A program made the position numbers and the translations under genes. From Shinella zoogloeoides (lineage in GTDB: Bacteria > Pseudomonadota > Alphaproteobacteria > Rhizobiales > Rhizobiaceae), in NCBI RefSeq assembly GCF_033705735.1, contig NZ_CP131130.1:3297501-3361500 (forward strand): a stretch of DNA of 64,000 nt. Reading direction: 5' to 3'. Below, one piece after another: positions 1-64,000 of the stretch (its first letter is position 1; each line of letters begins with the position of its first letter). Below the pieces are notes generated by a model. That model ran no database searches. It saw only the letters and a program-made list of their open reading frames with translations, and was not told the DNA's origin.

Positions 1-767
<767 letters not shown>

Positions 768-885
768 TCTCATTGTTCATGCTCATCGGCCCTTTAAAAA
801 GGGCGATGAAGCCAGACGTGTTCACAAAAATAAGACAAACGAAGGCTAAGCCTTCTACCAGCTTCTCAAAAGATTGCCCTTAGCC

Positions 886-1003
886 GACCTGGTGGTTATG
901 GCGGGGTGGCTGCACCCGTTCCCATTCCGAACACGGCCGTGAAACGCCCCAGCGCCAATGGTACTTCGTCTTAAGACGCGGGAGAGTAGGTCGCTGCCAG
1001 GTC
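886..1003 (+). rRNA. rrf: 5S ribosomal RNA
   Basis: A 118-nt 5S rRNA follows 23S after a spacer of about 120 nt in which no other gene is visible. It starts GACCTGGTGG and ends with the complementary CCAGGTC, closing helix I, and carries the conserved internal CCCATTCCGAACACG segment. Ends are set by helix I pairing and may be off by 1-2 nt. Confidence 0.96.
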
Positions 1004-1055
1004 TGCTAAAGGCAATCAAATCTTCTCAAAACAATCCTCGGCCCAAGCCGAAATC

Positions 1056-1080
1056 GGGCCGCCCTCAAAGCGGCCCTTTT
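1056..1080 (+). terminator. Terminator-like hairpin between 5S and tRNA-fMet
   Basis: A perfect 7-bp stem, GGGCCGC / GCGGCCC, with a 7-nt loop is followed directly by TTTT. This is the form of an intrinsic terminator. It lies between 5S rRNA and the initiator tRNA, so the tRNA is either made by partial read-through, or the hairpin acts in processing. Confidence 0.7.
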
Positions 1081-1096
1081 GCATGCAAAAACATAA

Positions 1097-1175
<79 letters not shown>

Positions 1176-1178
1176 ATC

Positions 1179-1213
1179 AAAAGCCCCGATGACAGAAATG
1201 TCTCGGGGCTTTT
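1179..1213 (+). terminator. rRNA operon terminator
   Basis: An 11-bp perfect stem, AAAAGCCCCGA / TCGGGGCTTTT, around a 13-nt loop begins 5 nt after the tRNA CCA. The T-run closes the stem. It is the probable end of the rRNA operon transcript. Confidence 0.85.
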
Positions 1214-1317
1214 GGCGTTGCCCACATCAGACCCCAGCCGACCACAGCCTCGATATCGGTAGACGTGCGTGAGGCCGCCAGCTGAAGTGCGCTTTCGTCG
1301 TCCCAATTCAGTGACAA

Positions 1318-1405
1318 CGTCATTATGACGCTATTGATATGAAGCGATCCGGATTGATGATTTGACTGTTATGTGAGTTCCGCGCTTCCCTGTGGATCAC
1401 AGGGA
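1318..1405 (+). promoter_or_regulatory. Two palindromes upstream of the dehydratase gene (candidate operators)
   Basis: The gap between the rRNA terminator and the dehydratase start holds two exact palindromes. One is CGTCAT-T-ATGACG at 1318-1330. The other is TCCCTGTG-GAT-CACAGGGA at 1387-1405, with 8-bp arms and a 3-nt centre. Their size and position upstream of a sugar-acid catabolic gene fit operators for a repressor. No regulator gene lies beside them, so the protein is unknown. The second could also form a hairpin in a leader RNA. Confidence 0.45.
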
Positions 1406-1470
1406 GGATGGCGATTTGCGCGCGAGCGCGCGTTCCGCATCGCCCGCAGAACAGAAAGCAAGGCACGACA

Positions 1471-3213
1471 ATGACATTCAAACCCTCCCCCTGGCCGCGC
1501 AAGCTGCGTTCGCAGGAGTGGTACGGCGGCACCTCGCGCGACAACATCTATCACCGCGGCTGGCTGAAGAACCAGGGTTACCCGCACGACCTGTTCGACG
1601 GGCGCCCGGTGATCGGCATCCTCAACACCTGGTCGGATCTCACTCCCTGTAACGGCCACCTGCGCGAGCTTGCCGAGAAGGTGAAGGCGGGCGTCTGGGA
1701 GGCGGGTGGCTTCCCGCTGGAGGTTCCGGTTTTCTCGGCCTCGGAAAACACCTACCGGCCGACGGCCATGATGTACCGCAACCTCGCCGCGCTCGCGGTG
1801 GAGGAGACGATGCGCGCCCAGCCGATCGACGGCGCGGTGCTGCTCGTCGGCTGTGACAAGACCACGCCCTCGCTTCTGATGGGTGCGGCCTCCACCGACA
1901 TCCCTTCCATCGTCGTCACCGGCGGGCCGATGCTGAACGGCTGGTTCCGCGGTGAGCGCGTCGGTTCGGGCACGGCGCTCTGGCAGATGTCGGAGGCCAT
2001 CAAGGCCGGCACGATGAGCAAGGAGGACTTTCTCGAGGCCGAGCAGGCGATGAGCCGCTCGTCGGGCACCTGCAACACGATGGGCACGGCCTCCACCATG
2101 GCCTCCATGGCGGAAGCCCTCGGCATGGCGCTTTCCGGCAATGCCGCTATCCCCGCCGTCGACAGCCGCCGACGCGTGATGGCGCAGCTCACCGGTCGGA
2201 GAATCGTGCAGATGGTCAAGGACGACCTGAAACCCTCCGACATCCTCACCCGCGAAGCCTTCGAGAACGCCATCCGCACCAACGGCGCCATCGGCGGCTC
2301 GACCAATGCCGTCGTGCACCTCCTGGCGCTCGCCGGCCGTGTCGGTATCGATCTGACGCTCGACGACTGGGACCGCCTCGGCCGCGACGTGCCGACCATC
2401 GTCAACCTCATGCCGTCGGGCAAGTACCTCATGGAGGAGTTCTTCTATGCGGGCGGTCTGCCGGTGGTGCTGAAGCGCCTCGGTGAGGCGGGTCTCCTCC
2501 ATAAGGAGGCGCTCACCGTTTCCGGCGAGAAGATCTGGGACGAGGTCAAGGACGTCACCAACTGGAACGAGGATGTCATCCTGCCGACGGAGAAGGCGCT
2601 GGCGCAAGCCGGCGGTATCGCCGTTCTCAAGGGCAACCTCGCGCCGAAGGGTGCGGTGCTGAAGCCCTCCGCCGCCACCCCCTCGCTGATGGTGCATCGC
2701 GGCCGCGCGGTGGTCTTCGAGGATATCGACGACTACAAGCGCAAGATCAACGATCCCGATCTCGACATCGACGAGACCTGCGTGATGGTGCTGAAGAACT
2801 GTGGTCCGCGCGGTTATCCGGGCATGGCCGAGGTCGGCAATATGGGCCTGCCGCCCAAGGTGCTGAAGAAGGGCATTACCGACATGGTGCGCATTTCCGA
2901 TGCACGCATGTCCGGCACTGCCTATGGCACCGTCGTGCTGCACACCAGCCCGGAAGCCGCCGCCGGTGGGCCGCTCGCCATCGTGCGCGACGGGGATTTC
3001 ATCGAGCTCGACGTGCCCAACCGGCGCCTGCATCTCGATGTGCCGGAGGGTGAGATCGAGCGCCGCCTTGCCGAATGGAAGAGCCCGGTCGAGCGCCCCG
3101 CGAGCGGCTACGGCATGCTCTACCATGACCACGTCACCGGGGCCGATACCGGCGCCGACTTCGATTTCCTGCGCGGCGCCCGCGGCAATGCCGTGCCGAA
3201 GGATTCGCACTGA
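1471..3213 (+). CDS. IlvD/Edd family dehydratase, L-arabinonate dehydratase-like
   Basis: A 580-residue [2Fe-2S] dehydratase of the IlvD/Edd family, which removes water from sugar acids to give 2-keto-3-deoxy acids. Cluster ligand candidates are Cys60 (in LTPCN), Cys128 (in VGCDKTTP) and Cys201 (in SSGTCNTMG). The catalytic serine is in RISDARMSGT (Ser481). Length and the positions of these residues match the L-arabinonate dehydratase type characterised from Rhizobium leguminosarum, not dihydroxyacid dehydratase (IlvD) or 6-phosphogluconate dehydratase. Pentonate or hexonate specificity cannot be read from sequence. The ATG at 1471 is preferred over an in-frame start at 1408 because the family begins here. 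It appears monocistronic and follows two palindromes. Confidence 0.88.
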   Translation: MTFKPSPWPRKLRSQEWYGGTSRDNIYHRGWLKNQGYPHDLFDGRPVIGILNTWSDLTPCNGHLRELAEKVKAGVWEAGGFPLEVPVFSASENTYRPTAMMYRNLAALAVEETMRAQPIDGAVLLVGCDKTTPSLLMGAASTDIPSIVVTGGPMLNGWFRGERVGSGTALWQMSEAIKAGTMSKEDFLEAEQAMSRSSGTCNTMGTASTMASMAEALGMALSGNAAIPAVDSRRRVMAQLTGRRIVQMVKDDLKPSDILTREAFENAIRTNGAIGGSTNAVVHLLALAGRVGIDLTLDDWDRLGRDVPTIVNLMPSGKYLMEEFFYAGGLPVVLKRLGEAGLLHKEALTVSGEKIWDEVKDVTNWNEDVILPTEKALAQAGGIAVLKGNLAPKGAVLKPSAATPSLMVHRGRAVVFEDIDDYKRKINDPDLDIDETCVMVLKNCGPRGYPGMAEVGNMGLPPKVLKKGITDMVRISDARMSGTAYGTVVLHTSPEAAAGGPLAIVRDGDFIELDVPNRRLHLDVPEGEIERRLAEWKSPVERPASGYGMLYHDHVTGADTGADFDFLRGARGNAVPKDSH

Positions 3214-3367
3214 CCGGCCGGGCGATCCTGTAGGATCGCCCTTTGCCAATGCGGCGGCCACCTCCACCGGCCGCCGCCCCGTTGCAAGCTTTTCGAAGTC
3301 GCGTTTTCCCCGCCTTCCGCCGCCCTCCTATACTCGTCCCGAACCGACAGGACTGGAGCCGGACGAA

Positions 3368-4765
3368 ATGGACGCGACCGAAAACCTCAACCTTCCCTAT
3401 ATCCTGCCCGCGCAGGCGCAGAAGCACGTCACCCATAACGAGGCGATCAAGGCGCTGGATGCGATCCTGCATCTCGCTGTCCTGAGCCGCACGCTTTCGA
3501 GCCCGCCGGCAAGCCCGGCGGGCGGCGAGCGCTATCTCGTGCCGGCGGGTGCGACGGGCGCCTGGACCGGCCAGGCGAAGGCGGTCGCCGCCTGGCAGGA
3601 CGATGCCTGGACCTTCTATCCGCCGCGCGCCGGCTGGCTTGCCTATGTCCTCGACGAGAATGTCATGCTGGCCTTCAAGGACGGCGACTGGGCGCCCGCC
3701 GGCTTCGATATCGTGCTGCCCGACCGGATCGGCATCAACGCGACGGCGGATGCGACGAACCGGCTGGCCGTCGCCGCGCCGGCCTCCCTCTTCACCAACG
3801 AGGGCGCGGGGCACCAGATCAAGGTCAACAAGGCCAGTGCCGGCGATACGGCCTCGCTGCTCTTCCAGACGGGCTGGTCCGGCCGCGCCGAGATGGGGCT
3901 TGCCGGCAGCGATGCCTTCCGCGTCAAGGTGAGCGCGGACGGTGCGTCCTTCGTGGATGCCATGGTGGCGGACCCGGCGACCGGGCGCGTCCGCTTTCCC
4001 GCGGGCGTGGAAGGCTTTCGCCCGCAGCTTTCCGCAAGCCGCACCTATTACGTCGCGCCCGGCGGCAGCGACGGCAATGACGGCCTGACGCCCGGCACGC
4101 CCTTCGCCACCCTGCAGAAGGCGGTGGACGCGGCGCACGCGCTCGATTGCGCCAGCCATGACGTCAGCATCCAGCTTGCCGACGGCAGTTACGCCGGGGC
4201 GATGGTCGCCCGGCCGCTCCTCGGCGGCGGCACGCTCTTCATCAAGGGCAACGAGACGACGCCGGCCTCCGTGGTCTTCACGGGCGGCCTCGTCTTTTCC
4301 AACGGCGCGCAGGTCCGCGTCTCCGGCATCCGCATCGCCATCGCGACGGACCTCGTGCACGGGCTTTCCGTCGGCAACGGCGTCACCCTTCGGCTCGGCA
4401 AGATGGAATTCGGTGCGATCGGGGCGAATGCCGATCACATCTTCTCCGACAATCCGTGCAGGATCGTGCTGGAGGAGAATTACACCATCAACGGCGGTGC
4501 GCGCCGGCACATGAACATCGGCGCCGGCCTTCTCACCGGGGAGGGGCGCACCTTCACGCTGACCGGCACCCCCGCCTTCACCCAGTTCGTCGCGGCCCGC
4601 AATGCCGGCATCGTGTCGCTGTCGAGCCCGGTGATCGTCGGCAGCGCCACCGGCAGCCGCTACCTTGCCGAGACCAACGGCGTCGTCAACACCTTCGGCA
4701 AGGCGGCGACCTTCCTGCCCGGCTCGACGGCGGGCACCACCCCCTCCGGCGGCATCTATGCCTGA
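3368..4765 (+). CDS. DUF2793 / beta-helix tail-fibre-like protein
   Basis: A 465-residue protein. Residues 1 to about 110 are a DUF2793 domain, with the typical opening LPYILPAQAQKHVTHNEA. A middle section of about 100 residues resembles the connecting part of phage fibres. From about residue 225 the sequence reads YYVAPGGSDGNDGLTPGTPF, the usual entry to a pectate-lyase-like right-handed beta-helix, and continues with repetitive beta-rich sequence. No signal peptide. DUF2793 occurs in tail fibres of alphaproteobacterial phages and in a gene transfer agent fibre encoded away from the main GTA cluster. No other phage gene is near. Start at 3368 follows the segment CCGGACGAA, a weak ribosome site. 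Function in this cell is inferred only. Confidence 0.8.
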   Translation: MDATENLNLPYILPAQAQKHVTHNEAIKALDAILHLAVLSRTLSSPPASPAGGERYLVPAGATGAWTGQAKAVAAWQDDAWTFYPPRAGWLAYVLDENVMLAFKDGDWAPAGFDIVLPDRIGINATADATNRLAVAAPASLFTNEGAGHQIKVNKASAGDTASLLFQTGWSGRAEMGLAGSDAFRVKVSADGASFVDAMVADPATGRVRFPAGVEGFRPQLSASRTYYVAPGGSDGNDGLTPGTPFATLQKAVDAAHALDCASHDVSIQLADGSYAGAMVARPLLGGGTLFIKGNETTPASVVFTGGLVFSNGAQVRVSGIRIAIATDLVHGLSVGNGVTLRLGKMEFGAIGANADHIFSDNPCRIVLEENYTINGGARRHMNIGAGLLTGEGRTFTLTGTPAFTQFVAARNAGIVSLSSPVIVGSATGSRYLAETNGVVNTFGKAATFLPGSTAGTTPSGGIYA

Positions 4766-4820
4766 CGGCACCGACGCGGCGGCTCTTGCATAGGGGCCGC
4801 CGGTCTGGTTATGACAGGCC

Positions 4821-5279
4821 ATGTCGCTCGAATCCGTCCGCACCTTCTTCGCCCGGAATGCTCCCGATATCGACGTGCTCGTCACCGAGCAGAGCTCGGC
4901 GACCGTGCCGCTCGCCGCCGAGGCGCATGGCGTCGAACCCGCGCAGATCGCCAAGACGATCTGCCTGCGTGTCGGCGAGGAGATCGTGCTCATCGTCGCG
5001 GCCGGCACGGCGCGGCTGAGCAACCGCAAGTTCAAGGACCGTTTTTCCGCGAAGCCCCGCATGCTCGGCGCGGAAGAGGTGGTGTCGGCGACCTCCCACC
5101 CGGTCGGCGGCGTCTGCCCCTTCGGCCTTCCCTCGGCGCTTCTGGTCTATTGCGATGTGTCGCTGCGCGCCTTCGACGAGGTGGTGCCGGCAGCCGGTGC
5201 GACCAATGCGGCGGTTCGCATCGCGCCGGACCGCATGGCGGGTCTCGTCGGCGGGCAATGGGTCGATGTCTGCGATTGA
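4821..5279 (+). CDS. YbaK/EbsC family aminoacyl-tRNA deacylase
   Basis: A 152-residue single-domain protein of the YbaK / ProX editing family, which hydrolyses mischarged tRNAs (typically Cys- or Ala-tRNA-Pro) in trans. Family signatures include the KTICLRVGEEIVLIVAAGTARLSN segment (residues about 52-75) and SHPVGGVCPFGLP, which forms the editing pocket. The length is normal for the free-standing form. It lies 55 bp after the fibre-like gene and shares no obvious pathway with its neighbours. The exact tRNA specificity cannot be told from sequence. Confidence 0.88.
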   Translation: MSLESVRTFFARNAPDIDVLVTEQSSATVPLAAEAHGVEPAQIAKTICLRVGEEIVLIVAAGTARLSNRKFKDRFSAKPRMLGAEEVVSATSHPVGGVCPFGLPSALLVYCDVSLRAFDEVVPAAGATNAAVRIAPDRMAGLVGGQWVDVCD

Positions 5280-5513
5280 GGCGGTGGCGGGCGCCGCCCG
5301 CCGTGAAAGAGTTTCGCTAAAATCCGGGGAAATCCCCGGCTGGCGCGGTTGCACGGGAAATCGCAATATAACGAAGCTGTGATCACCGGTGGCCCGTCTC
5401 TTGCGGACCGCCGTGCACAGGCGCGGAAGGAGCCGCGAACGGGCTGCTGGAGGAGCATCTGGCCCGGATCTATCGCACGGCGACGCGACCTGCGTCCGCC
5501 AGGGGGAGAAAAT
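5280..5513 (+). promoter_or_regulatory. Long leader of the NCS2 permease with a foldable segment
   Basis: A 234-bp non-coding stretch precedes the permease. Within it GCCCGT (5392-5397) can pair with ACGGGC (5439-5444). That stem encloses a small hairpin, CGCGG (5422-5426) with CCGCG (5433-5437). NCS2 permeases are often controlled by purine-sensing RNAs or regulators. I could not match this leader to a known riboswitch class by eye. Confidence 0.3.
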
Positions 5514-6806
5514 ATGTTTGAAAAGCTTTTCAAGCTGAGTGAGCACGGCACGTCGGTTCGCACCGAAGTGATCGCGGGTCTGACGACCTTCCTCACCATG
5601 TCCTATATCATCTTCGTCAACCCGGACATCCTGTCGACGACGGGCATGGACCGGGACGCCGTCTTTGTCGCGACCTGTCTTGCCGCGGCGCTCGGCTCCA
5701 TGGTCATGGCGCTCGTCGCCAACTGGCCGATCGGCATGGCGCCCGGCATGGGCCTCAACGCCTTCTTCGCCTTCACCGTCGTGGCGGCGCTCGGCTTCAC
5801 CTGGCAGCAGGCGCTCGGCGCGGTCTTCATCTCCGGCACCATCTTCGTCATCCTCACGGTGACGGGCGTGCGAAGCTGGCTGATCGAGGGCATCCCGCAT
5901 TCGCTGAGAAGCGCGATTGCCGCCGGTATCGGCCTCTTCCTCGGCATCATCGCTCTGAAGAGCTCCGGCATCGTCGTCGACAACCCGGCGACCCTCGTCG
6001 GCCTCGGCGACCTCAAGCAGACCGGCCCGCTTCTGGCGATCCTCGGCTTCTTCGTCATCGCCGTGCTCGATGCGCTGCGCGTTCGCGGCGCCATCCTCAT
6101 CGGCATCCTCGTCGTGACGGTCCTCTCCTGGATCTTCGGCGTCAGCGAGTTCCGCGGCATCGTCTCGGCTCCGCCGTCGATCCTGCCGACCTTCCTGCAG
6201 CTCGACATCGTCGGCGCGCTGCATGGCGGCCTGCTGCATGTCATCCTCGTCTTCGTGCTGGTCGAGGTCTTCGACGCGACGGGCACGCTGATCGGCGTCG
6301 CCAAGCGCGCCGGCCTCATCCAGGAAGGCCAGAAGAGCCGTCTCGGCCGCGCGCTTCTCGCGGACAGCACGGCCATCGTCGCCGGCTCGCTGATGGGCAC
6401 GAGCAGCACCACCGCCTATGTCGAGAGCGCCTCGGGCGTCCAGGCCGGCGGCCGCACGGGCCTCACCGCCTTCGTCGTCGCCATCCTGTTCCTCGCCGCT
6501 CTCTTCATCTCGCCGCTCGCTGCCTCCGTGCCGAGCTACGCGACGGCTCCGGCGCTGCTCTACGTCGCCGGCCTGATGATCCGCGAACTGACGGAAGTCG
6601 ACTGGGAAGAACTGACGGAAGCGGTTCCGGCCGCGCTCACCGCGCTCGCCATGCCCTTCACCTATTCCATCGCCAACGGCCTTGCCTTCGGCTTCGTCAG
6701 CTATGTCGTGCTGAAGCTCTTCACCGGTCAGTGGCGCCAGATTCACCCGGCAACCGCCATCGTCGCCATCCTCTTCGTCATCCGCTTCGCTTTCTTCGCG
6801 GAATAG
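5514..6806 (+). CDS. NCS2 family guanine/hypoxanthine permease (AzgA-like)
   Basis: A 430-residue inner-membrane permease of the NCS2 / AzgA group, which imports guanine, hypoxanthine or adenine with protons. Family blocks include the N-terminal RTEVIAGLTTFLTMSYIIFVNP, the GMAPGMGLNAFFAF helix and the FVLVEVFDATGTLIGV segment. Hydrophobic helices run through most of the protein. The ATG at 5514 has GGGGGAG about 6 nt upstream and matches family N-termini, so longer in-frame starts are unlikely. It lies next to the purine-catabolic cluster, which suggests that it supplies guanine or hypoxanthine to GuaD and XdhAB. A strong terminator follows. Confidence 0.9.
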   Translation: MFEKLFKLSEHGTSVRTEVIAGLTTFLTMSYIIFVNPDILSTTGMDRDAVFVATCLAAALGSMVMALVANWPIGMAPGMGLNAFFAFTVVAALGFTWQQALGAVFISGTIFVILTVTGVRSWLIEGIPHSLRSAIAAGIGLFLGIIALKSSGIVVDNPATLVGLGDLKQTGPLLAILGFFVIAVLDALRVRGAILIGILVVTVLSWIFGVSEFRGIVSAPPSILPTFLQLDIVGALHGGLLHVILVFVLVEVFDATGTLIGVAKRAGLIQEGQKSRLGRALLADSTAIVAGSLMGTSSTTAYVESASGVQAGGRTGLTAFVVAILFLAALFISPLAASVPSYATAPALLYVAGLMIRELTEVDWEELTEAVPAALTALAMPFTYSIANGLAFGFVSYVVLKLFTGQWRQIHPATAIVAILFVIRFAFFAE

Positions 6807-6826
6807 GAAGGGACGCATAAGACGGG

Positions 6827-6856
6827 AAAGGGCCGCGCGACGAGCGCGGCCCTTTT
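6827..6856 (+). terminator. Intrinsic terminator after the permease
   Basis: A 12-bp perfect stem, AAAGGGCCGCGC / GCGCGGCCCTTT, with a 5-nt loop and T-run starts 20 nt after the stop codon. Confidence 0.9.
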
Positions 6857-6948
6857 CGTTTGGGATGTAAGGATAGAAAGATCGCCAGGAGCGGCGATCT
6901 CGCCGCACCGTCCTCCGCGCTCTGCACCTGCCCGCCCACCTCCCGTCC

Positions 6949-7022
6949 GTCATGGTCGGGTTTAACCCGACCACCCACCCCCCGCTCGCGGGTGGGTTCT
7001 CGGCCCAAGGCCGAGCATGACG
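6949..7022. repeat. Palindromic intergenic repeat, RIME-like
   Basis: A string of short hairpins. GGTCGGG pairs with CCCGACC (around 6954-6972), CCCACCC with GGGTGGG, and CTCGGCC (6999-7005) with GGCCGAG (7009-7015). The block is bounded by TCATGG and GCATGACG. It looks like one of the mosaic intergenic elements that occur in many copies in rhizobial genomes. The rest of the 300-bp gap holds no gene that I can support. Confidence 0.6.
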
Positions 7023-7105
7023 TTGATGGGTAAAGGTCCCCGAACACGAAAGGGCCACGCTCGTCGCGCAGCCCGTTCCTTCATGGTTCACAAAATCCGG
7101 ATACG

Positions 7106-7134
7106 AAAAAGCCGGCCCGTGGAGGCGGGCCGGC
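7106..7134 (-). terminator. Terminator of the allA transcript
   Basis: Read on the minus strand, a 9-bp stem GCCGGCCCG / CGGGCCGGC is followed by TTTTT. It lies about 25 nt downstream of the ureidoglycolate lyase stop codon. Confidence 0.85.
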
Positions 7135-7158
7135 AGATCCGTGAGGCCGGTGGAAGTC

Positions 7159-7644
7159 TCAGCGGATCAGAAACGCTTCCTCGTAGAAATGCTCCTCGAG
7201 GTTGACGCCTTCGCCGCCGCGGTCGACCACGGCGAAGTCGGAGGGCTTGTCGAGCGGGGTCAGGATGCCGTGCCAGACGTTCCGGCCGATATTGACGCCC
7301 TGGCCCGGCGCGGTGCGGAAGGCGATCGGCTCGGCCGGGCCGTTCTCCGTCTCCTCGGCGACGACCACCAGGAAGGTGCTGTCGCTAAGCGGAATGAAGG
7401 CCTGGCTGCCGAGCGGATGCCGCTCGACCATGTTGAGTTCCAGCGGCAGCGGATAGGGCTCGCCGCGCAGGAGGCTGATCATCGGCCGCGCCTTCTCGCC
7501 GGTCGTCTCGATATGCGCAAGGTCGTGGTAGCGCACGCACTTGCCCGCATTGATCGGGAAATTGTGGGCGCCGTCCTGTTCGATGACCTGGCCGAAAGGC
7601 GCGAAAGCCTCGCGGGTCAGCGGTTTGATCTCGATGGTCTTCAT
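7159..7644 (-). CDS. allA: Ureidoglycolate lyase
   Basis: A 161-residue cupin-type AllA that splits ureidoglycolate into glyoxylate and urea. Typical features are the opening TIEIKPLTREAFAPFGQVIE, the RYHDLAHIE stretch, MVERHPLGSQAFIPL and the C-terminal GRNVWHGILTPL followed by FAVVDRGG. The ATG at 7644 has GGAGG close upstream. The open frame continues 38 codons further but that extension is not family-like. It probably shares a transcript with the upstream puuE-uraD fusion gene, about 120 bp away on the same strand. Its glyoxylate product would feed the carboligase pathway encoded at 19-24 kb. Confidence 0.93.
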   Translation of the reverse strand: MKTIEIKPLTREAFAPFGQVIEQDGAHNFPINAGKCVRYHDLAHIETTGEKARPMISLLRGEPYPLPLELNMVERHPLGSQAFIPLSDSTFLVVVAEETENGPAEPIAFRTAPGQGVNIGRNVWHGILTPLDKPSDFAVVDRGGEGVNLEEHFYEEAFLIR

Positions 7645-7765
7645 GGATTTCCTCCCTCGGCCGGAATGGCCGGATACGCTTGCCGGCGACAGGCCGTGCT
7701 GGTGAACGTTGCGGCGGGACAGGGTGGGGAGGCTCCCCGTCTCGCCAAGGTTTATCATATTCCGC

Positions 7766-9184
7766 TCAGGCGGGAAGCAGCGCCTTCAGCCGGAGCAGGG
7801 CGATCCGCTCCACCTGGCGGCAGGCGGTGGCGAATTCGGTGTCGCGGTCGTTCGCGATGCGCTTTTCGAAGGCCGCAAGGATGCTCGCCTTCGTGTTGTC
7901 GCGCACCGCGATGATGAACGGGAAACCGAATTTCATGACATAGCGCTCGTTGAGTTCGGTGAAGCGTGTCCGCTCCTCGTCCGTCAGCGCGTCGAGGCCG
8001 GCGGAGGCCTGCTCCTCCGTCGAGCTTGCCGTCAGGCGCCTGGCCTCAGCCAGCTTGCCGGCAAGGTCCGGGTGGGCGACGAGGACGCCGAGCCGCTGCT
8101 CGTCGCTCGCCGCGCGGAACTGGAAGGTGAGCGCGGCGGCAAGGCCGACGGCCGTGTCGTTCGCCGGCGAGAGCTCGTCCGCCCATGCCCGGCGGGCCAC
8201 CCAGTCGGAATGCTCGAAGATGCCGCCGAAGCGCTCGACGAAGGCCTCCTCGCTCATCTGCGACGGCCGCTCGGCGGGCAGGCGCGGCGGATGGGTCTTC
8301 GCCCAGTGCTCGGCGATGTCGACGCGCCGGGCGATCCAGACCTTCTCGTGGCTCCTGACGTAGTCGATGAAGCGGGCGAGCGCCATGACGCGGCCGGGCC
8401 GACCGATCAGGCGGCAATGCAGGCCGATGCTCATCATCTTCGGACTGCCCGACGTGCCTTCGGCATAGAGCGCGTCGAACGAATCCTTCAGGTAGCTGAA
8501 GAACTGGTCGCCGGAATTGAAGCCCTGCGGCGTGGCGAAGCGCATGTCGTTGGCATCGAGCGTATAGGGAATGATCAGCTGCTGCCGGCCGCCATGTTCG
8601 TACCAGTAGGGCAGGTCGTCCGAATAGGTGTCGGAGATATAGTCGAAGCCGCCGGCCTCGGTGACGAGATCGACCGTGTTGACCGAACAGCGGCCCGTAT
8701 ACCAGCCGCGCGGTCGCTCGCCGGTGACGAGCGTGTGCAGGCGGATCGCCTCGGCGATGGCCTCGCGCTCCTCCTCCGGCTTCATGTCCTTGTGCTCGAC
8801 CCATTTCAGGCCGTGCGAGGCGATTTCCCAGCCGGCCTCGAGCATCGCGGCGACCTGGGCGGGCGAGCGCCGGAGGGCGGTCGCGACGCCATAGACCGTC
8901 ACGGGAACGCTCTTTTCCGTCAGCAGCCGGTGCAGGCGCCAGAAGCCGGCGCGGGCGCCGTATTCGTAGATCGATTCCATGTTCCAGTGGCGCTGGCCGG
9001 GCCATTGCGCGGCCCCGACGATCTCGGAGAGGAACGCTTCGGATGCCGCATCGCCATGCAGCACGCAGTTCTCCCCACCCTCTTCGTAATTCAGCACGAA
9101 CTGAACGGCGACGCGCGCTTCGCCCGGCCATGCGGCCTTTGGCGGGGTCTCTCCGTATCCGTGCATGTCACGGCGATATCGCAT
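7766..9184 (-). CDS. Bifunctional allantoinase (PuuE) / OHCU decarboxylase (UraD)
   Basis: A 472-residue fusion. Residues 1 to about 300 are a cofactor-independent allantoinase of the PuuE / polysaccharide-deacetylase fold (GYGETPP start, NMESIYEYGARAGFWRL, SHGLKW). Residues about 310-472 are 2-oxo-4-hydroxy-4-carboxy-5-ureidoimidazoline decarboxylase, with catalytic His325 in FEHSDWVA, HPDLAGKL and a C-terminal FGFPFIIAVRDN block. The fused enzyme makes S-allantoin from OHCU and opens it to allantoate, two successive steps in one chain. The ATG at 9184 has GGAG upstream, and the frame extends 20 codons further without support. It is divergent from uraH, which makes its substrate. Confidence 0.93.
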   Translation of the reverse strand: MRYRRDMHGYGETPPKAAWPGEARVAVQFVLNYEEGGENCVLHGDAASEAFLSEIVGAAQWPGQRHWNMESIYEYGARAGFWRLHRLLTEKSVPVTVYGVATALRRSPAQVAAMLEAGWEIASHGLKWVEHKDMKPEEEREAIAEAIRLHTLVTGERPRGWYTGRCSVNTVDLVTEAGGFDYISDTYSDDLPYWYEHGGRQQLIIPYTLDANDMRFATPQGFNSGDQFFSYLKDSFDALYAEGTSGSPKMMSIGLHCRLIGRPGRVMALARFIDYVRSHEKVWIARRVDIAEHWAKTHPPRLPAERPSQMSEEAFVERFGGIFEHSDWVARRAWADELSPANDTAVGLAAALTFQFRAASDEQRLGVLVAHPDLAGKLAEARRLTASSTEEQASAGLDALTDEERTRFTELNERYVMKFGFPFIIAVRDNTKASILAAFEKRIANDRDTEFATACRQVERIALLRLKALLPA

Positions 9185-9344
9185 GGAACGCTCCTCCAAA
9201 CGTTTTCGATGGCGCATGTCTAACCCGAAAATCGCGTGTGCCATTCCCCCGGAAAATTTGAAAGTCTCGAACGATCTTTCTGCTTTTCAGTGGAAACGGG
9301 CTGGCGGATAGTGATTGCAGGCGCATTGTGCTCGGGAGGAAAAC

Positions 9345-9710
9345 ATGCAGTCTCATTCGCACGGAGCCGGCCGGCTCACGACCCACGTTCTGGATACCGC
9401 CCGCGGCAAGCCGGCGGAGGGTCTGCGCATCGATCTCTACCGGGTCGAAGGCGATGTGTTCCGCCACCTCAAGACCACCGAGACGAACGATGACGGCCGC
9501 TGCGACGCGCCGCTGCTGTCGGGCGAGACGATGAAGGCCGGCACCTACGAGCTGCGCTTCCATGCCGGCGACTATCTCGGCCGCACGGGCGACGGCCCGC
9601 TCTTCCTCGACATCATCCCAATCCGCTTCGGCCTTGCCGACGAGGGCGCGCATTACCATGTACCGCTTCTCGTCTCGCCCTTCAGCTATTCCACCTACCG
9701 CGGGAGCTAA
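9345..9710 (+). CDS. uraH: 5-hydroxyisourate hydrolase
   Basis: A 121-residue transthyretin-like protein that hydrolyses 5-hydroxyisourate to OHCU. It has the [16 protein letters not shown]-terminal motif (catalytic-type His14) and the diagnostic C-terminal YRGS. No signal peptide, so it is cytoplasmic. The ATG at 9345 is preceded by GGGAGG. It leads a co-directional run, with xdhA starting 4 nt after its stop and xdhB and xdhC following. The 160-bp gap to the divergent puuE-uraD gene must hold promoters for both directions. Confidence 0.95.
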
Positions 9711-9713
9711 ACC

Positions 9714-11198
9714 ATGGCGGCCGTGACGATCCGCTCGGAATTGCGTTTCATCCTCAATGGCAAGGACGTGTCCCTGCGCGACGTCGCGCCGGACCAGACC
9801 CTGCTCGACTGGCTGCGCCTCTCCCGCCTGCTGAAAGGCACGAAGGAAGGCTGCGCCGAAGGCGACTGCGGCGCCTGCACCGTGCTGGTGGGACGCCTGA
9901 CGCCGGAAGGCGGGCTCGTCTATGAGGGCGTCAATGCCTGCATCCGCTTCCTCGGCTCGCTGGACGGCTGTCATGTCGTGACGGTCGAGCATCTGGCCGC
10001 CGCCGACGGGCGCCTCCATCCCGTGCAGCAGGCCATGGTGGATTATCACGGCTCGCAATGCGGCTTCTGCACGCCGGGCTTCGTCATGTCGCTCTATGCG
10101 CTCTGGATGACGACGCCGAACCCGAGCGACCGCGAGATCGAGACGGCCCTGCAAGGCAATCTCTGTCGCTGCACCGGCTACGAGCCGATCCTGCGCGCCG
10201 CTCGCGCCATCTCGTCCTATGGCGGCACGGACAAGGATCCGCTGCTGGCCGAGCGCGAGACCATGATCGCCCGCCTCAAGGACCTGCGCGACGGCGCCCG
10301 CGTCGAGATCGGCGAGGGCAAGCACCGCTTCGTCGTTCCCGCCGGCCTCGACGACTTCGCCGCCGTGCTGGAGGCCTCGCCGAACGCGACGGTCGTCGCC
10401 GGCTCCACCGATGTCGGCCTCTGGGTGACGAAGCACATGCGCGACATCGCGCCTGCGGTCTTCATCGCCGGCCTCGATGAGCTGAAATCCATCACGGTGA
10501 AGGACGGCACGGTCTCCATCGGCGCCGGCGTCACCTATAGCGAGGCGGTCTCGGTCCTCGCGCAGCATATTCCGGTGCTGGAGCCCCTGATCCACCGCAT
10601 CGGCGGTCAGCAGGTGCGCAACATGGGTACGATCGGCGGCAACATCGCCAACGGCTCGCCCATCGGCGATACGCCCCCCGCGCTCATCGCGCTCGGCAGC
10701 ACGCTGACCTTGCGCAAGGGCGCCGAACGGCGCACCATCTCCCTGCAGGACTTCTTCATCGCCTATGGCAAGCAGGACCGCCAGCCGGGCGAATTCGTCG
10801 AGGCCGTGCATGTGCCGGTGCCTGCGGCCTCCGAGAAGGTGGCCATCTACAAGGTGACCAAGCGCCGCGACGAGGACATTACCGCGACGCTCGGCGCCTT
10901 CCGTCTGGCGCTTGCCGACGACGGCACGGTGGCGGCGATCACGATCGCCTATGGCGGCATGGCGGCGACGCCGAAGCGCGCCTTCGCCGTTGAGGCCGCG
11001 CTCCTTGGGAAGCCCTGGACCGAGGCGACCGTGGAAGCGGCCATGGAAAAATACGCGGAAGACTACGCGCCGCTGACCGACATGCGTGCGACCGCCGAAT
11101 ATCGTGCGCTGGCGGCGAGAAACCTGCTTCTGCGGTTCTTCGTGGAAACCACATCCGGCGCGGCGAGCGCGCAGGTGCAACGATACGAGGCAGCGTGA
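9714..11198 (+). CDS. xdhA: Xanthine dehydrogenase small subunit (FeS + FAD)
   Basis: A 494-residue subunit. The N-terminal ferredoxin-like [2Fe-2S] domain carries CAEGDCGACTVLVG. A second [2Fe-2S] domain carries CGFCTPGF and NLCRCTGYEPI. From about residue 190 there is an FAD-binding domain (VVAGSTDVGLW) and a C-terminal FAD-associated domain. It passes electrons from the molybdenum subunit to NAD+. The gene starts 4 nt after uraH and ends 4 nt before xdhB, so they are surely co-transcribed. Confidence 0.97.
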   Translation: MAAVTIRSELRFILNGKDVSLRDVAPDQTLLDWLRLSRLLKGTKEGCAEGDCGACTVLVGRLTPEGGLVYEGVNACIRFLGSLDGCHVVTVEHLAAADGRLHPVQQAMVDYHGSQCGFCTPGFVMSLYALWMTTPNPSDREIETALQGNLCRCTGYEPILRAARAISSYGGTDKDPLLAERETMIARLKDLRDGARVEIGEGKHRFVVPAGLDDFAAVLEASPNATVVAGSTDVGLWVTKHMRDIAPAVFIAGLDELKSITVKDGTVSIGAGVTYSEAVSVLAQHIPVLEPLIHRIGGQQVRNMGTIGGNIANGSPIGDTPPALIALGSTLTLRKGAERRTISLQDFFIAYGKQDRQPGEFVEAVHVPVPAASEKVAIYKVTKRRDEDITATLGAFRLALADDGTVAAITIAYGGMAATPKRAFAVEAALLGKPWTEATVEAAMEKYAEDYAPLTDMRATAEYRALAARNLLLRFFVETTSGAASAQVQRYEAA

Positions 11199-11201
11199 GC
11201 C

Positions 11202-13556
11202 ATGAACAAGCATACGACCGACCTCAAGGCCGAGAAGATCACCGGCGGCGTGCATTCCAGCCCCCGCCATGACTCCGCCCACAAGCATGTCGCCGGCACC
11301 GCCGTCTATATCGACGACATCACCGAGCCCGCCGGCACGCTGCATGGCGGCCTCGGCCTCTCCACCGTCGCCCATGGCGTCCTGAAATCCGTCGACCTCT
11401 CGGCGGTGCGCGCCGCCCCCGGCGTCGTCGCGGTGCTGACGCACGAGGACATTCCCGGCGTCAACGACATCTCGCCCTCGGGCATGCATGACGATCCGGT
11501 GCTTGCCGCCGGCAAGGTGGAGTTCCACGGCCAGCCGATCTTCTGCGTGATCGCCGAGACGCGCGAGGAAGCCCGCCGCGCCGCCCGGCTCGCGAAGATC
11601 GAATATGAGGAACTGCCGGCCGATATCGACATCTGGGATCTCGACCAGTCCACCCACCGCCAGGTCTTTCCGCCGCTGACGCTGAAGCGCGGCGATGCGG
11701 CCACCGCGCTCGACGGCGCCCCGCGCCGCGTGAAGGGCCGCATGCGGCTCGGCGGGCAGGACCATTTCTATCTCGAAGGCCAGGTCTCGCTCGCCGTACC
11801 GGGCGAGGACGACGAGGTCATGGTCCATTGCTCGACCCAGGGGCCGAGCGAGACGCAGCACATGATCGCCCATGCGCTCGGCGTGCCGAGCCATGCCGTG
11901 GCGGTGGAAGTGCGCCGCATGGGCGGCGGCTTCGGCGGCAAGGAAACGCAGGCGAACCAGTGCGCGGCGCTCGCCGCCATCGCCGCCAAGAAGCTGAACC
12001 GCGCCGTGAAGGTACGGCTCGACCGCGACGAGGACATGGTCGCCACCGGCAAGCGGCACGACTTCGCCATCGACTACGATGTCGGCTTCGACGAGGAGGG
12101 CCGCATCCTCGCCGTGGACTATACCTTCGCGCTTCGTGCCGGCTTTTCGGCCGACCTGTCCGGCCCGGTGGGCGACCGGGCGCTGTTCCACTGCGACAAC
12201 GCCTATTTCTTCCCGCATGTCCATGCCAAGACGGCGCTGCTGCATACCAACACGGTCTCGAACACCGCCTTCCGCGGCTTTGGCGGCCCGCAGGGCATGG
12301 TGGGCGCCGAGCGCGTCATCGACGAGGTGGCCTTCGCCGTCGGCAAGGACCCGCTCGAGATCCGCAAGCTGAATTTCTACGACGAGATCGGCGTCGAGGG
12401 CACCCGCAACCTCACGCCCTATCACCAGAAGGTCGAGGACTGCATCATCCAGCGCATCGTCGCCGAGCTGGAGCAGAGCGCCGACTATGCCGGCCGCCGC
12501 AAGGCGATCGCCGAATTCAACGCCGGGAGCCGCATCGTCAAGCGCGGCATCGCGCTGACACCGGTCAAGTTCGGCATCTCCTTCACCAAAACCGAATCCA
12601 ACCAGGCCGGCGCGCTGGTGCATGTCTATACGGACGGCTCCGTGCACATGAACCATGGCGGCACGGAAATGGGCCAGGGCCTGCATCTGAAGGTGGCGCA
12701 GGTCGTGGCGGAAGAGTTCCAGATCGATCTCGACCGGGTGAAGATCACCGCGACGACCACCGCCAAGGTGCCCAACACCTCGCCGACCGCCGCCTCCTCG
12801 GGCGCCGACCTCAACGGCATGGCGGCGCAGAATGCCGCCCGCCAGATCAAGGACCGGCTGATCGATTTTGCCGCGGAAAGCCATCAGGTCCCGCGCGACC
12901 AGGTCGTCTTCCTGCCCAACCGGGTGCGCATCGGCAATGCCGAGATCGCCTTCAACGATCTGGTCAAGCAGGCCTATATGGCGCGCGTCCAGCTCTCGGC
13001 GGCCGGCTTCTACAAGACGCCGAAGATCCACTGGGACCGCTCCAAGGGCCGCGGCCACGCCTTCTACTACTACGCCTATGGCGCGGCCTGCTCCGAAGTG
13101 TCCGTCGATACGCTGACCGGCGAATATGTCGTCGAGCGCACCGATATCCTGCACGATACCGGCCGCTCGCTGAACCGGATCATCGACATCGGTCAGGTCG
13201 AGGGCGGCTTCATCCAGGGCATGGGCTGGCTGACGACGGAGGAATTGTGGTGGGACGGCAAGGGGCGGCTGCGTACCCACGCGCCCTCCACCTACAAGAT
13301 CCCGCTCGCCTCGGACCGCCCGAAGATCTTCAACGTGGCGCTTACCGACTGGTCGGAAGCCTACGAGCCGACGATCCACCGCTCCAAGGCGGTCGGCGAA
13401 CCGCCGCTGCCGCTGGGTCTTTCCGTGCTGCATGCCCTGTCGGATGCGGTGGCGAGCGTGGCGGATCACAAGGTCTGCCCGAAGCTCGATGCTCCCGCGA
13501 CGCCCGAGCGCGTGCTGATGGCCATCGAGCGGCTGAAAGCCGGTAAAAAGGGGTGA
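11202..13556 (+). CDS. xdhB: Xanthine dehydrogenase molybdenum-binding subunit
   Basis: A 784-residue large subunit that binds molybdopterin and oxidises hypoxanthine and xanthine to urate. It shows RRMGGGFGGKETQ (cofactor binding), FRGFGGPQGM with the substrate-site arginine, and the catalytic glutamate in KAVGEPPLPLG (Glu733). Length is normal for the two-subunit bacterial enzyme. Confidence 0.97.
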   Translation: MNKHTTDLKAEKITGGVHSSPRHDSAHKHVAGTAVYIDDITEPAGTLHGGLGLSTVAHGVLKSVDLSAVRAAPGVVAVLTHEDIPGVNDISPSGMHDDPVLAAGKVEFHGQPIFCVIAETREEARRAARLAKIEYEELPADIDIWDLDQSTHRQVFPPLTLKRGDAATALDGAPRRVKGRMRLGGQDHFYLEGQVSLAVPGEDDEVMVHCSTQGPSETQHMIAHALGVPSHAVAVEVRRMGGGFGGKETQANQCAALAAIAAKKLNRAVKVRLDRDEDMVATGKRHDFAIDYDVGFDEEGRILAVDYTFALRAGFSADLSGPVGDRALFHCDNAYFFPHVHAKTALLHTNTVSNTAFRGFGGPQGMVGAERVIDEVAFAVGKDPLEIRKLNFYDEIGVEGTRNLTPYHQKVEDCIIQRIVAELEQSADYAGRRKAIAEFNAGSRIVKRGIALTPVKFGISFTKTESNQAGALVHVYTDGSVHMNHGGTEMGQGLHLKVAQVVAEEFQIDLDRVKITATTTAKVPNTSPTAASSGADLNGMAAQNAARQIKDRLIDFAAESHQVPRDQVVFLPNRVRIGNAEIAFNDLVKQAYMARVQLSAAGFYKTPKIHWDRSKGRGHAFYYYAYGAACSEVSVDTLTGEYVVERTDILHDTGRSLNRIIDIGQVEGGFIQGMGWLTTEELWWDGKGRLRTHAPSTYKIPLASDRPKIFNVALTDWSEAYEPTIHRSKAVGEPPLPLGLSVLHALSDAVASVADHKVCPKLDAPATPERVLMAIERLKAGKKG

Positions 13557-13560
13557 AACG

Positions 13561-14409
13561 ATGCCTGTCGCGCGCGAAGATATCAGGGATTTCCTTCGCC
13601 GCGAGCGAGCGGTCATCCTTGTCGAGGTGACGGGAGCCGCGGGCTCCACGCCGCGCGACACCGATGCCTGGATGCTCGTCTCCGAGCGGGCGATCTTCGC
13701 GACGATCGGCGGCGGGCAGCTTGAATACATGGCCATCGACCAGGCAAGGCGGGCGCTGCGCTCCGGCCTTGCCGCCGAGCCGATGAACGTGCCGCTCGGC
13801 CCGGAGATCGGCCAGTGCTGCGGCGGCAGGGTCGGCCTTGCTTTCACCGCGGTCGGGCCTTCGCTGGCAAGCGACCTCGTCGCCCGCAGCGAGCGGGAAA
13901 TGGCGGCGCGCCCGCATGTCTATGTCTTCGGCGCGGGCCATGTCGGCGATGCGCTCGCCATGGCGCTCTCGCTCGCGCCGCTGCGCGTCATCCTCGTGGA
14001 TACGCGGGAGGACGAGCTGATGGCCTCCACGGTGCCGCGCATCGAGACGTGCCTCACCCCCATGCCCGAGGCCGTGGTGCGCGATGCGCCCGCCGGCAGC
14101 AGCTTCGTGATCCTCACCCATGACCACGCGCTCGATTTCCTCATCGCCGCCGAGGCGCTGAGGCGCACGGATGCCGCCTATGTCGGCATGATCGGCTCGA
14201 AGACGAAGCGTGCCACCTTCCGCAACTGGCTGTCGCGCGAAAGCGGTTCGCCCGGCCTCTTCGAAAAGCTCGTCTGCCCCATCGGCGGCACCGCCCTCAA
14301 GGACAAGCGCCCCGCCGTCATCGCCACGCTTGCCGCCGCCGAGATCATGACGGCCGCGCTGTCATGGACTGCGGAGCAGGTGAAGGCTGCCGAAACGTTC
14401 AGTCGATAG
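13561..14409 (+). CDS. xdhC: XdhC molybdenum-cofactor insertion chaperone
   Basis: A 282-residue XdhC/CoxI family protein that binds molybdenum cofactor and loads it into XdhB. The N-terminal XdhC_CoxI domain shows GSTPRDTDAWMLV and TIGGGQLEY. The C-terminal Rossmann-like domain opens with HVYVFGAGHVGDALA. It begins 4 nt after xdhB and its last 11 bp overlap the 3' end of the convergent LysR gene. Confidence 0.95.
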   Translation: MPVAREDIRDFLRRERAVILVEVTGAAGSTPRDTDAWMLVSERAIFATIGGGQLEYMAIDQARRALRSGLAAEPMNVPLGPEIGQCCGGRVGLAFTAVGPSLASDLVARSEREMAARPHVYVFGAGHVGDALAMALSLAPLRVILVDTREDELMASTVPRIETCLTPMPEAVVRDAPAGSSFVILTHDHALDFLIAAEALRRTDAAYVGMIGSKTKRATFRNWLSRESGSPGLFEKLVCPIGGTALKDKRPAVIATLAAAEIMTAALSWTAEQVKAAETFSR

Positions 14410-15346
14410 TTTCCTCGAGCGCCGCCGGCTCCTCGTCGAGCAGCCTGCCGATCAGCCGCTGACAGCGCTCGGCCATGAAGTCGATCATCAGGCGGACCTT
14501 CGGGTCCTGGAAGCGCTTGTGCGGGTAGATCGCGGCGAGCTGCACGGAGGCGGGCGGGCTGTCCTTCAGGATTTCGATGAGCCTTCCGTCCTTCAGGTGG
14601 CTGTTCACCTCGAAGCGCGGCTTGTTGATGATGCCGCGGTCCTCCAGCGCCCATTGGGTGAGCACGTCGCCGTCGTCGCTGTCATAGGGGCCGGCGACCT
14701 CGAACTTGCGCGGGCCTTCGGGCGTCACCAGCGTCCAGAAATATTCCTTCGAGCCGGGATAGCGCAGCAGGAGACAGTCGTGCTTGTCGGTGATTAACGC
14801 GTCTGCATTCGCGGGCATGCCGCGGCGCGCCAGATAGGCGGGCGAGGCGCAGAGCACGCGCTCGCATTTGAGGATGCCGCGCATGCGCAGGTTCGAATCC
14901 TCCAGCACGCCGAGCTTGAAGGCGACATCCACGCCCTCGGCGAGGATGTCGACATTGTGGTCCGACAGGCGCACGCGCACCTCGATGTCGGGATACTTGT
15001 CGTGGAATTCGGGAATGCCCGAGGCGATGAGCCGGCGGCCGATGCCGAGCGGAGCGGTGATGCGCAGCGACCCCTTGGGGTTGCGCGAAAGGTCCGCGAT
15101 GGCCGCTTCCGCCTCGTTCACCGCCTCGATGATCTTCACCGCGCCCTCGTAGAAGACGCGGCCGTGCTCGGTCGGCGAGAGCTTGCGCGTGGTGCGGTTG
15201 AAGAGGCGCACGCCGAGATGGCGCTCCAGCTCCTTGATGCGATTGCTGGCGACCGCAGGGGTGACGCGCTGGTCGCGCCCTGCCGCGGAAAGCGTACCGA
15301 GTTCGACCACGCGAACGAAGACGCGTACATTATCGAGATAGGACAT
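14399..15346 (-). CDS. LysR-family regulator, probable purine-catabolism regulator
   Basis: A 315-residue LysR regulator with an N-terminal winged helix-turn-helix (LDNVRVFVRVVELGTLSAAGR, then VASNRIKELERHLGVRLFNRTTR) and a periplasmic-binding-like effector domain from about residue 90. ATG at 15346 is chosen by alignment to the family start; the open frame reaches 33 codons further upstream. It sits tail-to-tail with xdhC and is divergent from puuD-guaD, with a palindrome in the shared promoter region. That placement suggests control of puuD and perhaps xdh by a purine intermediate. The effector is unknown. Confidence 0.9.
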   Translation of the reverse strand: MSYLDNVRVFVRVVELGTLSAAGRDQRVTPAVASNRIKELERHLGVRLFNRTTRKLSPTEHGRVFYEGAVKIIEAVNEAEAAIADLSRNPKGSLRITAPLGIGRRLIASGIPEFHDKYPDIEVRVRLSDHNVDILAEGVDVAFKLGVLEDSNLRMRGILKCERVLCASPAYLARRGMPANADALITDKHDCLLLRYPGSKEYFWTLVTPEGPRKFEVAGPYDSDDGDVLTQWALEDRGIINKPRFEVNSHLKDGRLIEILKDSPPASVQLAAIYPHKRFQDPKVRLMIDFMAERCQRLIGRLLDEEPAALEETID

Positions 15347-15414
15347 GGCCCTTTCTACCACATCGGCGTATGGAGCAAAGTGGGCTTCATCTTTTAGTTT
15401 TTTTTGAAAGTGTT

Positions 15415-15425
15415 GGTGATTCACC
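15415..15425. promoter_or_regulatory. Palindrome between lysR and puuD (candidate LysR site)
   Basis: GGTGA-T-TCACC is an exact 11-bp palindrome in the 140-bp divergent gap, about 60 bp before the puuD start. A second symmetric motif, TTCCGGGAA, begins at 15431. LysR proteins usually bind near their own divergent promoter. Binding here is inferred. Confidence 0.35.
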
Positions 15426-15486
15426 GGGATTTCCGGGAAAATCACTTGATGGCAAACAAGCCCATGGAAAATGGGAGGAGGTCCCT

Positions 15487-16728
15487 ATGTACGAATACGC
15501 CATTGCCTGGGACTGGGTCATGTTCGCCGTCCGCTGGCTGCACGTCATCACGGCGATCGCCTGGATCGGCTCGTCATTCTATTTCGTCGCCCTCGACCTG
15601 GGCCTGAAGAAGCATCCCGATCTGCCGCCGGGCGCCCATGGTGAGGAATGGCAGGTCCATGGCGGTGGCTTCTACCACATCCAGAAGTATCTCGTCGCGC
15701 CGGCCAAGATGCCCGAGCACCTCGTCTGGTTCAAATGGGAAAGCTACGCCACCTGGCTCTCCGGCTTCGGCATGCTCTGTCTCGTCTATTACGCGGGCGC
15801 CGACCTCTACCTCATCGATCCGAACGTGCTGAACGTTTCCAAGCCGGTGGCGATCGCCATCTCGCTCGGCTCGCTCGGCTTCGGCTGGATCATGTACGAC
15901 CTGATCTGCAAGTCGCCCTTCGGTAACGACAACACGCGGCTCATGGTGGCGCTCTATTTCATCCTGGTCGTCGTCGCCTGGGGCTATACGCAGCTCTTCA
16001 CGGGCCGCGCGGCGTTCCTGCATCTCGGCGCCTTCACGGCGACGATCATGTCGGCGAACGTCTTCTTCATCATCATGCCGAACCAGCGCATCGTCGTCGC
16101 CGACCTCATCGCCGGCCGCACGCCCGATCCGAAATACGGCAAGATCGCCAAGCAGCGCTCCACGCACAACAACTACCTGACGCTGCCGGTGCTGTTCCTC
16201 ATGCTGTCGAACCACTATCCGCTGGCTTTCGGCACGCAGTTCAACTGGATCATCGCCTCGCTCGTCTTCCTGATGGGCGTCACCATCCGCCATTACTTCA
16301 ACACCCGCCACGCCAATGCCGGCAACCCGACCTGGACCTGGCTCGCCACGGCCCTGCTCTTCGTCGCCATCATGTGGCTCTCCACGGTGCCGAAGATTCT
16401 GACGGGCGAGACGGCCGACGCGAAGGTTTCCGCGACCGCGCAGCCCTTCATGACGGCGGAAGCCTTCCCGAAGGTGCGCGACACGGTGCTCGGCCGCTGC
16501 TCCATGTGCCATGCCAAGGAGCCCGGCTGGGAAGGCCTGATCGCGCCGCCGAAGGGCGTGGTTCTCGAAACGGACCACGATATCGCCAACCACGCGCGTG
16601 AAATCTACCTGCAGGCCGGCCGCTCGCATGCCATGCCGCCGGCAAACGTCACGCAGGTCTCCGACGAGGAGCGCAAGCTCTTCGTCGCCTGGTACGAAAG
16701 CGCCGTCAGCGGGGAGAAGACGCAATGA
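15487..16728 (+). CDS. puuD: Membrane-bound urate hydroxylase with cytochrome c domain
   Basis: A 413-residue PuuD that oxidises urate to 5-hydroxyisourate and passes electrons to the respiratory chain, not to oxygen with peroxide release. About eight hydrophobic segments span residues 1-310, beginning WVMFAVRWLHVITAIAWIGSSF. The C-terminal about 75 residues hold a c-type haem site, CSMCH (Cys338-His342), with a likely methionine ligand in HAMPPANVT. ATG at 15487 has GGGAGGAGG upstream; the frame is open 39 codons further but those residues are not family-like. The stop overlaps the guaD start (ATGA). Confidence 0.95.
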   Translation: MYEYAIAWDWVMFAVRWLHVITAIAWIGSSFYFVALDLGLKKHPDLPPGAHGEEWQVHGGGFYHIQKYLVAPAKMPEHLVWFKWESYATWLSGFGMLCLVYYAGADLYLIDPNVLNVSKPVAIAISLGSLGFGWIMYDLICKSPFGNDNTRLMVALYFILVVVAWGYTQLFTGRAAFLHLGAFTATIMSANVFFIIMPNQRIVVADLIAGRTPDPKYGKIAKQRSTHNNYLTLPVLFLMLSNHYPLAFGTQFNWIIASLVFLMGVTIRHYFNTRHANAGNPTWTWLATALLFVAIMWLSTVPKILTGETADAKVSATAQPFMTAEAFPKVRDTVLGRCSMCHAKEPGWEGLIAPPKGVVLETDHDIANHAREIYLQAGRSHAMPPANVTQVSDEERKLFVAWYESAVSGEKTQ

Positions 16729-18068
16729 GCGATCTCCTGATCCGCGGACGGGTGCTGACCTTCGTCGCCGAGCCGCAGGGCATCGACGACACGGCTGCCT
16801 ACCGCTACTTCGAGGACGGTGCCGTCCTCGTGCGTGGCGGGAAGGTGGTGGACACGGGCGATCATGCTGTCATCAGCAAACTCGCCGGCGCGGATGTCGA
16901 GGTGGCCGATCACCGGCCGAACCTCGTTCTGCCGGGCCTTATCGATACGCATCTGCACTTCCCGCAGACCCAGGCCATCGCTTCCTACGGTGCGCAGCTT
17001 CTCGAATGGCTGAACACCTACATCTTCGTCGAGGAGCAGAAATTCGCCGACGCCGCCCATGCGGGCGCCGTGGCGGACCGCTTCTTCGACGAGCTTCTGT
17101 CGAACGGCACCACCACCGCCGTTGCCTATTGCTCGGTGCATCCCGAGAGCGTCGACGCCTATTTCTCGGCGGCCGAGGCGCGCGGCATGCGCATGGTCGG
17201 CGGCAAGGTGATGATGGACCGCAACGCGCCCGACGCGCTGCGAGACACGCCGCAGAAGGGCTATGACGAGACGAAGGCGCTGATCGGGAAATGGCACGGC
17301 CGCGGCCGCGCGCATTATGCGATCAGCCCGCGCTTCGCCATCACCTCGACGCCGGAGCAGATGGAGATGAGCCAGGCGCTCGTCGCCGAAAATCCGACCT
17401 GCTATGTCCAGACCCACCTTTCGGAAAACCACGACGAGATCGCCTTCGCGACCTCGCTCTATCCGGACGCCAAGGACTATACGGACATCTACGCCCGCTA
17501 TGGTCTCCTGAACGAGCGCATGCTGCTCGGCCATTGCATCCATCTCAGCGACCGGGAAATCGGCGTGCTCGCCGAGACCGGCAGCGTCGGCGTCTTCTGC
17601 CCGACGTCGAACCTCTTCCTGGGGTCCGGCCTCTTCGACCGCGACCGTTTCGACAAGGCCGGCGCGCGCTGGTCGGTGGCGACGGATGTCGGCGCGGGCA
17701 CCAGCTTCTCCATGCTGGAGACGATGGACGAGGCCTACAAGGTGCTGCACCTTCGCGGCCAGAAGCTGACGCCGTTCAATTCCTTCTACCGCATGACGCT
17801 CGGCAATGCCCGCGCGCTCGGGCTGGAGAAGCATATCGGCTCGCTCCATGCCGGGGCGGATGCGGATATCGTCGTGCTCGATTCGAGCGCCAAGACGGCG
17901 ATGGAATACCGCATGCGCACGGCGAAATCGCTACTGGAGGAGCTCTTCATCCTCCAGACCATGGGCGACGACCGCTGCGTTGCCGAAGTCTATGTCGCCG
18001 GCAAGGCGATGAAGGGCAAGGGCGCAAAGCGCGCGGCGGCCGCAAGCCGTCTGCTCGAAACGGCCTGA
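16725..18068 (+). CDS. guaD: Guanine deaminase
   Basis: A 447-residue zinc amidohydrolase converting guanine to xanthine. Metal-site motifs are DTHLHFPQTQ (His76, His78), QTHLSENHDEI, LGHCIHLSD and the TDVGAGTSFSMLETMDEAYK block characteristic of GuaD. The start overlaps the puuD stop by 4 nt, so the two are translated together. This couples supply of xanthine to urate removal. Confidence 0.96.
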   Translation: MSDLLIRGRVLTFVAEPQGIDDTAAYRYFEDGAVLVRGGKVVDTGDHAVISKLAGADVEVADHRPNLVLPGLIDTHLHFPQTQAIASYGAQLLEWLNTYIFVEEQKFADAAHAGAVADRFFDELLSNGTTTAVAYCSVHPESVDAYFSAAEARGMRMVGGKVMMDRNAPDALRDTPQKGYDETKALIGKWHGRGRAHYAISPRFAITSTPEQMEMSQALVAENPTCYVQTHLSENHDEIAFATSLYPDAKDYTDIYARYGLLNERMLLGHCIHLSDREIGVLAETGSVGVFCPTSNLFLGSGLFDRDRFDKAGARWSVATDVGAGTSFSMLETMDEAYKVLHLRGQKLTPFNSFYRMTLGNARALGLEKHIGSLHAGADADIVVLDSSAKTAMEYRMRTAKSLLEELFILQTMGDDRCVAEVYVAGKAMKGKGAKRAAAASRLLETA

Positions 18069-18093
18069 CCGCAGGCCATCGCCGAGCATATCC

Positions 18094-18125
18094 ACGCCGC
18101 CGCATTCGAGAGGATGCGGCGGCGT
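18094..18125. terminator. Bidirectional hairpin between guaD and the IclR gene
   Basis: A 12-bp perfect stem, ACGCCGCCGCAT / ATGCGGCGGCGT, with an 8-nt loop and TTT after the plus-strand arm. It lies between two convergent genes. Confidence 0.75.
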
Positions 18126-18126
18126 T

Positions 18127-18954
18127 TCATTTGGTCCCGAGCCGTCCGCCCATCGCCCGCGTCACGCCCTCCGCCGCCGCGCGAACCACGGGGCCGAAGG
18201 CGTCCACCTTGCTGTCGGGAAGCCGCACCGCCGGGCCGGACACCGAGATGCCGGCAACCGCCTCGCCATATTCGTCGAAGATCGGCGCCGCCACGCAGCG
18301 CATGCCGAGCGTGTGCTCCTCGTCGTCGATCGACCAGCCGCGGGCGCGGATCCTGCCGATATCCTCCAGCAACGTCGGGATCGTATCGCGGGTCTTGTCG
18401 GTGAAATGCTGCAGCGTGCGGCCGGTAAGCAGCGCTTCGATCCGGGCGTCGGGCCAGGTCGAGAGAATCGCCTTGCCGATGCCGGAAGCATGGATCGGCC
18501 CGCGCCGGCCGGGGCGGAAGAAGGCGCGCATCGGCGCATGGCTTTCGACCTGCGAGATGAAGACGACGTCGCCGTCATCCTCGATGGCGATATTGGCGGT
18601 CTCGCCGCAGCCCTCCATCAATTGCTTGAGGAACGGCCGGCTGATCGTGCCGAGCTTGCGGAAGCGCAGATAGGCGGTGCCGATCTCGAAGGCCTTGACG
18701 CCGATCGTCCACGCGCCGGTCTCCCCGTCATGCGTCACCATGCCGTGCTGGGCGAGCGAGGTGAGCAGCCGGTGCACGGTGGAGGGCGCCATGCCGGAAG
18801 CGTCCGCAAGGTCCGTCAGCGCCGCGCCGTCGGCTGCCGCCACCAGATCGAGCAGCTTCAGGCTCCGGTCGAGCACCTGCACCGAGGACGGCGCCGCATT
18901 TTCCGCCGGCTTCCGGCCGGGCCGTCCGCGCGTCTTTTCCTGATGCTCTGCCAT
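18127..18954 (-). CDS. IclR-family regulator of glyoxylate utilisation
   Basis: A 275-residue IclR protein with an N-terminal winged helix (VQVLDRSLKLLDLVAAADG, then GMAPSTVHRLLTSLAQHGMV, residues about 25-85) and a C-terminal effector domain (HASGIGKAILSTWPDARIE, RGWSIDDEEHTLGMRCVAAPI). It is divergent from gcl, as AllR-type regulators often are, which suggests that it controls the gcl-hyi-glxR operon in response to glyoxylate or allantoin-derived signals. That role is inferred from family and position. Confidence 0.9.
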   Translation of the reverse strand: MAEHQEKTRGRPGRKPAENAAPSSVQVLDRSLKLLDLVAAADGAALTDLADASGMAPSTVHRLLTSLAQHGMVTHDGETGAWTIGVKAFEIGTAYLRFRKLGTISRPFLKQLMEGCGETANIAIEDDGDVVFISQVESHAPMRAFFRPGRRGPIHASGIGKAILSTWPDARIEALLTGRTLQHFTDKTRDTIPTLLEDIGRIRARGWSIDDEEHTLGMRCVAAPIFDEYGEAVAGISVSGPAVRLPDSKVDAFGPVVRAAAEGVTRAMGGRLGTK

Positions 18955-19030
18955 GATGGTCTTCTCCTGCCTGCCTTGCCATTCCCATAGCCGGCCCGGA
19001 GCGATTGTTCCAGTTTCGTTGAAAATGTTT

Positions 19031-19056
19031 ATTTCCGTATAATGGGATTGATTTCC
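19031..19056. promoter_or_regulatory. Direct repeats in the iclR-gcl promoter region
   Basis: ATTTCC occurs at 19031-19036 and again at 19051-19056, exactly 20 bp apart, which puts the two on the same face of the helix. A TATAAT box lies between them at 19038-19043, and AAAATG / CATTTT flank the pair. This AT-rich stretch is the best candidate for the gcl promoter and an IclR-type operator. No protein evidence. Confidence 0.35.
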
Positions 19057-19119
19057 ATTTTATGATTGCGCCGAAACGCGGATGCGCTACCTTCCTTCTC
19101 GAGAGACGGAGGAAAACCC

Positions 19120-20907
19120 ATGGCTAAAATGCGTGCTGTCGATGCGGCGGTGCTGGTTCTGGAGAAGGAAGGCATCGATTGTGCCTTCGGCGTTCCGGGC
19201 GCTGCGATCAATCCCTTCTATTCGGCGCTGAAGGCGCGCGGCTCGGTCCGCCACATCCTGGCCCGCCATGTCGAGGGCGCAAGCCACATGGCCGAAGGCT
19301 ATACCCGTGCCCGTGCCGGCAATATCGGCCTTTGCATCGGCACGTCCGGCCCCGCCGGCACTGACATGATCACCGGCCTCTATTCGGCTTCCGCCGATTC
19401 GATCCCGATCCTCTGCATCACTGGCCAGGCGCCGCGCGCCCGCCTCGACAAGGAAGACTTCCAGGCGGTCGACATCGCCAAGATCGCTGCGCCCGTCACC
19501 AAATGGGCCGTCACGGTCATGGAGCCGGGCCTCGTGCCTTACGTCTTCCAGAAGGCGTTCCATACGATGCGCTCCGGCCGCCCCGGCCCGGTCCTCATCG
19601 ACCTGCCGATCGATGTCCAGCTTGCGGAGATCGAGTTCGATATCGATGCATACGAGCCTCTGACGCCCTACAAGCCGGCCGCGACCCGCGCCCAGGCCGA
19701 GAAGGCGCTCACCATGCTCAATGAATCCGAGCGCCCGCTGCTCGTCGCCGGCGGCGGCATCATCAATGCGGATGCCTCGGACCTTCTGGTCGAGCTTGCG
19801 GAAATCACCGGCGTTCCCGTCATCCCGACCCTGATGGGCTGGGGCGTCATCCCGGACGATCACCCGCTGATGGCCGGCATGTGCGGCCTGCAGACCTCGC
19901 ACCGCTACGGCAATGCCACGCTGCTTGCCTCGGACTTCGTCTTCGGCATCGGCAACCGCTGGGCAAACCGCCACACCGGCAATATCCCGACCTATACGGA
20001 AGGCCGCAAGTTCATCCACGTCGACATCGAGCCGACGCAGATTGGCCGCGTCTTCACGCCGGATTTCGGCATCGTCTCCGATGCCGGCGCCGCCCTGCAA
20101 GTCTTCGTCGAGGTCGCCACGGAATGGAAGGCGGCGGGCAAGCTGCGCGACTGGTCCGGCTGGGCCGGCGAATGCCGCGAGCGCAAGCGCACCATGCTGC
20201 GCAAGACCCATTTCGACCAGATGCCGCTGAAGCCCCAGCGCGTCTACGAGGAGATGAACAAGGCCTTCGACCGCGACACCTGCTACGTCTCGACCATCGG
20301 CCTCAGCCAGATCGCCGGCGCGCAGTTCCTGCATGTCTACAAGCCGCGCAACTGGATCAATTGCGGCCAGGCCGGCCCGCTCGGCTGGACGCTGCCGGCA
20401 GCGCTCGGCGTGCGCGCCGCCGACCCGGACCGTCCGATCGTCGCGCTGTCGGGTGACTACGACTTCCAGTTCCTCATCGAGGAGCTTGCGGTCGGCGCCC
20501 AGCACAAGCTGCCCTACCTGCATGTGGTCGTGAACAACTCGTATCTCGGCCTCATCCGGCAGGCCCAGCGCGGCTTCAACATGGACTTCGAAGTCTCGCT
20601 CGCCTTCGACAACATCAACGCGAATGCCGACTCGGAAGCCGGCTACGGCGTCGATCACGTCGCGGTCGCCGAAGGCCTCGGCTGCAAGGCGATCCGTGTC
20701 CGCAGCGCCAACGAGTTCCAGGAAGCCTTCAACACGGCGCAGAAGCTGATGAAGGAGCATCAGGTTCCCGTCGTCATCGAGTTCATCCTCGAGCGCGTCA
20801 CGAATATCGCCATGGGCGCCGATATCAACGCTGTCGTCGAGTTCGAGGAACTGGCAGAACGCGGCGAGGATGCGCCGACGGCAACGCTGGCCGCCCTGCT
20901 GGATTGA
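19120..20907 (+). CDS. gcl: Glyoxylate carboligase
   Basis: A 595-residue thiamine-diphosphate enzyme that joins two glyoxylates to tartronate semialdehyde and CO2. The three ThDP-enzyme domains are present: Pyr (1 to about 170), middle (190-330) and PP (370-560, with GDYDFQFL and [15 protein letters not shown]). Residue 51 is Val in [13 protein letters not shown], where nearly all other ThDP enzymes have Glu. This substitution is the known mark of glyoxylate carboligase. ATG at 19120 follows GGAGG. Confidence 0.97.
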
Positions 20908-20924
20908 GTTAGAGGGAGAATACA

Positions 20925-21704
20925 ATGCCGAAATTTGCGGCCAACCTGACCATGCTCTTCAACGAGGTGCCCTTCATGGAGCGCTTCGCCCTGGCCGCCA
21001 AGGCCGGCTTCGAGGGGGTCGAGTATCTCTTCCCCTACGATTTCGACAAGGAAGCCCTGCGCGCCGAATTGAAGAAGCACGGCCTCACCCAGGTCCTGCA
21101 CAACCTGCCGGCCGGCAACTGGGCCGGCGGCGAGCGCGGCATCGCGGTGCTGCCGGATCGCGTCGATGAGTTCCGCCGGGGCGTTGCCTCGGCCATCGAC
21201 TATGCGATGGCGCTCGGCTGCAAGCAGGTCAACTGCCTGTCGGGCATCGCGCCGGCCGGTGTGCCGGACAGCGTGCTGCGCACCACCTTCGTCTCCAACC
21301 TCAAGCTGGCGGCGTCGGAACTCGGTAAGCACGGTATCAAGCTGCTGATCGAGCCGATCAACCATTTCGACATTCCCGGCTTCTATCTCAACACGCCGGA
21401 TCAGGCGGCCTCGATCATCGCCGAGGTCGGCTCCGACAACCTCTATATCCAGTACGACCTCTACCATCAGCAGCGCACCGAGGGCGAGCTGATCGGTACG
21501 TTCAAGAAGCACCAGGCGCAGATCCCCCACGTGCAGCTTGCCGACAATCCGGGCCGCAACGAGCCGGGCACCGGCGAGATCGCCTGGCCCTTCGTGTTCA
21601 GGACGCTCGATGCGCTCGGTTACGACGGCTGGATCGGCTGCGAATACAAGCCGCGCACCACCACCGGGGAAGGCCTCGGCTGGCTGGCCGAAGTCGGCCG
21701 CTGA
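20925..21704 (+). CDS. hyi: Hydroxypyruvate isomerase
   Basis: A 259-residue TIM-barrel protein of the Hyi family that interconverts tartronate semialdehyde and hydroxypyruvate. Family blocks include the opening FAANLTMLFNEVPFMERF, IEPINHFDIPGFYLNT, IQYDLYHQQRTEGEL and HVQLADNPGRNEPGTGEI. It starts 17 nt after gcl with AGAGGGAG upstream and is clearly in the gcl operon. Confidence 0.95.
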   Translation: MPKFAANLTMLFNEVPFMERFALAAKAGFEGVEYLFPYDFDKEALRAELKKHGLTQVLHNLPAGNWAGGERGIAVLPDRVDEFRRGVASAIDYAMALGCKQVNCLSGIAPAGVPDSVLRTTFVSNLKLAASELGKHGIKLLIEPINHFDIPGFYLNTPDQAASIIAEVGSDNLYIQYDLYHQQRTEGELIGTFKKHQAQIPHVQLADNPGRNEPGTGEIAWPFVFRTLDALGYDGWIGCEYKPRTTTGEGLGWLAEVGR

Positions 21705-21737
21705 GCCTCAAACCATTTCAAGACTGGGAGTTAGATC

Positions 21738-22622
21738 ATGGCAAATATCGGTTTCATCGGCCTCGGCATCATGGGCACGCCCATGGCGCGTCACCTCCAG
21801 GATGCCGGCCACACCGTCATCACCTCGAAGTTCTCGATCGCGCCGCGGCAGGAGCTTGTCGATAACGGCCTGAAGATCGTCGACAGCCCGAAGGCGCTCG
21901 CCGAGACCGTCGATACGATCATCCTCATGCTGCCGGATACGCCGGAAGTCGAGGACGTGCTCTTCGGCGAGAACGGCGTCTCCTACGGCCTTTCGGCCGG
22001 CAAGCTCGTCATCGACATGAGCTCGATCTCGCCGATCGCGACCAAGGAATTCGCCAAGAAGATCCGCGCGACCGGCGCCGAATATGTCGACGGCCCGGTC
22101 TCGGGCGGCGAGGTCGGCGCGAAGAACGCCTCGCTCTCCATCATGGCCGGCGGCTCGCAGGAAAGCTTCGACAGGGCGCTGCCGCTCTTCCAGCTCATGG
22201 GCAAGAACATCACGCTCGTCGGCGATTGCGGCGACGGTCAGGTGACCAAGGTCGCCAACCAGATCATCGTGGCGCTCACCATCGAGGCCGTCGCCGAAGC
22301 CCTCGTCTTCGCCTCCAAGGCCGGCGCCGATCCGGCGCGCGTGCGCGCGGCGCTGATGGGCGGCTTTGCCTCCTCGCGCATCCTCGAAGTGCATGGCGAG
22401 CGCATGGTCAAGCGCACCTTCGATCCGGGCTTCCGCATCTCGCTGCACCAGAAGGACCTCAATCTGGCTCTCCAAGGGGCCAAGACGCTTGGCGTCGCGC
22501 TGCCCAACACGGCATCCACGCAGGAGCTTTTCAATCAGTGCGCGGCCCACGGCGATGCGGGCCTCGATCACTCCGGTCTCGTCACCGCGCTGGAGCGCAT
22601 GGCGAACCACGCCGTCGCATGA
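21738..22622 (+). CDS. glxR: Tartronate semialdehyde reductase
   Basis: A 294-residue beta-hydroxyacid dehydrogenase that reduces tartronate semialdehyde to D-glycerate. The NAD(P) motif is GFIGLGIMGTPMA. Substrate residues lie in DGPVSGGEVGAKNASL (Ser122), and the catalytic lysine is Lys171 in GDGQVTKVANQ. It follows hyi by 33 bp with GGGAG before the start. A long GC hairpin follows the stop. Confidence 0.95.
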   Translation: MANIGFIGLGIMGTPMARHLQDAGHTVITSKFSIAPRQELVDNGLKIVDSPKALAETVDTIILMLPDTPEVEDVLFGENGVSYGLSAGKLVIDMSSISPIATKEFAKKIRATGAEYVDGPVSGGEVGAKNASLSIMAGGSQESFDRALPLFQLMGKNITLVGDCGDGQVTKVANQIIVALTIEAVAEALVFASKAGADPARVRAALMGGFASSRILEVHGERMVKRTFDPGFRISLHQKDLNLALQGAKTLGVALPNTASTQELFNQCAAHGDAGLDHSGLVTALERMANHAVA

Positions 22623-22628
22623 CGGCCT

Positions 22629-22659
22629 GACCGGGCGGGGAGGGGAGCCCCGCCCGGTC
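22629..22659 (+). terminator. GC-rich hairpin after glxR
   Basis: A 12-bp perfect stem, GACCGGGCGGGG / CCCCGCCCGGTC, with a 7-nt loop begins 7 nt after the glxR stop. There is no T-run, so it may attenuate or protect the 3' end and not terminate fully. Confidence 0.5.
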
Positions 22660-22780
22660 ACCCCATCCTGAGGAGGAGAGACAGCCCCTCGTCCCGCCGC
22701 GCCGTCTTGGAGGAGAGGGCGCTGGCTTGCGGATGAGGGGCTGTGTTTATATGAGCTACCCGCAGACCCGGAGGAACCCC

Positions 22781-24049
22781 ATGCCCATCATCGCCGACCC
22801 GCGCGCCTTTCTCGAACATCTCTTTTCCGTCGCGGTCGATGCGGCAGATCCTGAAAAGGTGCTGGCCGCCAACCTGCCGGAAAAGCCGAAGGGCCGCACG
22901 GTGGTGATCGGCGCCGGCAAGGGCGCCGCGCAGATGGCCCGCGCCTTCGAGCGCCTGTGGGACGCGCCGCTGACGGGCGTCGTCGTCACGCGCTACGGCT
23001 ATGCGGTGCCCTGCGAGCGCATCGAGGTGCTGGAAGCGGCCCATCCGGTGCCGGACGATAGCGGCCTTCTCGCCTCCGGCCGGCTGATGGCCGCCGTGCG
23101 GGGCCTCACCGAGGACGACCTCGTCGTCGCCCTCGTCTGTGGCGGCGGCTCGGCGCTCCTGCCCGCGCCCGCCGGCGACCTGACGCTCGCCGACGAGATC
23201 GCCGTCAACAAGGCGCTGCTCGCCTCCGGCGCGCCGATCAGCGCCATGAATGCCGTGCGCAAGCAGGTCTCGCGCATCAAGGGCGGCCGGCTGGCCGCGC
23301 TCGCCCATCCCGCCCGCGTCGTCTCGCTGGTCGTCTCCGACATTCCGGGCGACAATCCCGCCCTCGTCGCCTCCGGCCCGACCATCGCCGACGAGACGAC
23401 CCGCGCCGATGCGCTCCGCCTCATCGAGCGCTACCGCCTCGACCTGCCGGAGGCCGTCATGCGCCATATCGAGGGCGGCACGGACGAGCCGCCATTGCCC
23501 TCCGATCCGCGCTATGCCCGCAACGAGGTGAGGCTCGTCGCCTCCGCCGCCGTCTCGCTGGAAGCCGCCGCCGCCGCCGCGAAGGAAGCCGGCATCGAGG
23601 CCGTCATCCTTTCCGACGCCATCGAGGGCGAAGCCTGCGAAGTCGGCCGCGTGCATGCCGCCATCGCCGCGGAAGTCGTGCGCCGCGACCGGCCGTTCCA
23701 TAAACCCGTCGTCATCCTCTCGGGGGGCGAAACCACCGTGACGATCAGGGGCAAGGGCAAGGGCGGCCGCAACGGCGAGTTCCTGCTCTCCTTCGCCTGC
23801 GCCACTGACGGCCTCGAAGGCCTTTATGCGCTCGCCGCCGATACGGACGGCATCGACGGCTCGGAGGACAATGCGGGCGCCTTCGCCGACGGCACCACGG
23901 TCTCGCGCCTCGCCGACAAGGGCAAGGACGCCGCCGAGTTCCTGTCGCGCAACGACAGTTGGACCGCCTTCGACGCCCTCGGCGACCTCTTCGTGCCCGG
24001 CCCGACCGGCACCAACGTCAACGATTTCCGGGCGATCCTGATTCAGTAG
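22781..24049 (+). CDS. Glycerate kinase, GK-II / MOFRL type
   Basis: A 422-residue glycerate kinase of the GckA/TtuD class, which gives 2-phosphoglycerate. The N-terminal nucleotide-binding region shows TVVIGAGKGAAQMARAFE and ALVCGGGSALLPAPAG. The C-terminal MOFRL domain shows GKGGRNGEFLLSFA, AADTDGIDGSEDNAGAF and GPTGTNVNDFR. ATG at 22781 has GGAGG at 6 nt; an upstream in-frame ATG at 22751 lacks a good site. It completes the route from glyoxylate to central metabolism, although the hairpin and 158-bp gap after glxR may give it separate control. Confidence 0.93.
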   Translation: MPIIADPRAFLEHLFSVAVDAADPEKVLAANLPEKPKGRTVVIGAGKGAAQMARAFERLWDAPLTGVVVTRYGYAVPCERIEVLEAAHPVPDDSGLLASGRLMAAVRGLTEDDLVVALVCGGGSALLPAPAGDLTLADEIAVNKALLASGAPISAMNAVRKQVSRIKGGRLAALAHPARVVSLVVSDIPGDNPALVASGPTIADETTRADALRLIERYRLDLPEAVMRHIEGGTDEPPLPSDPRYARNEVRLVASAAVSLEAAAAAAKEAGIEAVILSDAIEGEACEVGRVHAAIAAEVVRRDRPFHKPVVILSGGETTVTIRGKGKGGRNGEFLLSFACATDGLEGLYALAADTDGIDGSEDNAGAFADGTTVSRLADKGKDAAEFLSRNDSWTAFDALGDLFVPGPTGTNVNDFRAILIQ

Positions 24050-24103
24050 CCCAGGCGGGAAAGCTCCGGCACGCCGGAGCCTTTAACCTCGCTCCACCCG
24101 CTG

Positions 24104-24189
24104 TCGTCATCCTCGGCCTTGTGCCGAGGATCTGCCAACGCATTGAAATATCGAGACGTTGCAGATGCTCGGGACAGGCCGGGCATGAC
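24104..24189. repeat. Palindromic intergenic repeat, RIME-like
   Basis: The element starts near GTCATCCTCGGC and ends GGCCGGGCATGACGG. CCTCGGC can pair with GCCGAGG, and ATCTGCCAACG has an imperfect inverted copy, GACGTTGCAGAT, further on. Its outer edges, GTCAT and ATGAC, are complementary. It resembles a family of high-copy rhizobial intergenic repeats and sits between glycerate kinase and dnaJ. Confidence 0.55.
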
Positions 24190-24221
24190 GGAGGAGAGGT
24201 TCGCGGTTCTATTGAACATGC

Positions 24222-24250
24222 AAAAAAGCCCCGGCGCTGCCGGGGCTTTT
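24222..24250. terminator. Bidirectional terminator between glycerate kinase and dnaJ
   Basis: GCCCCGGC pairs with GCCGGGGC, extended by AAAA / TTTT on both sides. It can end both convergent transcripts. Confidence 0.85.
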
Positions 24251-24268
24251 CGTTTGTCTCCCAAGGTC

Positions 24269-25402
24269 TCAGCCTTCGAAGAATTCCTTCATCCGGGCGA
24301 AGAAGCCCGCCGATTCCGGATTGTTCTCCTTCGAGGAAATCTCCTCGAATTCCTTGAGCAGCTCGCGCTGGCGCTTGGTGAGCTTCTGCGGCGTCTCGAT
24401 CTGGATCTGGATGTAGAGATCGCCGACCTGGCTGGAGCGCAGCACCGGCATGCCCTTGCCCTTGAGGCGGAACTGCTTGCCGGCTTGGGTGCCCTCGGGC
24501 ACCGAGACGCGCGACTTGGTGCCGTCGAGCGTGGCGACGTCGAAGGTGCCGCCCAGCGCCGCCGTCGTCATCGAGATCGGCACGGCGCAGTAGAGGTCCG
24601 CCCCGTCGCGCTGGAAGAATTCGTGCGGCTTCACCGACAGGAAGATATAGAGGTCGCCCGCCGGTCCGCCGCGAACGCCGGCCTCGCCCTCGCCGGAAAG
24701 GCGGATGCGCGTGCCGTCCTCGATGCCGGCCGGAATGTTGACCGACAGCGAGCGCTCTTCCGTGATGCGGCCATTGCCGTGGCACTTGGTGCAGGGATCG
24801 CTGATCGTCTGGCCGCGGCCGTGGCAGGTCGGGCAGGTGCGCTCGATGGAGAAGAAGCCCTGTGCGGCGCGCACGCGGCCGGAGCCCTGGCAGGTGGCGC
24901 AGGTCTTGGGGCTGGTGCCCGGCTTGGCGCCGGAGCCGGTACAGACGTCGCAGGTGATCGACGTCGGCACGCGGATCTGCGCGGTCTTGCCGGCATAGGC
25001 CTCTTCGAGAGAGATCTCCATGTTGTAGCGAAGGTCGCCGCCGCGCTCGCGTCCACCGGAGGAACGCCGCTGGCGCCCGCCGCCCATCATCTCGCCGAAG
25101 ATATCCTCGAAGATGTCGGAGAAACCGCCGCCGCCGAAACCGCCACCGCCGAAGCCGCCGCCACCCATGCCGCCGTGTTCGAAGGCCGCATGGCCGTAGC
25201 GGTCGTAGGCTGCCCGCTTCTGCGGGTCCTTGAGCATTTCATAGGCTTCGTTGACGTCCTTGAACTTCTGTTCTGCGGAGGCATCGCCCGGATTCTTGTC
25301 GGGGTGGTACTTCATCGCCATCTTGCGGAAGGCGCTCTTCAGCTCCTTCTCGTCGGCGGTCCTGGAGACACCCAGCGTCTCGTAAAAATCAGCTTTTGCC
25401 AT
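24269..25402 (-). CDS. dnaJ: Chaperone DnaJ
   Basis: A 377-residue type I Hsp40. The J domain (1-70) holds HPD in [10 protein letters not shown] glycine/phenylalanine-rich stretch follows (about 75-105). The zinc-binding region has all four CxxCxGxG repeats ([32 protein letters not shown]). C-terminal substrate-binding domains complete it. It lies 226 bp downstream of dnaK on the same strand, the usual alphaproteobacterial order. Confidence 0.98.
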
Positions 25403-25592
25403 TCGGGTTCACGTCCGTTTCGCGGGAACGGTCTTGTTATTATGGATGGGGAAGCTTGCCTTGGCCTCACGCATGCGAAAGGCGGAAGCCGGGCGAAGGG
25501 AAGGCCATGACGTCATCGCCGCGATAAACGGGAGTGATCATGCTGCCTTGTTTCCCTTCGTGCTGACTTCCGCCTTTTCACTATCCGTTGCA

Positions 25593-25615
25593 CCGGCCGC
25601 GTCGGACGCGGCCGG
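25593..25615 (-). terminator. Hairpin in the dnaK-dnaJ gap
   Basis: CCGGCCGCGT / ACGCGGCCGG, a 10-bp stem with a 3-nt loop, lies just after dnaK. No T-run follows on the minus strand. It may reduce read-through into dnaJ and so set the DnaK:DnaJ ratio. Confidence 0.4.
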
Positions 25616-25628
25616 CATGTCAGGAGGC

Positions 25629-27533
<1,905 letters not shown>

Positions 27534-27644
27534 GTCATTCTCTCCTTGAAGCGAACTGCCGGAACCCATTCAGGCATTCTTTTGGCAGCCCCTAATGGTA
27601 TGGTCTTGTCGAAAGCGCCGGTCTGAACCGAAGCTTTGCGGGGT

Positions 27645-27673
27645 ATATAAGGACCCCTCCAGACGACTGCAAG
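27645..27673 (-). promoter_or_regulatory. RpoH-like heat-shock promoter of dnaK
   Basis: On the minus strand, CTTGCA (27673-27668) and CTTATAT (27651-27645) are separated by 16 nt. This fits the alphaproteobacterial RpoH pattern of CTTG near -35 and CYTATNT near -10. It would give a leader of roughly 105 nt before dnaK. Confidence 0.6.
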
Positions 27674-27730
27674 ACATGGACGAGGCGCAAAGCGCGCAAA
27701 ATCAGCGTGTCCGGCAAGGTGAAAGGGTCG

Positions 27731-27760
27731 CCGCCGGCAATGTGGTGAGCTTGCCGGCGG
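27731..27760 (-). terminator. Hairpin downstream of the PBP1A gene
   Basis: CCGCCGGCAA / TTGCCGGCGG form a perfect 10-bp stem with a 10-nt loop, 54 bp after the penicillin-binding protein stop codon. There is no strong T-run. Confidence 0.45.
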
Positions 27761-27813
27761 GCGTCAAGCCGGCAGAACGGTCCGTACCGCGCGGTGCAGG
27801 TTTTACGTGGACG

Positions 27814-30045
27814 TCAGCCGCCCATCAGGATGTCGAGAAGTGTCGTGCGGTGCGTGGCCGGCCGGCCATCGCCGCCGACCTCGGCCGGCGGGATCATCCC
27901 GTCGTCGAGCGGCCCGTCATCGAGCGGCACGGTGCCGGTCTGCTCGTTGGCGACGGCCGCGCCGGTGTCCGTGGGCCGTTCGTCGGTGCCGAGCGTGCGC
28001 GAGATGATGTCGAAGAGCTGGTCGCCTTCCGGCGCCGGCTCGGTGGCCTGCAGCGGGTCGCCGCCCGCCGTGCCGAAGAGCGGCGAGGGCGAGAGGCCGG
28101 CATGGGCCGCCGTCATGAACTGGCTCCAGGCGCGCGCCGGGAGTCCACCGCCCGTCACCTTCTTCATCGACTTGCCGTCATCGTTGCCGAACCAGACGCC
28201 GGTCGTCAGGTTGCTGGTATAACCGACGAAGAGCGCGTCGCGGAAGGACTGCGTCGTGCCGGTCTTGCCGGCGGCTGGCCAGCCGGGAATGCGGGCGTTC
28301 TTGCCGGTGCCCTGCGAAATCACGCGCATCATCATGCCGTTCATCATGGAAACGATGTTGGGCTCCAGCACGCGGGGCGGATTATCGTAGGTGTTCTCGT
28401 AGAGCACCTTGCCGTCGGCGGTCGAGATGCGGCGGATGATGTGGGGCGTCGCCTTGTAGCCGCCGTTCATGAAGGGCGCATAGGCCGATGTCAGCTCGAC
28501 GAGCGTCACCTCGGAGGTGCCGAGCGCGATCGAGGCATTGGCCTGCAGGTCCGATTCGATGCCGAGCCGGCGGGCGAGCTTGACCACCTCGTCCGGCCCC
28601 ACTTCCATGACGAGCTGGGCGGCGATGGTGTTGAGCGATTCGGCGAAGGCGGCGGCCAGCGTCACCTCGCCGCGATATTTCTGGTCGTAGTTCTCCGGCG
28701 TCCACTTGCCGATCCTGACCGGCGCGTCGTTGCGCAGCGACAGCGGCGAGCGGCCCGCTTCAAGCGCGGCGGCGTAGACGAAGGGCTTGAAGGCCGAGCC
28801 GGGCTGGCGCTTGGCCTTGGAGGCGCGGTCGAACTGGCTTTCGGCATAGTCGCGCCCGCCGACCAGCGCGCGGATCGCGCCCGTGCCGTCGATGGAGACG
28901 AGGGCGGCCTGCGAGGCATTGGACTTGGCGCCGTCCTTGTCGAGGATCTTCGAGATCGCCTCGTCGGCCTTCTTCTCGAGGTCGAGATCGATGGTCGTGT
29001 CGATGACGAGGTCTTCCTTGATGTCGCCGATCATGCCGGGAAGCTGGGCCATGACCATGTCGGCGGCATAGTGCTCGGCGCCGGACCAGTAGCTCTTCGC
29101 CCGCGCCGGGCTCTGCGACATCGCGGTCTTGATCTCCGCGTCGGTGATGTAGCCTTCCTCGCGCATCGCGCCGAGGACGACCTGGGCGCGCGCCTCCGCC
29201 GCTTCCGGATCGCGCGCCGGCGAAAGGCGGGAGGGCGCCTTCAGGAGGCCGGCGAGAAGCGCGGCCTCGCCGAGATTGACGTCGCGCGCCGACTTGTTGA
29301 AGTAGCGCCGCGAGGCCGCTTCCACGCCGTAGGAATTCGAGCCGAAGAACACGCGGTTGAGATACATCGCAAGGATCTGGTCCTTGGTGTATTTGTGCTC
29401 CAGCCAGATCGAGAGCAGCACTTCCTGCACCTTGCGCTCCAGCGTGCGTTCGGGCGAAAGGAACATGTTCTTGGCGAGCTGCTGCGTCAGGGTCGAGCCG
29501 CCCTGCACCATGCGGCCGGACGTCACGTTCGTCAGCATCGCGCGGGCAAGGCCGAGCGGGTCGATGCCGAAATGCGAGTAGAAGCGCCGGTCCTCGATGG
29601 CGATGACCGCTTGCGGAATGTAGGGCGACATGTTCTCCAGCGACAGCGCCTCGCCGCCGGTCAGGCCCCGGTTGGCGATGATGTCGCCGTTGACCGAGAG
29701 GATCTTGACGTTCGGCGGCCGGTCGGGGATCGCCCAGCTCGTGGCGCTCGGCATGCGCGAGCCGTAATAGAGCACGAGCCCGCCGACGCCGATGGCGCCC
29801 CACAGGCCGAGCACCAGGCACCAGTAGACGAGCCGTCGGAAGAGGCCGAAGATGCCGAGCGAGGGCTGGCGCCGCCGCTTCTCACCGCGCCGCGCCCTGG
29901 CGGCCTTCGGCGGCTTGCCGCGGCCGTTCCGCCCGCCGCCGGCCACACGATCCTCCGCGCCGAGATGGAGATCATCGTCGTCGTCTCGCCCTGCCGCTCC
30001 CCGGAAGGACGGTTCGATGCGCTGGGATTTTCGGTTGCCTGCCAT
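27814..30045 (-). CDS. Class A penicillin-binding protein, PBP1A family
   Basis: A 743-residue bifunctional peptidoglycan synthase. It has a basic cytoplasmic tail of about 65 residues, one membrane helix (about 70-92), and a GT51 glycosyltransferase domain with AIEDRRFYSHFGID, GGSTLTQQLAKN and RKVQEVLLSIWLE. The transpeptidase domain holds the nucleophile in GSAFKPF (Ser417), SLN in AESLNTIAA and KTGTT. The tail after the transpeptidase is acidic. It is shorter than the main mrcA product because it lacks an OB-domain insertion, so it is likely one of several class A PBPs. No neighbour shares the pathway. Confidence 0.94.
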   Translation of the reverse strand: MAGNRKSQRIEPSFRGAAGRDDDDDLHLGAEDRVAGGGRNGRGKPPKAARARRGEKRRRQPSLGIFGLFRRLVYWCLVLGLWGAIGVGGLVLYYGSRMPSATSWAIPDRPPNVKILSVNGDIIANRGLTGGEALSLENMSPYIPQAVIAIEDRRFYSHFGIDPLGLARAMLTNVTSGRMVQGGSTLTQQLAKNMFLSPERTLERKVQEVLLSIWLEHKYTKDQILAMYLNRVFFGSNSYGVEAASRRYFNKSARDVNLGEAALLAGLLKAPSRLSPARDPEAAEARAQVVLGAMREEGYITDAEIKTAMSQSPARAKSYWSGAEHYAADMVMAQLPGMIGDIKEDLVIDTTIDLDLEKKADEAISKILDKDGAKSNASQAALVSIDGTGAIRALVGGRDYAESQFDRASKAKRQPGSAFKPFVYAAALEAGRSPLSLRNDAPVRIGKWTPENYDQKYRGEVTLAAAFAESLNTIAAQLVMEVGPDEVVKLARRLGIESDLQANASIALGTSEVTLVELTSAYAPFMNGGYKATPHIIRRISTADGKVLYENTYDNPPRVLEPNIVSMMNGMMMRVISQGTGKNARIPGWPAAGKTGTTQSFRDALFVGYTSNLTTGVWFGNDDGKSMKKVTGGGLPARAWSQFMTAAHAGLSPSPLFGTAGGDPLQATEPAPEGDQLFDIISRTLGTDERPTDTGAAVANEQTGTVPLDDGPLDDGMIPPAEVGGDGRPATHRTTLLDILMGG

Positions 30046-30166
30046 AAGCGGTCGGATGAACCCTCTGATATCGCCGGTCGGTGGACCTTAAATGCGGCGA
30101 TTTAAGGGGTCGTTAAGAAGCGGTGAACGCGCTGGCGTCAATTCGATGGAATCGGGTCGACGGGAT

Positions 30167-30188
30167 CGGGCGGCCCGAAGGCCGCCCG
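30167..30188 (-). terminator. Hairpin after the BA14K gene
   Basis: CGGGCGGCC / GGCCGCCCG, a 9-bp perfect stem with a CGAA loop, lies 11 nt beyond the BA14K stop on the minus strand. No T-run. Confidence 0.5.
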
Positions 30189-30198
30189 GAAGGTCGTC

Positions 30199-30630
30199 TC
30201 AATAGTAGGGCGAGAGGCACTCGCGGCGCGGGCCGTAATTGGGCTGGAACGTGTTGTCGTAGGCCCGGTACGAGCGATAGCGCGCATAGCACCAGTCGGT
30301 GTGGCGCGGATTGATGCCTTCGTAACGCGGACGCGAATAGCCGTCGTTGGCGATCGCGCCGCCGATGATCGCGCCTGCGCCGAAGGCGGCCAGCGGATAC
30401 CACCAGCCATCCGAATGGCGGCGATAGCCCCGGCGCTCATGACGATAGCCGCGATGGCCGTGATACCAGCCGCCATGTCTCCTGCGATACTGCACCTGCT
30501 CGACGTCGCTGCTCTGAGAAACGCCGGCCTTGGGCATCGGAACGGCGAAAGCCTGTGCGGGGACGAACGTCGTGGCGAACATGGCGACGGCCATGGCGGC
30601 GGAAAGGCCGGTCTTGATCGTTGTCTTCAT
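30199..30630 (-). CDS. BA14K-family secreted protein
   Basis: A 143-residue protein with an N-terminal signal sequence (cleavage likely after AQA, residue 27), a His/Arg/Tyr-rich section, a glycine-rich hydrophobic helix (WYPLAAFGAGAIIGGAIAN) and the C-terminal BA14K signature HTDWCYARYRSYRAYDNT. The family is known from Brucella as an immunoreactive, lectin-like protein and is frequent in Rhizobiales. Role is envelope-related but undefined. Two exact 9-bp direct repeats lie 69-88 bp upstream of its start. Confidence 0.9.
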   Translation of the reverse strand: MKTTIKTGLSAAMAVAMFATTFVPAQAFAVPMPKAGVSQSSDVEQVQYRRRHGGWYHGHRGYRHERRGYRRHSDGWWYPLAAFGAGAIIGGAIANDGYSRPRYEGINPRHTDWCYARYRSYRAYDNTFQPNYGPRRECLSPYY

Positions 30631-30698
30631 GTCGGTCTCCCTTGGTTTTTCATTGCTTCACAATGATCTGGACGGATCAGAGCATGAAACAATTCGAC

Positions 30699-30718
30699 TG
30701 AACCGAAGATGAACCGAA
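30699..30718. promoter_or_regulatory. 11-bp-spaced direct repeat upstream of the BA14K gene
   Basis: TGAACCGAA occurs at 30699-30707 and again at 30710-30718, one helical turn apart. Tandem repeats with this phase are the usual binding pattern of OmpR/PhoB-type response regulators. It lies between the BA14K start and the stop of the upstream membrane protein gene. Confidence 0.4.
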
Positions 30719-30731
30719 ACTATTCCTGGTT

Positions 30732-31679
30732 TCAATCCTCTCCGTTCCTCGCTCGCGCAAGAAAACGTGATCGCTCGAAGACGAGGATGACGACAAGCGC
30801 CATGACGAAGGGAACGATGAGGTAGAAGAGGCGGAAGACGGCGAGCGCCGCCAGCACCACGGCCGGATCCATGTCCGGCAGGCCGGCGAGGAAGACGAGC
30901 TCGAGCACGCCGATGCCGCCCGGCGCATGGGAGAGGAGCGCGACGGAGAAGGAGGCGAGGAAGATGCCGAGCACGACGAAGAAGCCGGGATTGCCCTCCG
31001 CCGGCAGCACGAAATAGATGATCCCCGCCGCGCCGATCAGTTCGATCGGTGCGATGATGAGCTGGCGGAAGACGAGCGAGGGCTTGGGATATTCGAGCTT
31101 GAGCCAGCGCGTATCGATCGGCCGGAAGCCGACGAGGCTGCCCACCACGTAGAGCGCGACCACCGCGAGGATGAAGACCCCCGTCGAGAAGGCCGCCTCG
31201 ATCGGCAGGAAATCGGCGAAGCGCTCGATGATCTCCGGCTCCAGCACGAGCACGAAGCCGAACAGCATGAAGGTGCCGAGCGCGAAGGTGAAGGAGCAGA
31301 AGGCGACGAGAACGCCCACCTCCGATCCGGTAAGTCCCTTCGACGTATAGGCGCGATAGCGCACCAGCGCCCCGGAAAACACCGAGGCGCCGATATTGTG
31401 CGACAGCGCATAGGTGGTGAAGGAGGTGAGGGTGATGAACCACAGCGAGATGCGGTGGCCGAGATGTTCCAGCGCCAGGTGGTCGTAGCCGGCGAGCGCC
31501 GCATAGGCGACAAGCGTCGCCCCGCAGGCGAGGATCCAGCCGGACACCGGAATGGCGTTGATGCTCGCCATGAACTCGTCGAGCGAAAGGCCGCGCAGGT
31601 CCTTATAGAGGATATAGACCGACAGGACGATCGCGAGGGTGCTGACGAGCGGCCAGAAGAATTTCCGCAGTCGCTTCAT
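30732..31679 (-). CDS. YbhN / UPF0104-like integral membrane protein
   Basis: A 315-residue membrane protein of the lysylphosphatidylglycerol-synthase transmembrane-region family (YbhN). About eight helices are visible. Family blocks are SHNIGASVFSGALVRYRAY and LLSHAPGGIGVLELVFLAGLP. It lacks the MprF catalytic domain, so it is not itself an aminoacyl-phospholipid synthase. The start is uncertain: MKRLRKFFWP at 31679 fits the family, and a longer in-frame ATG exists at 31775, neither with a strong ribosome site. Function unknown; phospholipid flipping or envelope homeostasis is possible. Confidence 0.82.
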   Translation of the reverse strand: MKRLRKFFWPLVSTLAIVLSVYILYKDLRGLSLDEFMASINAIPVSGWILACGATLVAYAALAGYDHLALEHLGHRISLWFITLTSFTTYALSHNIGASVFSGALVRYRAYTSKGLTGSEVGVLVAFCSFTFALGTFMLFGFVLVLEPEIIERFADFLPIEAAFSTGVFILAVVALYVVGSLVGFRPIDTRWLKLEYPKPSLVFRQLIIAPIELIGAAGIIYFVLPAEGNPGFFVVLGIFLASFSVALLSHAPGGIGVLELVFLAGLPDMDPAVVLAALAVFRLFYLIVPFVMALVVILVFERSRFLARARNGED

Positions 31680-31882
31680 GCCGCCCCGCCTTCGGCCGTC
31701 TTCGACAGGCCGTCGTTCGAGCAGCAGGTTGCCTTCGCAGTCCGTGCTGGCGCCATCCTCACCCTTCCCCATCATGGGCCTGTCATCGCGCGGTGCGACG
31801 CGGCCATTCTTGTCGTTGGTCGGTTGGCCAGCATTTCCGGTTCGCCCGGTGAATGCCAGCCAGCCGCGTCATCACTTCTGCG

Positions 31883-33274
31883 TCAACGCGCCGCCAGCGC
31901 GGAGAGGATCCGTACCCAGGAGCGGATGCCCTTCTCGAAGGAACGCAGTTCGTATTTCTCGTTCGGCGAATGGATGCGGTCGTCCGACAGCGCAAAGCCG
32001 ACGAGCAAGGATTCCATGCCGAGCATCTTCTGGAAATCGCCAACGATGGGGATGGACCCGCCCATGCCGATGACGACGGCCGGCTTCGGCCATTCGTCCG
32101 ACAGCGCGGACTTCGCCTTTTCCAAGAGCGCCGAATCGTAGGGAAGCTGGATGGCCGGCGAGCCGCCATGGGCGTGGAAGGAGACCGAGCAGTCGGCCGG
32201 GACCTTCGAGCGGACATAGGCGCGGAAGGCGTCGCGGATCTTCGCGGGATCCTGCTTGCCGACGAGGCGGAAGGAGACCTTCGCCGAGGCTTCCGCCGCG
32301 ATCACGGTCTTGAAGCCCTCGCCGGTATAGCCGCCGGTGATGCCGTTCACTTCGGCGGTCGGCCGCGCCCAGGTGAGCTCCAGCACGGAGCGGCCCTTCT
32401 CGCCGGACGGGATCGACAGGCCGACCTCGCCGAGGAGGCTTTCCGCCGAGCTGCCGAGCTTTTCCCAGGCGGCCTTGATCTGCGTCGGGGTCTCCTCGAC
32501 GCCCTCGTAGAAGCCGTCGAGCGTCACGCGGCCCGTCTCGTCGTGAAGGCCGGCGAGAATGTCGGAAAGGATGTGGATCGGGTTTGCCGCCGCGCCGCCG
32601 AAATAGCCGGAATGCAGGTCCCGGTCGGCCGCCTTGATGACGATCTCCTCGCCGACGAGGCCGCGCAGGCCCGCCGAGATCGCCGGCGTGTCGGCGTCCC
32701 ACATGCTGGTATCGCACACGAGGGCGAAATCGGCCTTCAGCTCCGCCGCATTGGCTTCGAGGAAGGGCTTCAGCGAGGGCGAGCCGGATTCTTCCTCGCC
32801 TTCGAAGAGGATCGTGACGCGGCAGGGCAGCGTGCCGGCCGTTTCCTTGTAGGCGCGGCAGGCTTCGACGAAGGTCAGGAGCTGGCCCTTGTCGTCGGAG
32901 GTGCCGCGGCCGGTGATGATGCGGCGGCCGCCTTCGGCATCGCGCACCGCCGGCTCGAAGGGATCGTGGTCCCAGAGATTCAGCGGATCGACCGGCTGGA
33001 CGTCGTAATGGCCGTAGAACAGCACATGCGGGGCATCGGCACGCGCGCCGTCGTGATGGGCGACGACCATGGGATGGCCGGGGGTGTCGCGCACGGTGGC
33101 GTCGAAGCCGAGCGAGCGCAGCTCGGTGACCAGCCATTCGGCCGCCTTGCGGCAGTCGGCCTTGAAGGCCGGGTCTGTGGAAATGGACTTGATGCGCACC
33201 AGCTCGAAAAGCCGTTCGAGGCTGGCGGGAATGCCGGCGCTGGCGCGATCGAGGACGGGCAGAATGTTGGTCAT
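31883..33274 (-). CDS. M20 family metallopeptidase (dipeptidase)
   Basis: A 463-residue M20/ArgE/DapE/CPG2-type di-zinc peptidase. Metal-site motifs are FYGHYDVQP (His89, Asp91), GTSDDKGQ (Asp127/128), FEGEEESGS (Glu160/161) and CDTSMWD. An inserted dimerisation domain covers about residues 215-370. It resembles bacterial cytosolic dipeptidases related to carnosinase and lacks a signal peptide. The 80-bp gap to the downstream MarR gene on the same strand does not decide whether they share a transcript. Confidence 0.9.
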   Translation of the reverse strand: MTNILPVLDRASAGIPASLERLFELVRIKSISTDPAFKADCRKAAEWLVTELRSLGFDATVRDTPGHPMVVAHHDGARADAPHVLFYGHYDVQPVDPLNLWDHDPFEPAVRDAEGGRRIITGRGTSDDKGQLLTFVEACRAYKETAGTLPCRVTILFEGEEESGSPSLKPFLEANAAELKADFALVCDTSMWDADTPAISAGLRGLVGEEIVIKAADRDLHSGYFGGAAANPIHILSDILAGLHDETGRVTLDGFYEGVEETPTQIKAAWEKLGSSAESLLGEVGLSIPSGEKGRSVLELTWARPTAEVNGITGGYTGEGFKTVIAAEASAKVSFRLVGKQDPAKIRDAFRAYVRSKVPADCSVSFHAHGGSPAIQLPYDSALLEKAKSALSDEWPKPAVVIGMGGSIPIVGDFQKMLGMESLLVGFALSDDRIHSPNEKYELRSFEKGIRSWVRILSALAAR

Positions 33275-33355
33275 GGTCGAATCCCTTGCGAATTGCGCGG
33301 CGACATTAGACCGATCGCCTCGGCGAGGGCAAATCGTATGACGGTCTTGCGACGG

Positions 33356-33796
33356 TCAGACGCGCGGATCGCGGCCGAGATTGGCGAGCACCATGCGCAT
33401 ATATTCCAGAAGCAGCTCCCGCTCGAAGCGCCGGAAGCCCTGGAACAACGCCTCCTCGGTGGCGGATGCGGCGGCCATCGCGGTCTCGCGCAGCGCCTTG
33501 CCGCGCGTCGTCAGGAAGACGAGCTGCGCCCGCCGGTCCTTCGGGTGCCGGCGGCGCAAGATCAGTCCGTCGCGCTCCATGCGCGAGAGCGTGTTGGCCA
33601 TCGTCGCCTGTTCGATGTCGAGCCGGTCGAGGAGTTCGCGCTGGGTCAGGCCGTCGCCGCCCCACAGTTCGAGCAGGACGGGGAACTGGCCGGGCGCGAA
33701 GCCCGCGCCGTCCGCCCGCGCATGGAGGGCGCGCGAGGCCGCCTTCGCCAGAAGATTGGCGAGGTAGGCTGCCGACTCCTTGCGATCAAAGTCCAT
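33356..33796 (-). CDS. MarR-family transcriptional regulator
   Basis: A 146-residue winged-helix regulator. The DNA-binding core is LTQRELLDRLDIEQATMANT followed by LSRMERDGLILRRRHPKDRR, a classic MarR wing. The flanking helices give the dimer. Its target is not evident. It is the last gene before a 437-bp gap rich in hairpins. Confidence 0.92.
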   Translation of the reverse strand: MDFDRKESAAYLANLLAKAASRALHARADGAGFAPGQFPVLLELWGGDGLTQRELLDRLDIEQATMANTLSRMERDGLILRRRHPKDRRAQLVFLTTRGKALRETAMAAASATEEALFQGFRRFERELLLEYMRMVLANLGRDPRV

Positions 33797-33878
33797 GCGG
33801 GAAAGCTATGCCGGTTCGCGGCGGAAGACAATGTCGGATCGCCCGCGATCCGCATGGCCGCGAAAGGCCCGAAATGCG

Positions 33879-34001
33879 AGAAGCCGCCGGCGACAGGAGG
33901 CGTGTCGCGGCGGCTTCTGCGAATTATGGACAAAGGCCCGGAGAGGGGGATGAGGCCTTTGTCCTCGTCTGGCGCGGCGGGGGACAGGCCGTATGCCAGA
34001 C
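33879..34001. other. Three consecutive hairpins between marR and polA
   Basis: Three exact stems stand in a row. AGAAGCCGCC (33879-33888) pairs with GGCGGCTTCT (33909-33918), with an inner CGACA / TGTCG. GACAAAGGCC (33929-33938) pairs with GGCCTTTGTC (33954-33963). GTCTGGC (33967-33973) pairs with GCCAGAC (33995-34001). No open frame with good coding character crosses them. They could be a structured RNA, a terminator array or a mosaic repeat. Confidence 0.45.
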
Positions 34002-34129
34002 AACGGCTTTGATCAGGTGCCGATGACCAATATCTGTGGGTCCGAATGTGGCTTTTCAAGGGATTCCAGCCCCGCTGAAAATTACAAATTGGTAACGTTC
34101 GCGTGAGGCTTCGCAGGGTGGGGAAACCT

Positions 34130-34176
34130 CCTCTGCCTGCCGGCATCTCCCCCTTGGGGGAAGGGGTTGGGGAGGG
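34130..34176. repeat. Partial RIME-like repeat upstream of polA
   Basis: The stretch CTCTGCCTGCCGGCATCTCC and the following C-run and G-run match the start of the element whose paired copies lie at 49105-49255, but only one diverged half is present here. The AT-rich stretch just before it, near AATTACAAATTGGTAACG, is a plausible polA promoter region. Confidence 0.5.
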
Positions 34177-34233
34177 CCTGTATCCGCAATGAGAGATGGA
34201 CGTGGCAGACGGCCCGCGCTATCCATTCACCCC

Positions 34234-37221
34234 ATGAAAAAAGGTGATCATCTCTTCCTCGTCGACGGCTCCGGCTTCATCTTCCGCGCCTTCCACGCCA
34301 TCCCGCCGCTCAACCGCAAGTCGGACGGGCTGCCGGTCAATGCCGTCTCGGGTTTCTGCAACATGCTGTGGAAGCTCCTGAAGGATGCGCGCAATACCGA
34401 CGTAGGCGTGACGCCGACGCATTTCGCCGTCATCTTCGACTATTCCTCGAAGACCTTCCGCAACGAGCTCTACGACCAGTACAAGGCGAACCGCACCGCG
34501 CCGCCGGAAGACCTGATCCCGCAGTTCGGCCTGATCCGCCACGCCACCCGCGCCTTCAACCTGCCCTGCATCGAGAAGGAGGGCTTCGAGGCGGACGACC
34601 TGATCGCCACCTATGCCCGCCTCGCCGAGGCCGATGGCGCCGACGTCACCATCGTCTCTTCCGACAAGGACCTCATGCAGCTCGTGACGCAGAGCGTCTC
34701 GATGTATGACGGCATGAAGGACAAGCAGATCTCCATTCCCGAAGTCATCGAGAAATGGGGCGTGCCGCCGGAAAAGATGATCGACCTGCAATCGCTGACC
34801 GGCGATTCGACCGACAACGTGCCGGGTGTGCCCGGCATCGGCCCGAAGACCGCCGCGCAGCTTCTGGAAGAGTATGGCGACCTCGACACGCTGCTCGCCC
34901 GCGCCGACGAGATCAAGCAGGTCAAGCGCCGCGAGAACATCATCGCCAACCGCGAGCTCGTGCTGCTCTCGCGCCAGCTCGTGACGCTGAAGACCGACAC
35001 GCCGCTCGACATGCCGCTGGACGACCTGATCCTGCATCCGCAGGACGGCCCGAAGCTCATCGCCTTCCTGAAGGCGATGGAATTCACCACGCTGACCCGC
35101 CGCGTCGCGGAAGCCTGCGACTGCGATGCCGGCGCCATCGAGGCGGCGAGCGTGCCGGTCGAATGGGGCGCCGAGGCGCACGGCCCGGATCTCGACAAGG
35201 GCGAGGTCGCCGGTCCCGCGCTCGATCTTGATGGCGACGAGACGGCGGCCGAGGCCGCCGAGACCCTGCTGCCGACCGCAAAGCCCGGCGAAGCCACGCC
35301 CGCGGCTCTTGCAAGGTCACGCGCCGAGCGCTTTTCCGCCGGCCCGATCGATCATTCGACCTATGAGACGGTGCGCGACCTCGACGCGCTCGACCGCTGG
35401 ATCGCCGCGGCGCGCGAGACCGGCCTCGTCGGCTTCGATACCGAGACGACCTCGCTCGACGCCATGCAGGCCGAGCTCTGCGGCTTCTCGCTCGCCATCG
35501 CCGACAATTCCAAGGACCCGTCGGGCACCACGATCCGCGCCTGCTATGTGCCGGTCAACCACAAGACCGGCGTCGGGGACCTCCTCGGCGGCGGGCTTGC
35601 CGATGGGCAGATCCCGGTCCGCGCCGCGCTGGAGCGGCTGAAGGCGCTGCTGGAGGACCCATCCGTCCTCAAGGTCGCGCAGAACCTCAAATACGACTAT
35701 CTCGTCATGCGCCGGCACGGCATCACCATGCAGGGCTTCGACGATACGATGCTGATGTCCTATGCGCTCGATGCCGGCGCGGGCAACCATGGCATGGACA
35801 CGCTTTCCGAGCGCTGGCTCGGCCACAAGCCGATCGCCTACAAGGACGTCGCCGGCTCCGGCAAGGGCGCGCAGACCTTCGACATGGTCGATATCGCTCG
35901 CGCCACCGCCTATGCGGCCGAGGATGCCGACGTGACGCTGCGGCTCTGGCATGTCCTGAAGCCGCGGCTTGCGGCCGAGCGCATGACGGCGGTCTACGAG
36001 CGGCTGGAGCGCCCGCTGGTGCCCGTGCTCGCCCGCATGGAGGAGCGCGGCATCACCATCGACCGGCAGGTCCTTTCCCGCCTTTCCGGCGAGCTGGCGC
36101 AGGGCGCGGCAGGCTTCGAGGAAGAGATCTACGAACTTGCCGGCGAACGATTCAACATAGGCTCACCCAAGCAGCTCGGCGATATCCTCTTCGGCAAGAT
36201 GGGTCTTCCGGGCGCATCGAAGACCAAGACCGGCCAGTGGTCGACCTCCGCGCAGGTGCTGGAGGACCTTGCGGCACAGGGTATCCCGCTGCCGCGCAAG
36301 ATCGTCGACTGGCGCCAGCTCACCAAGCTGAAATCCACCTATACCGACGCGCTGCCCGGCTTCGTGCATCCCGAGACGAAGCGCGTGCACACGTCCTACG
36401 CGCTCGCCGCGACGACGACCGGGCGCCTCTCTTCCTCGGACCCGAACCTGCAGAACATCCCGGTGCGCACGGCCGAGGGCCGCAAGATCCGCACGGCCTT
36501 CATCTCGACGCCCGGCAATAGGCTGGTCTCGGCCGACTACAGCCAGATCGAACTGCGCGTGCTCGCCCATGTCGCCGAGATTCCGCAGCTCAAGCAGGCC
36601 TTCGCCGACGGCATCGACATCCATGCCATGACCGCGTCCGAAATGTTCGGCGTGCCGGTGGAAGGCATGCCGGCGGAAATCCGCCGCCGCGCCAAGGCGA
36701 TCAATTTCGGCATCATCTACGGCATCTCGGCCTTCGGCCTCGCCAACCAGCTCTCCATCGAGCGCTCGGAGGCGGGCGACTACATCAAGAAGTATTTCGA
36801 GCGTTTCCCGGGCATCAAGGACTACATGGATAGCACCAAGGCCTTCGCCCGCGAGAACGGCTATGTCGAGACGATCTTCGGCCGCCGCGCCCATTACCCG
36901 GAGATCAAATCGTCCAACCCGTCGGTGCGCGCCTTTAACGAGCGCGCCGCGATCAACGCGCCGATCCAGGGCTCGGCCGCCGATATCATCCGCCGCGCCA
37001 TGGTGAAGATGGAGCCCGCGCTCGCCGCCGCCGGCCTGTCCGCCCGCATGCTGCTGCAGGTGCATGACGAACTGATCTTCGAGGTCGAGGACGGGGAGGT
37101 CGACAAGACCATTCCCGTCATCGTCGACATCATGGAAAACGCCTCCATGCCGGCGCTGTCGATGAAGGTGCCGCTGAAGGTGGATGCACGCGCCGCGACC
37201 AACTGGGACGAGGCGCACTGA
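34234..37221 (+). CDS. polA: DNA polymerase I
   Basis: A 995-residue Pol I. Residues 1 to about 300 are the 5'-nuclease domain (LFLVDGSGFIFRAFHAIPPL, GVPGIGPKTAAQLL). An acidic, low-complexity linker covers about 300-370. The 3'-5' exonuclease domain (about 380-570) keeps the first metal motif FDTETTSLD, so proofreading is likely active. The polymerase domain has motif A (SADYSQIELRVLAH), motif B (RRRAKAINFGIIYG) and motif C (QVHDELIFEVE). ATG at 34234 fits the family start; the frame is open 15 codons further. Confidence 0.98.
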   Translation: MKKGDHLFLVDGSGFIFRAFHAIPPLNRKSDGLPVNAVSGFCNMLWKLLKDARNTDVGVTPTHFAVIFDYSSKTFRNELYDQYKANRTAPPEDLIPQFGLIRHATRAFNLPCIEKEGFEADDLIATYARLAEADGADVTIVSSDKDLMQLVTQSVSMYDGMKDKQISIPEVIEKWGVPPEKMIDLQSLTGDSTDNVPGVPGIGPKTAAQLLEEYGDLDTLLARADEIKQVKRRENIIANRELVLLSRQLVTLKTDTPLDMPLDDLILHPQDGPKLIAFLKAMEFTTLTRRVAEACDCDAGAIEAASVPVEWGAEAHGPDLDKGEVAGPALDLDGDETAAEAAETLLPTAKPGEATPAALARSRAERFSAGPIDHSTYETVRDLDALDRWIAAARETGLVGFDTETTSLDAMQAELCGFSLAIADNSKDPSGTTIRACYVPVNHKTGVGDLLGGGLADGQIPVRAALERLKALLEDPSVLKVAQNLKYDYLVMRRHGITMQGFDDTMLMSYALDAGAGNHGMDTLSERWLGHKPIAYKDVAGSGKGAQTFDMVDIARATAYAAEDADVTLRLWHVLKPRLAAERMTAVYERLERPLVPVLARMEERGITIDRQVLSRLSGELAQGAAGFEEEIYELAGERFNIGSPKQLGDILFGKMGLPGASKTKTGQWSTSAQVLEDLAAQGIPLPRKIVDWRQLTKLKSTYTDALPGFVHPETKRVHTSYALAATTTGRLSSSDPNLQNIPVRTAEGRKIRTAFISTPGNRLVSADYSQIELRVLAHVAEIPQLKQAFADGIDIHAMTASEMFGVPVEGMPAEIRRRAKAINFGIIYGISAFGLANQLSIERSEAGDYIKKYFERFPGIKDYMDSTKAFARENGYVETIFGRRAHYPEIKSSNPSVRAFNERAAINAPIQGSAADIIRRAMVKMEPALAAAGLSARMLLQVHDELIFEVEDGEVDKTIPVIVDIMENASMPALSMKVPLKVDARAATNWDEAH

Positions 37222-37644
37222 CGAAGGCCGCGCGGCCCGCCGGGACGATCTGAGCCGGCAAGGTACGCGCTCCCTGTCCGGCACGATACGGCACGGCGTC
37301 AATCGCCGATGCCGTGTCCGGCGGCGCCGTAATCCCCCATTTTGGTGAGCGATTGCGGTTTTCGGGCAGCTTTTCGCCTTATGGTTGATAAAGCTTGAAT
37401 GGCCCCGATTCGTATCGTTGCGAAACACCTGGCCTTTCGCGCAATCGCCCGAAAATCCGGGCCTTCTCATCTTTTCTTCAGAAATGGCGATAGGCACGCG
37501 TTCCAGGCTGGAGCAGCGCTGCGAGGCGGTTCACGAAATCTTATCCATGTCCCTTCAGCCGATCTTATCCGGCCGGGCCTAAGCCATTGGGCAGGATGAA
37601 TGGCGGCCAGATGTTTGGCCGGACGAGCCCGATGGGAGAAAAGC
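37222..37644 (+). other. 423-bp non-coding region before the carrier-protein operon
   Basis: No convincing gene. ACGGCACGGCG (37289-37299) pairs with CGCCGATGCCGT (37305-37316) with one bulge, a possible polA 3' hairpin without a T-run. The middle (37330-37420) is relatively AT-rich and is the likely promoter region. ATCTTATCC occurs twice (37538-37546 and 37562-37570). GGCCAGATGTTTGGCC forms a short hairpin just before the carrier-protein gene. Confidence 0.4.
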
Positions 37645-37899
37645 ATGAAGCAGAAAATCCGTGAAATCCTCAGCAAGCACGGCGGCCTTCCGGTTCCGGT
37701 CGATCAGCTCGCGGACGATGCCGATCTCTACGCGGCGGGCCTTTCCTCCTTCGCTTCCGTCCAGGTGATGCTCGGCATCGAGGACGCCTTCGACATCGAG
37801 TTCCCCGACAGCCTGCTCAACCGCAAGTCCTTCCAGAGCATCGCGGCTATCGCCCGGGCGGTGGAAAGCCTTGTCGGCAGCGCGGAGGCGGCCGAATGA
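37645..37899 (+). CDS. Acyl/aminoacyl carrier protein
   Basis: An 84-residue carrier protein. The attachment site is AAGLSSFASVQ, where Ser35 is the probable phosphopantetheine serine; the usual Asp before it is replaced by Ser34. Helix II continues VMLGIEDAFDIEFPD, as in acyl carrier proteins. It is not the fatty-acid AcpP, whose motif is DSL. A stand-alone carrier next to an amino acid:[carrier protein] ligase is the known partner arrangement in Bradyrhizobium and Agrobacterium. ATG at 37645 is preceded by GGGAG. The stop overlaps the next start by 4 nt. A phosphopantetheinyl transferase is not in the window. Confidence 0.9.
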   Translation: MKQKIREILSKHGGLPVPVDQLADDADLYAAGLSSFASVQVMLGIEDAFDIEFPDSLLNRKSFQSIAAIARAVESLVGSAEAAE

Positions 37900-39068
37900 C
37901 CGTCACCGTCGGGAGAGGCTACACGGAGCGCGCCGAGCGCGTCGCCGCCGTGGCTGCCGCGCATGCCGACGACGTGGACGCCAAGGGCCGCTTCCCCCGG
38001 GAAGCGGTCGACGCGATGATCGCCGAACGGCTGCTGTCGATCCAGATCCCCGCCGCGCTCGGCGGCGAGGACGCCTCGCTTTCGGAAATCGCCGAGATCT
38101 GCTCGCTGGTCGGCCAGAGCTGCGCGGCCGCCGCCATGGTCTTCGCCATGCACCACATCAAGCTGTCGAGCCTCGTCTCGCACGGCGCGGACGATCCCTG
38201 GCACGCCGGCTTCATGCGCCGGATCGCTGCCGGCCAATTGCTGCTCGCCTCGGCGACGACCGAGGGCGGCATCGGCGGGAACCTGCGCAACAGCATCTGC
38301 GCCATCGAGGTCGAGGGCGACACCTGCCGCCTCACCAAGGATGCGACGGTGATCTCCTACGGCGCCCATGCCGACGCGATCCTCATCACCTCGCGCGCCC
38401 ATGCCGAGGCCGCCTCGACCGACCAGGTCATGACCGTCTTCACCAGGGACCAGTACACGATCGAGCGGACCCATGTCTGGGATACGCTTGGCATGCGCGG
38501 CACCTGCTCGGATGGCTGGCTCTTCAAGGGCGAGGCGCCGAAGGCGCAAATCCTGCCGAAACCCTTTGCCGAGATCGCTGCCCAGTCGATGCTCGCCACC
38601 TCGCACCTCTTGTGGAGCGCGGTCTGGTACGGCATCGCCGTCAACGCGGTCGCCCGGGCGCAGGCCTTCGTGCGCGCCGCCGCCCGCAAGAGCCCCGGCG
38701 TCACACCGCCCGGCGCGCTGCGCCTCGCGGAAGCCTCCAACCTTCTCCAGCTCGTCAAGGCGAGCACGGTCGCTGGCCTTCGTGAATACGAGGCGGCCAA
38801 GGCGGATGCGGACCGGCTCTCCTCCGTCGGCTTCGCGGTGGCGATGAACAACGTCAAGATCGCCGCCTCGGAGACGATCCTTGCGATCGTCAACCAGGCC
38901 ATGCTGATCTGCGGCATCATGGGCTACAAGAACGGCACGCCCTTCAGCCTCGGCCGGCACCTGCGCGACGCGCATTCCGCCCAGCTCATGATTTCCAACG
39001 ACCGCATCCTCGGCAACACGTCGAACCTCCTGCTCGTCCACAAGCAGGACACCAGCCTGATCGGGTGA
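37896..39068 (+). CDS. Acyl-CoA dehydrogenase family flavoprotein
   Basis: A 390-residue protein with the acyl-CoA dehydrogenase layout: N-terminal helical domain (1 to about 120), beta-domain with [19 protein letters not shown], and C-terminal helical FAD domain (from about 240). It overlaps the carrier-protein gene (ATGA) and precedes the ligase by 4 nt, so all three products are made together. Flavoenzymes of this superfamily act on carrier-bound substrates elsewhere, for example on prolyl groups in pyrrole biosynthesis. By analogy this one may oxidise the aminoacyl group on the carrier. That is inference; an ordinary acyl-CoA substrate is possible. Confidence 0.85.
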
Positions 39069-39072
39069 CACC

Positions 39073-39987
39073 ATGGATATGCAGACCTCGCTTCTCGACC
39101 GGCTCTTCGATACCGGTCTTCTCATCGATACCGGCGTCGAGGGCCTCTACGGCCGCAGCGGCGCCTTCGAGGACGTCATCGCCCGCTTCGAGCGGCTGAT
39201 CGACGCCTATGGCGGCGCCGACGGCGCCGAAGCCATGCGCTTTCCCCCCGGCATGAGCCGCGCGCATTTCGAAAGCAGCGGCTACATGAAGAGCTTCCCG
39301 CAGCTTGCCGGCACGGTGCACAGCTTCTGCGGCAGCGAGCTCGACCATATGAGCCTCCTGCAATGCATGGAGGTCGGCGACGACTGGACGAAGGACCAGA
39401 AGGCGACGGACATCGTGCTGACGCCGGCGGCCTGCTACCCGCTCTATCCGACCATCGCCAAGCGCGGCCGCCTGCCGGCGAAGGGCGGGCTCTACGACCT
39501 GCAGTCCTACTGCTTCCGGCACGAGCCCTCCAACGATCCCGCCCGCCAGCAGCTCTTCCGCATGCGCGAATATGTCTGCATGGGCACTGAGGGTCATGTG
39601 ACGGATTTCCGCCAGAGCTGGATGGACCGTGGCCTCGAGATGATGGGCCGGCTCGGCCTCGACGTGACGATGGATGTCGCCAACGACCCGTTCTTCGGCC
39701 GTGCCGGCCGCATGCTCGCCAACAACCAGCGCGACCAGAACCTGAAGTTCGAGCTGCTCATCCCGGTGACCTCGGCCGCCAAGCCGACGGCCTGCATGAG
39801 CTTTAACTACCATCAGGACGCCTTCGGCGCGAAATGGGGCCTCCATCTCGAGAACGGCGACGTTGCGCATACCGCCTGCGTCGGTTTCGGCCTGGAGCGC
39901 ATCGCGCTCGCGCTCTTTGCTCGCCACGGCCTCGACATCGCCGTCTGGCCGGCCGATGTCCGCAAGGTGCTGGGATACCAGGACTGA
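39073..39987 (+). CDS. Amino acid:[carrier protein] ligase (truncated seryl-tRNA synthetase homologue)
   Basis: A 304-residue class II synthetase catalytic core without the tRNA-binding arm. Motif 2 is [11 protein letters not shown] (Arg149, Glu151) and motif 3 is [16 protein letters not shown] (Arg276). Cys121, Glu166 and Cys269 have the spacing of the zinc-binding Cys-Glu-Cys triad of methanogen-type SerRS and of the characterised carrier-protein ligases. Those enzymes activate small amino acids, chiefly glycine or alanine, with ATP and load them on a neighbouring carrier protein, not on tRNA. The carrier protein is encoded two genes upstream. Amino acid specificity cannot be read here. Confidence 0.9.
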
Positions 39988-39988
39988 C

Positions 39989-40957
39989 ATGGCCGCCGTC
40001 TTCGCCGGGCTCGACCCCGAAACCTACCGGCCGCACGCGCTGCACGACGCGGAACGCATGTGGCCGGAGACGAATTGCTATGTCGATCTGTGGATCGAGG
40101 TGCTGAACGCGCTCGGCGCCCCGCCCGAGGCGATGCTCGGCTTCACGCTGGCGCAGGATTTCGAGGGCGACCAGTTCACCTTCTTCAAGGTGCCGCTGGA
40201 AGACCTCGAAGCCCTCTACGGCATCCGCAGCACCGAGCTTGCCATCTTCGACCGGGTGGAGGACCACGTCGCGACGCAGATCGCCCGCGGCCGGCTCTGC
40301 CTCGTCGAGATGGACAGTTTCTACATGCCGGACACCCGCGGCGTCGCCTACCGGCAGGAGCACGGCAAGACGACCGTCGCGATCAACCGGCTCGACCTTG
40401 CGGCGAAGCGGCTCGACTATTTCCACAATGCCGGCTTCTTCCGGCTTGAAGGCGAGGATTTCGACGGCCTGTTCCACCGGAATGACGATCAAGCGGACCT
40501 GCCTTTCCTGCCCTATACGGAATTCGCTAAGTTCCCGGAAAGGCTGCCCGACGAGGTCCATCTTCGCCGCGAGGCGCAGCGCCTGCTCGCCGTCCACTTC
40601 GCCCGGCGCCCGTCGGAAAACCCGCTCGCGGCCTTCGCCAAGGTGTTCCCGGCGCAGGTCGAGGCCGTGGCGGATCGCCCCTTCGGCTTCTTCCACAAAT
40701 ATGCCTTCAACACGCTGCGCCAGGTCGGCGCCAATTTCGAGCTTGCCGGCAGCCATCTCGACTGGCTTGCGCCCGACGGCCACCTGAAGGACGCCGCCGA
40801 CGCCGCGCGCAAGGTCTCGGAGACGGCGAAGACGGTGCAGTTCCAGCTTGCCCGCGCCGTGACGCGCCGCCGGTTTGAACCGCTCGCGACCGCGCTCGAC
40901 CCGGCCGTCGAAGCCTGGGATGGCCTGATGGCGGCGCTCGCCGCGCGGATCGGCTGA
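39989..40957 (+). CDS. DUF1839 family protein
   Basis: A 322-residue protein of the DUF1839 family, with the characteristic HDAERMWPETNCYVDLWIEV opening, FTLAQDFEGDQFTFFKVP, and VEMDSFYMPDTRGVAYRQEH. The pattern of conserved Cys, Asp, Glu and His suggests an enzyme, but no known catalytic motif is obvious. No signal peptide or membrane helix. The start is 2 nt after the ligase stop, and the stop overlaps the next gene. Members commonly accompany the ligase, so a role in using or releasing the carrier-bound amino acid is a reasonable guess. Confidence 0.8.
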   Translation: MAAVFAGLDPETYRPHALHDAERMWPETNCYVDLWIEVLNALGAPPEAMLGFTLAQDFEGDQFTFFKVPLEDLEALYGIRSTELAIFDRVEDHVATQIARGRLCLVEMDSFYMPDTRGVAYRQEHGKTTVAINRLDLAAKRLDYFHNAGFFRLEGEDFDGLFHRNDDQADLPFLPYTEFAKFPERLPDEVHLRREAQRLLAVHFARRPSENPLAAFAKVFPAQVEAVADRPFGFFHKYAFNTLRQVGANFELAGSHLDWLAPDGHLKDAADAARKVSETAKTVQFQLARAVTRRRFEPLATALDPAVEAWDGLMAALAARIG

Positions 40958-43416
40958 TGGAGGACGGTGTGCCCGCGACCGGCAGGATGCTCTCTGACGG
41001 CTGGCGCATGATCCTGACGCCGGCCGGCGCGATCGCCGATCCGGCAGGGCTCGACGGTCTCTCCGGCTTCATCGACGCCCCCGTGCCCGGCACCGTCGCC
41101 GGGGCGCTGGAGCGCGCCGGCCGTTTCGACCGGACCGCGCCCGAGCCGCTCGACCATCTCGACGCCTGGTACGTCCTCGACCTTGCCGGCGAAGCGTCGG
41201 GCGAGGCTATGCTGCATTTCGACGGGCTCGCGACCGTGACGGAGGTCTGGTGGAACGGCGCGCCGGCGCTCTCCTGCGACAGCATGTTCGTGCGCCACGA
41301 TCTGCCCGTCACGCTGACGGGCCGCGACCGTCTCGTCCTCTGCTTCCGCGCCCTGAAGCCGCATCTCGAAAAGCGCGGCCCCCGCGCCCGCTGGCGCCCG
41401 CAGATGATCACGCCGCAGGGCCTTCGGCTCGTCCGCACCACCCTTCTCGGCCGCATGCCCGGCTGGTGCCCGGAGGTCCATGCCGCCGGCCCCTGGCGGC
41501 CGGTCCGCCTCTTACGGCCCGCGCCCGCGCTGCCGGCCGATGTGCGCATCGCCGCCCGTCTGGAGGAGGACGGTACCGGCCGGCTCGATATCCGCTTCCG
41601 CCTCGATGGCGCCGTGTCGCCGCGCGTCGAATGCGCCGGCATGGCCGTTGTCGCCGCGCGGGACGGGGAGGGCCGGTTTGCGGCAAGCCTTTCCATCCCC
41701 GGGGTCGCGGCATGGTGGCCGCGCACGCATGGCGCGCCCGTGCTGCACGATGTCCATCTCATTGTGGACGGCGCACGCCACAGGCTCGGCCGCACCGGCT
41801 TCCGCCGCATCGATATCGACCGCGGCGCGGACGGCCGGGATTTCGCACTCCATGTCAACGGCACGAGGATCTTCTGCCGCGGCGCGGTCTGGACCAATGC
41901 CGACATCGTCGACCTGCCGGGCAGCCGCGAGCGCTATGCGCCGCTCCTGAAACTGGCGGCGGATGCGAACATGAACATGCTGCGCATCGGCGGCACCATG
42001 ACCTATGAGACGCCGGATTTCTTTGCGCTTTGCGACGAGCTGGGGCTGATGGTCTGGCAGGACTTCCAGTTCGCCAATTTCGATTATCCGGCTAACGATC
42101 TCGCATTCATCGGGAATGTCCGCAAAGAAATCGCGCAGTTCCTCAAGGCCAATGCCGCCTCGCCGTCGCTTGCTGTCCTGTGCGGCGGCAGCGAGATCGA
42201 CCAGCAGGCGGCGATGCTCGGCCTGCCGGAAAGCGCCCGGGCCGGGCCGCTCACCCGCGAGATCCTGCCCGAACTCGTCGCCGCGCACCGGCCGGACGTG
42301 CCCTATGTCGAGAATTCGCCGGGCGGCGGCGCCATGCCCTTTGCGCCCAATGCTGGCGTGACGCACTATTACGGCGTCGGCGCCTATTGCCGGCCGCTGG
42401 AGGATGCGCGCCGCGCCGAGGTGCGCTTCGCCGCCGAAAGCCTCGCCTTCGCCAATGTGCCGGAACGCGAGACGCTCGACGCGCACCTGCCGGTGCCGGC
42501 CGTGCACGATCCGCGCTGGAAGGCTCGCGTGCCGCGCGACCGCGGCGCCTCCTGGGATTTCGAGGACGTGCGCGACCATTATCTCGGCCTGCTCTATGGC
42601 GAGGACCCGGCGCGCCTGCGCCGTGAGGATCCCGGCCGCTATCTCGACCTTTCCCGCGCTGTCACCGGCGAGGTGATGGAGGCGACCTTCGCCGAATGGC
42701 GCCGGCCGCAATCCACCTGCAACGGCGCGCTGGTCTGGACCTTCCAGGACCTGCTGCCCGGCGCGGGCTGGGGCATCGTCGATGCGACGGGCCTGCCGAA
42801 ATCCGCATGGCATGCCCTGCGCCGCGCCTTCCGCCCGGTGCAGCTCGTACTTTCCGACGAGGGCACGAACGGGCTCGATGTGCATGTCATCAACGACGGT
42901 GCGGAAGAACAGACCTTGACGCTGGAGCTTTCCTGCCTGCGCCACGGCCGCCAGCCGGTCGTCGGCGGGCGGCGGGAGGTCCGGCTCGCCCCGTATTCGG
43001 CTAAGACGCTGCCGGCGACCGACCTCTTCGGTGCGTTCTTCGACACGACCTATGCCTTCCGCTTCGGCCCGCCATCGCACGATGTCACGGTCGGCCGGCT
43101 GGTCGACGGCAACGGAACGGTGATCGCGGAGGCGTTCCACTTCCCGCGCGGCCGGGCGAAGGCGCTCTGTTCGGCAATGCTGTCGGCCGAGCTTCGGCAG
43201 GACGATGGAGAATGGCTGCTGGAGCTTTCCACGGACCGCTTCGTCCAGTCCGTTGCCGTCGAGGCCGAAGGCTTCCTGCCCTCGGACAACTGGTTCCACC
43301 TCGCGCCGGGCGGCGTGAAGGTGCTGCGCCTTGCGCCCCGCGCCGGCATGGACCCGGCGACGCGCCCGACCGGCGAAATCCGCGGCATCGGCGCCGATTC
43401 CGTCGTCTCCTTCTAG
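40957..43416 (+). CDS. Glycoside hydrolase family 2 protein, beta-mannosidase-like
   Basis: An 819-residue GH2-type protein. It has an N-terminal sugar-binding jelly roll (about 1-170), an immunoglobulin-like domain and a TIM barrel (about 280-600, with DLGSRERYAPLL-like entry, LMVWQDFQFANFDYP and a late NGALVWTFQDLLPG). The acid/base glutamate region reads LCGGSEID (Glu413), whereas the usual motif is NNE. The likely nucleophile region reads RFAAES (Glu494) in place of the canonical SEFG or SEYG. No signal peptide, so it is cytosolic. The start overlaps the DUF1839 stop (TGATG). Whether it is an active mannosidase is open. Confidence 0.85.
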   Translation: MEDGVPATGRMLSDGWRMILTPAGAIADPAGLDGLSGFIDAPVPGTVAGALERAGRFDRTAPEPLDHLDAWYVLDLAGEASGEAMLHFDGLATVTEVWWNGAPALSCDSMFVRHDLPVTLTGRDRLVLCFRALKPHLEKRGPRARWRPQMITPQGLRLVRTTLLGRMPGWCPEVHAAGPWRPVRLLRPAPALPADVRIAARLEEDGTGRLDIRFRLDGAVSPRVECAGMAVVAARDGEGRFAASLSIPGVAAWWPRTHGAPVLHDVHLIVDGARHRLGRTGFRRIDIDRGADGRDFALHVNGTRIFCRGAVWTNADIVDLPGSRERYAPLLKLAADANMNMLRIGGTMTYETPDFFALCDELGLMVWQDFQFANFDYPANDLAFIGNVRKEIAQFLKANAASPSLAVLCGGSEIDQQAAMLGLPESARAGPLTREILPELVAAHRPDVPYVENSPGGGAMPFAPNAGVTHYYGVGAYCRPLEDARRAEVRFAAESLAFANVPERETLDAHLPVPAVHDPRWKARVPRDRGASWDFEDVRDHYLGLLYGEDPARLRREDPGRYLDLSRAVTGEVMEATFAEWRRPQSTCNGALVWTFQDLLPGAGWGIVDATGLPKSAWHALRRAFRPVQLVLSDEGTNGLDVHVINDGAEEQTLTLELSCLRHGRQPVVGGRREVRLAPYSAKTLPATDLFGAFFDTTYAFRFGPPSHDVTVGRLVDGNGTVIAEAFHFPRGRAKALCSAMLSAELRQDDGEWLLELSTDRFVQSVAVEAEGFLPSDNWFHLAPGGVKVLRLAPRAGMDPATRPTGEIRGIGADSVVSF

Positions 43417-43432
43417 GAGATCGCGGGTGGAC

Positions 43433-43460
43433 TACAGGAAATCACCGATGATTTCCTGTA
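43433..43460. terminator. Perfect 12-bp hairpin after the carrier-protein operon
   Basis: TACAGGAAATCA pairs with TGATTTCCTGTA around a CCGA loop, 17 nt after the GH2 stop. No T-run follows. It lies between two convergent genes and may serve both, or may be an operator-like palindrome. Confidence 0.5.
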
Positions 43461-43469
43461 AGGGTCATC

Positions 43470-43658
43470 TCAGAAGAAGACGTGCAGCGGCCACTGGACC
43501 GGGCGGCGGGAGGAGGAAAGCCGGCTGCCTTCCAGCGGAAGCCTGTCTTCCGTCGCCGCGCCGCGCGCATCGTCGCGATCCGCCTCTTCGGTCTTCGGCT
43601 GGAAGCCGACCGGATAGAGGTTGAAGTAGCCGAGCGTCACGCCACCGGGATACATCAT
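43470..43658 (-). CDS. Small hypothetical protein
   Basis: A 62-codon frame with no recognised domain. It opens MMYPGGVTLGYFNLYPVGFQ, has a charged middle and ends RPVQWPLHVFF. The aromatic, non-random ends, the hairpin just past its stop and the AT-rich region upstream of its start make it more plausible than the overlapping frames on either strand. No ribosome site stands out. It could still be spurious. Confidence 0.4.
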   Translation of the reverse strand: MMYPGGVTLGYFNLYPVGFQPKTEEADRDDARGAATEDRLPLEGSRLSSSRRPVQWPLHVFF

Positions 43659-43818
43659 GCCATCGCCTCCGCGTTGTTACGATCCGGTCAACATCATGGC
43701 GAAAACGTGGCATGTGTCAATAGTCTATAGAATTAGTGATCTATTCCATGCTTGAAACGCCGGGCAGGGAGGGGCTACGAGACGGGCTCGACCGAACCGA
43801 AACCGCCGAAGGCTGGCC

Positions 43819-44400
43819 GTGTACACGCTGGACCGCACCGAACATTTCGAGCAGGAGATCCGCAAGAGCCGGTTCCTGGCGATCGCTTGCCCGGTGGAAA
43901 GCGAGGCGGAGGCGAAGGCGCGGCTCGCCGAGGTCTCCGATCCCGCGGCCAACCACAATTGCTGGGCCTTCCGCATCGGCCAGGTCTATCGCTTCAGCGA
44001 CGACGGCGAGCCGAGCGGCACGGCGGGAAAGCCGATCCTTCAGGCCATCGACGGCCAGGCGCTCGACCGCACGCTCGTCGTCGTCACGCGCTGGTTCGGC
44101 GGCATCCTGCTCGGCAGCGGCGGGCTCATCCGCGCCTATGGCGGCACGGCGGCGATGTGCCTGCGCGCGGCGGAGAAGACCGAATATGTCGAGCGTGTCG
44201 CGCTCACCGTCTCGCTCGGCTTTTCCGATCTCGCGCTGGTCAAGGCGCGGCTCGGCGCCTTCGCCGGGCTGGTGATGGACGAGGAGGCCTATCACGATAC
44301 CGGCGCGCGCCTTGCCTTCCGCGTCCCCGCCGAAAAGGCCGAGGAGATCGGCCGGCTGATCGTCGACCTGACGAGCGGGCGGGCCGAAATCGGCGCCTGA
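43819..44400 (+). CDS. YigZ / IMPACT family protein
   Basis: A 193-residue protein of the YigZ / Impact N-terminal family, with the hallmark DDGEPSGTAGKPIL and VVVTRWFGGILLGSGGLIRAYGG. The C-terminal DUF1949-like half is present. It starts with GTG at 43819. The eukaryotic homologue regulates GCN2; the bacterial role is unclear, with nucleic-acid binding and peptide or translation roles proposed. It stands alone between the carrier-protein operon and a peroxiredoxin gene. Confidence 0.9.
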   Translation: MYTLDRTEHFEQEIRKSRFLAIACPVESEAEAKARLAEVSDPAANHNCWAFRIGQVYRFSDDGEPSGTAGKPILQAIDGQALDRTLVVVTRWFGGILLGSGGLIRAYGGTAAMCLRAAEKTEYVERVALTVSLGFSDLALVKARLGAFAGLVMDEEAYHDTGARLAFRVPAEKAEEIGRLIVDLTSGRAEIGA

Positions 44401-44664
44401 GGCCGGAATTTTCCCTCGGGGCGAAATAAAATCGTCTTTCCTCCGCGCGGCCTGCCGGGAGAACGGTTTGGCGCATTCGCAGGGACTTGCCGAACGCTGT
44501 CTTGCAAGCCGGCGGATCGGCGCAAACTTGCCCTTCCGCCCGGTTTTCCCGAGGCGCGCGCGGCTATAGGCAAGGCCGGCATTTCGGTCTATCTACCCGG
44601 CCTGACTTATCTTCGCGGGCGCATGCCCGCGCTCCCGCATGATCGAATAGAGAGGACGAGACCC

Positions 44665-45324
44665 ATGAGCCTGCGCATCAACGACATCGCTCCGGACTTC
44701 ACGGCTGAAACCACCGTTGGCCCGATCAGCTTCCACGAATGGATCGGCGACGGCTGGGCCGTGCTCTTCTCACACCCGAAGAACTTCACCCCGGTCTGCA
44801 CGACCGAGCTCGGCGCCATGGCCGGCATCGAGGGCGAGTTCCGCAAGCGCGGCGTCAAGATCATCGGCATCTCCGTCGATCCGGTCGACAGCCACACCAA
44901 GTGGAAGGCTGATATCCGCACGGCGACCGGCTTCGACGTCGAATATCCGCTGATCGGCGACAAGGACCTTCAGGTCGCCAAGCTCTATGACATGCTGCCC
45001 GCGGCCGCCGGGGACAGCTCGGAAGGCCGCACGCCCGCCGACAACGCCACGGTGCGCTCGGTCTTCGTCATCGGCCCGGACAAGAAGATCAAGCTGATCC
45101 TCACCTATCCGATGACGACGGGCCGCAACTTCGCGGAAATCCTGCGCGCCATCGATTCGATCCAGCTCACCAGCAAGCATCAGGTGGCGACGCCCGCCAA
45201 CTGGCAGCAGGGCGACGACGTGATCATCACCGCCGCCGTTTCCAACGAAGATGCCATCACGCGCTTCGGCGCCTTCGACACGGTCCTGCCCTATCTGCGC
45301 AAGACCCGCCAGCCGGCCGCCTGA
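44665..45324 (+). CDS. 1-Cys peroxiredoxin (Prx6 type)
   Basis: A 219-residue peroxiredoxin that reduces hydroperoxides. The peroxidatic cysteine is Cys45 in NFTPVCTTELG. There is no resolving cysteine in the C-terminal arm, which has the long Prx6 shape ending VLPYLRKTRQPAA. ATG at 44665 follows AGAGGACGAG; the frame extends 14 codons upstream without family similarity. The 264-bp upstream gap holds no gene I can support. A strong terminator follows. Confidence 0.95.
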   Translation: MSLRINDIAPDFTAETTVGPISFHEWIGDGWAVLFSHPKNFTPVCTTELGAMAGIEGEFRKRGVKIIGISVDPVDSHTKWKADIRTATGFDVEYPLIGDKDLQVAKLYDMLPAAAGDSSEGRTPADNATVRSVFVIGPDKKIKLILTYPMTTGRNFAEILRAIDSIQLTSKHQVATPANWQQGDDVIITAAVSNEDAITRFGAFDTVLPYLRKTRQPAA

Positions 45325-45351
45325 GCGCCGCGGCATCTTCGGAAAGCAAGG

Positions 45352-45379
45352 AAGCCGGGGTCGAAAGACCCCGGCTTTT
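45352..45379. terminator. Terminator after the peroxiredoxin gene
   Basis: AAGCCGGGGTC / GACCCCGGCTT, an 11-bp perfect stem with a GAAA tetraloop and a run of Ts. It abuts the stop of a convergent small gene, so it may serve both strands. Confidence 0.9.
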
Positions 45380-45616
45380 TCATGCCCCGCGCAGGATGAA
45401 GCCGGCGAACCGCTTCTGCACGAAGGGCGAGACGACGAAGACGATGGCGAACACCATGATCGGCGCGATGACCGCCGTGCGCTGCCAGGTCGTCCAGCCC
45501 CCGGTGAGCGGCAGGACGAGGTAGAGAAGCGCCGTGATCAGCGGATAGACGGGCAGCAGCATGGCGAGCGCGAAGTGGAATTTCGAGAGCTTGCGGGGGG
45601 ATGCGGTGTGGGTCAT
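45380..45616 (-). CDS. Small two-helix membrane protein, TetR-linked
   Basis: A 78-residue protein with two hydrophobic helices (about residues 14-36 and 43-63), separated by a short loop with GGWTTWQRT, and a basic end. It resembles the short DUF2798-like membrane proteins but I am not certain of the family. ATG at 45616 is chosen because the upstream extension would run into the operator region. It is divergent from a TetR gene and lies directly behind the paired operator, so it is the likely target of that repressor. Confidence 0.75.
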   Translation of the reverse strand: MTHTASPRKLSKFHFALAMLLPVYPLITALLYLVLPLTGGWTTWQRTAVIAPIMVFAIVFVVSPFVQKRFAGFILRGA

Positions 45617-45632
45617 GAGAGCAACCTTTATG

Positions 45633-45674
45633 GAACGGAACGTTTCGTTTATATAGAAACGAAACGTTCCGTTC
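45633..45674. promoter_or_regulatory. Perfect 18-bp inverted repeat, double TetR operator
   Basis: GAACGGAACGTTTCGTTT (45633-45650) and AAACGAAACGTTCCGTTC (45657-45674) are exact reverse complements with a 6-nt AT-rich centre, ATATAG. Each arm is also nearly palindromic around AACGTT, so the site may hold two repressor dimers. It covers the gap between the TetR gene and the small membrane protein gene, where both promoters must be. Confidence 0.8.
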
Positions 45675-45714
45675 AAGTGCCAGCCGTGCTACAAGCGGAA
45701 AAAAGGAAAAGGCC

Positions 45715-46326
45715 ATGGCAGAGACAGAGACGACGCCCGCCCGCCGCTCCATCGGCGCGACGCGCAATCCGGCAAGCGAGGCGGCGATCCTCGCGGCGGC
45801 GGAAGCGGTGCTGGTGGAAAACGGGATCGGCGGCTTCTCCATCGAGGCGGTAGCGCGGCGCGCGCGCGCCGGCAAGCCGACGATCTATCGCTGGTGGCCC
45901 TCGCAGGCCGCCCTCCTGCTCGACGTCTATCACAGCCGCAAGCGCGTGAGCTTCGTCTTCCCGGACAAGGGCAATGTGCGCGACGACCTGCGCACCTATC
46001 TTTCCAGCCTGCTGGTGACCTGGCGGGAGGGTACGAGCGGCGCGGTCTTCCGCTCCGTGCTGGCGAAGGCGCAGGGCGAGCCGGATGCGCTGGCCGCGCT
46101 CTGCGCCTATATGGCCGAGCGCCGCAGCGAGAGCGGCGGCATCGTCGCCAAGGCACAGGCGCGCGGCGAGGTGCGCCCGGATGTCCGGCCGGAGCTGATC
46201 ACCGAGCTGCTGTCGAGCTTTGCCTGGGGGCGGCTCTTGACGGAGCGGCTCGACGTTTCCGACGAGGAAGTGGACGCCGTGGTCGACACGGTGCTGGCCG
46301 GTATCCTCGCGAAACCGGCCGGCTGA
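45715..46326 (+). CDS. TetR-family repressor
   Basis: A 203-residue TetR regulator. The helix-turn-helix is in GIGGFSIEAVARRARAGKPT followed by IYRWWPSQAALLLDVY (residues about 38-73). The ligand domain is of the TetR_C type found in AcrR-like proteins. It is divergent from the small membrane protein with a perfect inverted repeat between them, which points to autorepression and control of that gene. The ligand is unknown. Confidence 0.92.
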   Translation: MAETETTPARRSIGATRNPASEAAILAAAEAVLVENGIGGFSIEAVARRARAGKPTIYRWWPSQAALLLDVYHSRKRVSFVFPDKGNVRDDLRTYLSSLLVTWREGTSGAVFRSVLAKAQGEPDALAALCAYMAERRSESGGIVAKAQARGEVRPDVRPELITELLSSFAWGRLLTERLDVSDEEVDAVVDTVLAGILAKPAG

Positions 46327-46330
46327 CCGC

Positions 46331-47002
46331 TCAGTCCGCCGTGCGCACCAGCCGCAGCCTGCCGTCGGCGTCCACCTCGGTGGCGACGCCCTCGTAGCTC
46401 TTCAGCAGCGGATGGCTGGTGTCGATCGGGTGATGGTGCGTCGCCGTCATCACGACGACCTGCGCGCCCGCGCCCTCGCCGGCGAGGATGCCCGCCGGCA
46501 CGTCCTCGAAGACCAGGCAATCGGACGAGGCGAAGCCGAGCCGCTCGGCCCCGAGACGGTAACCGTCCGGCGCCGGCTTGCCCTTGGTGACGTCTTCTGC
46601 CGTCACGATGACCTTCGGCAGCGGAATGCCGGCGGCGGCAAGGCGGCGATGGGCAAGCGCGACAGGCGCGGAGGTCACGATGCCCCAGCGGTCGGCGGGC
46701 AGGGCGGACAGGAACGCGATGGCGCCGGGAATGGGCAGGATGCCGTCGATATCCTCCAGCTCCGCCTGTTCCACCTCCTTCGCCTCCGCGACCGGGTCGA
46801 CGCCCGGCAGGCCGAGCCGCGTGATCGTGTCGATGCCGCGCACGCCATGCATGGTCGGCAGGAAGGTTGCGACGTCGAGCCCGTGCTTCAGCGCCCACTG
46901 CGTCCAGACGCGCTCGGTCGCCGGAATGGAATTGATGATCGTGCCGTCCATGTCGAACAGGAAGGCGGAGAAGCTGCGATCGAAGATGGGACGTGCGGAC
47001 AA
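46331..47002 (-). CDS. HAD-superfamily sugar phosphatase
   Basis: A 223-residue HAD hydrolase of the beta-phosphoglucomutase-like / sugar phosphatase group. Motif I is FLFDMDGTIINS (Asp17, Asp19), motif II is IVTSAP, motif III is GKPAPDGY and motif IV is VFEDVPAGI. The start is uncertain. A TTG at 47002 with AGG upstream gives the normal family length. The frame stays open to a GTG at 47167, but that extension is Ala/Pro/Arg-rich and unlike the family. It is close behind tetR and convergent to it. Confidence 0.85.
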   Translation of the reverse strand: MSARPIFDRSFSAFLFDMDGTIINSIPATERVWTQWALKHGLDVATFLPTMHGVRGIDTITRLGLPGVDPVAEAKEVEQAELEDIDGILPIPGAIAFLSALPADRWGIVTSAPVALAHRRLAAAGIPLPKVIVTAEDVTKGKPAPDGYRLGAERLGFASSDCLVFEDVPAGILAGEGAGAQVVVMTATHHHPIDTSHPLLKSYEGVATEVDADGRLRLVRTAD

Positions 47003-47199
47003 GGAGAGGACCTGCTGGCTGGGAGGGGAGGATGCGAAGCGCGGCGGGAGTTCTGGATTACCCGCTGCGGACCGCGCAGGCAACCGTGCTTGACGCGCTT
47101 GCGTCGCCGGGCCCGCCGCCCCATCTTTCTGTTGCTCACCCACGAATGTGCCGCGAAGTGATTCCACTCGGGCGAAAAAAATGCTCTAGCTCTCACGCC

Positions 47200-48324
47200 A
47201 TGCCGCACAAGGTCTTTCTTTCCCGCCTCAAGCTCACGGATTTCCGCAATTATGCGGCCCTGTCGCTGCCGCTCGACGGCCGGCATGTCGTGCTGACGGG
47301 GCAGAACGGCGCGGGCAAGACCAATCTCATGGAGGCCGTCTCGTTCCTCTCGCCCGGCCGGGGCCTGCGCCGCGCCGCCTATGGCGACGTGCCGCGCGCC
47401 GGCAGCGAGGCTGGCTTCTCCGTCTTCGCGACGCTGGAGGGCATGCAGGGCGAGGTGGATATCGGCACCGGCACGGAGGGCGGCGAGGACGGCCAGTCGC
47501 GAAAGCTCCGGCTCAACGGCACGCCGGCCCGCACCGTCGATGAGCTTCTCGACCACCTGCGTGTCGTCTGGCTGACGCCCTCCATGGACGGGCTCTTCAC
47601 CGGCCCTTCCGCCGATCGCCGCCGCTTCCTCGACCGGCTGGTCCTGTCGCTCGATCCCGAGCACGGCCGCCGCGCGGCGGATTTCGAGAAGGCGATGCGC
47701 GGCCGCAATCGCCTCCTCTCCGATCACCGGCCCGATCCCGCCTGGCTGACGGCGCTGGAGAAGCAGATGGCCGAACTCGGCATTGCCATGGCCCATGCGC
47801 GCCACGAGCTCGTCGGCCTCCTCTCCGGCCTTGTCGAGGCGGCGCGCGACGACGGACCGTTCCCCTCCGCCACGATGCGGCTTTCCGGCTTCCTCGACGG
47901 GGAATGGCAGCGCCCGGCCTACGAGATCGAGGAGATCTATCTCGGCATGTTGCAGGAGGGCCGCTACCGCGACGCCGCCGCCGGCCGCACGCTGGACGGC
48001 CCGCACCGCGCCGATCTCCTCATCCGCCACCGCGAGAAGGACATGGAGGCCGAGCGCTGCTCGACGGGCGAGCAGAAGGCACTGCTCGTCGGCCTCATCC
48101 TCGCCCATGCCGGGCTCGTCGCCGGCATGACCGGCCATGCGCCGGTTCTGCTGCTCGACGAGATCGCCGCCCATCTCGACGAGGGCCGCCGCGCCGCGCT
48201 GTTCGACCGGGTCGACGCGCTCGGCGGGCAGGCCTTCATGACCGGCACGGACCGGGCGATGTTCGATGCGCTCGGCGAGCGCGCCCAGTTCCTCACTGTC
48301 TCGAACGGAGGCATCCTGCCATGA
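47200..48324 (+). CDS. recF: DNA replication and repair protein RecF
   Basis: A 374-residue SMC-like ATPase that loads RecA at gaps with RecO and RecR. Walker A is GQNGAGKT (34-41). The signature is CSTGEQKALLVGLILAH and Walker B is LLLDEIAAHLD. ATG at 47200 gives the family start VFLSRLKLTDFRNY. It is not next to dnaN or gyrB here, as is usual in rhizobia. The stop overlaps the moeB start. Confidence 0.96.
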   Translation: MPHKVFLSRLKLTDFRNYAALSLPLDGRHVVLTGQNGAGKTNLMEAVSFLSPGRGLRRAAYGDVPRAGSEAGFSVFATLEGMQGEVDIGTGTEGGEDGQSRKLRLNGTPARTVDELLDHLRVVWLTPSMDGLFTGPSADRRRFLDRLVLSLDPEHGRRAADFEKAMRGRNRLLSDHRPDPAWLTALEKQMAELGIAMAHARHELVGLLSGLVEAARDDGPFPSATMRLSGFLDGEWQRPAYEIEEIYLGMLQEGRYRDAAAGRTLDGPHRADLLIRHREKDMEAERCSTGEQKALLVGLILAHAGLVAGMTGHAPVLLLDEIAAHLDEGRRAALFDRVDALGGQAFMTGTDRAMFDALGERAQFLTVSNGGILP

Positions 48325-49085
48325 CCGATCCGCTGAGCCCCGAAGAGATCGACCGCTACCGCCGCCACATCGTGCTCGCCGAGATCGGCGGCGCCGGCCA
48401 GCAGAAGCTGAAGGCGGCCAATGTGCTGGTCGTCGGGGCGGGCGGCCTCGGCGCGCCGGTCATCCAGTATCTCGCCGCCGCCGGCATCGGCCATATCGGC
48501 GTCCTCGACGACGACACGGTCTCGCTCTCCAATCTCCAGCGCCAGGTGATCCACGACACCGCCGGTATCGGCACGGCGAAGGTCGCCAGCGCCGAGGCCG
48601 CCGTCGCCCGCCTCAACCCGCATGTCCGCTTCACCGGCATCTCCGAGCGCCTGACGCCGGACAATGCCGCGCGCCTCCTCTCTGGCTACGATCTTCTGGT
48701 CGACGGATCGGATAATTTCGATACACGCTATGCCTCGGCGGATGCGGCGGAAGCCGCGCGCATCCCGCTGGTGACGGGTGCGGTCGGCCGCTTCGACGGC
48801 TCCGTGACGGTGCTGAAGCCCTATGAGGCGGGACCGGACGGCATGCCTCATCCCGGCTACCGCGACCTCTTCCCCGACGCCCCGCCGCCGGGCGTCGTGC
48901 CGGCCTGCGCGGAGGCCGGCATCGTCGGCGCGCTGACGGGGGTTATCGGCACGCTGATGGCGATGGAGGTAATAAAGCTGGTGACGGGCGCGGGCGAGCC
49001 GCTGGTCGGGCGGCTTCTGCTCTATGATGGATTGGCGGCGCGGTTCGAGACGCTGAAATACAGGCGACGGAAGAGCGGTTCCTGA
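48321..49085 (+). CDS. moeB: MoeB / ThiF family adenylyltransferase
   Basis: A 254-residue E1-like enzyme that adenylates the C-terminus of MoaD (or ThiS). The nucleotide site is VLVVGAGGLGAPVIQYLAAAG with DDDTVSLSNLQRQ. The VPACAEAGIVGALTG block holds a conserved Cys. The CxxC zinc pairs of E. coli MoeB are largely missing, as in many alphaproteobacterial members. The start overlaps recF (ATGA), so they share a transcript. The cofactor route would support XdhB. Confidence 0.9.
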   Translation: MTDPLSPEEIDRYRRHIVLAEIGGAGQQKLKAANVLVVGAGGLGAPVIQYLAAAGIGHIGVLDDDTVSLSNLQRQVIHDTAGIGTAKVASAEAAVARLNPHVRFTGISERLTPDNAARLLSGYDLLVDGSDNFDTRYASADAAEAARIPLVTGAVGRFDGSVTVLKPYEAGPDGMPHPGYRDLFPDAPPPGVVPACAEAGIVGALTGVIGTLMAMEVIKLVTGAGEPLVGRLLLYDGLAARFETLKYRRRKSGS

Positions 49086-49104
49086 CGAGGCGTTTGCCGC
49101 TCAC

Positions 49105-49255
49105 CCCCCTCTGCCCTGCCGGGCATCTCCCCCACAAGGGGGGAGATCGGCAAGACGCAAAAACCTTGCTCATGCAGGAACGTTAAAGATCGGCGAGACG
49201 CTGCCCCATCCAATCTCCCCCCTTGTGGGGGAGATGCCCGGCAGGGCAGAGGGGG
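49105..49255. repeat. RIME1-like element with 43-bp perfect inverted repeats
   Basis: The arms at 49105-49147 and 49213-49255 are exact reverse complements over 43 bp, separated by 65 bp. Each arm contains its own small palindrome, ATCTCCCCC and its complement around ACAAG. Size, GC-rich arms and intergenic place match the rhizobial RIME1 elements of about 100-150 bp. It lies between convergent genes. Confidence 0.8.
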
Positions 49256-49272
49256 TATGCCCGCCGCTCCAT

Positions 49273-50277
49273 CTACACCCTGCTCGGCAACACCCGATCC
49301 GGCGGCCGGTGCCCGTCGAAGAAGGTGCGGATGTTGATCACGACCTTCTCGCCCATGTCCACGCGCCCCTCGATGGTGGCCGAGCTCATATGCGGCAGCA
49401 GCACCACTTTGCCTTCGGACGCCAGCTTCAGGAGCTTCGGATTGACCGACGGCTCGTTCTCGAAGACGTCGAGGCCGGCGCCGGCGATCCTGCCTTCCCT
49501 GAGGCACTTGATCAGCGCCGTCTCGTCGATGATGCCGCCGCGCGCCGTGTTGACGATGTAGCTCGTCGGCTGCATCAGCTCGAGCCGGCGGGCCGAAAGC
49601 AGGTGGTAGGTGGCGGGCGTGGAGGGGCAGTTGACCGAGACGATGTCGACGCGGGCGAGCATCTGGTCGAGGCTGTCCCAGTAGGTCGCTTCCAGCGCGT
49701 CTTCCGTGTCCGGGCGCACGCGGTTGCGGTTGTGGTAGTGGATGGAGAGGCCGAAGGCCTTGGCGCGCTTGGCGACGGCGGTGCCGATGCGGCCCATGCC
49801 GACGATGCCGAGGCGCTTGCCCCAGATGCGCCGGCCGATCATCCAGGTCGGCGACCAGCCGGACCACTCGCCCTTGCGGTCGGTCAGGATGCGCGCACCC
49901 TCGGCAAGCCGGCGGGGCACGGCGAGGATGAGCGCCATCGTCATGTCGGCCGTGTCCTCGGTCAGCACGTTCGGCGTGTTGGTGACGGTTATGCCCTTTC
50001 GCGCGGCGGCTTCCACGTCGACATTGTCGACGCCGTTGGAAAAGCACGCGATCAATTTGAGCTGCGGCCCCGCCTGCTCGATCAGCGCGGCGTCGATCCG
50101 GTCCGTCAGCGTGGGCACCAAGACGTCCGCGCTCTTCACGGCGGCGACGAGTTCGGGCTGTGTGCGCGGGCTGTCGTCGATGTTGAGCTCGGCGTCGAAC
50201 AGTTCGCGCATCCGGGTCTCCACCACCTCGGGCAGGCGGCGGGTGATGTAGACCTTCGGTTTTTTCTTCTGCGTCAT
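49273..50277 (-). CDS. D-isomer 2-hydroxyacid dehydrogenase (glyoxylate/hydroxypyruvate reductase-like)
   Basis: A 334-residue NAD(P)-dependent dehydrogenase. The nucleotide motif is LGIVGMGRIGTAVAKR. Catalytic blocks are NTARGGIIDE, DVFENEPSVNPKLL and LLPHMSSATIE (acid-base His). It most resembles GyaR-type glyoxylate and hydroxypyruvate reductases, so it could draw on the same intermediates as the gcl operon. That link is inferred. No operon partner. Confidence 0.9.
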   Translation of the reverse strand: MTQKKKPKVYITRRLPEVVETRMRELFDAELNIDDSPRTQPELVAAVKSADVLVPTLTDRIDAALIEQAGPQLKLIACFSNGVDNVDVEAAARKGITVTNTPNVLTEDTADMTMALILAVPRRLAEGARILTDRKGEWSGWSPTWMIGRRIWGKRLGIVGMGRIGTAVAKRAKAFGLSIHYHNRNRVRPDTEDALEATYWDSLDQMLARVDIVSVNCPSTPATYHLLSARRLELMQPTSYIVNTARGGIIDETALIKCLREGRIAGAGLDVFENEPSVNPKLLKLASEGKVVLLPHMSSATIEGRVDMGEKVVINIRTFFDGHRPPDRVLPSRV

Positions 50278-50458
50278 GGGATGTTCCGGCGTGCTGTTGA
50301 CGGGTCCTTAACCAAGTTGGGCAAGGATTGCTTCATCAGGGGCATTTTCTACCAGACCCGGTCGCGAAGACAATCCGCTCATGGGGCGGTCCGCGCGATT
50401 TGCCACTCCGCTCCGGTTCGGCAGCCCGATGCCTTCCTCAGTTTGTGCGGATTTTGCC

Positions 50459-50995
50459 ATGCGTCACCTCGTGCGTTTCAGCCTCGCCGCCCTTGCGGGC
50501 ATTCTCATTTCCGTCGCCGGCGTGGAGTTCGCCCATGCGCAGGCGGCCAAGGGGCCGAGCGGCCTGCCGCTTCCCCGCTTCGTCAGCCTCAAGGCCAGGA
50601 GCGTGAACCTGCGCGTCGGCCCGAGCGTCGATTATGCCGTTTCCTGGCGCTACATGAAATCCGGCGTGCCGGTCGAGATCATCCAGGAATACGACAACTG
50701 GCGCCGCATCCGCGATGCCGACGGCACGGAAGGCTGGGTCAACCAGGCGCTGCTGTCCGGCGAGCGCACCGCCGTGACCGCGCCGTGGATGCGCGGCAAG
50801 GGCGACGAGATCTTCGTCAACATGCGCCGCGAGGCGCTGGCGAACGCCACGGTCGTCGCCAAGATCCAGCCCGGCGTCGTGGTCAAGGTCGGCGAATGCA
50901 ACGGCGACTGGTGCCGTGCCGAAGTGGACGGCACGGCCGGCTGGGTCTCGCAGAACGAGATCTGGGGCGCCTATCCCGGCGAAGCCTTCAAATAA
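50459..50995 (+). CDS. Secreted SH3-domain protein
   Basis: A 178-residue protein with an N-terminal signal sequence (hydrophobic core LAALAGILISVAGV, cleavage likely after AHA, residue 27) followed by two bacterial SH3-like units (about 42-100 and 110-170). The first has SVNLRVGPSVDYAVSWRY and GWVNQALL, the second EIFVNMRREA and GWVSQNEIWG. Such proteins are periplasmic and probably bind cell-wall peptides. Start by signal-peptide logic. Its 3' end overlaps the convergent kinase gene by 8 bp. Confidence 0.9.
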   Translation: MRHLVRFSLAALAGILISVAGVEFAHAQAAKGPSGLPLPRFVSLKARSVNLRVGPSVDYAVSWRYMKSGVPVEIIQEYDNWRRIRDADGTEGWVNQALLSGERTAVTAPWMRGKGDEIFVNMRREALANATVVAKIQPGVVVKVGECNGDWCRAEVDGTAGWVSQNEIWGAYPGEAFK

Positions 50996-51980
50996 GGCCG
51001 GCCTTTCGGCCTTCCTCCGCCAGCGACAGCAGCGGGCGGGGGCCGACCTGCTGGATGACGAGCCCGGCGGCAAGGCTGCCGAGCCGGCCGCAATCGGCAA
51101 GCGATCGCCCGGCCGTATAGCCGTAGAGGAAGCCGGCGGCATAGAGGTCGCCCGCGCCGGTCGTGTCGACCACGCGCGGAATGCTGATCGCGTCGACCTT
51201 CGTCCGCTCGCCCTTCGTCAGGATGACGGAGCCTTCCTCGCTCATCGTGACCGCCGCAAACCGGCAATCCCCGGCGATGCGCCGCAGCGCCTCCTCGAAG
51301 TCCTCCGTCTCGTAGAGCGCCAGGGCCTCGGCCTTGTTGGCGAAGACAATGTCGACGGTGCCGGAGCGCATCAGGTCAAGGAATTCGCCGCGGTAGCGGT
51401 GCACGCAGAAACTGTCGGAAAGCGTCATCGAGACTTCGCGGCCGTTCGCATGGGCGATGCGCGCGCATTCGCGGATCGCGTCCTTGGCGCGCGGCGGATC
51501 CCAGAGATAGCCCTCGAAATAAGTGACCTTGGCGTCCGCGACGACCTGTTCTTCCACGTCCTCGGGGCCGAGCTCGACGCAGGCGCCGAGATAGGTGTTC
51601 ATCGAGCGTTCGCCGTCCGGCGTCACGAAGATCATCGAGCGGGCGGTCGGCGGCGTGCCGGCGAGCGGCTTCGTCTCGAAATGGACGCCCTGGGCGCGGA
51701 TGTCGTGGATGAAGATGTCGCCGAGCTGATCGTTTGCGACCTTGCCGAAATAGGCGGCCCTGCCGCCGAAGCTGGCGACGCCCGAGGCGGTGTTGCCGGC
51801 GCTGCCGCCGGAGGCTTCGAGCGCGGGGCCCATGCGCGAATAGAGCAGTTCCGCCCGCTCCGCGTCGATGAGGTTCATCGCGCCCTTGATGATGCCGTTG
51901 TCGGTGATGAAGTTCTCGTCGCAGCGCGCGATGATGTCGACGATGGCGTTGCCGACCGTCAGCACGTCGTATTTGGTCAT
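50988..51980 (-). CDS. PfkB-family kinase, adenosine kinase-like
   Basis: A 330-residue ribokinase-fold enzyme. The N-terminal sugar site is TVGNAIVDIIARCD and GGSAGNTASGVASFGG. The C-terminal anion hole and catalytic Asp are in DTTGAGDLYAAGFLYGY. It is of the adenosine-kinase-like branch common in rhizobia. It would phosphorylate adenosine or another nucleoside or sugar. Monocistronic by layout, with a repeat just upstream. Confidence 0.9.
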   Translation of the reverse strand: MTKYDVLTVGNAIVDIIARCDENFITDNGIIKGAMNLIDAERAELLYSRMGPALEASGGSAGNTASGVASFGGRAAYFGKVANDQLGDIFIHDIRAQGVHFETKPLAGTPPTARSMIFVTPDGERSMNTYLGACVELGPEDVEEQVVADAKVTYFEGYLWDPPRAKDAIRECARIAHANGREVSMTLSDSFCVHRYRGEFLDLMRSGTVDIVFANKAEALALYETEDFEEALRRIAGDCRFAAVTMSEEGSVILTKGERTKVDAISIPRVVDTTGAGDLYAAGFLYGYTAGRSLADCGRLGSLAAGLVIQQVGPRPLLSLAEEGRKAGLI

Positions 51981-52020
51981 GCGGGAAAATCCCTTCCTGA
52001 AGGGTGGGGAGACCGGAGCA

Positions 52021-52142
52021 GCCCCTCATCCCGCTGCCGCGACCTTCTCCCCGCGGGCGGGGAGAAGGGACTTGTGGCGAAGCGTGCATCCTTCCCTTCT
52101 CCCCGCTTGCGGGGAGAAGGTGCCGGCAGGCGGATGAGGGGC
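52021..52142. repeat. Double-hairpin intergenic repeat
   Basis: The outer 10 bp, GCCCCTCATC and GATGAGGGGC, are exact reverse complements. Inside are two hairpins with almost the same sequence: CCTTCTCCCCGC / GCGGGGAGAAGG at 52043-52068 and again at 52095-52120. It lies between the adenosine kinase gene and efp. It is of the high-copy rhizobial mosaic type but differs from the 49-kb element. Confidence 0.75.
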
Positions 52143-52160
52143 CGCCCGATCCGGTCCTTG

Positions 52161-52730
52161 TCAGTCCTTGGCGCGTTCCACGTAGGAACCGTCTTCCGTC
52201 GCGATGACGACGCGGGTGCCGGCAGTGATATGCGGCGGGACCAGCGTGCGAACGCCGTTCGACAGCATCGCCGGCTTGTAGGAAGAGGAGGCCGTCTGGC
52301 CCTTCACGACCGGTTCGGTCTCGGTGATCTCGAGCGTGACGTGGCGCGGCAGGTCGATGGCGATCGCGACGCCCTCGTGCACGGAAAGAACGACCGTCAT
52401 GCCTTCCTGCAGGTAGGCCTTGAGGTCGCCGATGTCTTCCTGCGACATGGTGAGCTGGTCGTAGGTTTCCGGGTTCATGAAGTGGTAGCCGTCGCCGTCT
52501 TCATAAAGATAGTTGTGCTCGCGATCCTCGACGAAGGCGCGCTCGACCTGCTCGGTCGTGCGGTAGCGCTCGGAAACCTTGGTGCCGTCGGAGATGCGGC
52601 GCATGTCGACCTGCGTGACCGGCGTGCCCTTGCCCGGGTGGAAGTTCTGCGCCGTCAGCACGACATAGAGCTTGCCTTCGACCTCGAGGACATTGCCCTT
52701 GCGGACGGAAGAGGCGATGATCTTTACCAT
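52161..52730 (-). CDS. efp: Elongation factor P
   Basis: A 189-residue EF-P with three beta-barrel domains, which relieves ribosome stalling at proline runs. The tip of domain I reads FHPGKGTP with Lys34, the residue that EpmA modifies with beta-lysine. ATG at 52730 fits the family start ([19 protein letters not shown]). It is divergent from epmA and epmB across 151 bp, so all the visible factors for this modification are coded together. Confidence 0.97.
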
Positions 52731-52881
52731 AAGTCTTCCTTGTAACTGGATGGTTCGCGTCGTAGAGGACCGCCACAAGACGTTTCCGCGAACGCTGAAA
52801 ATACGTTTTCGGGGCCGCAACTACCCTATATTCCGGCAAAAGACCAGTCTTGCCGCCGGCATCGCCGAAGAAACCTGTCAC

Positions 52882-53946
52882 ATGAGCGCCACAAGCCTGA
52901 AGCCCTCGCCCTGGTGGACGCCCGACGTCCATGCCGACCGCCGGCCGTTCCTGATGGCGCGAAACCGCATCCAGGCGGCGCTGCGCGGCTGGTTTGCCGC
53001 GCGCGACTTCGTCGAGGTGGACACCGCGACATTGCAGGTCTCGCCCGGCAACGAGGCGCATCTGCATGCCTTCGAGACCGCCGCCATCGGCCATGCAGGC
53101 ACACAGACGCCGCTCTACCTGCACACCTCGCCGGAATTCGCCTGCAAGAAGCTGCTGGCGGCGGGCGAGCGGCGCATCGCCTGCTTCGCCCATGTCTACC
53201 GCAACCGCGAGCGCGGCCCGCTGCACCATCCCGAATTCACCATGCTGGAATGGTATCGCGCCGGCGAGACCTATGACGTGCTGATGGCCGATTGCGGCGA
53301 GATGCTCGCGCTCGCCGCCGAAACGGCCGGCGTCTCCCTTCTTTCTTATCGCGGCGCGACCTGCGATCCCGCGCGGCCGCCCGAGCGGCTGACGGTGGCC
53401 GATGCCTTCACGCGCCACGCCGGCATCGATCTCCTCGCGACGATCCGCGCCGATGGTTCGACGGATCGCGAGACCCTTGCCGCCGCCATGCGGGCCAGGG
53501 ATCTCCGCGTTGCGGATGACGACACCTGGGCCGATCTCTTCAGCCGCGTGCTGGTGGAAAAGGTCGAGCCGGAACTCGGCTTCGGCCGCGCCACCATCCT
53601 CTGCGAATACCCGACGGCGGAAGCAGCGCTGGCGCGACCCGCGCCGCACGATCCGCGCGTCGCCGAGCGCTTCGAGCTCTATGCCTGCGGCGTGGAGCTC
53701 GCCAATGCCTTCGGAGAGCTGACGGACGCCGCCGAGCAGCGCCGCCGCTTCGAGCTGGAAATGGCGGAAAAGGCCCGCGTCTATGGCGAGACCTATCCGC
53801 TCGACGAGGACTTTCTCGCCGCCCTCGCTCTCATGCCGGAAGCGAGCGGCATCGCGCTCGGCTTCGACCGTCTCGTCATGCTGGCGACCGGCGCGCGCCG
53901 AATCGGCCAGGTGCTCTGGGCGCCCGTTGCGGAGACTGCGCCGTGA
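52882..53946 (+). CDS. epmA: EF-P lysyltransferase EpmA (GenX/PoxA)
   Basis: A 354-residue class II synthetase-like enzyme related to lysyl-tRNA synthetase without an anticodon domain. It joins (R)-beta-lysine to Lys34 of EF-P. Motif 2 is FAHVYRNRERGPLHHPEFTM, and motif 3 is ALGFDRLVMLATGARRIGQV. ATG at 52882 agrees with the family start. Its stop overlaps the epmB start codon (GTGA). Confidence 0.96.
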   Translation: MSATSLKPSPWWTPDVHADRRPFLMARNRIQAALRGWFAARDFVEVDTATLQVSPGNEAHLHAFETAAIGHAGTQTPLYLHTSPEFACKKLLAAGERRIACFAHVYRNRERGPLHHPEFTMLEWYRAGETYDVLMADCGEMLALAAETAGVSLLSYRGATCDPARPPERLTVADAFTRHAGIDLLATIRADGSTDRETLAAAMRARDLRVADDDTWADLFSRVLVEKVEPELGFGRATILCEYPTAEAALARPAPHDPRVAERFELYACGVELANAFGELTDAAEQRRRFELEMAEKARVYGETYPLDEDFLAALALMPEASGIALGFDRLVMLATGARRIGQVLWAPVAETAP

Positions 53947-55004
53947 CGGCCGCGCGCAGCCTGACCACGGTTGCCGAACTTGCCGCCGCCGGCCTCCTGC
54001 CCGAGGAGAAGCGGCCCGCCGCGACCGCCGTTGCCGAGCGCTACGCCGTCGCCGTCACGCCCGCGCTCGCCGCGTTGATCGACGCGGACGATCCGCTCGA
54101 TCCCATCGCCCGCCAGTTCATCCCCGATGCCGCCGAGCTCGTCACCCTGCCGGAAGAGCGCGCCGATCCGATCGGCGACCTCGCGCACAGCCCCGTCGAG
54201 GGCATCGTGCATCGCTATCCGGATCGCGTGCTGCTCAAGGCCGTGCATGTCTGCCCAGTCTATTGCCGCTTCTGCTTCCGCCGCGAGATGGTCGGCCCGG
54301 AAGGGCTCGGTACCCTGTCACCCGGGGCGCTCGATACGGCCATCGCCTATATCGCGGAGCGGCCGGAGATCTGGGAGGTCATCCTGACGGGCGGCGATCC
54401 GCTCGTCCTCTCCCCGCGCCGCCTCAAGGCGATCATGGAGCGGCTTGCGGCAATCGAGCATGTTAAGATCGTCCGCTTCCACAGCCGCGTCCCCGTCGTC
54501 GATCCCGAGCGCATCGATGCCGCGCTCATCGAAGCCCTGAAGGCCTCCGGCAAGACGACCTATGTGGCGCTCCACGCCAACCATCCGCGCGAATTCACGG
54601 CCGAAGCCCGCGCCGCCATCGCCCGCATCGTCGATGCCGGCATGGTGATGATCAGCCAGACGGTGCTTCTCAGGGGCGTCAACGACGATGCAGAGGTGCT
54701 GGCGAGCCTGATGCGCACCTTCGTCGAGAACCGCGTGAAACCCTATTACCTGCACCACCCCGACCTCGCCCCCGGCACGGCCCATTTCCGCCTCTCGCTC
54801 GCCGAAGGCCGGGCGCTGGTTGAGAGCCTGCGCGGCCGCATCTCCGGCCTCTGCCAGCCGGCCTATATCCTGGATATCCCCGGCGGCCACGGCAAGGTGC
54901 GGGCGGATTCCCCGGCGGTGGAGGAAGCCGACGACGGCTGTTTCCGTTTGCGCGATTTCCGCGGGGAGACGCATATCTATCCGCCGGAGGAAGGGCTGGC
55001 CTAG
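53943..55004 (+). CDS. epmB: EF-P beta-lysylation radical SAM protein EpmB
   Basis: A 353-residue lysine 2,3-aminomutase-like radical SAM protein. The cluster motif is CPVYCRFCFRRE (Cys104, Cys108, Cys111). PLP binding is expected near the C-terminus, where QPAYILDIPGGHGKV is typical of the KamA family. It starts with GTG overlapping epmA. Position beside efp and epmA makes EpmB the best call over a catabolic lysine 2,3-aminomutase. It converts L-lysine to (R)-beta-lysine for EpmA. Confidence 0.93.
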   Translation: MTAARSLTTVAELAAAGLLPEEKRPAATAVAERYAVAVTPALAALIDADDPLDPIARQFIPDAAELVTLPEERADPIGDLAHSPVEGIVHRYPDRVLLKAVHVCPVYCRFCFRREMVGPEGLGTLSPGALDTAIAYIAERPEIWEVILTGGDPLVLSPRRLKAIMERLAAIEHVKIVRFHSRVPVVDPERIDAALIEALKASGKTTYVALHANHPREFTAEARAAIARIVDAGMVMISQTVLLRGVNDDAEVLASLMRTFVENRVKPYYLHHPDLAPGTAHFRLSLAEGRALVESLRGRISGLCQPAYILDIPGGHGKVRADSPAVEEADDGCFRLRDFRGETHIYPPEEGLA

Positions 55005-55250
55005 CACCGCCCTTTTGTTCCGCGAGCGGGTGCCTCCCTGGGAGGGAGGGCTGTTGCACATGGGAGGAAGACGCTTCCCCATCCCCCTTCTCCCCACTGG
55101 GGAAAAGAGAAGAGCAGCAATGCCGAATTCCGTAGGCGATAGCCCTGCCCTGAGGGGAGTGGACTGGGTCAAATCAAGCAAGGAGAGTAAGGGCTTTGAG
55201 GGAAAGGAGCGCCTCACGCTCTCGCCTGAACTACGCTCCTCACGTCCGTC

Positions 55251-56813
55251 TCAAAACTCTTCCCAATCCCCCTCATCGCCCTTCTCCTGCCGCACGCCGA
55301 GCGCGCCGGCGAGCTTTTCGCTGAGCGCGAGGGCGGGAGAGGTGACGGGGCGGGATTTCTCCGTCGCGGCCTTGACGTTCCACTGGCCCGGAGACTTGCG
55401 GGCGACCTTCTGCTCCGGCGCGGGTGCGGCGGGCGGTGCCGGCGGCGTGGCGGGGACGACGTGGAGATGCGGCGCGTGCATGGTGCGGCCGGCGGCAGCC
55501 GAACCGCCGACGTTGAACTGGCCGATAAGCGCGTTCAGCGCCTGCACTTCCGAGGCGAGGCCCTGGGCGGCGGCGGTCGTCTCCTCCACCATGGCGGCGT
55601 TCTTCTGCGTGCCCTGGTCCATGGCGTTGACGGCCATGTTGATTTCCTGAAGCCCGACCGCCTGTTCCCGTGCGGCCTCGACGATCGCCTGGACGTGGCC
55701 GTTGATCTCCTGCACCTCGGCAACGATGGTCTGGAGCGAGCGCCCCGTATCGCCGACGAGCGAGACGCCGGTGCGCACCTGCACCTCCGACGTGTTGATC
55801 AACGTCTTGATCTCCTTGGCGGCCTTGGCTGAACGCTGAGCCAGTTCCCGCACCTCCTGCGCCACGACTGCAAAGCCCTTGCCGGCCTCGCCGGCGCGCG
55901 CCGCCTCGACGCCCGCGTTCAAGGCGAGCAGGTTGGTCTGGAAGGCGATCTCGTCGATCACGCCGATGATGCTGGTGATCTCGCTGGAGGATTTTTCGAT
56001 TTCCTGCATGGCGGCGACGGCGCGGCGCACGATCTCGCCGGACTTTTCCGCCCCCGTGCGGGTGCGGGCGACGAGCGAGCCGGCCTCTTCCGCCCGCCGG
56101 GTGGAATCCCTGACGGTCGTGGTGATCTCTTCGAGCGCGGCGGCGGTCTCCTCCACGGAGGCGGTCTGCTGCTCGGTGCGGCGCGACAGGTCTTCCGCCG
56201 CAGTGCGGATCTGGCCGGCGCCGGCATCGATGGCGCGCGCATTCTCGCGCGCCTCGCGCATCGCCTCGCCAAGGCGGGCGGCGGCGGCGTTGAACTCGGC
56301 GCGCAGGCGCTCGAGGTCGCCGTCGAAGGGTTTTTCGATGCGGCAGGTCATGTCGCCGCCCGCAAGCCTGCCGAGCGCGTCGGCAAGGCTGGTGACGGCT
56401 TCCTGCACGCGGCCGCTGTCGCGCGTGCGCTCGGCCTCGCGCGCCTGCCGCTCGCCTTCGGCGCGGCGGCGGTCGTCCTCGTTCCGGCGGTCGAGACGCT
56501 GGCGCTCGGCGGCAGTGTCGCGGATGGCTGCAAGGCCGGCCGCCAGCGCGCCGATCTCGTCGCTCCGGTCGGCATGCGGAACGGCAGCATCCGTATCGCC
56601 TGCGGCAAGGCGCTTCGAGGCTTCGGCAAGCTCGTCGAGCGGCCTTGCGACACGGCGGTTGACGAGGACCATGCCGGCAAGGGCAAGGCCCGCACTGGCG
56701 GCGAGCAGGGCCCAGCGGGAGGCGCCGCCGTCGACGATGCCCTGCAATCCGCCCAGGACGACCATGAGGACGAAGAGCGCAGGCACGAGCCTGCCGATCC
56801 GGACATTACGCAT
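55251..56813 (-). CDS. Methyl-accepting chemotaxis protein with minimal periplasmic part
   Basis: A 520-residue receptor. Two helices (about 6-27 and 34-52) are separated by only about 6 residues, so there is no periplasmic ligand domain. A HAMP region and linker follow (53 to about 165), then the coiled-coil signalling domain with the conserved hairpin tip [20 protein letters not shown] and [19 protein letters not shown]. The last five residues, DWEEF, match the CheR-tethering pentapeptide. It probably senses an internal state or works in mixed arrays. No che genes nearby. Confidence 0.93.
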
Positions 56814-56964
56814 GACGGTTCCCTGATTTGTCGCGCACGGCTGCGTGCGGGTGCGCGGGAGTCTAGGAGCGGTCCTTTAACGGGGTCTTAATGGAGGCTC
56901 TGCACGCGCGCCTTGCCGGGGGCTTTTCCACACCCTACATGCGAAGGCCGAACAGGAGTTTTCG

Positions 56965-57690
56965 ATGATCTTCGACGCCGTCCGGCTTTCGCTCGCCAAT
57001 CTCTTCGCGCCCGAGACGCGCAGCGTCTTCTGGAAGGTCCTCGGGCTCACCGTCCTGGCGCTCGTCGTGATCTGGTTCGGGCTGCGGGAGACCTTCATCG
57101 CCTTCGCCTGGCCCTGGTTCGAAGGCGCGATGATGCCGAACCTGCCGGATTGGGCGGGCTGGCTCACCTTCGTCTTCGGCGTCGTCGCCAGTCTCGGCCT
57201 TGCGCTCGGCCTCGCTCTGCTGCTCGCCCCGGTGACGGCGATCATCGCCGGCTTCTTCCTCGACGATGTCGCCGAGGTCATCGAGACGCGCGATTATCCG
57301 GGCGAGGCCCAGGGCACGGCGCTGCCGCTCGGCCAGGCCATCGCGGGATCGATCAAGTTCCTCGGCGTGGTCATCCTCGGCAACCTGATCGCCCTGTTCC
57401 TCCTGTTCATTCCGGGCGTGAACCTCGTCGCCTTCTTCCTCGTCAACGGCTACCTGCTCGGCCGGGAATTCTTCGAATTCGCCGCCATGCGCTATCGCGC
57501 GCCTGCCGAGGCGCGGCTGTTCCGCGCCAAGCATGCCTCCACGGTCCTCCTCGCCGGCTTCGTCATCGCCGCCTTCCTGGCGATCCCCATCGTCAACCTG
57601 ATGACACCGCTCTTCGCGGCCGGCCTGATGGTGCACCTCCACAAGGCGCTGAGCCGCAAGGACCGGGACTTCTCACTGCGGCAGGGCTGA
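56965..57690 (+). CDS. EI24 / CysZ-like integral membrane protein
   Basis: A 241-residue membrane protein of the EI24 domain family (CysZ sulfate permease in E. coli). At least four long hydrophobic segments are visible, including [20 protein letters not shown] and [19 protein letters not shown]. Blocks typical of the family are [11 protein letters not shown] and [13 protein letters not shown]. Sulfate transport is possible but unproven outside enterobacteria. Its last 18 bp overlap the convergent VOC gene. Confidence 0.87.
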
Positions 57691-58101
57691 TGCGTCGTAC
57701 ATTGCCGCATAGTCGGCGCTCGGCGGGATCGGCGTGATCACGTCGATCATCACGCCGTTCGGATCGGCGGTGATGAAATGGCGCTGGCCGAAATCCTCGT
57801 TCTTGATGGCAACAAGGATCGGCAGGCCGGCGGCGCGCACGGCGTCATGCACGGCGTCGACATCCTCCACCTCGAAATTGAGGAGAAGGCCGGAGACCGT
57901 TTTGCGCCGGCCGGCGGCCGGAATGGTCTCGTGGTTGCGGTCGAGCACGGCGAGGGTCACCTTCTCGTCCTCGCGGGACTGGAGATGGATGTACCAGTCG
58001 CTGGTGAAGAGCGCCTCGAAGCGGAAATGCGCCGTGTAGAAGGCGGCGGTGCCGGCGACGTCATCCGTCATGATCACGGGATAGTAGCTGGTCGTCTTCA
58101 T
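57673..58101 (-). CDS. VOC (glyoxalase/bleomycin-resistance) family protein
   Basis: A 142-residue protein with two vicinal-oxygen-chelate units. The first opens [24 protein letters not shown], the second [23 protein letters not shown] and ends [16 protein letters not shown]. Metal-ligand residues are not clear. It is divergent from a TetR gene with a palindrome in between, which suggests that it is induced by the TetR ligand and acts on that compound. ATG at 58101; a longer frame is open but unsupported. Confidence 0.88.
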
Positions 58102-58178
58102 CTCTTTACCCTTTCTGCCTGGCGCAATTCCGGACGAAAGCCGCTGCACGCTTTTGCTGGATTTGCCTTTGGAAAAAA

Positions 58179-58226
58179 CATACAGTCTACATGTTTCTAT
58201 TAATTAACATACATGCAGATTGTATG
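58179..58226. promoter_or_regulatory. TetR operator between VOC and tetR genes
   Basis: CATACAGTCTACATG (58179-58193) and CATGCAGATTGTATG (58212-58226) are inverted repeats matching at 13 of 15 positions, with an AT-rich centre. The right arm ends 12 nt before the tetR start. The layout is that of an autoregulated TetR with a divergent target. Confidence 0.7.
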
Positions 58227-58238
58227 TAAAGAGGCGAC

Positions 58239-58811
58239 ATGGCACGCAGCAACAAGGAACGCACCGAGGCGACGCGCCTCGCCCTGATCGAGGCCGCCCG
58301 GCGGCTTTTCGTGGAGAAGGGCTATGCGGAAACGGCGACGCCCGACATCGTTGCGGAAGCAGGAGTGACGCGCGGTGCGCTCTACCACCATTTCGAGGAC
58401 AAGAAGGCGCTGTTCCGCGCCGTGCTGGAGCACGAAGCGCAAGCCGTGGCGGCGCGGATCGAGACGGTCTCGCTGCCGGCCGGCTCGCCGCGCGAAGCGC
58501 TGCTTTTCGGCGCGTCAGCCTATTTCGACGCGATGGCCGAGCCCGGTCGCACGCGTCTCCTGCTGCTCGAAGCACCTGCCGTGCTGGGCTTTTCGGGCGC
58601 TGGCGCAATCGACCGGGACAATGCCGAGGATACGCTGAAAGAGGGGCTGTCCGCCCTGCTCGGGCCGGATATCGAAGCCGCAAGGCTTGCGGCGCTGACC
58701 GGCCTGCTCTCCGCCGCCTTCGACCGCGCGGCCATCGCCATCGAGGCCGGCGGCGATCGCAAGGTCTACGAGGCGGCGATCGCCGATCTCCTCGACGGGC
58801 TCAGGGCGTAG
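58239..58811 (+). CDS. TetR-family repressor
   Basis: A 190-residue TetR regulator with the DNA-binding segment KGYAETATPDIVAEAGVTRG followed by ALYHHFEDKKALFRAVLEHE (residues about 28-68). It is the likely repressor of the divergent VOC gene. The 3' end overlaps the convergent endonuclease III gene by 11 bp. Confidence 0.93.
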   Translation: MARSNKERTEATRLALIEAARRLFVEKGYAETATPDIVAEAGVTRGALYHHFEDKKALFRAVLEHEAQAVAARIETVSLPAGSPREALLFGASAYFDAMAEPGRTRLLLLEAPAVLGFSGAGAIDRDNAEDTLKEGLSALLGPDIEAARLAALTGLLSAAFDRAAIAIEAGGDRKVYEAAIADLLDGLRA

Positions 58812-59565
58812 GGCCGAACAGCTGCGGGGGAAGCTCGACCAGCGGGGCGGGCACATCGCAGGTCTTTTCCGGCGACTTGCAGAGATCGGCGATGACGCAG
58901 TGCTCGCATTCGGGCCTGCGCGCCTTGCAACAGTACCGCCCGTGCAGGATCAGCCAGTGGTGGGCGTGGTAGAGATATTCGTCCGGGATGATGCGCATCA
59001 GCTTGTCCTCCACCTCGTCCGGCGTCTTGCCGGGGGCGAGGCGGATCCGGTTGGCGATGCGGAAGATATGCGTGTCGACCGCCATCGTCGCCTGGCCGAA
59101 GGCCATGGAGAGCACGACATTGGCCGTCTTGCGGCCGACGCCGGGCAGCATCACCAGCTCCTCGCGGGTGCGCGGCACCTCGCTGTTGAAGCGGTCGACG
59201 AGCATGCGGCTGAGCGCGATGACGTTCTTCGCCTTGTTGCGGTAGAGCCCGATGGTCTTGATGTACTCCCGCACCTTCTCCTCGCCGAGCGCCAGCATCT
59301 TCTCCGGCGTGTCGGCGACCTTGAAGAGGGCGCGCGTCGCCTTGTTGACGCCGGCATCGGTCGCCTGTGCGGAAAGCGCGACGGCGACGACGAGCGTGAA
59401 CGGGTTCACATGCTCCAACTCGCCCTTCGGCTCCGGCCGCTGGATGGAGAAGCGGCGGAAGATCTCCTTCAGCTCGGCCTGCGAATAGAGGTTCTTCACC
59501 GGCGCGGACGCCTTGCGGCGCGGCGGCGCCGAGGGCGCTTTCTTCCGGGTCTTCACGCTGTCCAT
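58801..59565 (-). CDS. nth: Endonuclease III
   Basis: A 254-residue DNA glycosylase/AP lyase that removes oxidised pyrimidines. It has the helix-hairpin-helix LPGVGRKTANVV with the catalytic Lys, the catalytic Asp in VDTHIFRIANR, and the [4Fe-4S] ligands spaced C-x6-C-x2-C-x5-C in CKARRPECEHCVIADLC. A basic N-terminal extension of about 25 residues precedes the core. Confidence 0.97.
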   Translation of the reverse strand: MDSVKTRKKAPSAPPRRKASAPVKNLYSQAELKEIFRRFSIQRPEPKGELEHVNPFTLVVAVALSAQATDAGVNKATRALFKVADTPEKMLALGEEKVREYIKTIGLYRNKAKNVIALSRMLVDRFNSEVPRTREELVMLPGVGRKTANVVLSMAFGQATMAVDTHIFRIANRIRLAPGKTPDEVEDKLMRIIPDEYLYHAHHWLILHGRYCCKARRPECEHCVIADLCKSPEKTCDVPAPLVELPPQLFGPTP

Positions 59566-59634
59566 GATGCCTCCGATGCGAGCCCCCGCAAAACCGCTAC
59601 ACAGTCCCGCGCGGCTTGCTTATAATCAAGCGTC

Positions 59635-60135
59635 ATGACCCAAGGCAACGCCGACATCACGATGAACGACCTGCCGGTCTTCTCCGCCGAGCTGCATCCC
59701 TATCGCTCGCTGGGGCGGAACGGGCATCGTATCTTCTTCCTCATCGCGGGCGCGCTCAGCGTCGCCCACATGGCCGTCTTCATGATCTCCGGCGCCTGGC
59801 CGGTGGTCATGTTCTTCGGGGCGGATTTCCTCATCCTCTTCGGCGCCTTCTGGCTGAACAACCGGGCGGCCAGGGCAAAAGAGATCGTTTCTCTCTCGCG
59901 CACCAGCATCTCGATCCGCAAGATCACGCCGTCCGGCAAGGAAACGGAATATGCCTTCAATCCGTTCTGGGCGCGCTTCCTCGTCTCGCGCAAGGCGAAG
60001 ATCGGCATCACCGCCATGCATGTGCGCGGCAACGGCCGGGAGACCGACGTCGGCACCTTCCTGCCGCTCGACGATCGCGAGCGCTTCGCCTCCGCCTTTT
60101 CCGGCGCGCTGGCCCGGGTAAAGCGCGGCTACTAA
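59635..60135 (+). CDS. DUF2244 membrane protein
   Basis: A 166-residue protein of the DUF2244 family. Two adjacent hydrophobic helices (about 31-52 and 56-75) are followed by a cytoplasmic beta-rich part (SRTSISIRKITPSGKETEYAFNP). The family is common in Rhizobiales and has no assigned function. An alternative in-frame ATG lies 27 nt further on. It is divergent from nth across 69 bp. Confidence 0.85.
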   Translation: MTQGNADITMNDLPVFSAELHPYRSLGRNGHRIFFLIAGALSVAHMAVFMISGAWPVVMFFGADFLILFGAFWLNNRAARAKEIVSLSRTSISIRKITPSGKETEYAFNPFWARFLVSRKAKIGITAMHVRGNGRETDVGTFLPLDDRERFASAFSGALARVKRGY

Positions 60136-60206
60136 GCTAAGTCCCGCAGGAAACGGGTGGCCGGCACGCCGGGGGCGTGCTTTTGTGGCGGCACAGGAGA
60201 AAAGCG

Positions 60207-61079
60207 ATGAACATTGCCGCGACTTTGCAAACCGACATCACGCCCGAGGGCGGCGACTACACGACCGTCCGCCGGGTCATCGAGATGATCACCGAGGATT
60301 ACCGCGAGCAGCCGGGGCTGGAGGACATTGCTGGCCGCCTCGGCCAGTCGCCGACGCAGTTGCAGAAGACCTTCACCCGCTGGGCCGGCCTCTCGCCGAA
60401 GGCGTTCCTGCAGGCCGTGACGCTCGACCATGCCAAGCGCCTGCTGCGGCAGGAGGAACTGCCGCTGCTCGAAACCAGCTTCGAGGTCGGCCTTTCCGGT
60501 CCCGGCCGGCTGCACGACCTCTTCGTCACGCACGAGGCCATGTCGCCCGGCGAGTGGAAGGCGCGCGGGGCAGGGCTCACCATCCGCTATGGCCTCCATC
60601 CCTCGCCCTTCGGCGGGGCGTTGGTCATGATCACCGACCGGGGCCTTGCCGGCCTTGCCTTCACCGACGAGGCCGACGGCATGGATGCCTTCGAGGACAT
60701 GTCCTCGCGTTGGCCGAACGCGCATTATGTCGAGGACCGGGAAGCGACGGCCGCCTATGCCGAGCGCATCTTCGACCCGAAGCGCTGGGACCCGACGGCG
60801 CCGCTGCGCGTGGTGCTGATCGGCTCGGATTTCCAGGTCCGCGTCTGGCAGGCGCTGCTGCGCATCCCCATGGGCTGCGCCGTCACCTATTCCTCGATCG
60901 CTGAGGGGCTTGGCCAGCCGACCGCCTCGCGCGCCGTCGGCGCCGCCGTCGGCCGCAACCCCATCTCCTTCGTGGTGCCCTGCCACCGCGCGCTCGGCAA
61001 GAGCGGCGCGCTGACGGGATACCACTGGGGCCTGACGCGCAAGCGCGCCATGCTGGGCTGGGAATCGGGCAAGGCCTGA
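60207..61079 (+). CDS. Ada-like AraC / methylated-DNA-cysteine methyltransferase fusion
   Basis: A 290-residue fusion. Residues about 20-115 are an AraC-type helix-turn-helix domain (LEDIAGRLGQSPTQLQKTFT). Residues about 125-285 are an O6-alkylguanine methyltransferase with acceptor Cys in VVPCHR. The N-terminal zinc methylphosphotriester domain of E. coli Ada is missing, so it cannot be switched on the same way. ATG at 60207 follows AGGAGA. It may repair alkylation and regulate in response to it. Confidence 0.92.
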   Translation: MNIAATLQTDITPEGGDYTTVRRVIEMITEDYREQPGLEDIAGRLGQSPTQLQKTFTRWAGLSPKAFLQAVTLDHAKRLLRQEELPLLETSFEVGLSGPGRLHDLFVTHEAMSPGEWKARGAGLTIRYGLHPSPFGGALVMITDRGLAGLAFTDEADGMDAFEDMSSRWPNAHYVEDREATAAYAERIFDPKRWDPTAPLRVVLIGSDFQVRVWQALLRIPMGCAVTYSSIAEGLGQPTASRAVGAAVGRNPISFVVPCHRALGKSGALTGYHWGLTRKRAMLGWESGKA

Positions 61080-61084
61080 AATGC

Positions 61085-61111
61085 AAAAGGCCGGCGAATG
61101 CCGGCCTTTTT
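61085..61111. terminator. Bidirectional terminator between ada-like gene and gpmA
   Basis: AAAAGGCCGGC / GCCGGCCTTTT, an 11-bp perfect stem with a GAAT loop, lies between two convergent genes and has T-runs in both directions. Confidence 0.9.
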
Positions 61112-61131
61112 CTTATGGGAAGGGACAGCGC

Positions 61132-61767
61132 TCAATGCGCGCCCGACATGTCCCCGAGCACGTCCTTCGACTTCACCGTCGAATCGGCGTTGAGCGTGTA
61201 GACCATCGGCACGCCGGTCGCCAGGTTGAGCTTCAGGATCTCTTCCTTCGTCAGCTTGTCGAGCACCATGACCAGCGAGCGCAGCGAGTTGCCGTGGGCG
61301 GCGACCAGTACCTTTTCGCCGCGCAGCACGCGGGGCAGGATCTCCGTGAGATAGTACGGCCAGACACGCGCGCCGGTGTCACGCAGGCTTTCGCCGCCCG
61401 GCGGCGGCACGTCGTAGGAGCGGCGCCAGATATGGACCTGTTCCTCGCCCCACTTGGCGCGGGCATCGTCCTTGTTGAGGCCAGAAAGGTCGCCGTAGTC
61501 GCGCTCGTTGAGCGCCTGGTCGCGGATCGTCTCGAGACCCGGCTGGCCGATCTCGTCGAGGATGATCTTCAGCGTCTTCTGGGCGCGGGAAAGGTCTGAG
61601 GTGAAGGCGATGTCGAACTTGATGCCCGTGTCGGCGAGCGCCTTGCCGCCGGCCCTGGCCTCTTCGACGCCGAGTTCGGTGAGGTCGGGGTCGCGCCAGC
61701 CGGTGAAGAGGTTTTTCAGGTTCCATTCGCTCTGGCCGTGGCGAACGAGGACGAGGGTTCCGCTCAT
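61132..61767 (-). CDS. gpmA: 2,3-bisphosphoglycerate-dependent phosphoglycerate mutase
   Basis: A 211-residue histidine phosphatase-fold mutase. The phospho-His is His10 in [10 protein letters not shown]. Other conserved blocks are [28 protein letters not shown] and [12 protein letters not shown]. It is shorter than E. coli GpmA but of usual length for rhizobia. It is 24 bp downstream of dapB on the same strand and likely co-transcribed with it. Confidence 0.96.
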
Positions 61768-61791
61768 ATGGTCTGTCTCCTGAGGCTGACT

Positions 61792-62610
61792 TTAATTGAG
61801 CCCGAGCACGTCGAGCATGGAATAGAGGCCGGGCTTCTTCTCGCGCGCCCAGAGCGCCGCCTTGACGGCGCCGCGGGCGAAGATCGAGCGGTCCGTCGCG
61901 CTGTGCGACAGCGTCACCGTCTCGCCCTCGCCGGCGAGCAGCACGGAATGTTCGCCGATGACCGAGCCGCCGCGCAGCGTGGCAAAGCCGATCGTGCCCA
62001 TGGGCCGCGGGCCGGTATGGCCGTCGCGCACGCGTACGGAATTCTCCGCCAGCGAAATGCCGCGGCCCTTCGCGGCGGCGTTGCCGAGCAGCAGCGCGGT
62101 GCCGGAGGGAGCATCGACCTTGTGCTTGTGGTGCATTTCCAGCACCTCGATGTCCCAGTCGTCGGGGCCGAGCGCGCGGGCGGCCGTCTCGGTCAGCACG
62201 CCGAGCAGGTTGACGCCGAGGCTCATATTGCCGGACTTCACGACGCGGGCATGGCGGGCGGCGGCCTTGATCTTCTCGTCGTCGGCGGCCGAGCAGCCGG
62301 TGGTGCCGACGACATGCACGATGCGCGCCTGCGCGGCGAGGCCGGCGAACTCGATGGTGGCGGCGGGTGCGGTGAAATCGAGCACGCCCTCGGCCGCCAC
62401 GAAGGCCTCCAGCGGCTTGTCGGTGACGGGAACGCCGATCGGGCCGAGGCCGGCAAGCTCCCCCGCGTCACGGCCGACGAAGGGCGAGCCCTCGCGCTCG
62501 ACGGCGGCGAAGACCTCCGCGCCGTCGATGGCGTGGATGGTGCGGATCAGCGTCTGGCCCATGCGGCCCGCGGCGCCGACGACGACCAGCTTCATTGGGT
62601 TGCCGCTCAT
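61792..62610 (-). CDS. dapB: 4-hydroxy-tetrahydrodipicolinate reductase
   Basis: A 272-residue DapB of the lysine and meso-diaminopimelate pathway. The NAD(P)H motif is [13 protein letters not shown]. The substrate block is [16 protein letters not shown], and [12 protein letters not shown] is also present. It sits between the ABC exporter and gpmA on the same strand with short gaps. Confidence 0.97.
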
Positions 62611-62628
62611 GTCTTCCGTCCTTGCTGT

Positions 62629-64000
62629 CTATTTGCCCGTGAGGCCGGCAGGCGCCTGGAGGTTGTTGAGGCGAGCGTAGAGACCGTTCTCGCGCGCCGC
62701 AAGGTCCTCGTGCGTGCCTTCCTCGATGACCATGCCGTCCTGCATGGCAATGATCTTGTCGGCGCGCACCACCGTCGAGAGGCGGTGCGCGATGACCACC
62801 ACGGTGCGCCCGCTCATCGCCTCGTCCAGCGCCTTCTGCACGGCCTGTTCCGACTCGGTGTCGAGCGCGGAGGTCGCCTCGTCGAGCAGGAGGATCGGCG
62901 CGTTGCGCACCAGCGCGCGGGCGATGGAAAGCCGCTGGCGCTGGCCGCCGGACAGCGTCACGCCGTTCTCGCCGACGGGCGTGTCGTAGCCGAGCGGCTG
63001 GGCGAGGATGAAGTCATGCGCATAGGCATGCCGCGCGGCTTCCTCGATCTCGGCATCCGTCGCATCCGGGCGGCCGTAGCGGATGTTGTCGCGGATCGTG
63101 CCCTCGAAGAGATAGGGCTGCTGGGAGACATAGGCGATGGCATTGCGCAGCGACTGCTTGGTCACATGCGCGATGTCCTGCCCGTCGATCAGGATCTCGC
63201 CGTCCGCCGGATCGTAGAAGCGCGGAATGAGGCTGATGATGGTGGACTTGCCCGCCCCGGAGGGGCCGACGAGCGCCGTCGTCCTGCCGCCCTCGGCGGT
63301 GAAGCTGACGCCCTTGAGGATCGTCTCGCTTTCGGAATAGCCGAAGCGCACGTTGCGGAAGGTGATGGCCGCATCGGTGATCGCGAGCGGCTGGGCATCG
63401 GCGCGGTCGGCCTGGCGCGGTTTGAGGTCAAGGATCTCGTAGATCATGCGGGCATTGACAGCCGCGCGCTCGAGCGAGACCTGCAGGCGGGCAAGGCGCT
63501 TGGCCGGGTCGTAGGCCATCAGCAGCGCCGTCACGAAGGAGAAGAACGCGCCCGGCAGGATGCCGCCGTAGATTGAGCGGAAGGCGGCATAGGCAAGGAC
63601 GCCCGCAATGGTGAAGCCGGCGAAGGATTCGGACATCGGCGCCGTGCGCTCGGTAAGCCGCGCGATGCGGTTCGACCGGTTCTCCGCCCGCTCGATGATG
63701 CTCTCGACCTTCTCCTTGAGCTGGTTTTCCATCGTGAAGGCCTTCACGATGGTGATGCCCTGCACCGTCTCCTGCATCGCACCGAGTACGTGGCTGTTCA
63801 GCTCGACAGATTCGCGCGTCGCGGCGCGCAGCCGCTTCGAGACGTAGCGCAGGCCAAGAAGAAGCGGTGGAGCGACGGCGAAGACGATGAGCGTCAGCAG
63901 CCAGTCCTTCGAGAGCATGACACCGACGAGGGCGAGCAGCGTGAGGAGGTCGCGCGCGAGCGACGTCACCGTCATGTTCAGGACGTCGCGGATGCCGGAG
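62629..64000 (-). CDS. MsbA-type ABC exporter, C-terminal part (runs off the window)
   Basis: The frame is open to the window edge, so the N-terminus is missing; at least 457 residues are visible. The visible membrane part covers several helices, and the ATPase domain has Walker A GPSGAGKST, signature LSGGQRQRLSIARAL and Walker B ILLLDEATSALD. The half-transporter layout (membrane then ATPase) and the SGIRDVLNMTVTSLARD region are of the MsbA lipid-A/lipid flippase type. The stop is 19 bp before dapB. Confidence 0.9.
   Translation of the reverse strand, partial: SGIRDVLNMTVTSLARDLLTLLALVGVMLSKDWLLTLIVFAVAPPLLLGLRYVSKRLRAATRESVELNSHVLGAMQETVQGITIVKAFTMENQLKEKVESIIERAENRSNRIARLTERTAPMSESFAGFTIAGVLAYAAFRSIYGGILPGAFFSFVTALLMAYDPAKRLARLQVSLERAAVNARMIYEILDLKPRQADRADAQPLAITDAAITFRNVRFGYSESETILKGVSFTAEGGRTTALVGPSGAGKSTIISLIPRFYDPADGEILIDGQDIAHVTKQSLRNAIAYVSQQPYLFEGTIRDNIRYGRPDATDAEIEEAARHAYAHDFILAQPLGYDTPVGENGVTLSGGQRQRLSIARALVRNAPILLLDEATSALDTESEQAVQKALDEAMSGRTVVVIAHRLSTVVRADKIIAMQDGMVIEEGTHEDLAARENGLYARLNNLQAPAGLTGK

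Follow-up and report, generated by a model that had tools for sequence, protein, structure and literature searches.

A five-gene operon of Shinella zoogloeoides that may attach a carrier-bound amino acid to an exopolysaccharide sugar

Background

Aminoacyl-tRNA synthetases have given rise to a family of ligases that load amino acids on small carrier proteins. In the accessible part of a 2022 review (PMC9437257), these synthetase-derived ligases are described as having no tRNA-binding arm, glycine, alanine and serine are tabulated as their substrates, and the biological role of carrier aminoacylation is given as unknown. For the DUF1839 family, the available portion of PMC10318531 reports a papain-like protein modelled with a Cys-(Thr/Ser)-His arrangement, and the published guess is glycan processing at the cell wall.

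Both families meet in one operon of S. zoogloeoides, analysed here within a window of 64 kb, by which we mean the whole stretch of DNA under study. At roughly even odds (a probability of about 0.5), we propose that this operon encodes a carrier-protein pathway that decorates an exopolysaccharide amino sugar with a small, possibly modified, amino acid. A literature search, conducted mostly outside subscription journals, found no paper giving the operon a function; in the part of PMC11941606 that is accessible, Atu2573 is named solely in a list of hub genes, and PMC2922099, as far as its text is available, concerns class-I synthetases.

Operon layout and conservation

Gene calls in the window place five genes at 37645..43416, all on the + strand, encoding a carrier protein (CP), a flavoenzyme, a ligase, a DUF1839 protein and a GH2 protein, with (from 5′ to 3′) a 4-nt overlap, a 4-nt gap, a 1-nt gap and a 1-nt overlap at the junctions. 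The coordinates and families thus bear out the first-pass annotation, which had described a five-gene operon joined by overlaps or gaps of at most 4 nt. It had also suggested searching related genomes for the same arrangement, and the genes do stay together there: three locus sets show an unchanged order and strand in 79/80, 15/15 and 20/20 loci. Since order and strand are kept while the flanking genes differ between loci, the cohesion exceeds what chance would give, and the five genes form one operon that probably serves a single pathway. In comparison with two other Shinella, the five genes have dN/dS values of 0.09-0.26. The operon occurs in soil and plant-associated bacteria, and the complete set of five is present, for instance, in R. 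leguminosarum 3841 (L080). A promoter and terminator scan gave no signal above that of shuffled sequences.

Carrier protein and ligase

The stand-alone aminoacyl carrier protein (37645..37899, 84 aa) scores 124 bits against PRK07081 and also matches PF00550; its nearest solved relatives are the ‘aminoacyl carrier protein’ of 4h2w and Atu2571 (2jq4). Ser35 (37747-37749), which at least 95% of 32 aligned sequences share, is by its motif presumably the phosphopantetheine attachment site. In a locus of the same family (L187), the carrier protein and Atu2571, as its sequence is printed, are identical across 82 residues, and that genome has all five genes as well as the twin hydrolase discussed below.

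The amino acid:[carrier protein] ligase (39073..39987, 304 aa) consists of a SerRS-like core of about 300 aa and belongs to its family well above the cut-off (PRK07080/NF005479, 508 bits against 357), with structure matches to 4h2w (E 1.9e-99) and 3mey (E 1e-94). The triad read earlier from the sequence, Cys121 (39433-39435), Glu166 (39568-39570) and Cys269 (39877-39879), is present, and an alignment of 41 ligases shows each residue conserved in 95% or more; we take these residues to be metal ligands. Loading of an amino acid on the stand-alone carrier, as the first reading had it, is likewise supported and would be the pathway's entry point. Fusion of flavoenzyme and ligase, considered because of open frames of 667-704 aa at four loci, was rejected, as two separate genes are called in L109, L110, L113 and L114.

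Polysaccharide context

Compared with control stretches, the operon is strongly linked to polysaccharide genes, within Rhizobiaceae as well as at loci from other families; a marker is defined here by a 100-bit rule, and the markers were picked from genes seen near operons. One locus, L102, was itself a source of markers, L029 lies on the same contig and four further loci recur between sets; the linkage was therefore also counted without repeated loci and marker sources. Scans supplied the labels of the sugar transferase, ManC, chain-length and EF-P proteins. No amino-sugar synthesis gene was found among the seven scanned polysaccharide-type genes of L102, so that the amino-sugar acceptor is hypothetical. 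The usual partner of the operon is a fused twin alpha/beta hydrolase, which in the window strain (41%) lies about 1.6 Mb away. The first-pass annotation had mentioned neither this partner nor the exopolysaccharide context, nor the CcbD/CtaG-like fold predicted for DUF1839. An exosortase-A system was discarded, with PF09721 in 1/16 genomes carrying DUF1839 and in 0/16 others.

This linkage bears most directly on the rival that fares best, namely that the same enzymes make a small soluble glycoconjugate (a signal, a siderophore or an antibiotic-like compound), such as CcbD makes, and that the polysaccharide genes are mere neighbours. CcbD and CtaG do serve small-molecule pathways. Furthermore, no polysaccharide gene stands beside the operon in the window, and 22/80 close loci have no marker under the 100-bit rule, including four from Shinella (L002, L003, L005 and L010). 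Against this stands the strength of the association over control stretches and its recurrence beyond Rhizobiaceae, and we regard a soluble product as unlikely.

The flavoenzyme

The flavoenzyme (37896..39068, 390 aa) has the acyl-CoA-dehydrogenase fold, with PF02771 (N-terminal, 32.9 bits) and PF00441 (C-terminal, 25.5 bits) both above their cut-offs. In alignments, Ile366 (38991-38993) occupies the position of the MCAD catalytic Glu and Ser236 falls at the alternative IVD/LCAD base site (the IVD site being placed by hand), so that Glu is missing at both of what we take to be the catalytic positions of the known enzymes. In a comparison with nitrososynthases and group D flavin monooxygenases, two printed alignments show a W195-x3-GMR motif that the flavoenzyme has in common with DnmZ and KijD3; the three printed dehydrogenases do not share it. 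No reductase partner is encoded among the five operon genes.

The missing Glu weakens the idea, put forward in the first-pass annotation, that the flavoenzyme dehydrogenates the carrier-bound aminoacyl group as in prolyl-carrier oxidation, with DUF1839 and GH2 proteins then releasing or trimming the product. The Pfam domains are indeed those of acyl-CoA dehydrogenases, the prolyl-ACP dehydrogenase 4irn is among the profile matches (E 4.5e-14), and the flavoenzyme goes with the ligase even where DUF1839 is lacking (12/12 such ligase loci). On the other hand, the PigA model scores the protein at just 25 bits, Glu is replaced at the two base positions, and alpha,beta-desaturation would be impossible on a glycyl group if glycine is what the ligase loads. 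A prolyl-like dehydrogenation is therefore improbable.

The DUF1839 and GH2 proteins

The DUF1839 protein (39989..40957, 322 aa) scores 455 bits against PF08893. Cys30 (40076-40078), His125 and His146 occur together in 95/97 DUF1839 sequences from the loci and in 62/62 of a further selection (A4). Its predicted structure matches CcbD and CtaG over the whole length (rmsd 3.6-4.2 at 9-14% identity) in one VIA-align run over Foldseek's ranking, and these two proteins, as repeated entries, fill 12 of the 14 top fold rows; the rows were used to exclude no family. No sequence-level link to either protein was found, and a shared fold does not by itself demonstrate function. On this modelled fold, DUF1839 is proposed to be a papain-fold aminoacyl-carrier amide synthase, which would agree with the transfer or release step first suggested for it. 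Membership in the BtrH family (PF14399) was rejected, with hhalign P values of 0.03-0.04 (probability below 2%) and zero PF14399 matches at E 10 in five DUF1839 proteins; a permissive hhalign setting (mact 0.01) gave a whole-length alignment that puts Cys30 on the BtrH Cys, but with its score unchanged it was not counted.

The papain-like assignment and the guess of cell-wall glycan processing (PMC10318531, as far as accessible) would also suit a hydrolase, whether peptidase, amidase or thioesterase, that strips groups from a glycan or clears a mis-loaded carrier; we give this reading little credence. That DUF1839 instead catalyses an intramolecular step, like the ring closure performed by AziU3, on the amino acid attached to the carrier is most improbable, since the proteins dominating the fold rows are described as transferring from a carrier and the glycan context requires a transfer step.

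The GH2 protein (40957..43416, 819 aa; PF22666) belongs to the beta-mannosidase group and aligns with 5n6u over profile positions 37-798 (E 4.8e-82). Glu413 (42193-42195) and Glu494 (42436-42438), aligned with 5n6u and invariant in 15 sequences, are presumably the catalytic pair; the usual Asn before the acid/base Glu is replaced by Ser412, with Ser in at least 90% of the 15, a departure that counts against the pathway proposed below. No signal peptide was seen by eye. Retention of both Glu residues suggests the handling of a glycan.

A possible pathway

In the proposed exopolysaccharide-decorating pathway, the ligase would use ATP to activate a small amino acid and couple it to the carrier protein's phosphopantetheine, as reported for relatives. 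The flavoenzyme may then oxidise the carrier-bound aminoacyl group without the usual dehydrogenase Glu, for which N- or C-oxygenation or imine formation would fit better than alpha,beta-desaturation. From the predicted DUF1839 fold and the conserved Cys30/His125/His146, we infer that the aminoacyl group moves from the carrier to Cys30 and on to a sugar amine, in an amide-forming step like that of CcbD on the way to celesticetin. The sugar-containing acceptor could be edited or recycled by the GH2 protein in the cytoplasm, and the decorated unit would enter an exopolysaccharide made by neighbouring genes or, in this strain, by unlinked ones.

A more speculative and rather doubtful extension holds that, throughout one large clade, the amino acid:carrier ligases serve an exosortase-independent route to an unusual exopolysaccharide sugar bearing an amide-linked, flavin-oxidised small amino acid (e.g. 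N-oxygenated glycyl), and that this is the purpose they have so far lacked. DUF1839 would then add a branch to the carrier-dependent amide synthases of the CcbD/CtaG type. If true, the pathway would (i) provide a testable function for ligases whose role is described as unknown in the accessible part of the 2022 review (PMC9437257) and (ii) connect paralogues of aminoacyl-tRNA synthetases with the chemistry of surface polysaccharides in rhizobia and further soil bacteria, whose polysaccharides are important in attachment and symbiosis.

Comparison with known systems

The ligase and carrier are clear homologues of those in the Bll0957/Atu2571-type systems (3mey, 4h2w, 2jq4), but in the stretches fetched the Bradyrhizobium-type loci have neither DUF1839 nor this GH2 protein, unlike the operon in the window. 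The exosortase-A (XrtA) polysaccharide loci, with their TIGR03098 ligase, TIGR03099 decarboxylase and pair of hydrolases (2 and 1), similarly bring a small carrier, a ligase/decarboxylase and a hydrolase pair close together, although their ligase is of another family and the corresponding hydrolases here are fused and score below cut-off.

Amide linkage of an amino acid to a glycan sugar is also found in the Wbp/Vim pathway (N-seryl or N-glycyl sugars); the accessible part of PMC7468200 credits VimA, a putative N-acetyltransferase, with the transfer and names no papain-fold enzyme. BtrH, with a papain-like domain and a second domain in about 335 aa, transfers from an acyl carrier protein to an aminoglycoside and resembles DUF1839 by functional analogy only. 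CtaG, described as a peptidyl transferase, matches the DUF1839 model over its whole length, by fold only. The lincosamide condensing enzymes CcbD and LmbD likewise share the predicted whole-length fold and the catalytic Cys, and their carrier-bound amino acid donor and sugar-amine acceptor are those proposed for DUF1839. However, sequence similarity is undetectable, and the CcbD triad is published as Cys-His-Glu, as against the arrangement modelled for DUF1839 in the available text.

The operon and its conservation in relatives

The first-pass annotation had described a run of five genes at 37645..43416 of the window, and that layout is indeed present. All five genes are on the + strand, and their successive junctions measure -4, +4, +1 and -1 nt. 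The order is a carrier protein (PF00550/PRK07081), a flavoenzyme of the acyl-CoA-dehydrogenase fold (PF02771/PF00441), a ligase (PRK07080), a DUF1839 protein (PF08893) and a GH2 protein (PF22666). The operon, the CcbD/CtaG-like predicted fold of DUF1839 and the polysaccharide linkage are all results of the tools used. The window is from Shinella, its ligase sharing 99% identity with the S. zoogloeoides PQ7 enzyme. In comparison with two other Shinella, the operon genes have dN/dS values of 0.09-0.26, and polA has 0.07-0.09. By analogy with relatives, for which amino acid loading on the carrier has been reported, the ligase would perform the same step here.

Conservation of the gene order in related genomes, which the annotation had singled out as worth checking, was found in all three sets of fetched loci. 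In the close set (the best 80 of 425 ligase relatives from one scan of species genomes), 79 loci carry all five genes with order and strand conserved; at the remaining locus, L065, the contig starts within the flavoenzyme gene, so that the carrier is out of reach. Across 398 Pseudomonadota genomes the ligase scored above the cut-off in 28 (44 counting weak matches), and all 16 genomes with DUF1839 fall within these 28. The phylum set comprises 16 stretches covering 17 DUF1839 places outside the window, two of them in L100. The operon is present in 15 stretches and ordered in 15/15, that is, in 14 by a strict script and in L100 by reading the coordinates, as the script set this locus aside solely on account of the better score of its second DUF1839 copy; the sixteenth stretch, L099, is a second DUF1839 copy on a different contig. 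Of 199 genomes in the window's family, 43 gave a match to the carrier query, and the 20 of these taken as the family set, with carrier scores >100 bits and thus biased to nearer relatives, all retain the full order. Five loci are shared between sets (L008/L200, L009/L199, L029/L102, L052/L103, L062/L190). Pairwise distances of the five proteins also correlate over 21 operons (r 0.84-0.97; 0/500 permutations equally high), which is weak evidence because permutation leaves shared ancestry in. The carrier of locus L187, a member of the family set, equals the printed sequence of Atu2571, a solved aminoacyl carrier protein, over 82 identical residues, so this studied carrier type belongs to the operon.

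Several features of the surrounding families deserve mention. In the window, genes for EF-P, a tRNA-synt_2 (EpmA-like) and a Radical_SAM (EpmB-like) protein lie at 52161-55004, ~9 kb downstream of the operon; in the Rhizobium locus L031 an EpmA-like/EpmB-like pair directly abuts the upstream side of the carrier gene, which makes two synthetase paralogues adjacent there. In two genomes the DUF1839 of the operon lacks the catalytic Cys, whereas another DUF1839 copy, near ManC and Wzc matches, has it (L100:7449-8366 and 12262-13185; L108:9435-10418 and L099:91-1125); these are possibly active/inactive pairs. Some public DUF1839 records carry the name serine--tRNA ligase or succinylarginine dihydrolase, apparently through misannotation.

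A core and a two-gene module

The operon divides into a core of carrier, flavoenzyme and ligase, and a module of DUF1839 and GH2 that is gained or lost together. This division follows from 12 ligase genomes without DUF1839: the flavoenzyme adjoins the ligase in 12/12 and the carrier is near it in 9/12 by the strict script (10/12 by blastp), DUF1839 and this GH2 are absent from the fetched stretches, and the ligase tree separates the groups with and without DUF1839. Membership of the core in turn points to the carrier-bound amino acid as the substrate of the flavoenzyme. At 8 more distant ligase loci (28-30% identity), the same search found none of the other four operon genes. A table of a PhaR study (PMC10888616) lists bll0957 together with bll0958 ('acd') of B. 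diazoefficiens.

Other ligase loci have different companions. A 291-aa protein without Pfam match directly follows the Bradyrhizobium-type ligase (L145:8785-9660), and proteins at this place in L145-L150 measure 291-310 aa; the L145 protein is a candidate stand-in for the DUF1839 step. At the DUF1839-less locus L152:10473-13807, flavoenzyme and ligase are followed by Abhydrolase_3, an 85-aa protein without Pfam match and an AMP-binding ligase. A distant ligase relative (L160:8214-15413) occurs with an AurF-type N-oxygenase, a NAD_binding_4 protein, a rubrerythrin-like protein, an AMP ligase and a pair of carrier-size proteins of which one has a PP-binding match, a gene set that could possibly yield an N-oxygenated aminoacyl product.

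Polysaccharide genes beside the operon in relatives

Near DUF1839 operons we find a flippase, chain-length proteins, a sugar transferase (PF02397), ManC-type, Wza- and Wzc-like proteins, glycosyltransferases and GH5; a neighbour labelled Wzy was named by eye and has no family match. The commonest neighbour is a fused protein resembling hydrolase 2 plus hydrolase 1 of exosortase-A loci (the twin hydrolase), with scores below cut-off. Counting as a marker the twin hydrolase or another polysaccharide gene by a 100-bit rule, markers occur at 58/80 (best 80 of 425 relatives), 14/16 phylum and 16/20 family loci, or 56/78 (from the same best 80 of 425), 7/9 and 14/17 once seven marker-source loci, copies and repeats are removed. 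The twin hydrolase alone gives 55/80 (best 80 of 425), 10/16 and 13/20, reduced likewise to 53/78 (from that best 80), 6/9 and 11/17. Markers are absent from 20 control stretches ~100 kb from the operon (17 from family-set and 3 from phylum-set genomes) and from the 8 distant ligase loci, and appear at 3/12 DUF1839-less loci, each time only as a chain-length protein; the twin hydrolase is found at 0/20, 0/8 and 0/12 of these, respectively. In the family set it is convergent with the GH2 end, at <=300 nt, in 12/13. Within a subset of 150 genomes, the fused class, as delimited post hoc (TIGR03100 E 1e-13 to 4e-22, frame 580-1111 aa), occurs only in the five DUF1839 genomes, in two of which (G000, G107) it lies away from the operon; G126, a genome without DUF1839, matches TIGR03100 more strongly in a 620-aa frame and falls narrowly beyond these limits.

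No polysaccharide or twin-hydrolase gene lies beside the operon of the window strain, and the linkage is therefore drawn from relatives. Its genome has a twin hydrolase (41%) at C1:1.73 Mb, among glycosyltransferase and chain-length matches. Among Shinella loci, polysaccharide genes flank the operon on both sides, between polA and YigZ, in L004, L008 and L009, and on both sides in L007, with polA out of reach; in L011 and L012 they are confined to the polA side, the other side having only a glycosyltransferase, and L006 has a single chain-length match. By the 100-bit rule L002, L003, L005 and L010 have no marker, L005 having only a GH5 gene.

The flavoenzyme and the GH2 protein

As read from alignments, the flavoenzyme has Ile366 at the MCAD-type Glu position and Ser236 at the IVD/LCAD site; 7p98, the best dehydrogenase with a printed alignment, likewise lacks that Glu. 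Its profile matches are all remote, namely dehydrogenases (best 1e-26), amino-sugar nitrososynthases (DnmZ 3.6e-19), DszC (6.9e-16) and prolyl-ACP dehydrogenase (4.5e-14). In printed alignments an invariant Trp195 before GMR is shared with DnmZ and KijD3 but not with the three dehydrogenases printed there. We infer the flavoenzyme step, as we do acceptor and product, and favour for it, with low confidence, an oxygenation or amine oxidation.

By profile, the GH2 protein resembles beta-mannosidases of GH2 (5n6u, E 4.8e-82, over positions 37-798), and Glu413 and Glu494 align with the catalytic pair. It has Ser412, however, where GH2 enzymes normally have Asn before the acid/base Glu; a substrate with an altered sugar 2-position would account for this.

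Comparison with known systems

N-seryl and N-glycyl sugars are described in a glycan linker of two species (PMC7468200), and the authors of that study raise the speculation that sugars modified with amino acids may be made by bacteria with an exosortase. Two distant ligases (L163:7772-11293, L164:2910-6430) are grouped with a polysaccharide deacetylase, a carrier and a GNAT protein, enzyme types which are those of the VimE/VimA route to N-aminoacyl sugars, plus a carrier. Exosortase itself is found in only 1/16 DUF1839 genomes. Four exosortase-type loci were fetched (L217-L220) and the layout was read for three: L217 has a TIGR03098 ligase, a small carrier and hydrolases 2 and 1; L220 both hydrolases, a TIGR03099 decarboxylase and a small carrier; and L219 a ligase and decarboxylase near its own hydrolase 1. 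Exosortase-type loci and DUF1839 operons are parallel in design, but the exosortase-type ligase comes from another family. The pieces of the DUF1839 system are already known and their combination is new.
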